Source: Eudromia elegans
Lineage: Eukaryota > Chordata > Aves > Tinamiformes > Tinamidae
NCBI GenBank assembly: GCA_003342815.1
Contig: PTEX01000312.1
Location: 589,340 to 653,339, forward strand
DNA length: 64,000 nt
Direction of reading: 5' to 3'
This document shows positions 1-64,000 of the stretch, piece by piece (the stretch's first letter is position 1; each line of letters opens with the position of its first letter). A model generated the notes under the pieces. The model saw only the letters and a list, made by a program, of their open reading frames with translations. It ran no database searches and was not told the DNA's origin. The position numbers and the translations under genes were made by a program.

Positions 1-2923
1 TTTCTCTTGTGTGGTAATATGTTTCAGTTCAAACAAATAGAAATATTTCTCACCTCCAAGGCTATAGGAAAAAAATGAAAATCTCACTTTTCACATTTCA
101 TCTGTCCTCAGAAAAAAACTCTAGGACAAATAGCAAAGAACCCATGAGCTTTTTTTTAAAAGACATCCATCCAATTTGATATGGTCAAATATCTTCCATA
201 TCACTGAGTGCTTGCAGTTAACTGGCAGGAAAGACTTAACAGGAGGATTTGGCAGAGCAACAAATCTTCACTCTGGAGCGTGTTGGTCATGTCTCATCTT
301 TATATTTGTTGGCTTTCTGTCATTTGTACAGGTGCCACTTTCATCAATATTATGACAAAAGGAATATTAACAGCATAAGAGAGCTTGTCCAGCCTGTGCT
401 TTAAGCCAACCAAAAGCTGGCTGTGGGTAATGTGCCCTTGTATAAAGATACTGCATGAGTTTGACCATATTATGTCTTATTTCAGGATTGACAATTTGCT
501 ATCTTGGTGATACTACTTTTGGACCATGAGCACCGTGATAACTATTAAAAGTGCCCAGCCAAACTTTCTGTTAATGAAGATATCTGGGAAAAGGAAGTTT
601 TAAATAATACATAGAGTACTAAGTGGATGAGTTTGTACCTGGCGCCTGCATATCATGTGGTAGATATAATCTAAACTCAAGAATAGTTTCCCTTCTCTGC
701 TGTTTTAGGTGGAGCTCATTGTATTAGGTCAAAACCACCCAAACTCTTCAAGACACTTCTTTCAGCTTTAGCTTTACATACTTAATATTATTAATTACAT
801 AATATTATTTAGAAGAGATTAGATTTTAGTAACAATATACGTGTGTTATTAAAATATAAACATGAACCAACAAACAATCTACAGTAAAACCACAACAGTA
901 CAATGCTAGTAAATATGTTATAAATATGATAAAATTATAGATAATACCTCAAGATTTATGTTTTTAATTCTGTAAGATACTTTTGCTTCTAGACATTTGT
1001 TGGTGGGCTTGACTTCAGCCTCCTTTCTTTTTTTTTGTCTGCTGTGATAAATGTGAATATCCAGGAGCTGTAATCAAACTCTACCTCATGCATCTATAGT
1101 TTTTTTCAATTTCTAGAAAAAGATTTGAGGGGTAGATAAGCAATGTGCTGCCTCTATGTAATCCTATAAACTGAACTACTGATTATAATGGGCTAATAGT
1201 CTAAAAGTGAACATACATTTTTCAGGGAATACAAGGAAGAACGCTGTGGTTAAGTGACTGAGATATTTTGTACAAGAAGGAGAATGACCCAAGGGATTAT
1301 GAATTACACAGAAGAAAAAGATTTCTCTGTCTTCCCCTCTTCCTTGGCCCAGTTACCTGCTAGATGCAAGCAGCTTTTGAAACATGGTATTTGCTTCTCT
1401 GACCAAACTTGTATTAAAAAACCAACCAACCAAACAAAAATTATAAAAAGTATGGTCAGATTAAGCATAGGAGCAACTGAAATGGTGGAGTTTACATATT
1501 CAGGGCACCACTGTCTTCCTGGGCAAGTAATTTAGACCCAAGTGTTATGCATGGCAATCAATTTACCTAACTTTAGACATCCACACTCAAACTAGTCATC
1601 TCAGCCTACATTTACAGTCAATAGCAGAGAAAAATTGTGGCTAAGGTGTGAGTCATCCAAACTATTTTAGATGTTTCCTTTAAGATGAGATGAACTTGAC
1701 CTAGAAATTTCTGTCTCTCAACACTGGTAATAAATGAAGACTCAGATGATTAGCTTGGATAGCAACCTTCACATTGAAAATATGAATGTGTCTTAATACA
1801 GACAGATTAACTTCTGTGTTAGGAATTTAAATATTTTTGAGATTCTGGGTCTAACTGTCATTGGGCCTTACTGTGATTTTAGTGTAAGTGCTGCTCATAA
1901 AGATGGAATGTCCTTTAATAAGGATATATAAACAAATATTAAATGCAAATTATTCTGAAGTTTTAATTTATTGGGCTATAAAATATTACTTTAAGTTGAT
2001 TTTATGCACAGGTATATCTGATCCACAATGAAATAATATACAAATATATTCAGTTGAAGTAGCAACTGTAAAGTTTTATTTTAATGACAGAAATAAACTG
2101 TGTGGTTTATATCATTGATAAAATAAATCACAGAAGACAGAATGAGTAATGTGTCAATCTTTTCTCTTATGCTTTTTCAGTAAAACAGATTTCTTTTGTT
2201 ATGATAATTGAATTGATGCATAATTGTTTGATATATATATTTAAAATATTCTTGTTTTTACTGATTGGTTCCTGATCCCTTCTAATTCTATTTTCTAATT
2301 TTATAAAAGTGACTCACTTATGCAACAGTAACATAAGGCAGGATTTTTAAATTACTTTCAAAATTGAGCTCATTTTTCTGCAATTGATTACATTTTTTTT
2401 TCTGCATTGGTATCTCAGCTTCTCTTTTCTATTTTAACCTGATACAACTGCTTCTTTCTTCTTCTGTATGTTCTCCACAAAGGACAATTTTGTTTATAAC
2501 TAGATGTTCAGTACTTTTTTCCCTGTAGATAGCTGTGAATGGTAGTTGTGAAAAATTTTGAATGGTACAAATTGTCTATGATGTCAAGTAAGCCAGAAAG
2601 TTTCTTCTTGGGAGCAAACATTTAAAGAGGTCAAATAATAAGTTCTAAATCTCTTTTTTTTTAAGCTTACATTAATTTGCAAAATTTCTATCCGCTAGCA
2701 ATACATATTACTGAGTCAGTGTATATTTTGCTTATGGTAGGAATGTCACAAAACATAACCTAAATTCTCATGTCTACAGCAGTCCTGAAACACCTAAACC
2801 TCATATTGTTTTCTCTAGTGGTGTGTATTGGTAGTAAGTGGTTACGGAAGAATGAAGACTATTTAGATTATACAAAACTCTTTGGAATTTGAAAGATCTT
2901 TTTCACCATTTTCCTTTTCTGCC

Positions 2924-2942
2924 TTTTTTTTTTTTTTTTTTT
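2924..2942. repeat. poly(T) tract
   Basis: An uninterrupted run of 19 T residues in otherwise unique AT-rich DNA. No CR1 or SINE sequence was recognised beside it, so it is most simply a mononucleotide microsatellite. Confidence 0.9.
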
Positions 2943-5900
2943 CAAGAAAACTAGGACACATGAAGATGGCTCAGGGTAGGGAGCAAAAGGAAAGGGAGGA
3001 GTATTTAGGAATACAAGTGAAATATCAACATGATACTATTCAACAATTTAATATTCAGTTTTATAAGAAGTCTATCAAGCTATGATCTGCAATAGGTTAT
3101 TGCACATGGTTGTATAAAGGATTTCCATTAACTAATTAAGTTCCATTAATAACATTTTCTCTGGTTTCCTCAAATTCTCCTCTAAAGCAGAGTCATTACA
3201 CATTTCTATATCATTACAGAGAATATCACTGTTAAAGCAGAAGTGACATTTTCAGACATTATTTCTGAGAAATTCTTTTTTTTTTTTTTTTCTTCCCAAT
3301 GCTGCCTTTTCTTTGTCTGTTTTCTGATAGGAACATCAAATGTTATGGAATAGCTGAGTTGCCTCTCTAATCTAGTACAGTTGTCTCTCTAGTCACACAT
3401 CAGCAAATAGTGCATGAATAAAGAATAAATTCTCCAAAGTATATGAAAGGAGGGGAAAATTTTTGGTCTTCTTTTCCATTCCCTAAGGGGTAGTAGGATT
3501 TTTGTTGAGAATTGTTTTTTTAAGCTAATGAGCTTTCATAATGATTAAGAATGTTTATCAAGCATAAGTGATGCTACAAAGCTCTGCTAAGTCAAAAAAA
3601 AATTCCACATTTGCTGTGAATGAGGAGTCTGACTCTTCAGAAAACTAAGACTAAATACTTGTTATTTTTGCAAAAGAATAATGTGTGTATGACCAGTGTG
3701 ACCTGGCAACTCTCAGTTGCTTTGGTGCTGCTAAAGCATCTGTATTTCTATAAGGGCATTTTTCTTGGAAATATCTTCAGTCTTCAGCTGTTGGTCAGGG
3801 AGAAAGTGATAATTCTTAATAGAAAGGACAAGAAGTGTGATAAGGAGAGTCATCATTAAATAACTGAGTGCAAAGAAAAAAATATTTTTTTCACAGAGGA
3901 AAAAGAGAGCACAGGATGCTGTTGAAAGAAATTATTCACTGTCTTTACAGCTAATGATAACAACAGCAGCAAACTACACTGGTAATAAAATCTTATATGC
4001 TCGAATTTAAAGTGATTTGTAACTTGTAGAGATCAGAATGAAAATTGAGCAATTTATTTTTTCTCTTTTCTAGATACACTCCATAAGCTGCTACTGGTAA
4101 CTGGATATTGGACTAAAATGTGCTTTCAGGTTTGGAGCTCTTGTGCCCTTTGTAAAAAACAGTAGAACCAGATATTTTTAATGATGAGTACATGAGACTG
4201 AAATTTGTGACTTTGTTATGGAATGGGTTGAAATATTTCTATAGTGATGTATTTCTTGAAGAGTACTGCAGTACAAAAGCCTGACCATGATTGTACCAGT
4301 TGTCAGGTTTCCTTCTCTAACAGAAATTGTAACATTATTTTTCTTCCTAAAATGAAAGTACTCAAACAGCAGATAATATATGATATATATTAGCTTATAA
4401 TATTAGCTCACTTCATAGTCCAAAAGGAAAATAAAAATGTTGACAACTGACAAAACCTGCTTTAGTGAGCATTTAATTCAATGACTCATAAAAAAGAAAA
4501 TGATAATCCTAAGTGCATTACTTCAACTGAAAACATACAAATGAATTATGTGCCTGACTTCACTTAAAATGTTGAAGAAGGATGGTTATCCTTGAATTTT
4601 GCAAACTCTTCATAGACTTTTAAGCAACTGAAAAGAAAAAGAGAAACTCTTGTGTTGTGATTATTTAAGTTGGTTAAAAAATACTATGAAAAGCATTGCA
4701 TTGTCTGACTGAACTTTTTTGTTTGTGGACCATTTTGTGGACCATGGGAACCCACACACATGTATTAATTTTGTGGGGGATTTTCTGCATTTTCATATTT
4801 CACTGTGATAGAACTTATATTTGTATCTGTTTTCTAGAGTGACTGTGAGGTCGTTGTGTCTACAAATCATGTTTAATCATGCATGTCATGAAAAAGAATG
4901 TACATTGATTTTATGAAACTGTGCTTCAGAGTTTTTGTATTTGACTGTTGTTTCTGATCATTAAAGGATATTAAGACCTTGAAAATAAAAGTTTATAGCT
5001 CTTTTACTCTCTAGCACAGTAACAGAAAAGCTTCAGTATGAGTCAGCAATCATTAATGGCAGACTTTGAAATCCTAGAAACAATATTATTTTCCAGCATT
5101 AGCATTCCAGCTAATGTGGATAGGATCCCATAGGGTTGCACAGCTTGGCATGGCAGTGCTTATAGTTCTCAATAGTCCTAAGAACACCAGCAAAGCTCCT
5201 TTAGGATTTGAAGTACACATCACACCAATCTCTGGAGCAATAACACCTTCCTAGGAATTTGATAGAATCATTAATATGAAGTAATATTTATATTAACCAA
5301 TACATTAATCTCTTTAAGCCAATTAAGCTATTTTGCAATTAATCAAATAATTGGGTTAAGGAGAAGACACAGACTGTTTATTCTTGAAATGAAAACTTGA
5401 CACTGTAAAGAAACGAGGAAGTCTTATTAAAAACTTTCAGCTGTGTTCAATCAGTGCTGTACTGGCTGTACAGTGGCAGTGTTATCCACATTGCAATCTG
5501 GTGCTATAAAAAATACACTTAAACATGAAATGCTACAGAGAACTTCAATTATGTAAGTGAAATCAGTCATGCTATCTGAAGAGTAACTTTTTAAAAGGAT
5601 AAAATTCTAAGAGATTTCGTAGAGCACAGTAAACATTTGTGATCTGCAAAAGGCTCCTAAGTAAATATTTAAGCAAATAGTTAAGTAAGGCATTGCACCA
5701 ATATGGATTTTTTTCCCTCTCTGGTTTCAAGGATGAGCTCGGTTGGAATTGCATGACATATAGTCAGGGCTGACTTCTTTAAGCATAATTTGCCTTTTCC
5801 CTTACCTGCTCTTACAAAACTGATACAAAAATTAATGCCTTCCAAGTTCCTATCTTTCTGCCAGACTTGGTTGTAATTTTCAAGCATACTTAAAAATATT

Positions 5901-8900
5901 AGACAGAGCTGACAGATAGCCAGGTTAAAAAGAAAAAAAGAAAAAAAAATATGTTGACTTAATCTTTATTTTCATTTGGTCTTTTGATCTATTTCCACAA
6001 ATGGAACATAGACTTTATTTATTTGAAATATATTGAATAAGAGACATTCAAAAAGACCCAACAAGACCAAACAAGCAGATTTTTCTTTTTTTTCCCTGTT
6101 TTTGCATCTCTGACTTATGATAGATATTTCATCAACTCATTCATGATTTTTATAAGACTGAACAGACATAGTAGTTCAAAAGTTTTTCTTTGTGAGTTTT
6201 ACAGGGAGAAGATAAAACTATCTGGTCATTAGCAGTGCTAGTTATATATAGATGTTATGAGAACACAGACATGGAACTAAGAAAGCTTTATTTTATGTGG
6301 TTGCTAACTTGTATTTTCTTTTTCCAATGAGCATACTAATGGTTTCATATAAGAAGGTGGAGATGCATGCAAGTCAGTTTTGAACTAGCTTGCTTAGGTA
6401 CTGAAAGCATTACAGAGGTGACATCCCAGACAGTCACCACAGTCAGTATGAACAAATTGTTTGAGAACTGCTCAGTTTCCCAAGGATGATTTTCCTACTG
6501 GTGTTGTACTCCTTGTTCTTTCAACTATTTTACTGTCATTGCCTATACTCGATTATTCAAAGGTAGAAGGTATTTGACTACAAAAGATATAATGATGCTT
6601 TGGCTGCATCATTATGCACTTTAATGCAATTTACCCTTCATGATACCACCACAGCGCCCAAACTTCAACTGGATCCAGCAACTGATTCTAGGTGTGATCC
6701 ATGTTGTCCTCTTTCTGGCAGTCTTTCTGAATGATAAGCAACAAGTCAGCACAAGATGAGTTAAGAACATCACAATGCATGTTGTTGAAGTTGACCATAA
6801 ATTTCATCTGTGACTGTAATAACAGAAGCAGATGAGCAAACGTTGAAACATATTAAACTACATTCAGCACATCAGCTTGCCTAAGCTGCCAAGAAGCAGA
6901 TGAAATAGCATCACTAGACTTTGAAGCCTGGAGCTATATTCAATAAGCATGTGCACTTAAACTGGAATATTTCTTTGTAGCTTTTTGTATAATGAATGAG
7001 CTTAAGATGCAAAATAGATGTTCTGCTTTCCCAAGATAGGTTGGAGCTTTTGTGACCTCTAGAAATATTTCTGCTGGGAATTCGCCTAAACCTGTGCACT
7101 GTCAATATAAGAGCACAAGTTTAAGGGCTACAAGGTCCTCAGGCTTAACCTGGGGCTGTTGAGCAGGTACCTAGGTAATAATTCCCTATAGTCTCATGTG
7201 CATCTGCAGCTAAAGAAAAGGTTTGATGACTTTAAGTTGCTTTCCCACTAAGAGAAAAATTGTTGGGATAATGTCAGTTTTGTCACCAGTGCATCTCTTA
7301 TATTCTAAGTCTATTTAGAGTTTTCAAAAATACATACAGGAAAAGACTTTTTTTAATATTCAGGTTTTCCATAAAAATACTGGGGAATATGTTAAATGTG
7401 CAAATATTGAATACACAAACTGTGCACTTGGAGACGGCCTATGTGAAATGTATAACCTTAATAGGAGGTACAGAAATACCTGCCGGGCAAAAATACAGCT
7501 ATGTGCTGTCTAAGTATGTGGTCCATCTTACATGCTTCTTTGAATCATTGCTCAGTTTGCTATATAGGAAATGCCAATGATACAACTGCTGAACTGTTGT
7601 AAGGAATGAAAATAAGAAATACTGTTTCGCAGATTTCATTTTCAGTAAGTAGAATTAAGTAATATTTATAAAAAATAAATGAACTTGGGGAAGAATAGTG
7701 ATAATGGCTAACAGACTGATAGCTTGCCAAGAGAATTCAATTTTTATGTTCTTTAGTAGGACACAAAAATTGTAGCTATATTGCGCAGTTTGTGTGCTCT
7801 GTCAGGCCATTGCTCATTTTTCTTCAGTTTTATTAGAGTGCTGAACACCTTTATTTGACAGTAGGAATAATGCAGCAGTCTGATGATGGTGGTTGGGTAT
7901 TTATTTATTTATTGTGACTGAGATCTAATCTGCTATAAATTATGGTAATATACTTTTTAATAATAATAATAAAAAGGCACTACCTGAATTGCATCTGCAA
8001 TACATAGAGCAAATATATTACACTGGAATCACATGTCAAGTTTCTCAATCATAAAATAATGTGATTCAGCAGCAAAAGAAGCATAGGTGGCTTTTTCTGT
8101 CCTGTTCTCCTTAGCTAAAGACGAAGCATGTAAATAAAATAATTTTCAGAAAGAAGCCATCCTGCTTTATCAGAAAAGCTTTCTTACTCGTACCAGAAAT
8201 TTTATATGTGTCTTCTCCTCCTGAATATCAATAAGTAAGCCTGGAAAAAATGTGAATGGTATTTATATAGCTGCTTGGTCAAAAATATACTTAAGAAAGC
8301 TATCACAAAGCAGATCCTCTCAAAACTGTCTTTCTATTGCCTATATTGTTTATATATTTTATATCGTTTATATTATTATATAATATTGTTATTATTATAT
8401 AATATTGTTTTTATTTATATGTCTACACATTAGTATTATATCACATAAATTAACAAAAACGACAGCTTCTTATCCATTTTCCTGTATTAACTTTTCTGCC
8501 CACCATTTTGTCTCTCCTCTTTTATTCGAGTCTCCCCACAAGCCCACTTACTATCATTATCCAGAGGGAAGAAAAAGGAAAAGGTAAGTTTTGCCTGGAA
8601 AGGCTGTCTCTTCTCTTACAGAAGGAAGAGTTTTGCAAGCAATCAGTAATAGATTCTTCTCAAATACCATTGCAAGTGCTCAGTATCCATTACTGAAGTA
8701 TCCTTACAAGACAATAGTTAATTCTTTGAAGTACTTAGATAATTAGGAGACTCAGTTTATTTTTTTTACTTCTCTAGGTCACAAGAGGACCAACCTCTTT
8801 GCATCGTATGTGATCAAGGTGAAGAAAGAAATTGAATGCTCATTTTCCAAATGCCCTAAACAGTGAGACTTTCCTTCTTCATATGTAGGACTGTAGTATA

Positions 8901-11062
8901 AGCTAACATCAATGGACCAAAAAGGACAGAAATATTATTTGAGAGGTCTGCAAGAAAACATCTGCTAGAAGGTTGACATATAAGCTCGTAAAACAAGCAG
9001 GACCCCTCTCCCCAGAATCTAGCTCTTTAACTGGGTAGTAATTTAGTGTGACTCAAGAGCTGTGCAATGGCAAAAACAAAACTAGAAAAATCAATCCCTT
9101 TCGGATATGGAAATAAAAAGTCAAGACTGAGCTTCTTGTTTAATTAGTAGCCACTTTCTTTGCTAGTAACTAGGCAGTAATGAGCAATTTCTGCCATTCA
9201 TATCATTTATTTCCCTGTTCTCTTTGGAAGTACATAGTTGTGTGACCTATTATTGAGTTGCGGCTCAGTTGCTATACAAATAAAGGCAATACTTCTATAT
9301 GCTTATTTTTGTAGTGCTTTGAAAATATCAGTAAATTGCTAACGTGTGTTTATTAAACTGATAATGTATGATTCATGAGCATTTCACAGTGCTGCGTAAG
9401 TATGTTTAAACAACATCATAATTCAATTGATAATGCTGCAAAATTTGGGACTTCTCTTACATAAACTGTGGGAATGTCATTACATACTGTAGACTACTGG
9501 ATAATACATAAAAGGCTGAAATTTGTACATTTGCGTTAATCATTAAGTAGCTGGGTTTTATATTTTTAATGAATTTGGCTGTCTGATTTCACAGAAGAAA
9601 AACTCATATTTTTGGGGATCACTCTCCAGTCTCAGCAATGACTGCAAACTTCATGGCTAGTTTTCTAGAATTTATCACTCTTGATGCACATAGACCTTTC
9701 TGAAGCCTTGAACTATGCATACAGTCTTACTGTCTTTTCACATATAAGATTATTATAAACACGTTACACTGTATTCTTTTTATTTTTCAACTGATATTGA
9801 GAACAATTATGTTGCTTCTTGTATCTCTATCTCTTATAGTTACCCTTCAGATATATATAGATGGCCATTGCAATTGATACAGTGGTCAGATTTGCTGAAT
9901 AACTTTAAGCTATTCAGTTACTTGGAATAGCTTTCAATTATTTAGGCAAATTTGGAATTGAACCATTCAGAGGAGGTTATTTCTTCATGATAGTGTTCTA
10001 AATATATTTTTTATATATTTTGGAAAATCCTTTACAACAATAAAAGCTACAAATAGAAAATCTACACACCATTCTGCTATTTACTCATTAAAAGTACCTA
10101 TTGACTAATTCAAAATCTTTAATAGAAATATGAAAATAACATTTTAGCCATCTTTTCCAAATATTTATTCAGACTTTCTGCTATGCCATGAGCAAATGAA
10201 CAATCTCAGAAACTGTTCTTTCCTTACGTGAGGCAGATGGCAGTAGTAACAAATCCCAGACGACTTCCAACTGCTGTGATAGTTATAATAACCTCTGAGC
10301 CAAACAAATATTTAAATGAAAGAGTTTTATAGATGGGCTCATTTATTAAAGTGTGGAGAGGAAAGGAGTGAAAAAGTAGGTTATAAAAAAAATGTCAAAT
10401 TCTTTGAATCCCTGACCAGTATGTTAACTGAGCTTGACTGAAAAAGTTAGCTAGTTCCTGTGAAGTATGCAAGGCACTAATCCAACAGAATCAGCTAAAA
10501 TAAAGAAATCAGATACCATTCCTTCCATATGGGAAAAAGCCAAGTATTATTTTTTGTTATTCAGAAAACAGCTTTACAGCAAAAGAACAGTCCAGTTCTG
10601 AAGTAGCAAAGATGTCACTGAGTGAAAGTGTGATATCTATTGCTAGAACTTACTTTTCCTTGTTACTATATTTTCATCTGTATAGCATTTTTTTTCAGAT
10701 TTTCCTCAGCTTTACTCTGCATTTCATGAGTTAGGGTGGGTACCAAACTGCTTAGCATTAAAGTGACAGAGTTTGGGCTCTATCTCTGTGAGAAAGGCTG
10801 CACAAAGCACATTTTTCGGATGTATTTGTGAATAATTACGAACCTAAGTTGTTATGGAATGGCTCTATTATATTTTGGATTGTTTACCCCTATGTTGTAG
10901 GAGCTAGTCTTTCCAGTAGCTAAGCTGCCAGGTCTTTCTGCCTTTTCAAAAAAAAAATTGCAATTCTTAATGCTCCAAAGCTCTGATTCCTAGATATGAC
11001 AGGCTAGTTTAATAGCAAACTTGTGCCTACAGTCGTTTCCATTCTACTAAGAATGATTAGGG

Positions 11063-11082
11063 AAAAAAAAAAAAAAAAAAAA
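11063..11082. repeat. poly(A) tract
   Basis: An uninterrupted run of 20 A residues. The sequence just upstream is not a recognisable retrocopy or SINE, so I call it a simple repeat and not the tail of a retroposed transcript. Confidence 0.9.
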
Positions 11083-11285
11083 GAGGCAAAATGGAAACCT
11101 GGTAACATCTACAGCTTCCGTAATGATCTGTGTGTCATTTTTGTTATTTCACATTGCAGATATTCTCTCATAGCCATTTTTTTTTCCATTCAATGCTGCT
11201 AAAAACCTCACAGTCCTACTGTTCCTAGAGAATGTAGACTGTATTGTGGTACATGACTTATTGGGAAGGATGTGGAATCACAGTT

Positions 11286-11472
11286 TGTAGGGGCCTGCAA
11301 CCACGTGAGCATCTAGTGGGGAGGTCGTGGTGAGGATGTGGGAGTCGTTTGTTAGCATCTCATGGGGAGGTGGTAGGGTTCATTTGTACGAGGATATATA
11401 AGCCACAGTACTGGTTCAGCAAAGGTCTTTGTTTCACCATCTCAGAGGTCCCTGCTCCTTAATAAACTCACA
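11286..11472 (+). mobile_element. Solo endogenous retrovirus LTR (short copy)
   Basis: The segment begins TGTAGGGG and ends AACTCACA, fitting the TG...CA rule for LTR ends. It carries a TATA-like GATATATAAG near 11393 and, downstream, a GGTCTTTGTTTCACCATC stretch shared with the minus-strand LTRs at 22.66 and 43.91 kb, followed by AATAAA at 11461-11466. The flanking hexamers ACAGTT and ACGGTC agree at four of six positions, as expected for an old 6-bp target duplication. No internal retroviral sequence lies on either side, so it is a solo LTR. The upstream part contains an imperfect direct duplication (near 11308-11333 and 11354-11378). It is an old fossil of a class II-like avian family. Confidence 0.75.
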
Positions 11473-14400
11473 ACGGTCTTCAATGGAAATTGTGAGGAGA
11501 GGGAGTTCACGATTCTACTGGCATTCAAGTCTATGAAACATGCTATAGTAGGAGATGTTTCTCATATGTACAAAGGCATCTTCTCTCACTTTCAATGGAA
11601 TAACACAAGAGCTAGCATGTATGCTGTAGCACCCCGTAGATAGTTCTGCCCAGAATTATTTTATCCTGCCCTTTGCATGAGCTTGTAGTAAGATTTCTTT
11701 TTGTTTGTTTGTTTGTTTTTGGTTAATTCTTCTCTTAATATTTCTGGAGTGATGGGATACAGTGGACCTTAGGTTAACAGCAGAAGCTCTGTTGGCAGGT
11801 TGGAGTCAACTGAAGGTACATTGGCTTAGGCTATCGGAGGAGGAGGAGAAGTTATCGGCCCCTAGGCAAGGTGATGGTCACGGTCAGAGAACTTTGCAGA
11901 AGACAGAAGCCAGGTCTCAGATATGTATCAAAAAGATACTACTATCACAAAAATAATATTGCAAAATACAGATGAAATATTTTTGGCACTTTTTCATAAA
12001 ACAGATTGCTCGAGCATTTTTCGCATTCCAGCCATATTCCACCAAAAGGATAAGTCCATCAGTACCAGCTTGGCTCTTTCAGCAAATCATCCATGGACAA
12101 TTCTTCTTGCTGTCATACTGATTACAACAGACAAATGTCTTATCAGACACTGCTAAGCAAGAAGCCTGACAGAATATTCTCTCTCTCTCTCTTTCAGACA
12201 GAAAAATGCACAATCTAGAGGCTGTCTAAGAGCAACTGTCTAAGCAGAATCTGACCAGATCCTTGTAATATGAGATGGCTGAAGCACAACTTTACTAATC
12301 AAAGTGTCAAGGCTTAAGGAGCATCAGCAGATTCCGGTACGGTCTGTTATTCTGATCTGCTCCAGAATAAGCTTTGAGTTATCACCTATCACCTTATTGA
12401 TACAGATGGTGGAACAAAACTCATTGGCAAAAAAGAATGTTGTACGGATTCCAGATGAAATGGATTTGATGGCAGATAACTATCCATGCTGATGCACAAC
12501 TGAGATGAGTTCACTTCTTCTACTACTGCTCAGAACTGAGATTAGTTCACTCTCTGTATTTTTGCTCTTACTGACCATGAAATACAAGCTCTTCCTCATG
12601 AGCTATTTTCTTCTCACACATCCAAATCGTATACTTCATCTTTTATTCATACATTATCATCCACTAAAAGCATATATTTAGAGATACTACCATCTCCCTG
12701 GTCCTAGTTCAAAAGTCATCGATGTATCTTCTCAAATCCTCCTTGAGGAGTATGGAATTCTATTTCAAGCATGTGAAAGCTTCTACTTTGTTTCCATATT
12801 TTTCTGGAAAACACTAGTGATAAAGGCCTGTGGCCTGAGCTTAATCGTGTCTTTTTACATCATGTGTTTGCATGTGCCATAAAAGCAATGGTAGGTAGTA
12901 AGGTGCAGTAGATTTCTATAGTGGGTTTGTTTTCCACAAGATAGGTTTATATTCTGAAGCTGAAAGCTGATCACCTGAGCGAGCTCCTCATGAGCATCTC
13001 ACAGAGCAATCGGAGTGACTTTCCACAAAGCAATGGGAAAGGACTAGTGAAAGATCTCCAGCGTTGGAATACAGAACACCTGCTGGCCCATATGTTGGAA
13101 CAGTCAACATAATTAATGCATCAAGCGCTGCAAGAAATTCAAATAATATTGTGTGATTATATTTATATGCCCTTGACTAGTTCAGATTTTGTTCTCTCTG
13201 GTGATGTAGCAATACATGCAATGTTAGTGAATCTAGAGGAAGAGGAAGAACTAGCTTTTAGTCCTTTTGCTCTCTCTATATGCTTCATATTTGATACATT
13301 TCGGCAGTCAAAGCTAGGAGAGTTTCTCTAAGTTTTCCAAGCTTTCTACAGGAGCTATTTTTTCAATAGTTTTGAAAAAGTTGCAGAGTGCTCATATATT
13401 CTTTTACTTTTTTTTTTTTTTTAAAGTGCTGCTATTTCACACAAAGTTTATGGCAGATACTAAAGTTGATTACATACCGCTCAGATGAATACTGTTCTGC
13501 TACATAAAATTCATATTTCATATACTTGGAACACAGAGACTATGAATTCATAACAACTATTACTATTTTTGAACACTACTGTAGTTGCAGAAAGCACTTT
13601 TTTATTATCCACTACTTCAATGTTTGGAGACCTTAGCCCTTACTAGTAAACTAAAACTAAACTGATGTAAAACCTTCTCTTTAAACTAAAGTGTTTTCTG
13701 CTGAAATACTCATAAATATAAGATCCTAAAAAGATCACCATCAACAACCACCATTTATTCAAGCCTTCATAATGCTTGATTCCTACATCCTTCTTCTGTA
13801 AGACCAATGATGAATCAAATCTCTCTTAGATTCACACGAAGCATTTCTATTTTCAAGAGAAAATTCACTAAGTTTACACTTTATTCAGGGCATCTGCTTA
13901 AAATTTCTCAAATTCTCCAAACACTTCCTTAGCAGCAGTATAAATTTGAACTTGAACATTGTCTTTGATGTTTGGATATTATCACATATTTTCTTTCTTA
14001 AAATAAACAGAGATCTACAACAGATGCAAGAACATGTAAAACAGAGGCATTTAATTTTATGTGTTCTTAATGACACTCCTAGGTAGTTATACACATACTT
14101 AATTCTTCCATTCGTATATTGAAATGGTTGAATTAAAGAATATTTACAAAACCTGGAAAGAAACATCTATTTTAATGACTACAGTCATAAATCATTTGGC
14201 AGCTTGCCATCACACATCTCCAAGGTCCTAATTTAGTTACTAAAAGATTGTGTCCCATGTAAAAAAAAAGCATAAACAGCAATTAATATTTATTATTGTT
14301 ACATGAAAGTATCTGAGTGTCATCTCTATATTTCAGAAGTAAGGAAGATGCACATAAGAAATTATAGAAAGGAGAATTACCTTGTATTGAAAATGTTATG

Positions 14401-17400
14401 ATATGCAAAAAAAAATTTCTGTAAATATTGGTCTGTTAAGAATAAAATCATGGTCACAGCATCATTCCCAGGGATGTGTAGCCCACAGAGTTCAAGGGTG
14501 TGGTAAATGTTCAGGACCTCTATTATAAAATTCCAAGAATGATTTTCTTTGCCTTTGCGTGTAAAGGAAAGCAGATCTTGATGCAAGGGGAAAAAAAATT
14601 GTGAGTGGTTTACTTCTTACAGAATTATTATTTTTTTTTGCTTTATTGTAAGAAAGATTGACCCTCAGAAGCTTGAAGCTTAGATTTTAATCCATATAAC
14701 ATTCATCAGGATTTTTACCTGAACCTTTTGTGTCACTGCAAACTGAAAATATCAGAAGATCAGATTCTCTACTATGATTTATGAGAGGGACACTCAGTAA
14801 AATATATATAAGTAAAGTTAGTGGGTGAGTTTAAAACTGATTACTTAACTACACTACATGTTTGTATGGACACGCATTTAAGATTAAAGAGGATTTAATT
14901 TAATTTATCCTCGTTAACTTCCAAAATTTCCAAATAAGGGATTTAATGGCATTAAGCTAACCAGATTGGTCATTCTGATTAGTTTTCCTGAGTATTCTGG
15001 AAGAGAACTGCTCCCTTAGATAAATCCCACAAAGGAAGCTGTTTCTTTGCAGTATTAAATTCTTATGCATCTGGAAAGAAAAGGATACCAAATGCAAGCA
15101 AGGATTTTATTATTTTTAATGACTGAATGTGATTTCAGTTCAGATATGGGCCAAGAGTAGATGAGATCTTATTCCACAGCAATTTGCCCATGTATTATTT
15201 TGTTCTTGTGTCCATATAGCACTTAGATGCCTTATTTTATTTTTGTCTCGCAGTAGCGCTTAAATACGCATCAGTGTGGGCTCTATCTGACATGACTTCA
15301 ATTCAGCAGACTTAAAAAGACCAGCAAGAGCAGAATCATTCTCACTTTCCAGGCAGAGTAATTTAAAAATGAATCATTTGCTCAACACACTATCTGAGGA
15401 AACGCAACTGAAAATCATATGCCGATATTACTGTGCAAAGATCCTGACTCAGGACATATTATAGTCATTCTCTATCTGGAATGTCATTAACAGCTAACTT
15501 TTCCTTCCATTTAAACATTAGTGGAAAAGTTTATGCTCAAAGACCTTCTACCTTTGGTTCCAAAGGGAGGGAAATATAAAATACTCTATTTAAGGCATTT
15601 AACTTTTCACATAAGCAAAATACAAAACTTATTGTGTTTTAAAAGATAAAAATGGAGGTAGTTATCAAGTTTTAGCTGAGTTATATCTCTTTTTGACAGG
15701 CCTTTATAAAGGAAATGACTTGTTTGCACGCTGTTTTCAGCTACTCAGCTGCCACCTTTAATATTTTGTGACATATGCTGAATATTATTTTTGCAATTAT
15801 TTTTACTGTGGTTTTACTGTCTACAGTTTTTTCATATACCAGGTTGTGGCAAAGATAAGGTTCTGCAAAATGTTTTGATTTTGCAAATCTGTATTGGGGA
15901 TTATCTCCTTAAAGACATGAGATTTTGTACTATATAAGTAGAGAGGGAAATACTATGCAAATAAAAGTTTCAGAGCCCCTGGAATCCCTTAGAATTAACT
16001 ACTTTTTGAGCATTGAAATTGCCAAATTGTAAATATGTTTTACTTGCAAAGGAAAATAACACGTTATGTCCGTTCAAGAGACTGAAATCAAACTATGTGA
16101 ATTATGTTCTGTCAGACCTTTGTTCTGTCCAACTGTCATGCATGTCACCACTGGAAATCAGCCTGACATTCATTGGCTTAGTGAAATACCTTCTTAGTTT
16201 CTTGTTTGCTGTTGTTGCTTTTCTTTTTAAGAGATGTAAGCATCCCTTAAGAGATGTTGACCCTATACAATTGCATTCAAGTTAAAATTGTTCAGGTCAT
16301 TTTTAGGAAGGACTGAAGGTCACATGGATCAAATTTGTGTCATTGCACTGGCATGAACATTCATACCACAAACTTGTCTGCAAGACTGGTTAATGTTTTG
16401 CAGAAATTTCTCTGCTTGGCTTTTTATGTCAAAGCTATATCTGTAATAATAATTATGGCATACAAGGCTGAGAGGCCCAAACCAGTCTAACATAAATTGA
16501 TGTGGGCATTGATAGCTGTGGCAGCATCTCAACATAGATCATAGAACACAGAAGTTAAAATCTGCTTGAGAAACTGAGTAGATATTAGTGATTATCCGTG
16601 TCAGCCTTTTGGATAGTTTCTTTCCGGTACCACATAAAAGTTATTGTGGCTCTGCCAGCACTAGTGTGATTGCCACTAAGATCCTACCTGGATGCATACT
16701 TAGAAAAACAATTTATTACTAATTAGAGCTGAAAGAATTTAGGAAATTTAGAATGGGCTAACTTAATCCAGAAGTTTACTAGCACTTTTTTTCCATGGAT
16801 GCAGCCATTTATTCAGATTCTATCCCTTTTGCAGATATAGGTAGAAATGACAGTATAATGGTCAAATTCATCAGGACATCTGTGATTTTATCCACAAATA
16901 AAGCCATGAAAAAGCAGAAGGCAGGAACTAAAACAAACCAAAGCAAAACAAACTCAAAATTGCCTAAGTAGACAAATTTACTTTAAAAAATAAACTATGT
17001 AGAAATATTTATTGGTCCTTTCTGGATGTTCTAGGTGTCATACCATTTCATATACTAACACCCTGTGTAATGCAGTGTATAATATTTTTGCTTAGCAAGA
17101 TTGCTAGAACAAGTACAAAAGTCCGCATTTTTTCATGTCACTCAAATTTAATTTTCTGTGAAGTGTCAGTTTACAATAAATTTGAATTTTAAATAAAAAG
17201 TAGGTGCTCCTTTTGATTTTTTTGTAGCTCTTTCTATTCCATGGCTTTTATCAAATGCAAAGCAAGTTTCTACAATTCATTTCTAACTATCTTTATTTAA
17301 AAGTCTTAAAGTTGACAGTTTCCTTCCCACTCCATTTCCTCACTCCTCCAACACTATTCCTCAAGTATCACCTGTCAGAGAAATACATGAGAAATTAATT

Positions 17401-20400
17401 CCTGAATCATTACATACTTGACCATTATTATTCCTTGCTTTATCTCCTGGTCTTCACTTTTTTGTTCCTTAAAATTGATAGTTAGAGACTGCCTTTCTTC
17501 TAGAAAAGTATCTCTTGAATTCTAACACATGAGAGTTAGATTTATAAGGTGGCATTTAAAACTTAATGTTCTGCAGATCTGCTGTTTTGTTTAGTTGAGG
17601 AGAGAGAAGGTGTTTCTTTTTCTTTCAGTACTTTAGAAAAAGAAAATTCCATTCTAATGATGGATGATCTTATCCATACAAACGTATAATGAAGTTTTGA
17701 ATCACATTAAACATATATTGCTTTCTACCAGTAAATTATATGGCGCTTCATTGTATAAAAGATGTTCATTATAGACACAAGGAAAACAGGTGCATCTGAG
17801 CATATCCATAGGTTTTCCTCTAAGACATCATTTTTTCATCATTCACACTACTACTGCACTTGAGGTTCCTTCTTTTCTCTGTTATATCAAACAGTGGTGT
17901 ATATATATGGACAGTGGTATATATATGATGGAAAATTCTGAATCTTACTACAGAAACTTTATAAACTTGTTCTGCAATTCTGGTAGAAGTAATGATAATT
18001 ACGTAAGATTCTTCTTGGTGCTAGTGCATGAGCTGTAGGTGATTTTGTAACTAATTTCTGTCTTCACTAGAATTCCCACAGAAATAACCACTGGTTACTG
18101 GATTTACTGAAGAGAAAGGCAAGGAGAGCAGACAGAAGGCAGAGAGTTATTAATAACTTCATAGAGAATGTTCAACACATGAATGAGAAACTTTATTTTT
18201 ACTGCTTTCTTTGTCTGTTATTTTGAATTCTTCTTACCTTTTGCCATCATTTTATGAGAGTCAGGACAAATGCTAAAAAAAATATAATTGCCCTAAGCCC
18301 CAGCAGATCACTTTAGGGAAACAAATTTGTATTTCAAATTCAGGAATTAAATTTTTGCTTATAATTATCAGGTCAATTAACCTGGATAATTTTCCAGTAT
18401 TTGTAAGCATATACAGTAAAAGAGCAACTTATTTTACTCCTACATATACCTACTTCACAATTATTTCTAAAAAGCTGAGATTTAAATAACAGAGTGTGTA
18501 TAGAGGAAGAAATCTAGTTATGCTTAGTAACTGCTTTTTAAATTAATTGAGTGGGAATATACGTCTTCCTGTGTTTTGCTTTTGCTATGTGCATATTTCA
18601 CGGGAGTAAGAATGCACATCTCAAGCCTTGTATTTCTCCAATTAATGCTGGCACTGCAGAAAAGATAGTTGTTATAATGCCAGAATAATTTTGCTTTTAT
18701 AAAATTGCTGTTACATATAAATGTCTCTATACCAATTTAAGTTGAGAATGCTCTAGAAGGGAAAGAAGCTGTCACAAAACTCTCTCCAAAACCAAGCCCC
18801 TTTAAACGTTGGAGAAGGGGAGAGAGGCTTGGGAATGGAGCCGTTTTAATTCAGAGAACTCTACCTTTAGCATAACACATTACGAGACTGAGATTAGTGG
18901 TGACTTGAATAAAAATTTATCTATATGAACAGCTTGATAGAGACATAAGATGATGGTTGGCTGCACGTTCTTTCACCACTTTGCACACTTACATGATATC
19001 CTATGGCCCATATGAAAGCTGTCCAATATAAGGTCCCGCTTAGGTGTAGCTGTGCAGATTATCAAGGTGGAAGCTTTCTACAAAGGAGTCTGTACTTGAT
19101 GCTCCTGTCTCTCCTGCAACCTTCAAGCCATAAATCATTTTGCCTCTTTAAAACCTTATAGCTCAGTTTGTAGTGAACATAGCAGAGTAGAGGAACTGGA
19201 AAGAGCTTTCACTTGCTGCAGGGCCTCTACGGACCTAAAGATGATAGTTGTGGTGAACATGAACACATCCAACACAGCCACAGCTGCAAAGCAACTTCTG
19301 CTATGGAACCAGAAGCATGCACAGCAAGTTTCCAGTGATCTGAGCTCCCATTGCTCTCCTTTTCTCACAACAGCCACACATGTCAAGCAGCATTTCTTGA
19401 CTAGAAAAGCTGTCTTGAGATACTTGAATAAAGTCTGCACATACAGGATGATGACACAGAATTTCTGAGTGAGATTTTTGTGTTTCTAACAGATTTTCCT
19501 CATGTTGCTTCTGTGGTAGAAATCTATCTTTAAATTATTATCTTTATTTATCAAATATCCTTAAAACTGACTTTTCCATTTGAAAATTTGTCAGGGACAT
19601 GTCACATCATGTAGCAGGAAGTTTATTTTGTTTGGTACTGTGTTAAATACACCTGGAATGGTCCATGATTTTTCCAGTTTTTAGCAATTCATCCATCAAG
19701 CCCTGCAGGCACCAAGGTGCAAGTTAGCTACTGAAATCAAACAGCTCCATTCACTGTATAGTAAATGGAAAGGGTCAGAGCTTCCAAAGCATGAATCAGA
19801 CCACCAGCAATAGATGTCTAAAGTACACTAAGCAGATAGCAAACTTATTCTTTTTTTAAAGAAAAAAAAATCTTCTCCTTCTCTCTCTCTAGTTTGCCTA
19901 TTTAAGTTGTTGAACTGCAATAACTACACACGTAATGTCATAGAGGAAATAGCTTTATGAGAGTTCCTTGAACTGCAACTGAAATTACCTCTTGTTTTTT
20001 CCACACAAGGAATGGAAAATAGGCTTGTTGTGTCTAGCACTGAAGGTTAAGAAAACCATATTTGTTGGGGATTGCTAAATTCTGTTCTCAATGCTCTTGG
20101 TTGGAAACTGAGCAAATAAGGGTGTAGAAGGAAACAAGGGATTAAATAGCAGTCATCTCCTGTGTGAAAGAGAAAGAGAAAGAAGCATAGAGGAGAGAAA
20201 AAAGAAATTGCTACTAAAGAAATTCTTGTTAGTCAGATATAATTTCACCTCAGCTAACTGACTAAGGCTGAGATACCAGTAACGATTGTATTAAGGTTTA
20301 CAATGTGTTTGCTTAGCATATTTCCTGAATAGAAGCTACGGAACATGTTCATGCTTAAGCTTAAATAGTGATGTCACCACACCTTTGGTACATTGGAAAA

Positions 20401-22656
20401 AAGTCGCCTGATGTGATCCAAGTCTGTTGCTGCAGCATAATGAAAGTATCCGAGTTAGCTTCAACTAGAAAATGGTTTAAAAGTTTAATGTAGACAATTC
20501 TGCTGAATATGGAACATGTTAGTTCTAATCTATCTTTCCCCTTTAAAACACTATAAATCTCAAAAGCCTGCTTTGTAACTATTGCACAATTAACTCTTTT
20601 TAGGTTTTTTACTTTTGTTTTTTCTTAAGAAAAACTAGCTCCTAGAAATAAGGAGAGAATGTAAAATAAGCAACTCAACAAAGATTTAGAAGATCATTTC
20701 TTGGTTGAATTTAGGCATGTAGCAAGCTGGTCTGGTTCCTGCTGGTCCTTTTCCTGCCAATGGTCAGCATACTTAGCTCCTGCTGTGAGTGAGAGCATAT
20801 TCACGCAACAACCAAAGGTAGCTAGACTCATGATGCTGAGCATGTCACTTGTCTGCTACTAGGTACAGATGCAAGTGTGCTTTAGTGGTGTTTATCTGAT
20901 GAGTTGCCCAGGTGAAGAAAATCATATTTGAGGCTAATCCATACCTCACTATGCCAGTTCATTAGACAAAAGTATGCAGCTTATTTTACTGGGTAGGTTT
21001 TCTGAGAGAGAGTAGGTATGTGATTTTATTTTCATGTTGACTATTTGTATGCAAGTGTTTAATATCTAAGCCACGAAACACTCTCTGAAGCTTTATGGCC
21101 ATGTTCCCTGACAGAGAGCAGCAGAGCAATTCTTCATTGTACATCAACGTAGCCTTTCTGAATAAGAAAATGTGATGGGAAGTTCTGTAATGGGAGGTTC
21201 TGCTTGCTATTCTTCCCATTTTTAGGAGAAAAAAACAAGCTTTAGCATCTCTATAACATATCTCCTCTTTACCATTTAAGAATATTAGAAACCAAGGAGT
21301 AATAATTAAATGGTATTCTTTCTGTTTACAATATGGATTTTAAAAGCCACAGATAGATATCTATCAGCATTGAAGAACTAAAGAGAAGGCTGCAGGTGTA
21401 GGAAGCAATTGAGCCAAGGCAAGTCAGGCACAATTAAATAATGAAACCTTTCAGTTAATTTGATGTGCTAGCTCACCTCTAGAGGATGCTAAATTCACTC
21501 AGATATTTCCAAGCCCCAGGCAGACAGCAAACACAGGCAACACTGTAGTTGTAGTTTGGAAGGTGTAGAACACCTGGAGATTGCTTGGTGTCGGGAGAAA
21601 AATGTTGATTGTCTCTCTGCCAGAAAGAATTTTATAAATTAAAAATGTGTGCCTTAGGCTTAATCTTTTCAGACTGTAAAAAATAAACTTTCCAAGTGGG
21701 TTAATTTTGTATTGCTACTTTTTATTCCTTTGGATGAAGCCTTTTTTCCTTTTTCTTTTTTCTTTTATTAATCCCCTCGACCTCATCAAAATGCTTGGCA
21801 TGTTCATCTTTTATCTAGAGGCTATGGTCACAATGGAATAGCCATTGCACCTAAGGTGTAATAGTAGCAACAGAAAAATAAGAGGCAGAATGAGAAATAC
21901 CAGTAGGAGGAATAGCTTTAAGGAATGTTTGTCTTTCTGATATACATACAGAATCCACAAATAATTTCCTATTGTAAAATGTGTGAATTACTAAGAGAAA
22001 AGAAAAGCTGGAGTTGATTCCCAATGGTAGAATCTTTTCTAAAATAGTTTTGCTTATGCTGTGCAGTTCAGTTTTGTATTTTAAAATACCATGAATCAAG
22101 AGTGGCTATTATGAAGGAAGCAAGAGTAAAGAAAAGTTAGCTCTTGGGGTTTTCACTGAGCAAACTCTCAGGAAAGACAATATATTTTTTAAAGTTAATG
22201 TTAAGACAGAAAACTTACAATGTTGGACAAAAAAAATCCTCGATACAGCTCTTTTATTCCTCCCCATGCAGAAGACAGACACAAAGCCTTATGCAATTCC
22301 TAACTATTCCCTCTGCAGAAAGGGATTTTTATTCTTACATGATACTCACAATGTTTTTCTCACTTCCCCTAGTTTAAATAGAAGTTTGTGGGTTTTCTTT
22401 TTCTTTCTCTCTCTCTCTTTTTCATTAAAATACAACCATTTTTTTTCTTTTATTCTCATGCTGCACTTAGGAACATGAGACCAAGTGTGTTAGACATTGT
22501 TTGAATCACTTTTTAGAAAAGGTAGTTGTAACAAAAGTGAAGTATGTATTGCTTAGATTTTGTTATGCACTGCTAAAGCTCAGCATTCTTTGTGAATTAG
22601 GGAACTCTGGAAGTAGGTACTAGGTAAAATGTTGTAGAATACCTGAGCTAATAAGC
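11473..22656. other. AT-rich non-coding DNA, no gene seen
   Basis: No reading frame exceeds about 95 codons and none resembles a known protein. Simple repeats include (TTTG)n at 11701-11720, (CT)n at 12179-12192, a T run near 13409-13423 and an imperfect 20-bp duplication near 17892-17932. The 11.76-13.33 kb stretch has several short frames close together, but they share no recognisable homology and are not joined by convincing splice signals. Confidence 0.6.
11701..11720. repeat. (TTTG)n microsatellite
   Basis: Four to five tandem TTTG units, flanked by T-rich sequence. Confidence 0.85.
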
Positions 22657-23000
22657 TGTGGGTATATTGAAGAACAGGGGTCTCTGAGATGGTGAAACAA
22701 AGACCTTTATTGAAGCCACACCACGGCTTATATACTCTCGTACAGATGAACCCTGCTCCTTCCTCTTGAGAGGCTCACAAAGGATCTCCACACCCTCTTC
22801 ACGAGCTCCTACCATGGTAACCACGAGTTCCATGAGCAACTTCTAACCAATCATTGGTAGCCCTAAACACCTTTATCGAATCATGTCAAAAGGCACTGTT
22901 AACCTATCAGGTTTATCCTGTAATGGGATTTCCACCCTCGTGGTTTCTCTTTTTATCCTAATGACCCAGAGTTTGCTGCTGAGCTGTGCAGACCCCCACA
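22657..23000 (-). mobile_element. Solo endogenous retrovirus LTR, 344 bp
   Basis: On the minus strand the element starts TGTGGGGGTCTGC and ends ATATACCCACA. It holds a TATATAAG box (complement of 22728-22734), AATAAA (complement of 22706-22711) and the R/U5 stretch GGTCTTTGTTTCACCATC. The flanks ATAAGC (left) and ACAAGC (right) form a 6-bp target duplication with one mismatch, which fits a class II (alpha/beta-like) avian retrovirus integration. There are no gag, pol or env pieces beside it, so it is a solo LTR left by recombination between the two LTRs. It resembles the copy at 43.91 kb at roughly 80 percent by eye, so both are fairly old. Confidence 0.88.
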
Positions 23001-26000
23001 ACAAGCTGTACTGTTATTAGCTGGGGGCAAATCAAGGTCCAGATATTTGACAAATGGACAGTCTTTAGAGAGAAAAAGCTATCACAATATTTCAATTTTG
23101 GCCATCTTATTTCATTATATTCAAACTATTAATGCAGTATGTAGTAGTTGTACGTGAATGTCAAGACCAGAGGAACAATTAATCATTGAGTCTGACCACG
23201 ACATTTCAAATAATTATTGAGCACGGCTGAAGAATTCACATCTTTCGTACTGCTATAAATCAAAATCATGTAGTCACAGGCCAACAATACCCTATCATGA
23301 ACTCAGCATATTTATATAATTTATTGCAGAAAATTGTTTTTCTTATTCTTAAAGTCTTCTGACTTCAGCATTGGTGATCCCACAAATTTCTTAAATCATC
23401 TATCTGATTTTTTTTCATCCTCAGTTCTCAATAGCTTTTCCTAATATCTAAGCTGAATTTCTGCAGGAGGAAAACACTAATTTTTATTTTATTAGTCTCA
23501 GATTTCTTCTTTGTAATTCTTTTATGTTTTTAAAAGCTATTTTAATGCCTCCTTGTCTACTAACTTGCCAGTCTAAACCTTTTTGTTCCTGTTCAGCAGA
23601 ACTAGTACTTGCTCGTGCTGTTTCTCTTTCCGTACATATTGCAGTGCTGTATTTCTGCCTACATAATCTTTCTAACCTGCTGTAATATGAGAGTCTTACC
23701 TCTACAATACTAGTATTAAATTTACGAGCTACCTACGATGAAAACAATGCATCACTTAATTTGGCCTTATTAATATCATCTGTTCATAGCCTTGTTTCTG
23801 TATGAAATAGCAGACCAACTCTTTTTCCTTTTTTCTTTTTTTTTTAAATTTTTGTTCATGTATTTATGTAATTATTTATTGCCTCCTACTCCTTCTCTGG
23901 TTATATTTACATAATGGAAAAAAAATAGATGCATCTTAATTTATGCCTGAGCTTTTATTTTGTTTCTATATGCTCATGATGGAGTTTATGTTCATATTTA
24001 GTAATCTGCATTAGTTTTCACTTGCTCCAGGCTTCTTTTACATGTTTGGGGTCAATGAAAAGCTGTACTTCGATCTTTTTCTTTAAGAGTTTCTGGCTTT
24101 TGTATGAAAAAAAAAAGAAAAATAAAAAAACCAAAACAAAGCCTTTTTGTATATGCTCTTCTTTGACAAGAACTAGCCTTTCTAGGCAAACCTGCTGAAC
24201 CCTCAATGTTTTGTTCTGTGCTTCCTCATGAATTCTATAGTTCTCTATCTTGAAATTCAACATTTTGAGTTCAAATAGCAAGAGAGCAAAGAGCACAAAG
24301 TTTTTGGTTTTTTTTTTTTTTTTTTTAGTGTATAACTATAAAGGAAAAATATCAAATCTTTCGTAACTACCAGCATCAGCAATGCCCTAGAATGCTAATT
24401 CCCTAATGCATACAACAAATTTAAGATCTACTTTTCAGGCTAGTCTGAATTTATCTCCCTAATGCTTTCTTTTATCTACCCATGCCTCTTACCCTAGACA
24501 GAATTCTGAATGAAGTCCAACGTTGTCTATGGATACACCACTATTCTGAGAATATATTTCTGCCTTTTTATGCAACGGCCTCTTATTAAATGAATGTCAG
24601 CTATGAGTCATGCCACTTTCTTCTTCAGCTGGCTGCATACAAAGTAACTTTACCCAAGGAAGGTATAATGCACTTCCACACTCTGATAAAAACAAGTAAG
24701 TACTCTTAAGCAAATTAGAATCTATACTGTGATAGGCTATTCATATGCCAAAGTTAAAATGATCTGTACTGAAGTAGAGGGTAAAAAGTGGCTTATGAAT
24801 CTGTCTCAGCAGAAAATGGGGTTAACAGATCGTTCCACCTGAGCTCAGAAGGTGTAGGGAGTCTAGAATAAGTGTCTCCAGCTTAAGTAAGACTGCTGAT
24901 TTCCAGTTGTTGATTGAAACTCAGCAGAGTAGAAAGATGATGATTCTCTGTTCCTTGCTAATTAGCAACTCAATGGGAGGCAAGAAAGAATAGCAATAGC
25001 CTCTGAAAAATGTCTGCCTGCCTTTCAAATGAAGCCTACGTTATTTACCAGGCAAGATCTTCCATTTATTGGGAATCTGAACTTGGTAGGAACAAAGAAA
25101 CTCAGTATAGAGAAGTAGAATTTTAATTTCTTTTCTGGAAACAGCTTTTCTGACGCAATAGTTATTGCTTCTCAACTGCAAGATACTACTGATTAAAAGA
25201 GTCTTCAGTCTTGTGATTGAATGTCTGGGACCTGGACACCCGTGCAGGCTGGGAAGAAAAGAATCACAGGCAGATGGAAAGAAAAGCTTTCTCTGAGAAA
25301 GTTGACAAAATGCTGATACCTGGTCATTGTCATAGGCTAACAAATCTGAGAAGCCCCCTGGTTAGTGGCACCAACTACTGTATCTCAACATCTGTTGCCT
25401 AGCTGAGAAACTGCTGAAGACTAGTGTGATCCTGCAGAATGGGCTGCGCAGAGTGACAAGGTGTTACCTACCCTAGTGCCCAGGCCCCTCCAGTTTTTTC
25501 ACCATGACTGTCACTGGCAGCTGGTTTGCAAGGCCCACTCCATTATGCAGCATTGTCTATATGGTGGTGGGTCAAGAGTTGATCTTCACCTACTAATCTT
25601 CCTTTGTTCAAAACTCAGTAGAGCTAAAGAAACTTGCTAGATAGTGCACTCTGGGAAGTTTAGACTTCGTGTCTTTGAACCACTGAGTTGTCTGCTGCTC
25701 ACTAAGCTTCAGAACCAGCAGAAGCCTTCAGGCATGAACTGCAGAAGAGTCATATCTGTTGATCAGTTGACTAGAAGAACGCTTCTAATATGACAAACTG
25801 GACTCATAAACTGCCTCCATGACATTTACTGAAGTCTACCTTTCTTAAAGATATAATAAAAGGAGCTGGCTCTCCCAAAAGATAACGGGCACAAGAAAAC
25901 AGCAGTTTGAGGGGAGTCAATCCTCTATTGCCTACCTCAAGCAATAGAGACTCTTGAAAGATCTGTTAAAAAAAAAAAGAAATCAAAAATTGGAAGAAAA

Positions 26001-27839
26001 AAGGCACCACTATTTTATATAATTGTTCCCAACTCCGGGGAACATAACGTTCTGGGGCCTCAAACTCTCAAGCTAGTGGTAAAGATGCTAGATAAAGCCA
26101 CTCCAAATTAGTACACAAGTGGAACTTATGGACATGGGTTTTTACAATGCCTAGCATTTGTAGAAGGGCAAAGACTCTTTGTCTCAAGAAGTATCTGGCC
26201 TTGTTTATAACATGACATAGCAATTGAGCACTTGTTGAGTGATAAGCCTTAATAAGAACTAATTAAGTCTCAAGATCACTTTGCCAAACAGCACAAAAAA
26301 GCATTTAGAGAAAGACTGTTTCTTTCACTTTTAAGTACAAGCTAAAAAAGGAAACACACAAACACAAACAAAAAAAAAGGCTGTTAAAAAGATGGGAAAA
26401 CTAAGTAAAGAAGAAATCAAATAACACTCTATGGCCTGTGACAAAATAAATAACCACACCAGCTCTTACAAACAGATCCAAATAATGAATGGAGTAGCAT
26501 ACAGCGCAGATCATTTGGCATAACAGAGATCACCTGTACAATTTGAATAGCAAGACTGAGATCAAATTATATTGAATTAAATAAGAATACTCCGAAGGAA
26601 GAAGCAGTGAGAAAAATAAAATATATTATTAGACAGTAAGTTGTTAGCAGCCCAGGTAGGATGAAACAACAAAGATTTAAAGGCTTCTGGTTTTTGAAAG
26701 AGAGATACTTTTCCAATATGTGAAAAGCATAAGCGTTTTGGGAGGAAGATTGTGAGAGGATGGCTAGGACTGGGATCAATAGCTGGAATTAAATGCAAAA
26801 TTATTAGAATTATATATTATATATTACTATATATGATTATTTATGATGGTGAACAGGAAGCAAAGAAAGAATCTAGGAGGGGAGAGGAAGGGACATGACC
26901 TCAAAAAGCCAGCAGTTAAACAGACAACTACGTTTTTCTCCATGAGCATGACAATTTTACTAATTTGAGATTGCAATAGAAAATACACTACAATCAATAA
27001 TATAGGTTGTAAATTAATTGAGTTGAATAAATTCTGCCATATTTTACATCTTTCATATATAATCCTAGTGCGCTATCCACATTTATTTCAATGGAAAGAC
27101 TAAATTCAGTTTACTATGTGAAAAACTAATATAGCTGTATTTAAAAATCTGAATTTCCTTGCACCGTGAGAAAGTGTTTATCAAAATACTGTCTCCATTG
27201 TCCTGGAGTACCTACAGGATTATTTGAAAGTAGCATGCAAGCATGCAAAGACTCATTTTGAAAATTTACTATACCTGTCTGAGAAACCAGAGCTTCACTA
27301 TCCAGAGATTTTCTTTCCACTGTTAGTCTGTTCAAGTAGTAAGAATACAGGATCACAATAACCTTGTGATAAATGTTGCTAAGCAATAGTAATTCCGCTA
27401 TTATCCAACATAATAAAAGTAACTTAAATAAAATGGCTGACAACCTGCTGCAAAAGGGTGAACATGCTTAGCCCCAGTTAATATGCAATCTAAGAATTAT
27501 ATAAAAATACTTTAAAAAAAGAATAAAAATTAGATATGTTTTTCTTGCCACTTATAATTTATAGAGAAAAAATCCTGACTATCCACAAAACAGCATCTTA
27601 AGTCAAGTAGAAGTTTACAGTAATTGACAGGCATAATCCAAGAAAAAAACACATTCAGTGACTTAAGTTGAAAATAGGTACTAAATAAAAAAAAAAAACA
27701 GTTCAGGTTCAATACATAACTTATTATCTTACAGCTTTCTAGTGAAGTCAAAACCAAAAAATTGAATCCTGAAAATTTATACTACACTTCTGGACACTGT
27801 AATGCATATCAGAATTTTCAAGTCAAACAGTTCGCTTGA
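23001..27839. other. AT-rich non-coding DNA, no gene seen
   Basis: This is unique-looking DNA with no frame above 100 codons. It contains a 20-base T run at 24308-24327 and AT-rich simple sequence near 26805-26850. A moderately complex segment at about 25.2-25.8 kb has two opposed frames of 61 and 100 codons with no recognisable family. Confidence 0.55.
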
Positions 27840-28668
27840 AACAGTACATGACAGACTGGACAAGTGGGCACTGAGAAATCTTATGAAATTCAGCAAGGGC
27901 AAGTGCAGGGTCCTGCAGCCAGGCAGGCATAACTCCAGACACCCATACAGGCTGAAGACTGACCTTCTGCAGAGTAGCTCTGCAGAGAGGGACCTGGGTG
28001 TCATCGTGGACAACAAGTTGAGCAAGCGGAAGCAGTGTGCCCTCATGACCAAGAAGGCCAATGGGATCCTGGGATGCATTAAGCAGAGCGTCTCCAGCAG
28101 GTCGAGGGAGGTGATCGTCCTCCTCTCCTCAGCCCTGGTGAGGCCACAGCTGGAGTCCTGCGTGCAGTTCTGGGCTCTCCAGTGCAAGAGGGATGTGGAG
28201 CTGCTGGAGAGAGTCCAGCACAGGGCTACAAGGAGGATCAGGGGCCTGCAACATGTGCCCTGTGAGCAAAGGCTGAGAGAGCTGGGCCTGTTCAGCCTGA
28301 AGTAGAGAAGGCTGAGAGGGGACCTGATCAATGTGTATATATCTACCTTAAGAGAGGGAAGGAGGAGGATGAGGCCCGGTTTCTTTCAGTGCTGGCCACT
28401 GACAGCACTAGAGGAAACAGCCACAAACTCAAGCACCAAAAGTTCCACAGGAGCTTAAGGAAAAATTGCTTAAGAATGAGGGTGACAGAGCCCTGGAACA
28501 CGTTGCCAAGAGAGGTGGTGGAGTCTCCTTCTCTGGAGATCTTCAAAAGCCGCTTGCATGCCACCCTGTGCCACATGCTCTAGGTGACCCTGCATGTGCA
28601 GGAGGGTTGGACTAGACGTCCCCTAGAGGTCCCTTCCAACCTTAAGCATTGTATGATTCTAGGATTCT
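27840..28668 (+). mobile_element. CR1 LINE, 5'-truncated 3' end
   Basis: The translated sequence matches the C-terminal part of CR1 ORF2 as I know it: DKWALRNLMKFSKGKC, then AERDLGVIVDNKL, KKANGILGCIKQSVSSRSRE, LSSALVRPQLESCVQFW and [11 protein letters not shown]. After a stop codon at the LFSLK point (near 28305) and a frameshift, the rest of the ORF continues in another frame (TRGNSHKLKHQKFH, then PREVVESPSLEIFKSRL, 28389-28583). The element ends in the CR1 3' terminus, with two near-identical 7-8 base units (GATTCTAG-like) at about 28655-28668. It is truncated at the 5' end, as most CR1 copies are, and inactive. It looks younger than the other CR1 copies here because one frame stays open for over 160 codons. 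Confidence 0.95.
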
Positions 28669-28742
28669 AGCATGCTTTAGCCATCACGGTGGTGATGGCT
28701 TTCTATTTGGGCTTGAGGATCTTGAAGGTCTTTTGCCACAGT
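28669..28742 (+). mobile_element. CR1 LINE 3' UTR fragment, second copy
   Basis: Directly after the terminal repeats of the preceding CR1 lies another CR1 3' segment: a CACGGTGGTGATGG stretch, then GATCTTGAAGGTCTTTT. It aligns with the last part of the 48.3-kb CR1 (48654-48720) in the same orientation. Only about 70 bp are recognisable. It lies end to end with the previous copy and abuts the GC-rich island. Confidence 0.8.
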
Positions 28743-28864
28743 TTCCATTGCAAGGTTCCAAGCTTGTAAAGGCGGCGTGGGTCCTGCTGACAGAGGACAC
28801 GGGAGAGGCAGAGTCTCTGTATGTCTTTTTTTATTATTATTTCAATCTTTGTTGGTGAGAGCAG

Positions 28865-29460
28865 CCCTGAGGTATGGCAAGCGCCGGGGGTCAAGTTTGG
28901 AGCAGGGCAGAATTGGTGGTGGCGGGGCCAGGAGGAGCAAGATGTCCTCGCATGGGGTGCAGCACAGATGAGCCCCTACGAGTGCCGAGGGCCCTGGCCG
29001 AGGTCACTGCGGCAGGCGGCGTCACTCGTGAGCCCCTTGGTGAGGTCACAAGGCCATGGCCGGGCGCGGCGCAGCGCACAACAGGGAAGAGGAGGCGCTG
29101 GCCGCGCACGGCCCTGGTTGCGACGGTGGCGTTGGCGAAGCAGGAGCTGTGTCGCTGGCACTGGCCTCACAGCGAGTGTGTCGCTGGCGCGAGAGTCGCA
29201 CGAGCAGCGGGAGCCTGCGAGGCGCAGGGTGTAAGAGCCGCATCCTTCAACGCGCTGCTGCCCGCGTGCAGGGGGAGGCTGCAGGGGGTCACACTGGGGC
29301 AGGGATTTCCCCGGGGGCGGGAGGCTGGTGGAACCTGGACGTGTTTGGGAGGCGCTGGGAGCTCAGCGATTGCCTGTAGAGTGCCCCAAGGGGCAAGCGA
29401 GCCCGTGCCTGGACAGAGGGAGGGAGCTGGGGGCAGCTCATGAGCTGGCCCCAAACCTCT
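28865..29460 (+). promoter_or_regulatory. CpG-rich putative promoter / 5' region
   Basis: GC content and CpG density jump here compared with the AT-rich DNA around the island; CpG-rich runs are frequent between 28880 and 29345. This is the usual look of a vertebrate CpG-island promoter, and it sits just upstream of the candidate exons. No TATA box is evident. An ATG at 28874 opens a 189-codon frame, but long frames arise easily in such GC-rich DNA on both strands, so I do not call it coding. A first exon probably lies in this segment, with possible donors at GTGAGG near 29040 and GTAAGA near 29231, but its limits are unresolved. Confidence 0.5.
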
Positions 29461-29482
29461 CTCCTGCTCTCCCCNCCTACAG

Positions 29483-29582
29483 GCCTTGCAGGTGCTGCAG
29501 AGCCAAGGGCGGGAGCGTGAAGGCAGAAGGCTTCACGGAGCTCTCGCCTCTGGAGCGGGCCGCTGCGTCCCTTGCGGGACAG
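29483..29582 (+). other. Candidate internal exon A (100 nt)
   Basis: It is preceded by a pyrimidine-rich tract ending in CCTACAG and followed by a consensus donor, GACAG|GTGAGAG. In the frame that ends in phase 0 it is fully open and Cys-rich at the start (PCRCCRAKGG), then TELSPLERAAASLAGQ. That frame joins in phase with candidate exon B and on to the terminal exon. If translation starts at the ATG at 30131, this exon is 5' UTR. One ambiguous base (29475) lies within the acceptor tract. Confidence 0.5.
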
Positions 29583-29769
29583 GTGAGAGCTGGACCGGGC
29601 AGGCAGCGACACGGGCTGCTGACCTCGAGCGAGCACTGCACGCCCAGAGCTCTGCGGGCAGCTGGCAAAAAGCAGTGGTGCCCCGTGCGCCCTGGACCTG
29701 CCGAGAGCNGGGGCACTGCTCCTCAATGTGGAGGCCGCCTTCATGCCTCCTGCCTTCTCCTTTGCACAG

Positions 29770-29855
29770 GGTGTGTGGAGCGCCGCCCAGGCTGCTGTCC
29801 GTGTGGACAGTGCAGGAGAGAGGCGCTCACAGAGATCAGCTCTCCCTTGGAGCAG
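29770..29855 (+). other. Candidate internal exon B (86 nt)
   Basis: The acceptor is TTTGCACAG and the donor is AGCAG|GTAGCA. The inferred introns on either side are short, 187 nt (29583-29769) and 274 nt (29856-30129), as is common in compact GC-rich avian genes. In phase 0 it is open across its 28 codons and leaves two bases that complete a Ser codon with the first base of the terminal exon. A different frame shows a Cys-rich CCPCGQCRREALTEIS that loosely echoes exon A but does not phase with the terminal exon. Confidence 0.45.
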
Positions 29856-30130
29856 GTAGCACGTGGGGAGGAGGGAGGGAAGAGGCAGCCGCACATCCCC
29901 ATGCAGCTGTGTGGCTGGCATCAGGGCCGTGTGGGCTCTGCAGGGGGCTCCGCGCGAGCGCTGCCTCCTTGGCAGGCAGCCGTGGCTCTGGGTGCCGCTG
30001 GCGCTGGGTGCCCCTGTGTGTGTGGCTAGAGCACGCCCTGCTCTCTGGGCAGCGTTGGGCACTGCGCGGACAGGCTGCTAGGGCTGGTGGAGCTGAGCAC
30101 GTGCTCATGTCTGCTGCCCTCCCTTGCAGC

Positions 30131-30871
30131 ATGGAGTGGCTGAGGANGCGGCTGAGGAGGACGGCAGCCNCNGGGGAAGCAAAGGCCGTGGCTGAGGCTG
30201 GGCAGGCGGAGCGGCGTGCAACGGGCCTTCGAAGCTGGTGGCGCGCAGTGCGGGGCTGCTTTTGCCTGGGGCAGAGGTGCCGGCGCAGGGACAGCCTCGA
30301 CTACTGGGANACNAACGAGCTCGAGGACTACCTCCGGTGGCTGACCCGCGAGGAGTCGCACGTCTCCCAGGCCTCCCGCGTGCGCTTCTACATCGGGAGC
30401 GAGGCGAGCTCCCTGTGCAGCTGGGAGAGCGAGGCAGGGGCGGGCGTCTGCCTTGACTCTGAAGAGCCCCAGGGGAGCGAACGGCCCCGCGTGATCTTTT
30501 ACATTGGGAGTGGGACAAGCTCCCTGGCCAGCCAGGAGAGTGCTGCTGGTGTCGAGGGCGCACCCAACAGCTCAGAGCCCCAGCAGAGCGAACGGCCCCG
30601 CGCCATCTTTTATATCAGCAGCGGGTCAAGCTCCTTGGCCAGCCAGGAGAGCCATGCTGTCGTCGAGGGCAGCCTCAACAGCCCAGAGCCCCAGGAGAGC
30701 CAACGGCCCCGCGCCATCTTTTACATCGGCAGCGGGACNAGCTCCCTGGNCAGCTGNNNNAGTGCCGNNGCTGCTGAGGACTGNGCTGCNCANGANCCNC
30801 CCCAGGACACTGCAGCCCCGCGNGCCACCTTCTACATCGGCAGCGACACCAGCTCCCTGGCCAGCTGCTAG
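30131..30871 (+). CDS. Unrecognised protein with 37-residue FYIGS tandem repeats
   Basis: I do not recognise this gene. The conservative CDS starts at an ATG with A at -3 and G at +4, one base after a strong splice acceptor (CCCTCCCTTGCAG), and runs 246 codons to TAG. Residues 1-60 are basic and carry a small Cys cluster (CFCLGQRC, 43-50) followed by RRR. Residues 61-80 look helical and acidic (NELEDYLRWL). From residue 83 to the end the protein is a tandem repeat with an exact period of 37 residues: the core Phe falls at 86, 123, 160, 197 and 234. The consensus core is FYIGSGTSSLASQES, with an acidic/Pro/Ser spacer ending EPQxSxRP. Unit 5 is cut short and ends LASC. No signal peptide or membrane segment is seen. 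In this frame, most differences among the repeat cores are silent (TTT/TTC, TAC/TAT, ATC/ATT, GGG/GGC, AGC/AGT, CTG/TTG), which supports real translation. Translation could instead begin further upstream, because exons A and B are open in a compatible phase. Repeats 4-5 are partly masked by ambiguous bases. Function is unknown. Confidence 0.68.
   Translation: MEWLRXRLRRTAAXGEAKAVAEAGQAERRATGLRSWWRAVRGCFCLGQRCRRRDSLDYWXXNELEDYLRWLTREESHVSQASRVRFYIGSEASSLCSWESEAGAGVCLDSEEPQGSERPRVIFYIGSGTSSLASQESAAGVEGAPNSSEPQQSERPRAIFYISSGSSSLASQESHAVVEGSLNSPEPQESQRPRAIFYIGSGXSSLXSXXSAXAAEDXAXXXXPQDTAAPXATFYIGSDTSSLASC
30377..30868 (+). repeat. 111-bp in-frame tandem repeat array
   Basis: There are four full units (30377-30487, 30488-30598, 30599-30709, 30710-30820) and one partial unit (30821-30868), all 111 bp apart with no indels. 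The first 40-50 bases of each unit, coding FYIGSxxSSLAS, are the best conserved. The spacer halves diverge, most of all in units 1 and 4. The array lies wholly inside the CDS. Confidence 0.9.
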
Positions 30872-31155
30872 AGGCCCGCGCATGCCACACGNTGCAGCNC
30901 CNGCGGCANCGCTGCTCATCNAGNGACATCCCTGCCCAGCGTGGACACCAGCCGCAGCAGCAGCATCCCCTGCCACTCCACAGCTGCTCCACACAGGGAC
31001 ATTGTACATAGGTTACTTGTAAATATGTTGGTGTTAGGATAGAGTTAGGGTAGCTCATAGCTTGCTAAGAAGTTTGTAGGAGAACATAGGAGAGTGTTAT
31101 CTGATAGCTTGTGTTCTAAAACTGGTTGAAAAATAAAATGAACGGAGACAAAATG
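30872..31155 (+). other. Putative 3' UTR of the repeat-protein gene
   Basis: Sequence between the TAG stop and just past the poly(A) signal. GC content falls sharply after about 31010, as often happens at the end of GC-rich genes. It contains six isolated ambiguous bases between 30892 and 30924. Confidence 0.5.
31132..31137 (+). terminator. Poly(A) signal AATAAA
   Basis: A canonical AATAAA about 260 bases after the stop codon of the FYIGS-repeat CDS, on the same strand. It is the first canonical hexamer after the stop that I see. Confidence 0.6.
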
Positions 31156-32330
31156 AAATGCTTTTCCGTTGAATTCCTTCCTGTATCCTACCGACTCCCG
31201 CTCAAGGATGACAAGTGACCAACCGCTAAAAAGTAGCAGACGCTCAAGAGGCAAGAAGCGCTATCAAGCAGCAGAGGCTGAAGAGCACTTGCAGCTTTCA
31301 TCCCTTGCGGGCTGCCTGGACACTTGCCAAGCGCTGAGCTGCTCCTTTCCCCTTTCCTTGGGGGCTGCCTCCCCTCCTGCTGAGAGCTACAAACACCTGA
31401 GGAAAGGCTCCCTGCCCCTCGAGAGTCACTGCGCATATGCAAGCCTGCAGGAAAGATGCCACCAGGCCTGGTGCCTTCTCTCCACCTCCACAAGACCCAG
31501 CAGCTCTTGCGCTCTTCCCGCACACAAGCTTGCCCGTCAGTCCCCGTGTCTTTATACTTTGCCCTCCTGCTTCTTTCCTCACGATGCTCATGATAGCGTC
31601 TCCCTCAAGGCACCTTCACCCCTGCACTCCTACAGGCCGCAGAGTGACCGCAAGCAATCCCACGTCCCCTTCCTGCCATCCACATGGTGCTCTCCCCCTG
31701 CTCCCTCCTCCCTCTACCAACGGTTCGTTCCAACATCATTGCGTGTCTAGGGCATTGCCGTGGGACACCTCCCTGGAGAGAGGGACTTGGAGGAGGAGGC
31801 TGGTAGCTGCCCCATTAAAGAACAAATGCCAGGCGTCCTGCATGATCCTGCGTGCCCTGCCTGTGCCTGCATTCCTGGGGACACTGTGTGCAAGTGCTGG
31901 CAAAGCTGACGTTGAGCACGTGGGGCCAGGCCTTGCGTGGCCTCCCAGAGACACAGAGAGACTCTCTCTGCGCAGGAGGGAAAGCAAAAGCATGCCTTTG
32001 ACGAGCTTTCCTTTCCTCCTTCAGCTGATGGCGGAAAAGCTCCTGCCATCTTCACTGCTCTCCCCAGCAAATCCGCAGGCCACGCAGAGCTCACCTGGGA
32101 GCTGCGGCTCTCTCTTGCTTTTCTACTTGGCCAGCTCAGGGAGTGACGTTGTTTTCATTACTGCCAAGCAGCAGCCTCTAACTTTGCTGACCTCTTGCAG
32201 CACTTCTCTGCCATTAGGACTGGAGTCCAATTAGCATTTGTATTTTGCTGAGTGCACTATGGATGACTTGAAAACACGGAGAGGCAAGGCCACCCAATAA
32301 CCACTTCGAGATCTCTTGCATTTCCACGGG
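31156..32330. other. GC-rich flank of the island, ORFs of doubtful coding status
   Basis: This stretch is moderately GC-rich and pyrimidine-rich on the plus strand. Two plus-strand frames overlap: 193 codons (31169-31750, opened by a TTG; the first ATG is about 13 codons in) and 265 codons from an ATG at 31437 to 32234. The longer frame is Pro/Ser/Leu-rich with no domain I recognise and no repeat. A good acceptor-like CTTTCCTCCTTCAG ends near 32025. The frames could be chance openings in stop-poor DNA or an unrecognised downstream gene or exon. GC returns to background by about 32330. Confidence 0.35.
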
Positions 32331-35122
32331 GTAGGCTATCTTGAAAGTGCTGCTTTCATGTCTAGTCTACTATTTCATGGTGGCAGTATCACTAAGATGT
32401 TGTCTACATAGTGTGTTATAGTGCAATATTCTCTTTAAAAGTACAAGAAAGTGACAAAGGTAAGGAAACATTTTAGGAGGACTAAAAGAATAAACTGGGA
32501 ACATTGCAGTGTGGGCAAAGAAGCAGAAGTGAGGAAGGAAATAAGGATTAATGAGGCGACATCCACTTCAAGGTGATTTTAGTTGACAGAAAGTGTTATT
32601 CATCTGTCAGGGCATCCCTGATGTAAGTTAAGCTTCAGGGCTCGGAAGTGCATACTTTTTGTGATCCTCTTTCCTTCTGCTATGATAATAGTGGAGGTTT
32701 AAATGTGTGCAGAATAACTTCTCTTTCTTTTATGGACCATAAAAATGATCTATTTGCAACTGGACACAGCACTATAGCATCTGAGACTGCAGTTCCTTCT
32801 CAGCCTTGGTGGAATAGTATTGCAAAAATTTGCTGTAGAGCAGTCATGGAGCTCTTTTGCACCTATGGGGTACTGGCTTCCATCCAGAAACTTTAGTTTT
32901 AGCACTGTGGCATGACTGCTGCAAAGGGGAGCACCAGTCAGCGAGGGGAAGGCCCAGTATCAGTGGCCTTTGGTGTACAAACCACCTACTTGAGCGGTAC
33001 TTGTTAAGTAGGTGGGAAATGCTGGAGGCAAGTCACCTGGGACTGCTTTCTTCATGGATAGTCTGGAGCTAGCCAGTAGCAGAGCATGGCGCGGAAGCTG
33101 CTGCTCAAGCTTCTGCTCCTGTCAGCAGCTCTGGGACCACATGTGGTGGTAAATTTACTTGGACCACTTCTGAGCAGAGAGCTTGACCTCTGTGGAGTCC
33201 TATGCAAAAATGAGCTCCAGGTCTTCCTTTCTGTCAAAAAAAAGAGTTGTACTCTTGATAGTCTTCTCTTAACTTTGAAGTGTACCATGGACATTCTGTT
33301 GTTCATGGTGAAATAATGCTCTTTCATGTCATGTCTTTATGATAACCCCAAAAGTCTTTTTGTTGTTATATTATAGAAGGTGGGACCTGAATCTCATTTA
33401 TTATAGTATTTGTCCCACACTTCCATTGTAACTACTAAGATTATCTTGGAAAATGTCTAACCCCGGAAACTAAAATATCACTGAAAATTATTCTTTTTTT
33501 TTCTTTTTTTTTCCCCTTGTCTTTCATTCCTTGACAATCTTATTTCTGGATACACCACAGATTATTTTCTGTATTTATGCAGTGCTCAGTGACAACTTGC
33601 TGTGCACTATTATCCGTCAGTGAAATTAAAATAATGTTAAAAATTAAAGTAACACATAATAATTGCATTTAAAATTGTTGCTTTTTGCTTACATGACTCT
33701 AGATGTATTTTAGTGAAATAAACATGAGAAGTGATTAGTTTTGAGTGATTATTCTTCAGTGTGTATATTAATGAATTTGAAATATTTTGAATTAATACAA
33801 TATTGCGTGTGTCAATGAACATGTGATTTTAAGATATTAGATTGGTAAGACAGTGAGAGGACTACCAACAGTTATAAACTAGTATTAAAAAGCAATCTTC
33901 TATCGAAAAAACACTTAATGATATTGAACTAGTCCTTTCAATAACATCTGACAACTTGGCAAATGCCACATTTAACGTCATTTCATCTCTATTGTCAGAT
34001 ATTTCACAACACTGATTAGATAATTAAACCCCTAGGAGGTTCCTTTCCCTTCTTTTTTTTTTTTTTTTTTGACTACTGTTGTAGTTCACCTATAGTATTA
34101 ACATACAAGACTTATAATTATTTATAAGACTTATAATATAACTATTTATAATTATTTATAATAGATATTATTTATAGATATTATTTATAGATATTATTTA
34201 TATTATTACAACTTTTTAAGGCTAAAATTTGATTAATTTTCACCTCCAGACATCTTATACCTTTTTAGAATTATTTACTGAAGTCTGTATAAATTTCTTC
34301 AGCTAGTACATTATTGGTTAACTTAGGTTCAAAACCACTTGAGTACCAATTACTTTCAACATTTAGAAACAAGCCCTATGCCTCCAGACAAGTTCTAGGT
34401 TTCATGACCTTTAAATAGTTTTCTTAGCATAACAGTAATATTAGCACTATTCTAGAAACCAAATTAAAAGCTAAGTTTTCCTTTGCAATTTAATTGAAAA
34501 TATTTCCTTGTCCCTATCTTTGGAGGGCATAGGATTCCCACGGTGTGCCTTTGCCTCACTTATGAGTGTTGAACCATTCCTAGGTCTGGTATATATTCAG
34601 TTTTCCTTTCAGTCATCTTCCTTTTTCTTTCATTTATTAACCTCTTTGAAAAAGCTGCTTTCATTTTCCTATAAACCTGAACTGTGATTTATTTACACAT
34701 CTGTCCATGTTCCTAAATTTTGGGATTATGATTTCTTTAACACAGAGCAAACTATTCTGACTTAAGCCAGAATATTTATTTTTCACATTTTTTAGCTACA
34801 CATATGCACACCCTCGTGGACTGCTGGACTTTATTTATATACTTGTAAGTCATCATCAAAACTGCCACCACTTCCTTTGTTTCTCTCTAACACAAATTTG
34901 TGGTCCTCAGGTTTCTTTTCAGAGCTAGATACATTCATGGAATGTTAATTTCAATTCCAAAGTGTTATTTGAATGCAGTTTTTTACTTTATCAGGCTTTT
35001 TAATGCTATGATATTTATTAACGTACTATGCTTTTTTTTTACGATAAAGCAAACTTTTAAAGTAATTAATAAATTCATTAATTTTATTGAATTAATTTAA
35101 GACATTTGCTTTTCACTGATAC
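32331..35122. other. AT-rich non-coding DNA, no gene seen
   Basis: No frame above about 91 codons and no recognised family. It contains an 18-base T run at 34053-34070 and a perfect 13-bp minisatellite at 34161-34199 inside a wider ATTTATA-rich tract (34095-34210). Confidence 0.6.
34161..34199. repeat. 13-bp AT minisatellite, three perfect copies
   Basis: ATAGATATTATTT is repeated three times without change, within a longer stretch of related ATTTATAA units. Confidence 0.95.
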
Positions 35123-35330
35123 AGAGAATCACTGAGATTGGAAGGGTCATTTAGAGATTGTCTAGTCTAACCCATTTGCACAAAGCAGGGAAAAGCCAGA
35201 GCAGGTTGCTCAGGACCATATTCAGTCAGATTTGAATACTCAGTTTTTGAGTCTCTAAGCATAGAGACACCACAAACTCTCAGGGCAACTTATTCCAGTA
35301 CTTGGCCACTCATCTACAAAGCTCTTATTG
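35123..35330 (-). mobile_element. CR1 LINE 3' fragment, old
   Basis: On the plus strand this reads as the reverse of a CR1 3' end: GAGATTGGAAGGGTCATTTAGAG, then TAGTCTAACCC, and further on the segments matching the usual CR1 'cagggcaact tattccagt' stretch. No open frame remains. It is heavily diverged, so an old copy. Confidence 0.85.
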
Positions 35331-37501
35331 AAATAGAATAGGCTAAATGTTGGGGAATTCAGCTGTCCAGGAAGTTGAAATCTCATGAACTGGAACATAC
35401 ATGTTTAAATCCAATTTACAAAAGAATACATTTTTCTATGTTAATTTGTTGTTTCTAAGTTATAAAATAGGTTTACTTGAATTCCTTCAAGTTTATTACA
35501 CTTACTGTCTTGTTACGGGCAAAAACAATACACATATATGCAAAGTCAAGAATTTATTGTTAATGTAATTTAAGTCTTAACCATCTAAAGAAAGAATTGG
35601 TTCTAAACAAATCTTGGTTATAGTGATACTTACACTTCTACTTCATATTATAGAGTTAAAATGAATTTTCTTACACAATTTTTCTAGTAGCTACCTGTTT
35701 CTCTGGCATTAAGCTTATCTGGTCTTAAGCTTAAAGGTGGTGGCAGAATAGTTTTTATGGTCATCAGCATCCTGAGTCTTTCTCCATGAGAAATATGATT
35801 TTGATGTTCGTAGTTTCTTCCTTCTCATGATAGCATGCTTTGGACCATTTTTACATATTTGCATGTGTTTTATGCCTTGCCCTTTCTTCATCAGTCTGTA
35901 AATGCACCTCATACCTAAGTTTGCTACCTGAGATTTGTTTTGCATATGCTCTGTACTTATTCTTTGTTCTCTTTGATGTCCCCAAAACTGATATTATGAA
36001 ATTCACAAGGATCCTTTTCACTAATGACCAATGATTGATACTTGTGAGTCGTTCATAACTCTGCAGCCCCTGGTAGCACCCTGCACCTCTGCATTCAAGA
36101 TTCCTGTTCTCTTCCAGGGAAGCCTGTACTGCCTCTGTGTTGCATTTTATTCTGGAGTTGTGGTTAGCTTATTCTTTATAGAATAGATTATTCTTCATAG
36201 AAGAGCTGCTTTAAACTGCTGTCTATTAGTTGCACAAATACATATAACACTAAGACCATACAATGCACAAGCTAAGTAAAAAGTGAAATAAGATAGGTGG
36301 TAATGACCTGGCCATTAGGCTTTATCAACCTAATATGAATCTCCAAACTGCTCTGTCAAGCTAATATAAATCTCCAAATAGGCCCAATGAAACCCAGATA
36401 CAGTCTGACAGGTCCTGTGCCTGTGCTGTCTGCTTGAAACAAAGCCTTTATCCTTCTACAAGCCATAGACACAGATTTACCGGACTACAAGTTTACATAT
36501 GTCTAGTAACACGGAATGGCATCCTCCTTCATGACCAGCTTTGTTGATCTTGTTCAGCCTGATTATAGAAAATACAGTTCTACTTAACAGGGAAAAATAA
36601 AATTAGAAAAAGACTCTCAGGTTATGCCATCAAAATAAATAAGCTACAGTATTTTCAGTAACATCATTATGGTAATCTTCCTTCACAGCACTCTCAGCAA
36701 AAAACTGTTTTGATTCAGTGGAAATAAACTGACTACAAGAAAATAGTCTTTTAAGATGTGTTGGCAATTAGTTATTTAGTATTTGTGGAAATTTGACCTT
36801 TTTTTTTTTTTTGGTTAGTATTCTCATGTCTCTATTGTCTTAGGTTATTACACAACTTTATTATTTTTCTTCTTCTTAGAAGCTGTATGAGTTACACCAA
36901 ATATCATTGTATTTTTGCACTAGGTGAGTTTCTGGAGATCTTATAAAAATTAAGAGGCAATTGCGAGAGGCAATACTTCAAACACAAGAAATATCAGAAA
37001 GAAAACAGAAAAAAAGCACATAGAATATGAATGGATAGAATTATTAAAATCTACCTTTCAATTAAAAATATGATTGGAGTTGTTTAGCCGCATGCTCCAT
37101 GCTCACATCTCTGATTCTCTAAGGCAAAATGGTTAGCAAAATGGCTTTATTATTTTATATTATTTTAAAAATAACTTAGGTAAAATACGACAAAACCAGA
37201 TGAAGTTAAGCAAATAAACAGTGTTTAACCTAGCAAGGGCCTAAACAAGGCAAGTAAGAGAGACATAAAAATGCGCATTATAGAGCAAGTAGAGATAACA
37301 GATCCAGAATAAGATCTGATAAACTGTCTAATATTCCTTATGATCAAAGAAAATCTTTATGGAAAAACTCTCCCATGATGAAATCAGTTTTGTCAAAAAA
37401 GTAAATGGCATTTCCTTTTGAAAATGTGCTGTCTTCTTAACTGTATCTACAAAATAACCACTTTCCTAACTTCCACAAATCTGTGGTGCTGATTATAGAC
37501 A
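35331..37501. other. AT-rich non-coding DNA with one possible LTR remnant
   Basis: No gene seen. Around 36.29-36.56 kb an imperfect 24-bp direct duplication (AATCTCCAAA-containing units near 36327 and 36358) precedes a GGATAAAGGCTTTGTTTC sequence on the minus strand, which resembles the R region of avian LTRs. Ends and target duplications were not found, so it stays a suspicion. Confidence 0.4.
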
Positions 37502-37955
37502 GAATCACAGAATGGTTGAGGTTGGAAGGGACCTCTAGAAATCATCTAGTACAACCCCCCTGCTCAAGCAGGGACACCTAGAGCATGTGGCACAGCGTGG
37601 CACCCAGGTTGGTTTTGAAGATCTCCAGAGAAGGAGACTCCACTCTCTCTGGGCAGCCTGTTCCAGGGCTCTGTCACCCTCACATCAGTCAAGAAGTTCT
37701 CCCTGACATGCAGATGGAACTTTTTGTGTTTCAATTTGTGCCCATTACCCTTTGTCCTGTCATTGTCCACCACCAAGAAGAATTTGGCCCCATCCTCCCT
37801 ACACTTTCCGCTCAGGTACTTAGGCATATTAATCAGATCCCCTCTCAGTCTTCTGCAGGCTGAACAGGCCCAGGTTGCTTAGTCTTTCCTCATAAAAGAG
37901 AGGTTCAAGACTCTTAATCATCTTTGCGCTCTATGCTGGAACCTGTCTAGAAGTT
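37502..37955 (-). mobile_element. CR1 LINE 3' fragment
   Basis: The plus strand begins ATCACAGAATGGTTGAGGTTGG, the reverse of the CR1 3' end. The minus-strand frame (37564-37827) reads CREDGAKFFLVV, then RTKGNGHKLKHKKFHLHVRE and VRVTEPWNRLPRE, matching the C-terminus of CR1 ORF2. Upstream of that frame the LRELGLFSL-type region is recognisable near 37850-37900. It is 5'-truncated and inactive. Confidence 0.95.
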
Positions 37956-39104
37956 TCAGGATTATCAGGAATAGGCAACAAAAACTGACATAATCAAAAT
38001 ATCCTCTGGAAATGTGAAACAGGATAGTATATCGTCCCACTGATGACAGGCTGAAACAGAAATGTGCAGGTGCATTGTATCTCTCTAAAATGTTGAAGTC
38101 AATGTTAAAGTCTAGACTGGTTGACAGCAGTCATATCATATCATATCATTCGCTCCAGTGTAAAAGGAAAAGATACTCACAGGAAAAATAGGTGAACCTC
38201 ACCTGGTGATTTACATCCATCATAACTGCATGTCTGTGAAAAAGATGATGATTCTTTGTCTTTACTGATAAAAAGTATATTATTTTGAAGCTTCAGTCCA
38301 TTACTGCAAGAGGATATTATAGTACTTATCATTCAGAAGTAGATATGTGTTTGTGATAGCTTTGAGAATTATGATTCCAGTGAAAAGAGGCACACTCAAT
38401 TATAGAATCTCTGTTTTTCTGGAAAGTATAATATGGACAAGAATTAATTTTAATAATTAAACTAAGTGGACTGCATACACATGAAGCAGAAATGCATTTT
38501 GTTCACTATTAGTTTCTTATGCTTGACTCATCTTAGTATATTTCAGATATACAGATATACAAGATCACTTACTTGTATTCTTTAAACAGATCTATGCTCC
38601 AGGAATTTCTTATACAATTAAAGTTTCACTTGTATGTTAATAAATACAACCTTACAAAGCTGTATCAATGTCCTATGTGGAGACCTCCTTTCAAAAGACC
38701 TTCTTTTACAATGGTGAACTCTTAACAGGAAACATAAAACTGTGTGCAAATATTACAGTGTAGCCATAAATTTCCCTGTAAGTGATCCTTTTTGCTAAAC
38801 AGTGCTCATCTTATGCCTGCATTATTAAAACAATCTACTTCTTTCTATGCTATGCAACAGAGTGGGCTTCCACTACTTAGACTTTATAGTTCACAAACTT
38901 TTTTCTCATGATTTTTTTAAGTTAAGATTATTGTCCTTTTCTTTTTGCAAGTTTTCAGAAGCAGAACATAATTATGTATTATGAAGTGCTACAGTTGCCA
39001 GAGGAAAACAAAGAAAGATAAATAATTCAGACCGTCACAGGTAGTTTGCTCTTCTATGTCAATTCAGAAATGTCAGATACTCTTGTTCTAAAAATTGAGC
39101 CCAC
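37956..39104. other. AT-rich non-coding DNA, no gene seen
   Basis: No gene or further transposon was recognised. A short (TCATA)4 repeat lies at 38131-38150. Confidence 0.6.
38131..38150. repeat. (TCATA)4 microsatellite
   Basis: Four tandem 5-bp units, the last with one change. Confidence 0.9.
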
Positions 39105-39615
39105 TGCCAATTTTGGGCTAATATATTTTTATTTATATATATATAAGGCAAGCAAACAGCACTGGGTGTGCAGGGAGCCTGCGCTCCACCAACACACACA
39201 CCCTTAGGTTTGAGTGGTAGCTATTTATCTGCATCCTTAATTACATATTCAAAGGGAAATGGTTTCACCTAATACATATTCAGATCCTATCTCCACTTTG
39301 TATTTAAACTAGTCTCCGCCTCTTGGCGCATGCACGCTGTTTCTTGGTGGTGGTCCCTGAGGATCGTTTTGATGAAGTAGGGACGCCTTCCTCAGTCTAA
39401 ACTTATGACCATTTCTGTCTTCGCATGCGCAGTTGGGGTGGAATCTTACATGGAGACCGCAGGACTGTTCAAACTTGTTTCAGACAGCAGAGGTTCTTCT
39501 TTCATTATCCGCAAGCTGCATCTGCTCAGTTCTGCTTTGCAAGCATATCCTATCTTAGCAAGCATATTCTGTATGTGGAAGCTTTTGGTCTAGATTGCAG
39601 ACCCTTTATCTATAC
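39105..39615 (-). mobile_element. Probable ERVL-like LTR remnant
   Basis: The segment stands out by its mixed GC content and by features usual for avian ERVL-type LTRs. Read on the minus strand, these are CGCATGCG-like boxes near 39423 and 39330, an AGAGGCGGAGACTAG stretch followed by a TTTAAATAC TATA-like box near 39305, then a GTTGGTGGAGCGCAGGCTCC block near 39175-39195, and an AATAAA near 39130. Family and ends are from memory of such elements; exact termini and target duplications were not resolved. No internal retroviral genes lie beside it. It is an old fossil. Confidence 0.5.
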
Positions 39616-42600
39616 CTTATGCAGAAACAATACAGCCCTCAATCCACTTTTTTTATTTACACGAATCATAATAGAATATCTCACACTCTGAAAAATTCAG
39701 AGCGCATCTTGCATATGCTTTTGTCCCTTTGCTTCAACATAACCATGATGTTAAACAGATCACAAAATGCACATCTGTGTAAGCTTTTTATTCAGTTCAA
39801 ATTTTCTGTACAATTCATTTTTTAAATATTATTAAATATAATTAAAGTCATATTAGCTTCAAAAAAGTTGAGATATTGCAATACTTTTGCATCTTAACAG
39901 TTTGGATTTGAAATGAAAAGACTACCTTTTAAACATATTTCACTCGTTAACATGAAATAGAAGCTTAATAAAGTCTAAACATCTTTTCTAAAATATGGAT
40001 TTGTTCCATTACTTAAACTTTTAAAAATAAAAGTTAAATGATTTGATACATTTAATTTAAAAAAAGAATGAAAGATTAGAGGTATGCATTAATATATATC
40101 ACAACCTAATCCTGTCTTCTCAAACCTGATAACAATGTCAAAAAATTCTCGCTCTGTAAGGTCTCTTGGGAAATTCTAGACCAGGACGTCCTCTTCTAGA
40201 ACTACTCCATTAAAGTCCTGTTATTAAAGAATGCTTGACTCTTACATATACATCTACTTTTCATATAAATTACCTATTCTAGTTTCCAAGATTCAGAGTA
40301 AAGAAAGGAAACTTCACTCTCACAAACTTATCTTTATTTAAATAATTGTCATCAAGATATTTTTTAAGAAGGTCAATAAAAGAAATGCTTAATTTCTTAG
40401 AAAAAATACAGATGAATCAATATTTTAGGTAATTCTGTATTGATGGGACCTCTGTTCAAACACTGTTATTTGATTTTTGACCTGCTCCGCCCCCCAGAAA
40501 AGTCTCATTAAAAAATCTAGAAGCTGTGATTCCAATCCAATCTTGAATGTTCCTGAGTAGTAAAAAATGATAGAATAATCTAACACTAATATGAAAGGGA
40601 GAAGGTATTCCTTGGCCACTGCAGTAATTCGGCCCTATTAGCAATATGTTCTATATACTTGGGAGATTTTCTAACTCTGATGCCTTTGTGCAAAAGAAGT
40701 AATACAATCTGTAAAAGTGGTCTATTTCATCTGTCTCTGTAGGTCTACCCAAACAGTGTTTTTAAAAAAGGACTAGAAGCCAAAGGACTTTCACAAGACA
40801 AAAAGGGCCAAAACAAACCCAGCTATCCCTGCATAATCAAAAATAGGTGTTCTTTCCTCTTCACATTTGAAAATTTGTTTAAAAACAGCAAAATCTCATT
40901 ATAACATGACAAGAAAGAAACTTAGAAAAAGCCTCTAGGAATTTTGATAAACTCTTCTGTTTTACATTGTCTCTAATCAAACACATATGTGATTTCCTTC
41001 CAGTTTAGTAAGAAATATTTTAATATGTATTCAGGTCATTATTCCTATAGCTCTGTATTTAAGAGGTTTACATGAAAACTATTTAGAATTACACATTGTA
41101 TTGTGCAGAGGGTCACATTACAAAGATTATCAAAGATTACACCAAGAATCTGAAAAAACAGATTGGCTTATTTTCATCTTTGAATTCAGGACAAGAACAA
41201 AGAGGTGTAAGACTAGATAAAAAAAGAAGTCACTCTACTTTTCTATTATTGGATATTAAACATTTTATCTCATCATTAATGTAAGATTAATTTCAAATCT
41301 AAGAATCAGAAGGGCACAACTCTTTTCACAGCTCTATCAAATGAAAACACTCCATAAAGATATTTTTTTATTATAATAAATGTAATTGTCTTCTGCCAAA
41401 ACTCTAATCCTCTCAACTATCCTCAATTCAGGATGATTTGACAAACCCTGTTGTAGCTTCAAGCAAAAGGATACTGATTACCTCAGTATTAGACTTTTAA
41501 GACACTCTTTCAACTAAATGACATCCTTAAGCCATAGGCCGTGCTCCTTTCACCTCGTATATAGACAACATAAGCATAAACGCATTGTCAACAGCTGTTA
41601 GTTATCAGGCTACAGTACAAACTCCTGTGGTGGGGAAATGGAAAAATGCTACTTCTAATTAAGACCTTATGGAAAGATTCATTGTACCATAGCAGAATGT
41701 AAACAGGTCCTACCTGCAGTGTTCATCCCATGAAAATGTGTACACATTAAATAAAACAAATGCAGCCACTTATTCACCCAGGATGAATATTGTCTGCTGC
41801 ACCATGTAAAAACAGAGTGCAATTTAAAAGACATCAGTTAGCAAAATTGGAATTCAGTATACACTAAATATAGGGTCTGTACTAATCTATAAATGGTGAT
41901 AGTTTAAATTATCCTGTATATTCCACTTCCATAAATTTAACTTCTATAAAATCTACCATTTGCTTATTATCTTGTGTAATCTTCCAATGCGTAGCCAATT
42001 GGATTTCTCATATATTTTAACTTTGCCACTTTTAAATTAAAAAAATTCTCTGAGGTCAACCAAACAAAATGTTACCTTTTTGTCATCTAATCTTCATTTT
42101 TATAGTGAGAAATTTCTGTCAGAGCAATGTTGATGTAAACTGTACACATTAACATTCTTCAAAAGTCTATAAATACTTTGTATAATTAGAATGCAATTTA
42201 TGGTTGCTACTAAAACATCCAAATAGTTACACTTAATTTATAATTATTGAAGCTGGGATAGATAAAATGACAGGCAACATAATCAAGAAGAAAAACATGT
42301 GAATAAATAAGGCAATCTTCATTTTTGTATCTACTACTTAGCTACTGCTTTTTTGGGGGTGGGGGGGATAGAAAAACCCTTTAAGATAGCAAGAAGAAAA
42401 AATATGTCTTTAAAAAAAAAGTAAAGGACAGTATTAAAGTCCATACTGATCTTAAATATGCAGTTCAATGTTGATATGAGAAATAGTATATGATTTACTT
42501 TTGCAGATAAAACTGTTTTTGAGACTCAAACTGCAATCTAGTTATTAGTATACATAATAAAAGGCAGATAAACACTTTAAAAAAACTGCAAAAGTGTCAT

Positions 42601-43909
42601 TATCTCTTTAACAGACTTCCTTGAAACAGAGAAGTACAGTACAACAGATTTCAGTTTAATTTACCATGTCAGGAAAACAGAATAAATCCACTGAACTCAG
42701 CATGGAATATAATTGTAAACCAATATCAGATCAGATATGGACAATTTAGCTAATATTATGGAAGAGAGGCATTAAACAAGAGGATTAGACAGTACTGTCC
42801 TTTACATTTTTAAAATACATGTTAAGAATTTTTAACACTCCGTGCTATGGAAAAGCATAAATGCTATATTTACATTGCTCATCTAGAAGCTGATTCTGAT
42901 TACCCTTGGTACTTTCAAAATTAGGTAACTACAAATATATATATTTTTTGCCTTTGTTAACCTTTAATTCCCCTGCTAAAAACCAGTATGGTGCACTGCA
43001 CGTTGAAAGCAGCTGTTATTCCTTAATTTCACTGATTCTGTGCTAATTTGGCAAAAATGACTTGAGGTACTAAATGAGCTAATTAAGATAGAGTTCGTAT
43101 TTGTAGTGTGACTTATTATTTGTTGTTGTCAGAAATCAAAATATGAGTTGCATTAAAAATAAGAAACAAGCCAAGAAATTTTGGTAGTCACAATGTATAC
43201 AACAAATGGGAAGTGCTACAGCATTCGGATGACAGAGACATTTGTTTTGCACATACTTGTAGTTGCATCTTGTGAAATTAGGAAACAGTAAATTTTGTAT
43301 CTTCTTAACAATAAAAGCTTTACACAATTAATTTGATTTAATTTCTGGAATGCTACCTGTACACTAGGGCTCCTTACCAGATAATTATAAAATTTTATAA
43401 AAATGGAGGAAAAAAAAGCTTTTGTTGTTCATTAAAACACCAATAAATCCAATTCCTTACACTAATGAGTAGATTTAGTTAAAAAAAAAGTAATGACTTC
43501 TGTGAGATGAAACTTCTAGCCTTTCAAAAATTTTGTATAAATAGCATCAGAAAAAAAAGCAATAAAAAAGAGATTAAACTTCTTATTTTACAAGCACCAG
43601 AGTAGTCTTTTTGAATTATATTTTTAGAATTCCATTTGGAATAAAATGAAGTTGTTTTATCTAATTTTTTTCCCATACCTTCAGCAGAACAGCACTGTTT
43701 GCCTGAAGCAGTTTCCAGTATTTCAACTGAAAAATGGTTCTGTCAGGGCATATTCAAGGAAACATCCTTAGTCATGAAAATCTAATCGAAAAGAGAGAAA
43801 ACCATTCTAGGCTTGGTGACCCCACAGAAGACAAGTATTCAGGTCATTGGCAGAAGGAAGAGGGCAGGACACTTCAGCCTTTTTAAACTGTGACATTGAA
43901 TTTATCTTG
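39616..43909. other. AT-rich non-coding DNA, no gene seen
   Basis: No reading frame above about 76 codons, and no repeat family was recognised. A G-rich run sits at 42355-42367. Confidence 0.6.
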
Positions 43910-44203
43910 TGTGGGTATATTGAGGAGCAAGGGTCTCTAAGATGGTGAAACAAAGACCTTTATGGAAGCCACACTGCAGCTTATATACCCTCATACAAAC
44001 CCTTTCCCCTCCCATGAGAAACATACAGAGGACCCCCACACCCTCTCCATGAGATGCTCACATGGTAACCACAGAGCTCCATGAGCTAACCAATCCTCAT
44101 GAGCCCCAAACACCTTTATCCAATCATTTCAAAAGGTCCTAATGACCGGAATTTTACATCTCAATGACTCCTGAGTTTGCCCCAGGCTTTGCAGACTCCT
44201 ATA
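43910..44203 (-). mobile_element. Solo endogenous retrovirus LTR with intact 6-bp target duplication
   Basis: It is the same family and orientation as the LTR at 22.66 kb: the plus-strand left edge is TGTGGGTATATTGAGGAGC, and inside are the GGTGAAACAAAGACCTTTAT and GCTTATATACC stretches (the reverse of R/U5 and the TATA box). It is flanked by identical hexamers, ATCTTG at 43904-43909 and at 44204-44209, which fixes both ends and shows an independent integration. Six-base duplications fit class II avian retroviruses. No proviral interior remains. Confidence 0.92.
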
Positions 44204-47200
44204 ATCTTGAACCTGAAGAATTTTCCTAGAAAACAAAAAATATGATGCTCTCCAAGGTTTATTTTAGTTCTGGACCTGCACAACTGCTGAACTGGTATTA
44301 ATAATTACCTACTTTAAAATATGGATTAAAAGATCAAGAAATCGTAGAATTTCTTGATGCTACAGGTGATGCACTATTTTCAGTTAGGAAGGTAATTTGA
44401 AGGTGAGGAAGGTAATAATGCAGAGTACAGTCATCTGCAGCAATTCATGACCTACTGGCAGCTTCTTTATGTTAAACTGCTTTGATGCTCACTTGAATAG
44501 ACTGATAATCTCTGTGGATTCTGGATATATCAGTGTTATAGACTGCTTTTCTTGCAGAAATGCTCCACAAGATTAACATTTGCTAGATGATAGGTATTCA
44601 TGGATGAATGGCTATAAAGCATACTGAAATCTCACTTTAAATGAGCTTTATTATTACAACAAGCACATTTTAAACATTACAGAAATTTACAGTATGCTTT
44701 TGTAATATGCAGCATTTTGCATATTTTTGTGATAGGCAATATGAAGTAAATACAAGTTACAAAAATACGAAAAACATGGAGCATATCAAAAAATGCCATT
44801 ATATCAGCATATTTCAGAAGAAAAGAAGCATAAGAGAGTAGAAGACATTTGCTTTTTATCAGGCTTTCCACTCTACCTTTCTGAGAGGACTTAAGAGGCA
44901 TATACATTTAGTCAAAAGTAATGTTGCTAAGTTCAGAAAGAAGGTATTGCTTCACAAAAATTTACGGGTTGTGAGAATTCTTTTGATTGCATGAGCATGT
45001 ATCAGAAATTCTAGGTCAACATCCTACTTGTTCTTAGCAAGGTGTGCTAGCCCCTGTGAGTAGTCCCACTGCTGTGGATAGTCTGCTTCCAGAACAAAAG
45101 CTAATTAGCTTACCTCTGTATGAACTGTAGGTTGAACTCTCTTTGACTTCTCACTTGCTTTTTCCGGAATAACTCAGTACAGGAGTTGCTGATCTAACTG
45201 ATAGGCTGGATTCTCAGGCCTACAGAGGGCTTCTAGAAGTCTGCAGCTCCACAGCATGGAAATTTAAAACAGTTGTAGATGTAATTTACTACAATCCTTG
45301 CAATGCTTGCTTTTGTTGGAACTCAGTACTGCAGAATGATGCAATGCTCAGCATGCTTGTCTGTTTTTTGATTTGAAATATGTTTCAATTTCTTGTTATA
45401 AAGTAACAACTTAAAACCTGACCCAAATCTAAAGGTAAAAAGGAAAAACCCCAATTATACTCTTTTTTTTTTTTCATTCCCATTATACAGCTCTTCAGCA
45501 TTTTAGTTGAAATAGTAGTATATGCAGTTTCTGAAGTTTTTGAAAACTAGAGGATGAAGATTGGATCAAGATTAGACTCTAGATATCAGAAAATCAAGGG
45601 CTGCCAAATGAGATACATGACTAAATTTCCTTTGGAGATTTTGTCCTGAAACAGGCATGAGAAGACTCCACCTCTACCTACTTACTGGACTATCCAGACT
45701 CCAATCACACTGGACTGTCACACTGTACCGTCTTTTCCCCTCTATGGAGGTCAGGAAACTAAAGGACATATATCTGGACATATATACCTTATCTTAATGT
45801 GAGATTTTATATGCCTGGAATACAAACTTGAAAACTCTCTTCAGTTGCATAGTATAAATATAGGCACAAAATCTGCACAGGTATATATTACGAAGAAAAT
45901 ATATAGTGTACCTTATAACGGAAGTCAGGCATGCTCAGAGTGCTGTCTATAACTAGAATCAGCAGTCATTTTCAAAGACAAGTAATTACCTAAAAGTTAC
46001 AGAAATAACAGGTTTCTTTGTACAATGAAGAAAGACATAACTGAAGTGAAAATGCCACCCTAAAATACATCTGGTAAATCAAACTATAAGTGGCACATAT
46101 TTGCAATACTTAAAAAAATTCAAAATTTTCCCACATAACCATTTTAGAAAAATTTGCGATGGACAATTGCAGGAAGATTCTGAGTCTATGCACAGAAAAT
46201 ACACTTCATATGTTAGCAGCCAGTGCATGTATTTATGTGTCCTGTAGTTGCTGCATTTTGATGGCTGCCTTTTACCCAATATACATTGTTCTGTTAGCAA
46301 TTACTGTGTTTTTGTGAGTGGCATTCTCATCTTTCATTGATATACTCACATCATAGTTATGTCAGTGTGAAGTATAAGCAAGAAATATTACTGACTCACT
46401 ATCTGTTATAAACACATGGGCAATCTTATGCAGTATTAGGATTATGTTGAGAAGTAAATGTACAATCTTAGGGAAGTATCAGTGTGCAATCAGCATGCTT
46501 TTCTTCCTACATTCATCATAAAAACTAGGTGATGAATAGGCATTCTTGTTTCATGTTTCAGGATTTTGAGATCTGAAATTCTGTTTTTTGTTTTCTAATT
46601 CGGACTAAATCACTAAATCACTAAAATTTAATGTTATGTTCAAAGAAAAAAAAATTGGGTCAATAACATATCAAATTTTTGCTTTTTTATATCACATGAA
46701 AAAAAAACCTTCCCAAACACAGTTTGAAAAGGCAAGTTTTATTTTTATTCTTAAAATATTAAAGCTGGATATTTCACTCATCCTTTTCAATAAATGATAT
46801 CGTATGTCTCTCATTTGACAATTATTTCTATGTCTTCCTGATACTAATCCTCAATAACTTTCAAATTTTTGTTTTTCATTATAAAATATTCCTATCTTGT
46901 ATTAGGAGACTTAAGATTATCTGATCATCAGGTCAGATCAGTCATGAAAGACAAGTACTGCTGAGACAGAGCAGAATTTGATCATGAAATTGCAGAAGGG
47001 GGAATGAATATATTTAAATGACCTGTCAAAATGTTGCTAAAGCATATTACTTTAGTTGTAATTACCAAACAGTGATTTTTTATGCATATTTAATACCTGC
47101 CTACTACACACTTGACAATTGTGAAAAAAAAAAAAAAATATGTTTCAAATCATGAAACTAGTATTCATTTGGCACACTCATGGCGTTCTTCTGGCAAGTA

Positions 47201-48323
47201 ATTAAGTTTTAATGCTACAGTAAATGAAATTTATTTCTGAGTGTTATGATTATAAAAACCTACACATAAATCACTTTAACAAGAGAAGAATAAAATTCTA
47301 ACCCATTCAAAACTGGCTCTGCTCTCGGTTGTCTGAGTTTGTTCAGCATTTCAGAATTGTTGCAAACTAGTTAATGTCTGATCTAATTTTAAAATAAAAG
47401 GTTAGTTGTTTCTCAGCTGTTTCAGCAAATCCTGATTCCCACTGGAAAGATAAATGGAACTGTCCTTAAAGGAAGCTGCTCTGTGGCATTTCTGGTTCAA
47501 ATACTACAAATAGGACAGGTTATCGGCTTATGCCATCTAAACAATCTGCAAGCTTTGGAGCAGAATTTTCCACTTTTATTGAAGTAGTACATAATTCTTT
47601 TGAGTCCAATGTACTATGCAAAAGGTTCAAACATGTTATATTCTGTCTAGAACTTTTTGCTTAACCTCTAGTGGCTGTTATTTAAACAATAATTGACCTT
47701 CTGCTGATACTTTTAGATAATGCTTGTGACATTTATGAAAATATTCTGGTATGGCTAGAAAACTAAATAGTGAATTTTTCAATGTAGACATGTTTTTTGT
47801 GAAGCAACTTGTCCTTTCTCAAGGGAGCTATAAATCATGTATGCAGATCAAAGAATAACTGCTCAGTTTATTGCTCTTCTAAAATATAATTTACTCTCAG
47901 AGCTAGATCAGAAATATAAAACTGGAAATTCACTCCATTTTTTTTCCCAACAGCTAGAATTACAATTTAACCCGCACAAAAGCAGCTATTCAAAGTATAA
48001 TTTCTAAAGTCACTTTCTACAAATTATTTAATTATGGTAAGGGTCAAACTACAGAGTAGCATTCAGCTATCTAAAAGAGCTCTTAAAATCTGGGAAATTC
48101 CAGTGTATCCCAAATAGCCTCTATCTGTGTCTCCATAATTTTTGTTGAAGGAATATGATGTTCTGGAAGAGAAGTCTTATAAAGGAGAAATAACTTTCTT
48201 CCAACATATGTCTTCAGCATTTGGTAGAGTATTAATCCAGGAAGATTATAAAGAAACTCTTAATGCTTTCTAAACAGTTTTGGAAACCATGACTAAAAGC
48301 AGGCCATCCATTCATTTATGTCA
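44204..48323. other. AT-rich non-coding DNA, no gene seen
   Basis: No gene or transposon was recognised apart from simple tracts, including a T run near 45461-45473 and a 15-base A run at 47124-47138. Confidence 0.6.
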
Positions 48324-48749
48324 TGTCCAAAGAAGAGCAATAAAGCAGGTGAACGGGGTTGGAGCACAAACTTTATGAGGAGGAGCTGAGGGAGCTGGGA
48401 TTATTTAGTCTGGAGAAGAGGTGTCTCAGGGGAGATTTTGCTGCTCTTTACAACTCCCTGAAAGCAGGTTATTGTAAGGCTGGGGTCTATCTCCTCCAAA
48501 ATAACTACCCTGAGGACAAGAGGGAATGGCCTCAAGTTGCACCAGGGTAGCTTCAGCTTAGATCTTAGAAAAAAATTCTACACGCAAAGAGCACTGAAGC
48601 ATTGGCAGAAGCTGCCTGGGAAAGTGGTGGAGTCACTGATACACTGGGAACATGGCTTAGCAGGCATGGTGGTGATGGTTTTATGGTTGGACTTAACGAT
48701 CTTGAAGGTCTTTTCCAACCATAATGCTTATATGATTCTATGATTCTAT
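48324..48749 (+). mobile_element. CR1 LINE 3' end, different subfamily
   Basis: It starts GTCCAAAGAAGAGCAA and translates to [22 protein letters not shown] and then a LYNSLKAG region typical of CR1. Further 3' come the GTGGTGGAGTCAC and GATCTTGAAGGTCTTTTCC stretches, and it ends in TATGATTCTATGATTCTATT, the classic avian CR1 3' terminal repeat. The ORF2 remnant stops at 48550. It is 5'-truncated and inactive. Confidence 0.95.
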
Positions 48750-50224
48750 TAGTCCTTTGACTCTTACATATTAAACAACATTGTAAATATGGCTTTAGAA
48801 TTTTTTCTTTTTTTTTTTTTATGGTTGTTAAACTAATTTTTTTGCCATCTAACTTGTACAAAATTATGTAAGGGACAGACACAGTCATAGAGAGCTCCCA
48901 AAATGTACAGAACACATGCAGAAGAAGCAGGCCCATCCCTACTTGTAAGCAAGGAAATGAAGTCCGGATCTTCTAATGTTGCTCTCTACGGCCAGGATAA
49001 AGGTGTCCCTTCTTCTCTCCTTCCAGAGAGATATATAACCTAGGCAAAAACCTTCTATAAAGGTATATTAGTTCTTTTTCCTTTTTCTTCTAAGTGTGTT
49101 TGACCACTCTGCATAAGTTAGCAAAGGATTATTTTCAAGGTAAGCTTGTAAAAGTAGAGAAACCATTTCAAAATATAGATTGATTTAATTCATGTTAGGA
49201 ACCCTGCATGAAATGCAAAAGAGCTGCTTCTATACACTTCAAAAGCTTTTCCTTCACTGCACCCTTCCAGTACTGCCAATCAGGTGTAGAAACTGTAGGA
49301 AATTCATCCTCATACTGCTACTTATAAGCATAGATGACAAATTACAGTAACACTGACTCACAAGGTACATGTACCAGTTCATTTTGAAAGCTTATCTGCA
49401 CATCTGAGCTTCATGTTTGAGCAAAATCTCAAAAAAAACCCTAAACTGAAAATCTAAGTCTGTCATGATATATGTGAGGAACTTAGTTAAAAACATTAAC
49501 AATCTCTTTTTAATGTCTTAAAGTACCTGTGGAAATAATTGATAATTAAATGTGGAATGTAGACCTGCTGTATCTGTAGCTGAACACTGCAAAAAATCAG
49601 TGTTTCACAAGGCTTCACACAAAGGTATGAAAATATCCTCAGATTTTTTCCTCTATTAAAAAAAAAAAAAAAAAGGAAACAATTTTAACTCAATTTTCTT
49701 TGCGATTGAGGTTACACAAGGCACCAGAACTGTACTCAGCTGACTTGCTGGAGAAAAAAAACACGGCTAGAAAGATTGCATGTATCTAAAAAATTTTCTT
49801 GCAACATTTTTGCATGCATTTTCTTAGACATGAAGTCAGAGTGATTTTGTGCTTATTAAAGTGAACTCATTAATACATCAAGCCATTTGCTACTGAGTTG
49901 CATGGATAGTCCTTCTATTTTTCTCTTTGTTATCTTAGGAGGTGAAATAAAAGATCATTATATTTACAGCATTCTGTTGCAACATTCTTCAGATGTTAGG
50001 TTTGGAGGTTCCTTTAAGTTTGCAGTGTCTGTGGCCAGTTGGAACAGCTTCATTTTTTTCTAACTGCACTGAAAGGGCCTTCTTGCAGCCTCGTTTATCT
50101 ACAAAATTAATCAATAGGAAAGAAGGAAAATATATTTTCATTTAAAATTTCTGTAGAGCAGACGTCCCTTTATACTGCACAGCTGAGCACAGCAACTTTA
50201 TCTCACTGAGAAATGGTCTTGTTG
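48750..50224. other. AT-rich non-coding DNA, no gene seen
   Basis: A 123-codon minus-strand frame (48565-48936) lies partly across the CR1 and a poly(T) stretch (reading as Lys-rich) and is not credible as a gene. A 17-base A run lies at 49658-49674. Confidence 0.6.
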
Positions 50225-50372
50225 TTCCTTTCTACCTTCCTGTCTAGGTGTTTCTGCACAGCAGCCCTGTAACTCAGGCTTATAACGAATTAATGGTTTG
50301 GTGTCATCTGCAAAGTGGGCGCACTCCTCCGTAGCCTCCTCGAGGTCATTGATAAAAGACTCAGATTTTGCC
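50225..50372 (-). mobile_element. CR1 LINE reverse-transcriptase fragment
   Basis: The minus-strand frame reads FINDLEEATEECAHFADDTK, the CR1 reverse-transcriptase stretch around the FADD catalytic motif (CR1 has FI(N/D)DLDEG...SKFADDTK), then a GCCAET segment matching the downstream CR1 region. Only about 150 bp remain, with no CR1 3' end, so it is an internal relic whose flanks have decayed or been lost. Confidence 0.8.
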
Positions 50373-53300
50373 CATTTTTTTTTTTTTTTAACGTAAGCAA
50401 AACGTCCTTTTATATATATACTGAGGACTCCTCCTGACCTCACAATCTTTCAAAGATTAGAGAGAAAGCAGTCTTGCAAGCACATCAACTAGTTCTCTCA
50501 GCACCCTTGCCTGCAGCTTTATCTGCTACGAGAAGGTTAAAATAAGTGAGCATATACTAGCAATTAAACAGTACTGTTTGTAGCAACATCATTAGCAACA
50601 TCAACAATAATATCAATCACACAACGCTTACATATCACATAACAGATTAATTTTCACATTTCTTGTTAGAAGAACCCCAGAAAAAAAAGTCATTTGGAAA
50701 ATGAAAGCAGTGAGGGTCACACAGTTATTTCATGATAACACATCAGGTGGGTAGGTGTACTTGACATAAGTTACCTCCTAATTTCAGAAGAAGCTGCCAG
50801 AGGCAGAAAAATATTTAAGTAGAAATTAAACTTTCCTTCAGTCATCTGAGTATTAGGGCAATTATATCAGTCACTGTCATAGAAATTTCGTGTGTCTGAG
50901 AAAGCAGATGTTCTTAAATAAGATCAGTTGTGACACATAGCTTGTCCAACTACAACCAATGTGTAAGACAGATACTTTTGTTTCTTTTTACATGCAAAGC
51001 AACAACTGGACATAGTTAACCAACACTCTGCCTGCTGGAAAATCATCCTGCGTTTATATACTATACTGTTAACTGTCTGTTATCCTTTTAGGAAGAGAGG
51101 GGAAAGTGCACATTTGATACCGAAAATTGATACGCAATTTTCTTTTCTTTCCTGCTGTGTCAAAGCTACTGAAGCCCTGATGACTTTGATATTCAGGCTT
51201 CATTGTAGCTATGCTGGGGTAACTTGGAATCTGACTCCAAAACTTTGCTATTGACTCAGATCTTGTTAAACCAAAGTATCAGCCAGCCTGACTGGGCATC
51301 TGAGTGCCATTTTTCCTGACTCAACATCTCGGCACAGCTGAGAGGCAGAAGGCAGTATCTCGTGTCTCATGGATCTTGAGGAAGAAGCAGCTCCAGACAG
51401 AGCAGGCCAAAACTCCAAGGTGGCAGTGGTTCTACAGATGTTCAACTGGACACAGAATTTGGTCACAGCATGGCACCAAGTTGTAGCCTTGCTGATTCAC
51501 GCTGCTCCGTTTCCTCTTACATCATATGGAACTCTGTGATCAGTAGATATAAGCAGTGACTTACCACCTGTGTCCAGCCTGTCTATATTTCTTCTCTCTG
51601 CGGGCCTAGGCAGAGCTGGTGTAAAAAGCACAGTACTCTGCAGACAGCTTATATAACAGATAGCCTTTCAGAGGAAAACCTCTCACTCCTTGTCACAGGC
51701 CTAAAAGAATTTGTAAGCACGTTAAAAGAGTTATTAATGATAAAAGTTCTTCTGTGTTTGGAGTGCAAGAGAAGCCCCTTGTGCCTTCTCTTGGTCCTCT
51801 GCCAAGCAGTCTCACATTGCAGAGACATCTCTGCAACAGGTAATGTGCTGAGTCTTGGGACGAGGGAGCCATGCACTGGATATCTTACTACCCCAGGAGG
51901 AATTAATTCAATTTGCCTTCATTTGATGCTAATCACACTTTCATCTGTTAGCTGTGGTACTGAGTACCTGCAACTTACAGTTTTAATTAACAGTACTGTC
52001 ATAACTGCAATGGAAGGAACATCAGCCAAGTGCATTTTCACAGTTTACATGCTTCTTTGATTTTACTGGACAAACCATCTCCTCTAGTTTTTATAGTACA
52101 TAGAGTTCCATGACTTTACGTCTTTACCTAGACACGTATAATGGCAGGAATGTAACTTTAGTGAAATAGGATACACAGTTAAGCCTAAGGTTTTAGATAT
52201 GCTTCAAGACAAATTTAGCTACAGTGAGCTAATCTTGTAAAATTAATTTGAATATGTTGCTGAAGAATAACTTTAACCATTTCAGAAACTTCAGTATTTC
52301 CTCATAAACTTATCTCTTCGGAAGTAATTATTCAAACCCTTCAGCAAAGAGGTTCTGGGGTTTCAGTCAAATCCCAGAAAAAAAGAGCAAATACAAGGAG
52401 CTCAGAAAACTCTGCTACAAAGAAAGGAAAGAATAAATTATTGTCAGTAAATGAATCTTCCTTTGTTATAAAATTGAAATAATAATCACATTGATGAAAT
52501 ATAATTTATATTCATAATAAGCAACTTCTGGTTATTGAAAATGATAAGTTTTTATTTGCCATGTAATCAACTACAGGTGATTACCTCTCAGGAACAAATA
52601 TTACTGCTTATAAATTTTATGTATAAAGACATGTTATTATGTTTTTTTTATTTTATTTTATTTTTTTTTAGTAATTAACTAGAATGTTTGAATGCTTGAA
52701 TTGAAATATTTAACATTTAAATGAATTATGTTATACCAGTCCTACCAGTCCTGGCAAAATATTCCATTTTCGCACTCCAAAAATTATAGGTCATTTGTGG
52801 TATTTGAACAACAAACAAACAAAAACGCTCATAGAGGCGTGAAGGTAAGAAAAATTACAGATTAGTTTGAGAATTAAATTATTAAAATGAAATAGTGACT
52901 GAGTCAAAAATTATCATGTGCTATTTTAACCATTTATTTTTATTCTTTCAATTTCCTTGGATTATTTAGATATATTTTCTCAAATAGAAAAGCAAAAGAG
53001 AATGAGTTTGTGAGGTGGGACATTAGTTAATAAGAAAACAAAACCCAAATTTGTTTAGTGTATGCTTATTGGGAAGCTACAGTCAGAGAGTCCTGGGATG
53101 AATACCTATAGTCTTTTCATATGATCCCAAAACAATTTTGAATCTCTTTAAAATCCTATTTTTTATAAGCCTGGATTGTGCATACATATATTTGTTGGAG
53201 CTTTGAGAGATATTACAACCTATGAGAAGGTTTTCTAGTGTTTAAGCATTCTGCTAAACAGGAATGCCTTAATTAAATTTCTGCTTGCAGAAGGATCTAA

Positions 53301-56300
53301 AACTCATTTCTATTCAAGGGATTATGGAGAGCTGTAAATAGGTGTAAATACCGATCTTGTTTGCAAATCTAACTTCTAATCCAAGTCCATCAGAAATTCA
53401 TGAGAAACCAGTTTATTTCAGCGAGGCTAAAAGTCTATAGAGGTATTTGACAAGCATGTGCATCCTGATGCCAAGCATCAGAGCAATGCTGGTAGAGCAT
53501 CACTATTAATAAGCTTAACTGGAGGTTGATTTTAGCCAAGGCCTATTTTCCTCAGAATGCAACAAGCAGAAGAGAAAAAATTTATGAGGGTCATGTAATT
53601 TACATGTGTCACAAGGCAAAATGTGATTTTACTGAAAAAATAATTTTAAATATAAAGAACATCAGATATACAACACTTATTCTGGATATGTACTTGGATT
53701 TCTAGAAAGCTCAACTTTTTTTTTTTTCAGGTTTGATTCTGCTCTTTTGTCTTTTGACTGTGAGCATCTGTCTGTTGTTTTTTGTTATAGAAAATTAAGT
53801 CCCAGGAATAGATGAAGGCTGGACTGCAGAGATTGTTTTTTGGCTCTGGTTTGCTTGGCAGCTAGGTGCATGGTTGAGATCCCTAATGTGGGTTATGAAG
53901 TGTCCTGGCCTTTCAAGTGGTATATATATGAAAAATATAAGAAACTCAAGATATCAACAGTAGATATCTAGGAAAAAATAGAACGTTATTAATATTATAT
54001 ATTGTCTAACTACATGAGCCAAGTTCAGACAGAAATTGTCAATTTCTTGGTTTTTTTTAATTCTTGTAACTTTTTTTTCTCACATTTGTTTCTTCAAAGG
54101 CTCTTTAGGAAATTATTCCACAAGAAAATATTCTTTTCACTACAACTTTATCATCTTCACAAATCAGAATTATCTAATTTGTATGCGGAGTACATTCATT
54201 GAGGTGTTTCAATATTTGAAGAACATAGTTTGTGATGCTAATTAAAAGTTTCTACTAGTCTTATTTAAAGTGGTATTTCAACTTTCCATTTTTCTGATAT
54301 AAGAGGTTGCTTTGAAACCATTCCTTTAAGGAGACATGGTAACTTCTTCATTTTTACCTTCTCATTTCCATTCAAATATTGCTTTCACAGTATATCAAAT
54401 ACAGGTTAGCAATGCATTAAAATCTACCTGTTATATAGCACATGACTAATGCTAAATGAATACTAAATGAATAAATGAATACACTGCCTCACTATTTTGC
54501 TTTTGCTGATTTTTTAGCTTTTGAGATACATGTGCTAAAACTTTTCTATTCTTAGACTTGGACTCTAAAGTGGAACACACTTTAGAGACAACATGTGACT
54601 AAGGACCCTTCTTTTTTTGGAGCTTACGTATCTGGTTGTTCCTGAATATGCCAAACCAGCGCTGTTGCCAGAGAGCAAGCCCTGCTCTCCCTGACCACTT
54701 CGCATTCACTGGATTGCATCCATTGGATATATTGTGCAAGGTAGGGGGCAAACTATTCTCTGAAAAGAAATTCAACCAGCCACCATCAAATTGTTCTGGA
54801 TGCTAGCAACTCTATGCACACATGATGTGTTTGGAAGAGCCTGTAAACATAGAGAGTTTTGCAAACTGATGCAGTTTGCGGCTGCTTTGAAAAAGCCTCA
54901 GAGAATGAGTCAGTGCTCTCTGCTCCTTCAATTTAATATTCCTTACAACAAGGCTAAATTTGTGAATGTCTATATGGGAGATATTTATTTTTTACATATT
55001 AAGAATTTATGGATGAAAGAGGAATTTTTGGCTCTTCAGTAGTGAATGTACAGTTAAGAAAATGTACTGGCACAAATCCATCCCAGAAGAAACCTTTTAT
55101 TTTGCTGCATTAGAAAATTAGAAAATATTTCCTCTTTTTTTTTTTTTTTAATTTATTCAGAGCTGCTATGCTCCCCATCTCCCTACCCTACCAATCTTTA
55201 CATAAAGGGGCCTTAAGACATGCAAACACTAATGGGTCGGAAGGCACAAGTCAAAGACAAAAACAACAGACCAACAGCAGTAGTGATATTTTTCTGCCCT
55301 GGGTGCATAAATTAGTGCTTCTGCCCCTGCTTTAAGATCTCTGAAGAAAAATGTAAAATACTACCTCCCTGATCTTCTCCCTGATCTTCTGGCCACCACA
55401 TTAAAGCATGATTTCCCTCTTACTCCTTCTAGGCTCTTTTATTTTTTAGTCTTTTTCAACAACTCACTTTTCTTTCGGCTTCTTCATCTCAATTGCTTCC
55501 ATGCAGAAAATAAACACTGTAACAGAAGGTCAGAAGGTGTTTTGTGACTTTCTTTGTTCTTCTATTATTATTCAATATAAATATTAATGAATTGGGCGTG
55601 CAATATATAGAACATTCATTAAATGTGGAGATCGTATGAGGCAGGAATGGGATGAATTTACTTTGAAGATAGAACTATATAAGTGGAGACATTTTTAGAA
55701 ACCAAAAGACTGCAATTCAGTACAATCAAACAGCAAGAGTGAGGAAAAAAGCATTCTGCTTATGAAGAAATAACAAAACAACAAGATAGGAAATGACTGG
55801 TCTGGCAGCAGTTTCATGATAACTCACAAATAGAGCATAGAATAACCATCATTCATCATGGAAAAATGAATTTTGTGTTGAGAGAAACTAACAGAAAAGT
55901 TGCAAATTGAAATACATGAAAAGAGTTCTAATGTTACTACATTAGAACTACAAGGTTACAGCTGAAGTACTACGATTAAGACCCAGGCCATACTTCCAAA
56001 AAAACTGTAGGAAGTATAAAAAAAGAAAATCAGAAGTCTAGGAAATATAATATTTGTGTGAACTGGATTTAATTGCTGTTTAGTCTAGTAAACAGAGCAT
56101 GTGAAGGGAGATGTGGTTAGTATTTTGTACTATGAAAATGACTGCAGCAAGAAAGGAAGGCAATGAACATTTTCTTGCTTTGTTATTGCAAGATTGTCTA
56201 AATAATTGAATAAATTCCTTATAGAAGCTACAGAGATGGAAAATTTTAAGAACTGGCCATGAAAGCAATTTTCTTGTATAGATTACATATAGTTGAATGT

Positions 56301-57324
56301 AAGCAGAAAAATACTATTGATGATCACTAGAGATCCCTTTAAGTTCCATTGTCTATAACCTACTGCTTTGGAGATTTTATCAACAAATTCATTGGCTAAG
56401 TTGTAGTGGAATATTAGAACTGCATTGATTTTCAGTCTGTCTGGAAATACAAAGTCTATCATGAAGAGAGTTCCTGACAGTGTTTATCTTTAATGTCACT
56501 GAAAGAATCTTTGTTCAGATTCAGAGACAACAGAGAAGATTCTCAGAATTAGTTCTTAAAATAGCCTTTAAATAAACTTTCAAAGCAATTTCAACCTACA
56601 TGCTCTTTTAGCCAAGCTGTTCCTTCTTCATTCTTCGCAGTCCACTAAGTTGGTCATATATATATCTACTTTTACTTGTTTTTCCAAGAAACCACACAAT
56701 GCCTTCCACATATCTGCACATATCCTCCTGCAAAGGGAATGTTTCACTTCTCACACTAACAGTTTGGTTTGTTCCGTTTTCCTGCTCAGATTCCTATCAT
56801 CACTTAGCAAACATTACATTTTGTGTGATCATATCTATTTCCCTATAAGGTTCATCACAGTTCTTTCACTGTCTACATCACCTGTTCAGACTCTGCTCGC
56901 ATTGGCACTAGCACTTTCTCTTTGCCATTCATTCTTCTGTCAATGCAAACAGTGGATTTAAAATATGTGTGTGTGTACATATGTATAAAATACGTTCTTC
57001 AAAATAGCATTGTAACTTTGATCTAAGCTAGTTTTAGATTAATATAATTCATTTAAATAGAATGGAATTACTTTCAGCTTATACAGTGTAACATAAGAAT
57101 AATCAAGTACTGTTTACAGTATTTCTCCTTGATTTTCCTCCAAACTATATGTGCTTTGTTACCGATTTACATTAATTCTCAGGATCTGAGAGGAAATATA
57201 ATTAGAGGAAGAATCAAAATAAAATAATTTCTTAGAAATGTTACTTGTCTGAAATAGCTGTTTTTCTCATGGAGCTTTTGAGAAAATTTCTTAGAAGACT
57301 GATTATGTGAACATAACAGATGAA

Positions 57325-57361
57325 ATTGCATTATATGCAATATAATTGCATTGCATGCAAT
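57325..57361. repeat. Two paired palindromes ATTGCAT-N3-ATGCAAT
   Basis: Perfect 7-bp arms with 3-bp spacers at 57325-57341 and 57345-57361, separated by 3 bp. The repeated ATTGCAT half-site resembles C/EBP and octamer-type motifs, but no function is shown by sequence alone. Confidence 0.85.
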
Positions 57362-58210
57362 TTTACCTAAGATACTTTACTTTTACAGAACTCCAGGGAG
57401 AAAATATAATTCAAGTTCCCATCATGAATGTAGTAAAGTTTACTTAAAAGTTTAAAACTGACATGACTTGTCAGTCATCTAAACATTTCCACCAGATATT
57501 GCACTTCCTTCCCCAGCAATATATTCAGGTATTACAATGGACGGGAATCTTTCTTCCTGACCTGCAGTGATTACCACAATACCATGAGATACCTGGCACA
57601 AGGGAAATGATCAGTTGTCACTGTTGAATAGACCAATAGCTCCAATATCCTGACCTGCCACTTTTGCAGATCCACACTCAGCTTTCTTTCCTGACACTTG
57701 ATGGCTTACACCAAGGCTTGGTCTTTCACATCCAGACTGATTCTCTTAACTGCCGGGCTACAGAATTAATATTTAATAACCTTTCTTGTTACAGCTAATC
57801 TACTATTTTTTCAATAATAACAAAGGAGTAAGACAATAACATAATACATGAAAAGCCAAGATTCAAATCATCCAAGATCTAAGGAATATCTGTATAAAGA
57901 GGTAAAGATTTCACAGTAGAGGTTTACAACAACAACAATCCTGACTATTAAGGTAAATATCTGAATTGTAGAAGACCAACTAAAGCCTCAGGTATGGGTC
58001 ATCTCTAAGGTAGGGGCTTGGGATCTGGTTTCTCAAATCCAGAGGAAAATTCTAACTGGCAGGCTCTTACCATTCTGTGGAGGGTCAGCTTCTTGAATGA
58101 AGAAGAAAAAAAATCTTGAAAGCACTACTTAACACACCTATGTAACTTCCCTGTGTTCTGTGCATAATTATTTTAAATGTACTTCAGCACTGGTAAAAAC
58201 ATCAGCTACA

Positions 58211-58260
58211 AGAAAGAGAATCAAGAAAGAAAGAAAGAGAGTCAGGAAAGAAGGAAAGAC
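58211..58260. repeat. GAAA/GGAA purine-rich simple repeat
   Basis: Degenerate tandem AAAG and GGAA units over about 50 bases; all-purine runs on the plus strand. Confidence 0.8.
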
Positions 58261-58839
58261 AGATTCTGATTCACTAAACCTCTGAGAGCACACATACACA
58301 TAAGCCGAAATCTAAGGACCTTCATTCACCTAGAAACAAATAAAGCACAGATTTTCACCAGCCGTCAACATATGCTTCATATGGTTGAAGCAAGGGGAGC
58401 AGGCATTCATAAATTATAAGCTTTGTTTAGTGATTTGTTATGAAGTGTCGGTCTTGCAGATCAACGTACCCAAGTTTGAGATCTTACAGAGTCAGGACGG
58501 GAATCACAGTGAGATTGCTATAAAACCCAAATCATGCTTTTCATCACCTGCCTTTGATTACATAGAGATTTCACTTTTCTACCATTCTGGTTTAGGTACT
58601 TCAGAATAATAGCTCAATTTCAGTAGGATGTATCAAGATGCTACAGTCCTTGTTATGCTTGAACTGACAAAAGAGAACTAAAAAATACATTCCACATTAT
58701 CAAAATCACATAAGAATTACAAAAATATGGCACCTGGCAAGGTGATAAATGCTAACAAAACAAATAATAGTGTATTACCTAAACAATACCATAACAATAG
58801 CATTACAGGGGGAAGGTGAAGGCTTTTTTTTTTTTTTTC

Positions 58840-58869
58840 AATCTGTATTAATCTGTACTAATCTGTACT
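58840..58869. repeat. 10-bp tandem repeat, three copies
   Basis: AATCTGTATT, AATCTGTACT, AATCTGTACT: three units with one difference. It lies between a T run (58824-58838) and a CR1 fragment. Confidence 0.9.
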
Positions 58870-58870
58870 G

Positions 58871-58950
58871 ATGCCCAAGGTTGTTTAACCCCAGGTGTAG
58901 GACCCTGCACTTGTTCTTGTTAATGTCACTTAGGAAACCTTTGTTGTTTT
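58871..58950 (-). mobile_element. CR1 LINE ORF2 fragment
   Basis: Read on the minus strand the sequence gives INKNKCRVLHLGLNNLG, matching the CR1 ORF2 stretch (NLMKFNKGKCKVLHLGRNNP). It lies about 80 codons past the FADD motif region. Only this short block is recognisable; no CR1 3' end follows. Confidence 0.75.
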
Positions 58951-60348
58951 GTTACCAGCTGTGGCCATTGAAAACTGTCAGGTCTTCTGGGATTAGAATT
59001 CAAGTCTTTTCCTCCAAAATTACAAGCCATTGTATCCTTTTTAGACTCAGAACCTAAATTCGCTGTTAGCCTATAGTGTACTATTGCCAAAAAGCATTAT
59101 TTTCTGCAACAAGCATAATTTTAACATTAAGATGCCAGAGTGGTTAATGTTTGCATGGATTTCCATGTAAGCAGACATTTTTCTGAGAAGGATTACACTT
59201 CTGAATCACAGTTTTAGATAAAAATCAATTTTTAAGACAAGTTAGCCTTCTGTTAATGCAATTCACTTTTTCTCCTAAAAATTCCCCTTTTTAAGTTTCC
59301 CTAGCTTGGTCGCCATACAGCTATCCATGCTGGTTAATAGAGGTCAAAATCAAACTGTCAGTCTTTCAAAACATAAATGTACATCTATAAAGAGAATTAT
59401 TTCCTCTAGCATTTTCTCTACCTCCGTCAAATCTGGAACTCTTTGTTAGGAAATAAAAATAACTCTCCCTCCTCCTACACATTCCAAAAAAGAAAATCAG
59501 TGCAAAATATTTGTTTACCATGCCATTGTATAATCAGCTTTCAAATTACTAATGCAGAGCCTCTGGTGTCCAATTTGGGGGATGAATCTGTTCTACTAAC
59601 TAACTAGTTATTTGTTTACAAAATAAGGCTCCCTGCCTTCCTGTCAGACACAGGTAATATAAGGAACAAGAGAATATAAACTCAAAAATGAAGCACTAAA
59701 AAGTAAACGCGTGTACGTGCCTACACATTGACTATGGTTGGCAGTCTTTACACTCTTCTGTGATAAAAGCTCAGATTTCCCCAGACAGGATCTAAAACTG
59801 AGTCTATATTCTCCCACATTCCATATAAGCATTATAACTCTTCCTGTTTAATGCAGAAAAGGTTAAGCAACATCCAGCTGCGCACTCAGTAAGATGACAG
59901 TCAACTGCCCTTTGCATACCAACAGCAGTAGCTAAATCCTTTGCAAATGTGATGGTGGCACTTTCCTCTCAGCCAGGGATGAAATAAAGGATGTGTTAGT
60001 TTTTGGTTGAGTTTTTGCAATCTCTCTCTTACATCAAACTATAAAAAGCACAATAATCTCTCTTAGATCCTTTTTCTGCTCAGGTATTTGATCAGATATG
60101 AGTTACGTAAAGAAGGGAAATTTTAACCTGATCATGCCAACTATACTCATAGACTTCTAGGGAAGGGATTTTAAGTACTTCAAGTCTCTGAATCAAGCTT
60201 TCATCTGAACTCCTTTTGGCAAAATGATCCATTTCATAATTAAAAACAAAATTCTGCAAATATATTTTAAAATTTCTAAGACTATTCAGGACACTTACAC
60301 TTGAAGTTAAAATATTTGGCACCAGTTAAGCCCTCCTTTTACGGGGCT
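58951..60348. other. AT-rich non-coding DNA, no gene seen
   Basis: No reading frame above about 76 codons; no transposon family recognised. Confidence 0.6.
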
Positions 60349-60534
60349 TGTGGATTGGGTGATCGCCTGCAGTTTGACATTTACAATGATTGGCTAGCAC
60401 TACATGACTTGGTGTACCATAGGTTGAGCTTAATATCTGTTGACTGAGCTAAGGGAGAAACGTGTGTTGATGCTATAAAGGTTGCTTTGAATGTTCAATG
60501 AAGTGTCTTTGGCTGGAGACCCCTGCTCCTCACA
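60349..60534 (+). mobile_element. 5' LTR of a broken endogenous retrovirus
   Basis: It starts TGTGGATTGGGTG and ends CTCCTCACA, with a CTATAAAGG box near 60473. It is followed after a short gap by a primer-binding-site-like TGGTACCTAAATGGGG at about 60547-60562, as expected at an LTR/leader border. At 186 bp it is as short as the 11.29-kb LTR. No partner 3' LTR was seen in the window. Confidence 0.65.
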
Positions 60535-61600
60535 GCTCCCAAAAATGGTACCTAAATGGGGATATGGGTGAGGTCAGTAGCAAACCACTTGGTGGAATTG
60601 CTCAGCAGGATGGATTGGAGGCAACCTCTGCAATTGATCGTGATCATTCTCATACGATCTGAGTGCCAGGGGTTAGAACCATGTAGTTCTACGAGAACCA
60701 GGGGCAAGAACCACGGTGCTAAGAACAACAGGGAATTCGATAGCTAAGCAGCAGGAAAGAACCCTTCAAATGCTAAGGCACATTTTACATCAGACAGGGA
60801 AGGGGAAAGATTTGCAAGAAGGGGATTTGATAAAATTATTGAAATGAGGGCTGGACAACTACAATGCTTTAACAGATGGTACAGTGTATATCTGAGTGCT
60901 TGAGCAGGATTTCTTTTGCAATCATGGTGAATAATATATGAAGTGGTAAAACGATACGTGGGAACGTCCTCCACGGGATTGGAGGCAACAGCTCCTTCAC
61001 CTCCCCTGGGAGAAGCGGCTCCGTTGCCCCTCCAACCTGACAGTTGTTACCTGCACGTGAGGAAAGTGGATGCACAGGGCCCTGGGCCACCACCTCACTA
61101 TGGGGAGTTGAATGAGGTAATGGTGGATGTGGTAGGGGAAAAGACCACAGGGAGCCTGTAGAACAGAGATAAAGACCAGAACGTGTGGGTGCGGGTACAA
61201 AGGGACACCCTTAATAAGGGAGATATGGCAGTTGTTCCCATAGCAGTGGCTGCAGCACTCCCTGTCCTGCTTGATCGGAGCATGGCCCAACAATGTTTGC
61301 CTTCAGATTATAATATAATTAAGGAAATCAGACAGGCCATGAAAGATTCTGACGTGATGGATCCAGCCAGTCCTGAAAACTGCAATGCCAACGGAAGAGC
61401 ACCATGGGTCCCGAGACAAAGTCTGCAGAGTGGTAAAGATGGTGCTGCTGTCCCAAAAGCTGATTCGGGTCCTTGTAAATGTTACTCTAAATCATGCATG
61501 AGTGCTAAAAGGCAAATCCTTTTAACAGGAAAAATATCAGTAAGAAAAGAGCATGAAATAGCATTTAATAATAATGAAATACAAAGAACATGAAAACTAT
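60535..61600 (+). mobile_element. Retroviral leader and gag-like fossil
   Basis: Downstream of the LTR lies a leader with a primer-binding-site-like start, then a region with matrix-like sequence near 60.74-60.85 kb, a Pro-rich stretch near 60.98-61.10 kb, and a capsid-like stretch near 61.28-61.37 kb (LPSDYNIIKEIRQAMKD, resembling the start of capsid in class II retroviruses). The remnant is broken in several places and ends without recognisable protease, pol or env. Class II (beta/alpha-like) avian ERV is the best guess; it is old. Annotating the 136-codon frame here as a host gene would be wrong. Confidence 0.6.
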
Positions 61601-64000
61601 TGATGTTAACAAATATCTTCTGTTCATACAAATGCAACTATATTAGTGAGCTCTTCCTCTTGAATTATATTCTGGGATGTGCATCTGACATAGCCCATAT
61701 GTAAATCTAAGGGTAGAATGGAGCTCAACCTGGTTCATCTAAGAGCAGAATCTGGTTCATGCCTGTGAAATGCACAGTGTTCCTCCCAGGTCAAAGTCAG
61801 GTCCTGTGCATTATTCTCAATAGGCTAATGTGGAAAGTATTGGTTCTATGATTTTGTGATGAAAGGTCAGAAAATTGGATTTTAATTGACTACAAACAAT
61901 GAATCCTGGAAGACAGGTTTGGCTATGACATCCTAGAAACTGCCTGTGCAGTTACATCCATTTCATCTATCTTTATGTCAATTAAAATTAAAAGAGCATG
62001 ACACCATATTCCAGGGCAATATCCCACTGCCCTGAAGAGGAGTGAAGCCCTGAGCTTTCAGAGCCCATTCAGAGTCCATAAGGGAAAGAGTCCAAGAAGC
62101 ATCAGACATGGTAATTTTGTTTTTCATAGCTGTCACAGTAGCTTTGTTGACTTTTTCCTACAGAGAACAACTGAAGTAAAAGGAATTTAGCCTTGGTGTG
62201 TCTGCTATTCTCTAAATGAAATAAAAGGCCTAGTTACTGCATTTATGACAAAAATGATTTGTTTCATTAGTCCTGATGAAGTGATATAACCACAGACAGC
62301 TCTGAAACACTGGACATATTTGTGTGCATTGATATAAAGGCCATGCTGAAAAGAAAAGAAGAAAATCTCCAAAGGACAGAGTTTTCAAGCAAATTCTAGG
62401 AACTTTACCATCTGCATTGCTTTGCAAGCACTTCTGGACTTTGTGCTACCTGCAGAACTACGCAGCTCTCCAGCATCACAGAGGAATCACAGCCTGGGCT
62501 TGGTAGACGTTCATCAGTTTTTGCTCCCAAGTGTTAAATAAGTGATAATACAGATGAAAGCGCATTATTGAAGACAACATGATTCTTTGAACTTTCATTT
62601 TTATTTAAGCTCCAACAGCTGACCAAAAACGTGAAGCATCATAACTCACTGACAAACATTTTTTTCTTCAACTGTGCTGTCAAATCTTGTATAAAGGTCA
62701 ATTAAGTTATTACAGATCACAGACAATACGCAAGAGGTGACTAACCTAGGGAGGCTGCTGGTGGGCTGTTCATACATTCTTTATAAATTAGGAATCTTCA
62801 AAGCACAGACTTTCAAATATTCTGTGTACATACATTTTGTAAGCTAGAAGGGAGAGAGTATACACAGAAGCAAAAAAAGTATGCAAACGGAATAAATAAC
62901 TTTATTGACATATTCAAATATTTTTCTAATTATTTCAAAAAATGAAGCTGAAACCAGGTAACGAACATGAAAGCTCTTTTTTTAAGATTAACGTGATTTA
63001 TACCAACCAACATACTGGGATCAAGACATTATTAATTAAAAATAGAATAAGTTGCAGTCAGCTACTGACTATGTAGAATAAGCATATGATAAATATATCA
63101 CCTCAAGAAGATTAAACATTTAAATCCACCTACTCCAATCATAGACAAATTTCACTTTTCATGGGACATTGTTTCTGCTACTCCTCTGCAGAATGGGAAA
63201 GTTTTAAAACAGTATAACAGTACTTTTTTTCAAGAGGGAAATACAAAAAAAAGGATAAGATGAAAGACTTTTTCTTAAAATGCTGCAAATTTTACAATCA
63301 ACTGGCCACAGTAACTTGTACACTCATCAGGAATTTAATTTCTCTAAGTCCTTTCTGGATCATACATTATTTTGCAAATTATTTCTGTCTGAAAGCAGAA
63401 CAAAGAAGATGAGTTGTCAAAATTCAACCTGGTTAATTACAGAAATATGAAAAAAGAAAATTATCATACTGTTTTAGAAGGTAAATTAAAAAAATAGGAA
63501 ACTTTTCCAGGTCCTCTGTTTTTTCCCAAAGTCTTTTAAAAACACAAAACCAAGAACTTAATTCTGCATTTCCAAATTGAAGCATACTGAACTTGATTCA
63601 CCTCTGCCTGCAATTGTGTGGTCCTCTAGGACTCATGGGTGATTTTCATCATGGAAAATGTCAAGAGCATTGCACGAAGGCACAACACCTTCTAGGATCT
63701 TTTCCAAGGAAAAAAAAATAGCAAACTCAATAATAAACAAAAAGTATGTAAGAAAGAACATGAAAAAGTGGAGGATGGTTTTTCATCCCTTCTCCCCCTC
63801 TGTTTTTGCATGGGACAAGAATTCACAAAGTGGTATTCGTACTGGCATAGATAAAGAGGCCTATCTTCAGGAAAGGGAGAGTAAGGAAGGAAAATATACA
63901 TTATAGTTTCAGGCTGGCATTTTGAGTAGAGAGAAGCAAACAAATAGGTATTGATTGGACAAAGGCTAGTCAACAGTTGTATCCCGCTTGGATTTCTGCC
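61601..64000. other. AT-rich non-coding DNA, no gene seen
   Basis: No gene or repeat was recognised with confidence. The first few hundred bases (to about 62.5 kb) are slightly less AT-rich and could hold further decayed retroviral sequence, but nothing identifiable is left. Confidence 0.5.

Follow-up and report, generated by a model that had tools for sequence, protein, structure and literature searches.

Vertebrate genomes harbor lineage-restricted 'ampliconic' gene families, of which the multi-copy testis genes on sex chromosomes are an example. Two further kinds of described system are relevant at the level of the protein: tandem arrays of short linear motifs, such as the MELT repeats of KNL1, and the regulatory proteins that dock protein phosphatase 1 (PP1) through an RVxF motif, such as GADD34 (PPP1R15A). 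The pattern for PP1 docking can be written [RK]x(0,1)[VI]{P}[FW], and an alanine in place of the valine does not fit it.

The gene described here lies on the forward strand of a 64-kb stretch of the Eudromia elegans genome (hereafter 'the window', meaning all 64,000 nucleotides analysed), and it resembles each of these systems in part. Like the ampliconic families, it exists as several similar copies, some clustered, many at assembly breaks and some partly decayed, with a stretch that has seemingly been homogenised between subfamilies; unlike them, it matches no named family, and it is known here from sequence alone. Like the MELT repeats, it places a short conserved core between divergent linkers and varies in repeat number, but its core sequence is not known to be related to theirs and the spacing in the window copy is a constant 37 residues. 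Like the PP1 regulators, it has a first core that reads R-V-x-F (at 10 of the 10 loci where it could be read); unlike them, it has alanine for valine in most of its later cores, and the RVxF definition does not include the constant Y-I-G-S that follows the motif here. It would be filed as a new family of a known kind, namely an amplified, changing vertebrate gene family that carries a tandem linear-motif array. The best overall explanation, to which we assign a probability of roughly 0.6, is a genuine multi-copy coding gene, predicted to be spliced, whose product would be a disordered, multivalent docking protein.

The coding sequence (30131..30871, plus strand), identified by translation, by relatives in the same genome and by selection, comprises 246 residues and a stop codon within one exon. 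Its N-terminal, non-repeat part of 77 residues (30131..30361, plus strand; MEWLRxRLRR, WW, GCFC and YLRWLTREES) is followed by five tandem 37-residue units with acidic Ser/Pro spacers (30362..30868, plus strand), in which the unit core reads [RH][VA]xFY I G/S S xxSSLxSxE. As the preliminary description had stated, the FYI cores fall at residues 86, 123, 160, 197 and 234, a period of exactly 37, and a stop directly after the last core ends the fifth unit early. Its 'exact' 37-residue repeat holds for the spacing but not for the unit sequence, the units differing pairwise at 0.10-0.57 per codon position, and the consensus FYIGSxxSSLAS that it gave to every unit holds only in part: FYIGS is present in four of the five (the third reads FYISS) and SSLAS in three (unit 1 reads SSLCS, and unit 4 has an N at that place). 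A 111-bp array at 30463-30754 was found independently by Tandem Repeats Finder, and two or more FYI occurred in none of 20,000 residue shuffles of the product. When the units of the window copy are compared with one another, 15, 15 and 28% of codon positions 1, 2 and 3 differ in the core, and 35, 48 and 42% in the spacer.

The GC content is 54-69% per kb over 28 to 32 kb, versus 29-45% per kb in the remaining window. In DNA of such GC content, the length of an open frame carries little weight on its own (the minus strand, too, is open, for 262 codons at 29289-30077), and relatives and selection were therefore examined. Birds are described as having genes whose GC content is so high that they are missing from short-read assemblies (PMC7757076). 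Every one of the window's 27 Ns falls within 29475-30924, in the gene. The 19 that lie inside the frame translate to 15 X, or to 10 when fourfold codons are resolved, and since some of the affected codons begin with TG, the Ns limit how far the window copy can be called open. Thirteen of these 19 occupy codon position 3 (p 0.002), a bias that sequence variants between copies or between alleles would produce; the in-frame Ns of other copies are not enriched there (9/19, p 0.15).

A six-frame search of the source genome (944 Mb, 723 contigs) with the 246-residue product returned 18 matches at 11 loci on nine contigs, the window included, with best E values per locus of 1.4e-146 to 2.4e-19. These coding loci lie on C238 (the window, C238:589340-653339), C249, C194 (two), C338, C138, C512, C390, C102 (two) and C284. 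The genome is bird-like but not that of chicken, as judged by CR1-like sequence next to the gene and by a lysozyme gene with 74-79% identity to hen lysozyme over three pieces. With the product of a copy from the second subfamily (L013, E <= 1), 19 matches were obtained, which took in the same 11 loci; outside them were a stub of 25 residues on C390 (E 0.0056) and two weak matches, one on C446 (E 0.0046, with two stops) and one at C138:857440 (E 0.99), both taken as chance. When 29001-30160 served as a DNA query, upstream sequence turned up at five more places in this genome (C238:1315, C238:217340, C249:1, C338:1588 and C390:124134), the last of which keeps MEWLR and meets a stop after 25 codons. 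The total is at least 16 places (11 coding and five with upstream sequence), and all such counts are lower bounds. What had been proposed as one small gene belongs instead to a multi-copy family with 11 coding loci.

The copies form two subfamilies that differ in repeat number. In group I (the window, L009, L010 and L014), the long alignments show 86-91% likeness in DNA, with about 89% identity to the window; group II (L012, L013, L015 and L018) is 73-75% identical to the window, and L016 is intermediate in a tree of eight copies. A frame open from MEWL to the stop is found at six of the 11 loci, with five units in the window copy, four in L009, L010, L012 and L013, and three in L015; L010, like the window copy, contains Ns. 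L014 is interrupted by a run of Ns, past which four units are open in frame, and L018 is cut by a contig end. Three of the 11 are decayed or truncated: a stop codon breaks the frame of L016 between its second and third units, L011 decays after unit 2, and L017 is without the N-terminal part. In L012 and L013 a remnant of the last unit, FYAACESSSLASC, lies in another frame and the protein ends with a different tail, which is also present in L015; the second subfamily has thus lost its last core through a frame change. From this loss and the three decayed or truncated copies, it follows that the family tolerates loss. A detached fragment with three repeat cores (L012 4951-5253, minus strand) lies about 1.5 kb from the full copy on C512, and two units lie about 3 kb apart on C390.

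Five of the 11 coding loci, and eight of the 16 places, are no more than 5 kb from a contig end, a zone that makes up 0.8% of the genome (binomial 1.2e-8 and 1.4e-13, with a threshold set post hoc and copies that are perhaps not independent). Because five of 11 loci are so placed, the copies have probably been undercounted; the contig-end placement, together with the confinement of the window's Ns to the gene, suggests unresolved copies.

When the window was compared by blastn with the 10 other loci, a duplicated gene unit common to the more distant copies was delimited at 28685..32147 (plus strand). The 5' edges of the alignments fall at 28685-28688 (L015, L018 and L016), 28972 (L012) and 29133 (L013), and the 3' edges at 32143-32147 (L012, L013 and L016) or, in two close copies (L010 and L014), at 32347. 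The alignments of those two close copies continue 5' into what we take to be the end of a CR1-like retroelement (27766-28668), just 5' of the unit; that of L009 begins only at 28646. Judged by sequence identity, 29021..29260 (plus strand) is a probable promoter or first non-coding exon region: it is 83-86% identical between the window and L012, L015 and L018, versus 71% over 28690-28960 (L015 and L018, the two copies used upstream of 28961, where L012 and L013 do not align). It contains GGTGA[GT]GTCACAAGG, found in seven of 10 aligned copies, and a GTGTAAGAG donor-like site at 29229, found in eight of 10. An upstream start at ATG 29056 was considered and rejected, as it occurs in the window and L010 only, two of the seven copies aligned there.

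Two 5' exons are predicted on the plus strand and read as probably non-coding. Exon A (29492..29582) has the acceptor TTGCAG/GTG in 9/9 copies that hold the region and the donor GGGACAG/GTGAGA in 8/9, the ninth having an N; it carries a 23-bp deletion in subfamily II and is without an ATG in 8/9 copies. Exon B (29770..29855), with acceptor TTTGCACAG/GG and donor CAG/GTAGCA both present in 9/9 copies holding the region, carries a 5-bp insertion in subfamily II and no ATG. The coding exon, C, would begin with the single base 30130 (plus strand) after the acceptor TTGCAG; TTGCAG/CATGGAGTGG occurs in 10/10 copies holding the region and is absent from L017. The arrangement TTGCAG/CATGG, with both the acceptor and ATG 30131 and with MEWLR directly after, is likewise kept in 10/10, and an extra acceptor, CTACAG, lies 9 nt upstream of TTGCAG in group I only. 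The signals proposed earlier all proved present: a good start context (A at -3, G at +4 of ATG 30131), an upstream acceptor (TTGCAG/C), and a poly(A) signal, AATAAA, at 31132..31137 (plus strand), 263 nt from the stop codon. AATAAA lies 3' of the stop in nine of 10 copies scanned. In L011 and all six open copies the distance is 207-265 nt; it is 469 nt from the early stop of L016 and 599 nt from the gap-caused stop of L014, and in L017 no such signal was found.

A codon model fitted to the first 126 columns of eight copies, the decayed L011 included, gave an omega of 0.357 (lnL -1472.9), and fixing omega at 1 and kappa at 2 gave an lnL of -1493.8, which is 21 worse. For the window and L012, pS is 0.52 and pN 0.26 in frame (Fisher 2.3e-5); when this DNA is read in the two shifted frames, the ratios are 1.60 and 1.03. 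The in-frame deficit of amino-acid changes is significant in eight of nine pairs (p 2e-5 to 0.017), the remaining pair being the window and L010 (p 0.14), and in shifted frames it is significant in none of the nine. With three pairs pooled, the in-frame ratio is 0.54 (p 0.0017), and the shifted frames give 1.35 and 0.82, neither significant. Pairs with L011 gave an omega of 0.60-1.73, as expected because this copy is decaying. By these comparisons, the frame is coding and is moderately constrained by purifying selection.

The copies, then, share a start, a splice acceptor, a poly(A) signal and, as read from their DNA, a frame under purifying selection. The preliminary impression of a real gene is supported by 10 further loci with related coding sequence (five of them open from MEWL to stop), by purifying selection that acts in this frame and leaves no significant deficit in either of the others, and by splice sites and a poly(A) signal that are kept across copies. 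We regard it as very probable that this is a real coding family, and that the window gene is one copy of a dispersed, partly clustered, multi-copy family.

Flanking CR1 sequence is common to the window, L010, L014 and a further locus, L019, and on C390 (L013) part of the unit, CR1, the unit and CR1 follow in order within 7.2 kb. Because the apparent introns are kept, flanking CR1 is common to several copies, and the elements are so ordered on C390, the evidence points to segmental and tandem duplication and not to retrocopying.

Divergence between the two groups, measured in 100-bp bins, is 0.14-0.25 differences per site from 28961 to 30160 (introns included), 0.22-0.38 in the coding exon and 0.27-0.53 downstream; the corresponding identities are 83% in intron 2, 70% in the coding sequence, 67% in the 3' UTR and 64% downstream. 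There is a step between the subfamilies near the start codon, divergence over 28961-30160 being far lower than over 30161-32147. Synonymous divergence between groups is 0.57-0.84 (L011 left out), several times the value for intron 2. Among the group I copies, divergence is ordered in the ordinary way, with 0.02-0.06 in the coding sequence, 0.01-0.11 upstream of it and 0.02-0.12 downstream. The simplest reading would be that gene conversion between the subfamilies once acted on the 5' half and that its tract ended close to the start codon; as an alternative, a strongly constrained regulatory region may account for the low 5' divergence.

The encoded protein has a net charge of +5 over its first 80 residues, and of -10 (window copy) or -15 (L013) beyond them. 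All 22 invariant columns of a nine-copy alignment lie in the first 76 residues, in part because the remainder is limited by truncated members. Over 36 units at 10 loci the core reads [RH][VA]xFYIGSxx[ST]S[LMV]xSxE, a tally in which F, Y, I, G, S, S, S and L owe part of their conservation to the search pattern and which missed units with an X in that pattern, such as the second unit of L010. The residues that were not imposed are R (32) or H (4) at -3, V (17) or A (19) at -2, S at +11 in 33 of 36 units and E at +13 in 25 of 30. The general PP1-docking pattern matches the first core in all eight scanned copies that have this core in frame, and also in L014 and L017, and the window, L009, L010 and L012 each have two RVxF-type sites. 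The motif is not kept in the repeated cores, alanine standing at the valine position in 19 of the 26 later cores (19/36 over all cores), and at least one general RVxF pattern occurs in 12-13% of shuffled proteins of the same composition. AlphaFold2, run on the nine-copy alignment, gave no confident structure (mean pLDDT 30.4, a low value that, coming from nine related sequences, does not prove disorder), and the only strands in this very-low-confidence model are at or beside the cores.

Transcription would start from a promoter near 29.0 kb, and the transcript would be spliced through the non-coding 5' exons into the single coding exon. The product would be an intrinsically disordered protein, whose basic, Trp- and Cys-rich N-terminus (MEWLRRRLRR...WW...GCFC) may tether it to a membrane or a partner, and whose C-terminal cores, 37 residues apart via acidic linkers, would display a single short linear motif several times over. 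Such an array would most likely serve for multivalent docking, binding a partner under the control of serine phosphorylation. Taken as a specific functional model, a disordered, tethered, multivalent scaffold with repeated docking or phosphoserine motifs is a tentative proposal, more likely wrong than right. PP1 is the best named candidate for the partner, because the first core is always R-V-x-F, and it is nonetheless a decidedly improbable one. Amplification, changes in repeat number and the decay of copies suggest a fast-evolving, perhaps germline, family. In a more speculative form, which we consider unlikely, the family would be a bird-specific, amplified germline family that acts as a 'tunable' multivalent adaptor, each 37-residue unit docking a single partner (PP1 or another), with repeat number and copy number evolving, and with the regulatory half homogenised between subfamilies while the coding half diverges.

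The principal competitor at the level of protein function is that the cores associate with one another, I/T-F-Y-I-G-S pairing between molecules as a beta strand or aromatic 'sticker', so that the array drives assembly or condensates instead of engaging another protein. Aromatic and aliphatic cores set between polar acidic linkers of constant length, the greater conservation of the core than of the spacer, and the placement of the model's few strands are all consistent with it, but simple stickers would not need the kept R/H at -3, S at +11 and E at +13, and the model has a mean pLDDT of only 30; we hold self-association to be less likely than not. The product might also extend upstream, with exons A and B coding and ATG 30131 an internal methionine. 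Joined, these exons are open for 62 codons before the ATG in 4/4 group I copies and for 56 codons in L012, L013 and L015, and the two length changes of subfamily II (-23 and +5 bp, a net -18) keep the overall frame; yet subfamily II reads the middle of the peptide in another frame, stops occur in L016 and in L018 as parsed (with an L018 exon B that is 5 nt too long), eight of nine copies have no upstream ATG (ATG 29056 being confined to the two copies named above), the pN/pS of A and B together (0.70 and 0.58) is not clearly below 1, and ATG 30131 is kept in every copy that holds the region. An upstream extension consequently appears rather unlikely.

Two further accounts deny the family the status of an ordinary gene, and both seem very improbable. 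According to one, recent duplication gave rise to pseudogenes, or the sequence is a GC-rich repeat with no more than the look of a coding region, and the open frames reflect high GC and youth; the long open frame on the minus strand and the three decayed or truncated copies would fit, but the omega of 0.357 and the likelihood lost at omega 1, a selection signal that is restricted to one frame and seen between subfamilies whose downstream DNA is 64% alike, and the six copies with open frames argue against it. According to the other, the frame is the coding part of a mobile element that moves the gene about, as the spread over nine contigs, the CR1-like sequence next to several copies and the similar ends near 28685 and 32147 might indicate. 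Against such mobility stand the apparent introns kept within the unit, which imply that it was not retrocopied, the common flanking CR1, as in segmental duplication, and a product without a Pfam match or a relative in viral contigs (the frame 29444-30871 likewise has no Pfam match). The multi-copy coding gene remains the preferred reading.

The preliminary description knew of no named family with this repeat, and that statement stands for Pfam, NCBIfam, the PDB, a largely microbial protein collection and open papers. Pfam gave no family for nine members; the best NCBIfam E value was 0.016 (HgcB, for which the first member scored 11.1 bits and the cut-off is 99); the PDB gave no match for the product, and a match at E 1.5 for the nine-copy alignment was taken as chance; and no Rfam family reached its gathering score. 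In a protein collection drawn from public genomes and metagenomes, seemingly mostly microbial and thus saying little about other birds, nothing was found at E <= 10 with the product (7992 candidates scored), with the nine-copy alignment (7988) or with residues 26-135 of an N-free copy (91 candidates), the first two sets comprising only those candidates that shared most words with the query. Bacterial, archaeal and viral contigs held no relative of the window copy. Among open papers, the string FYIGS was in none about birds by title, and five longer peptides were not found, which is weak evidence, peptide strings being seldom printed. Other birds may well carry annotated but unnamed copies. As to chromosomal placement, three Spindlin matches lie on contigs without family copies and neither place the family on a sex chromosome nor exclude it, and those listed of at least 150 GPCR matches lie off the family contigs, which means little because only about two would be expected there (an estimate).

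The gene and its relatives make up an unnamed multi-copy protein family, under selection, in a GC-rich and gap-prone stretch of a bird-like genome. Its copies with three, four and five repeats, in two subfamilies of one genome, form a natural series for the role of a tandem linear-motif array, and germline expression, if it occurs, would make the family a candidate for the fast-evolving reproductive or conflict genes of birds.

Several repeats were also observed in the window. A stretch related to the CR1-like sequence lies at 37501-37958 on the opposite strand (74% identical over 471 bp), and an interspersed repeat occurs at 11316-11472, 22657-22904 and 43910-44147, 75-78% identical and in both orientations. 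A 69-bp stretch at the 5' edge of the gene unit (28671-28739) is found again 20 kb away, at 48651-48719, with 78% identity.
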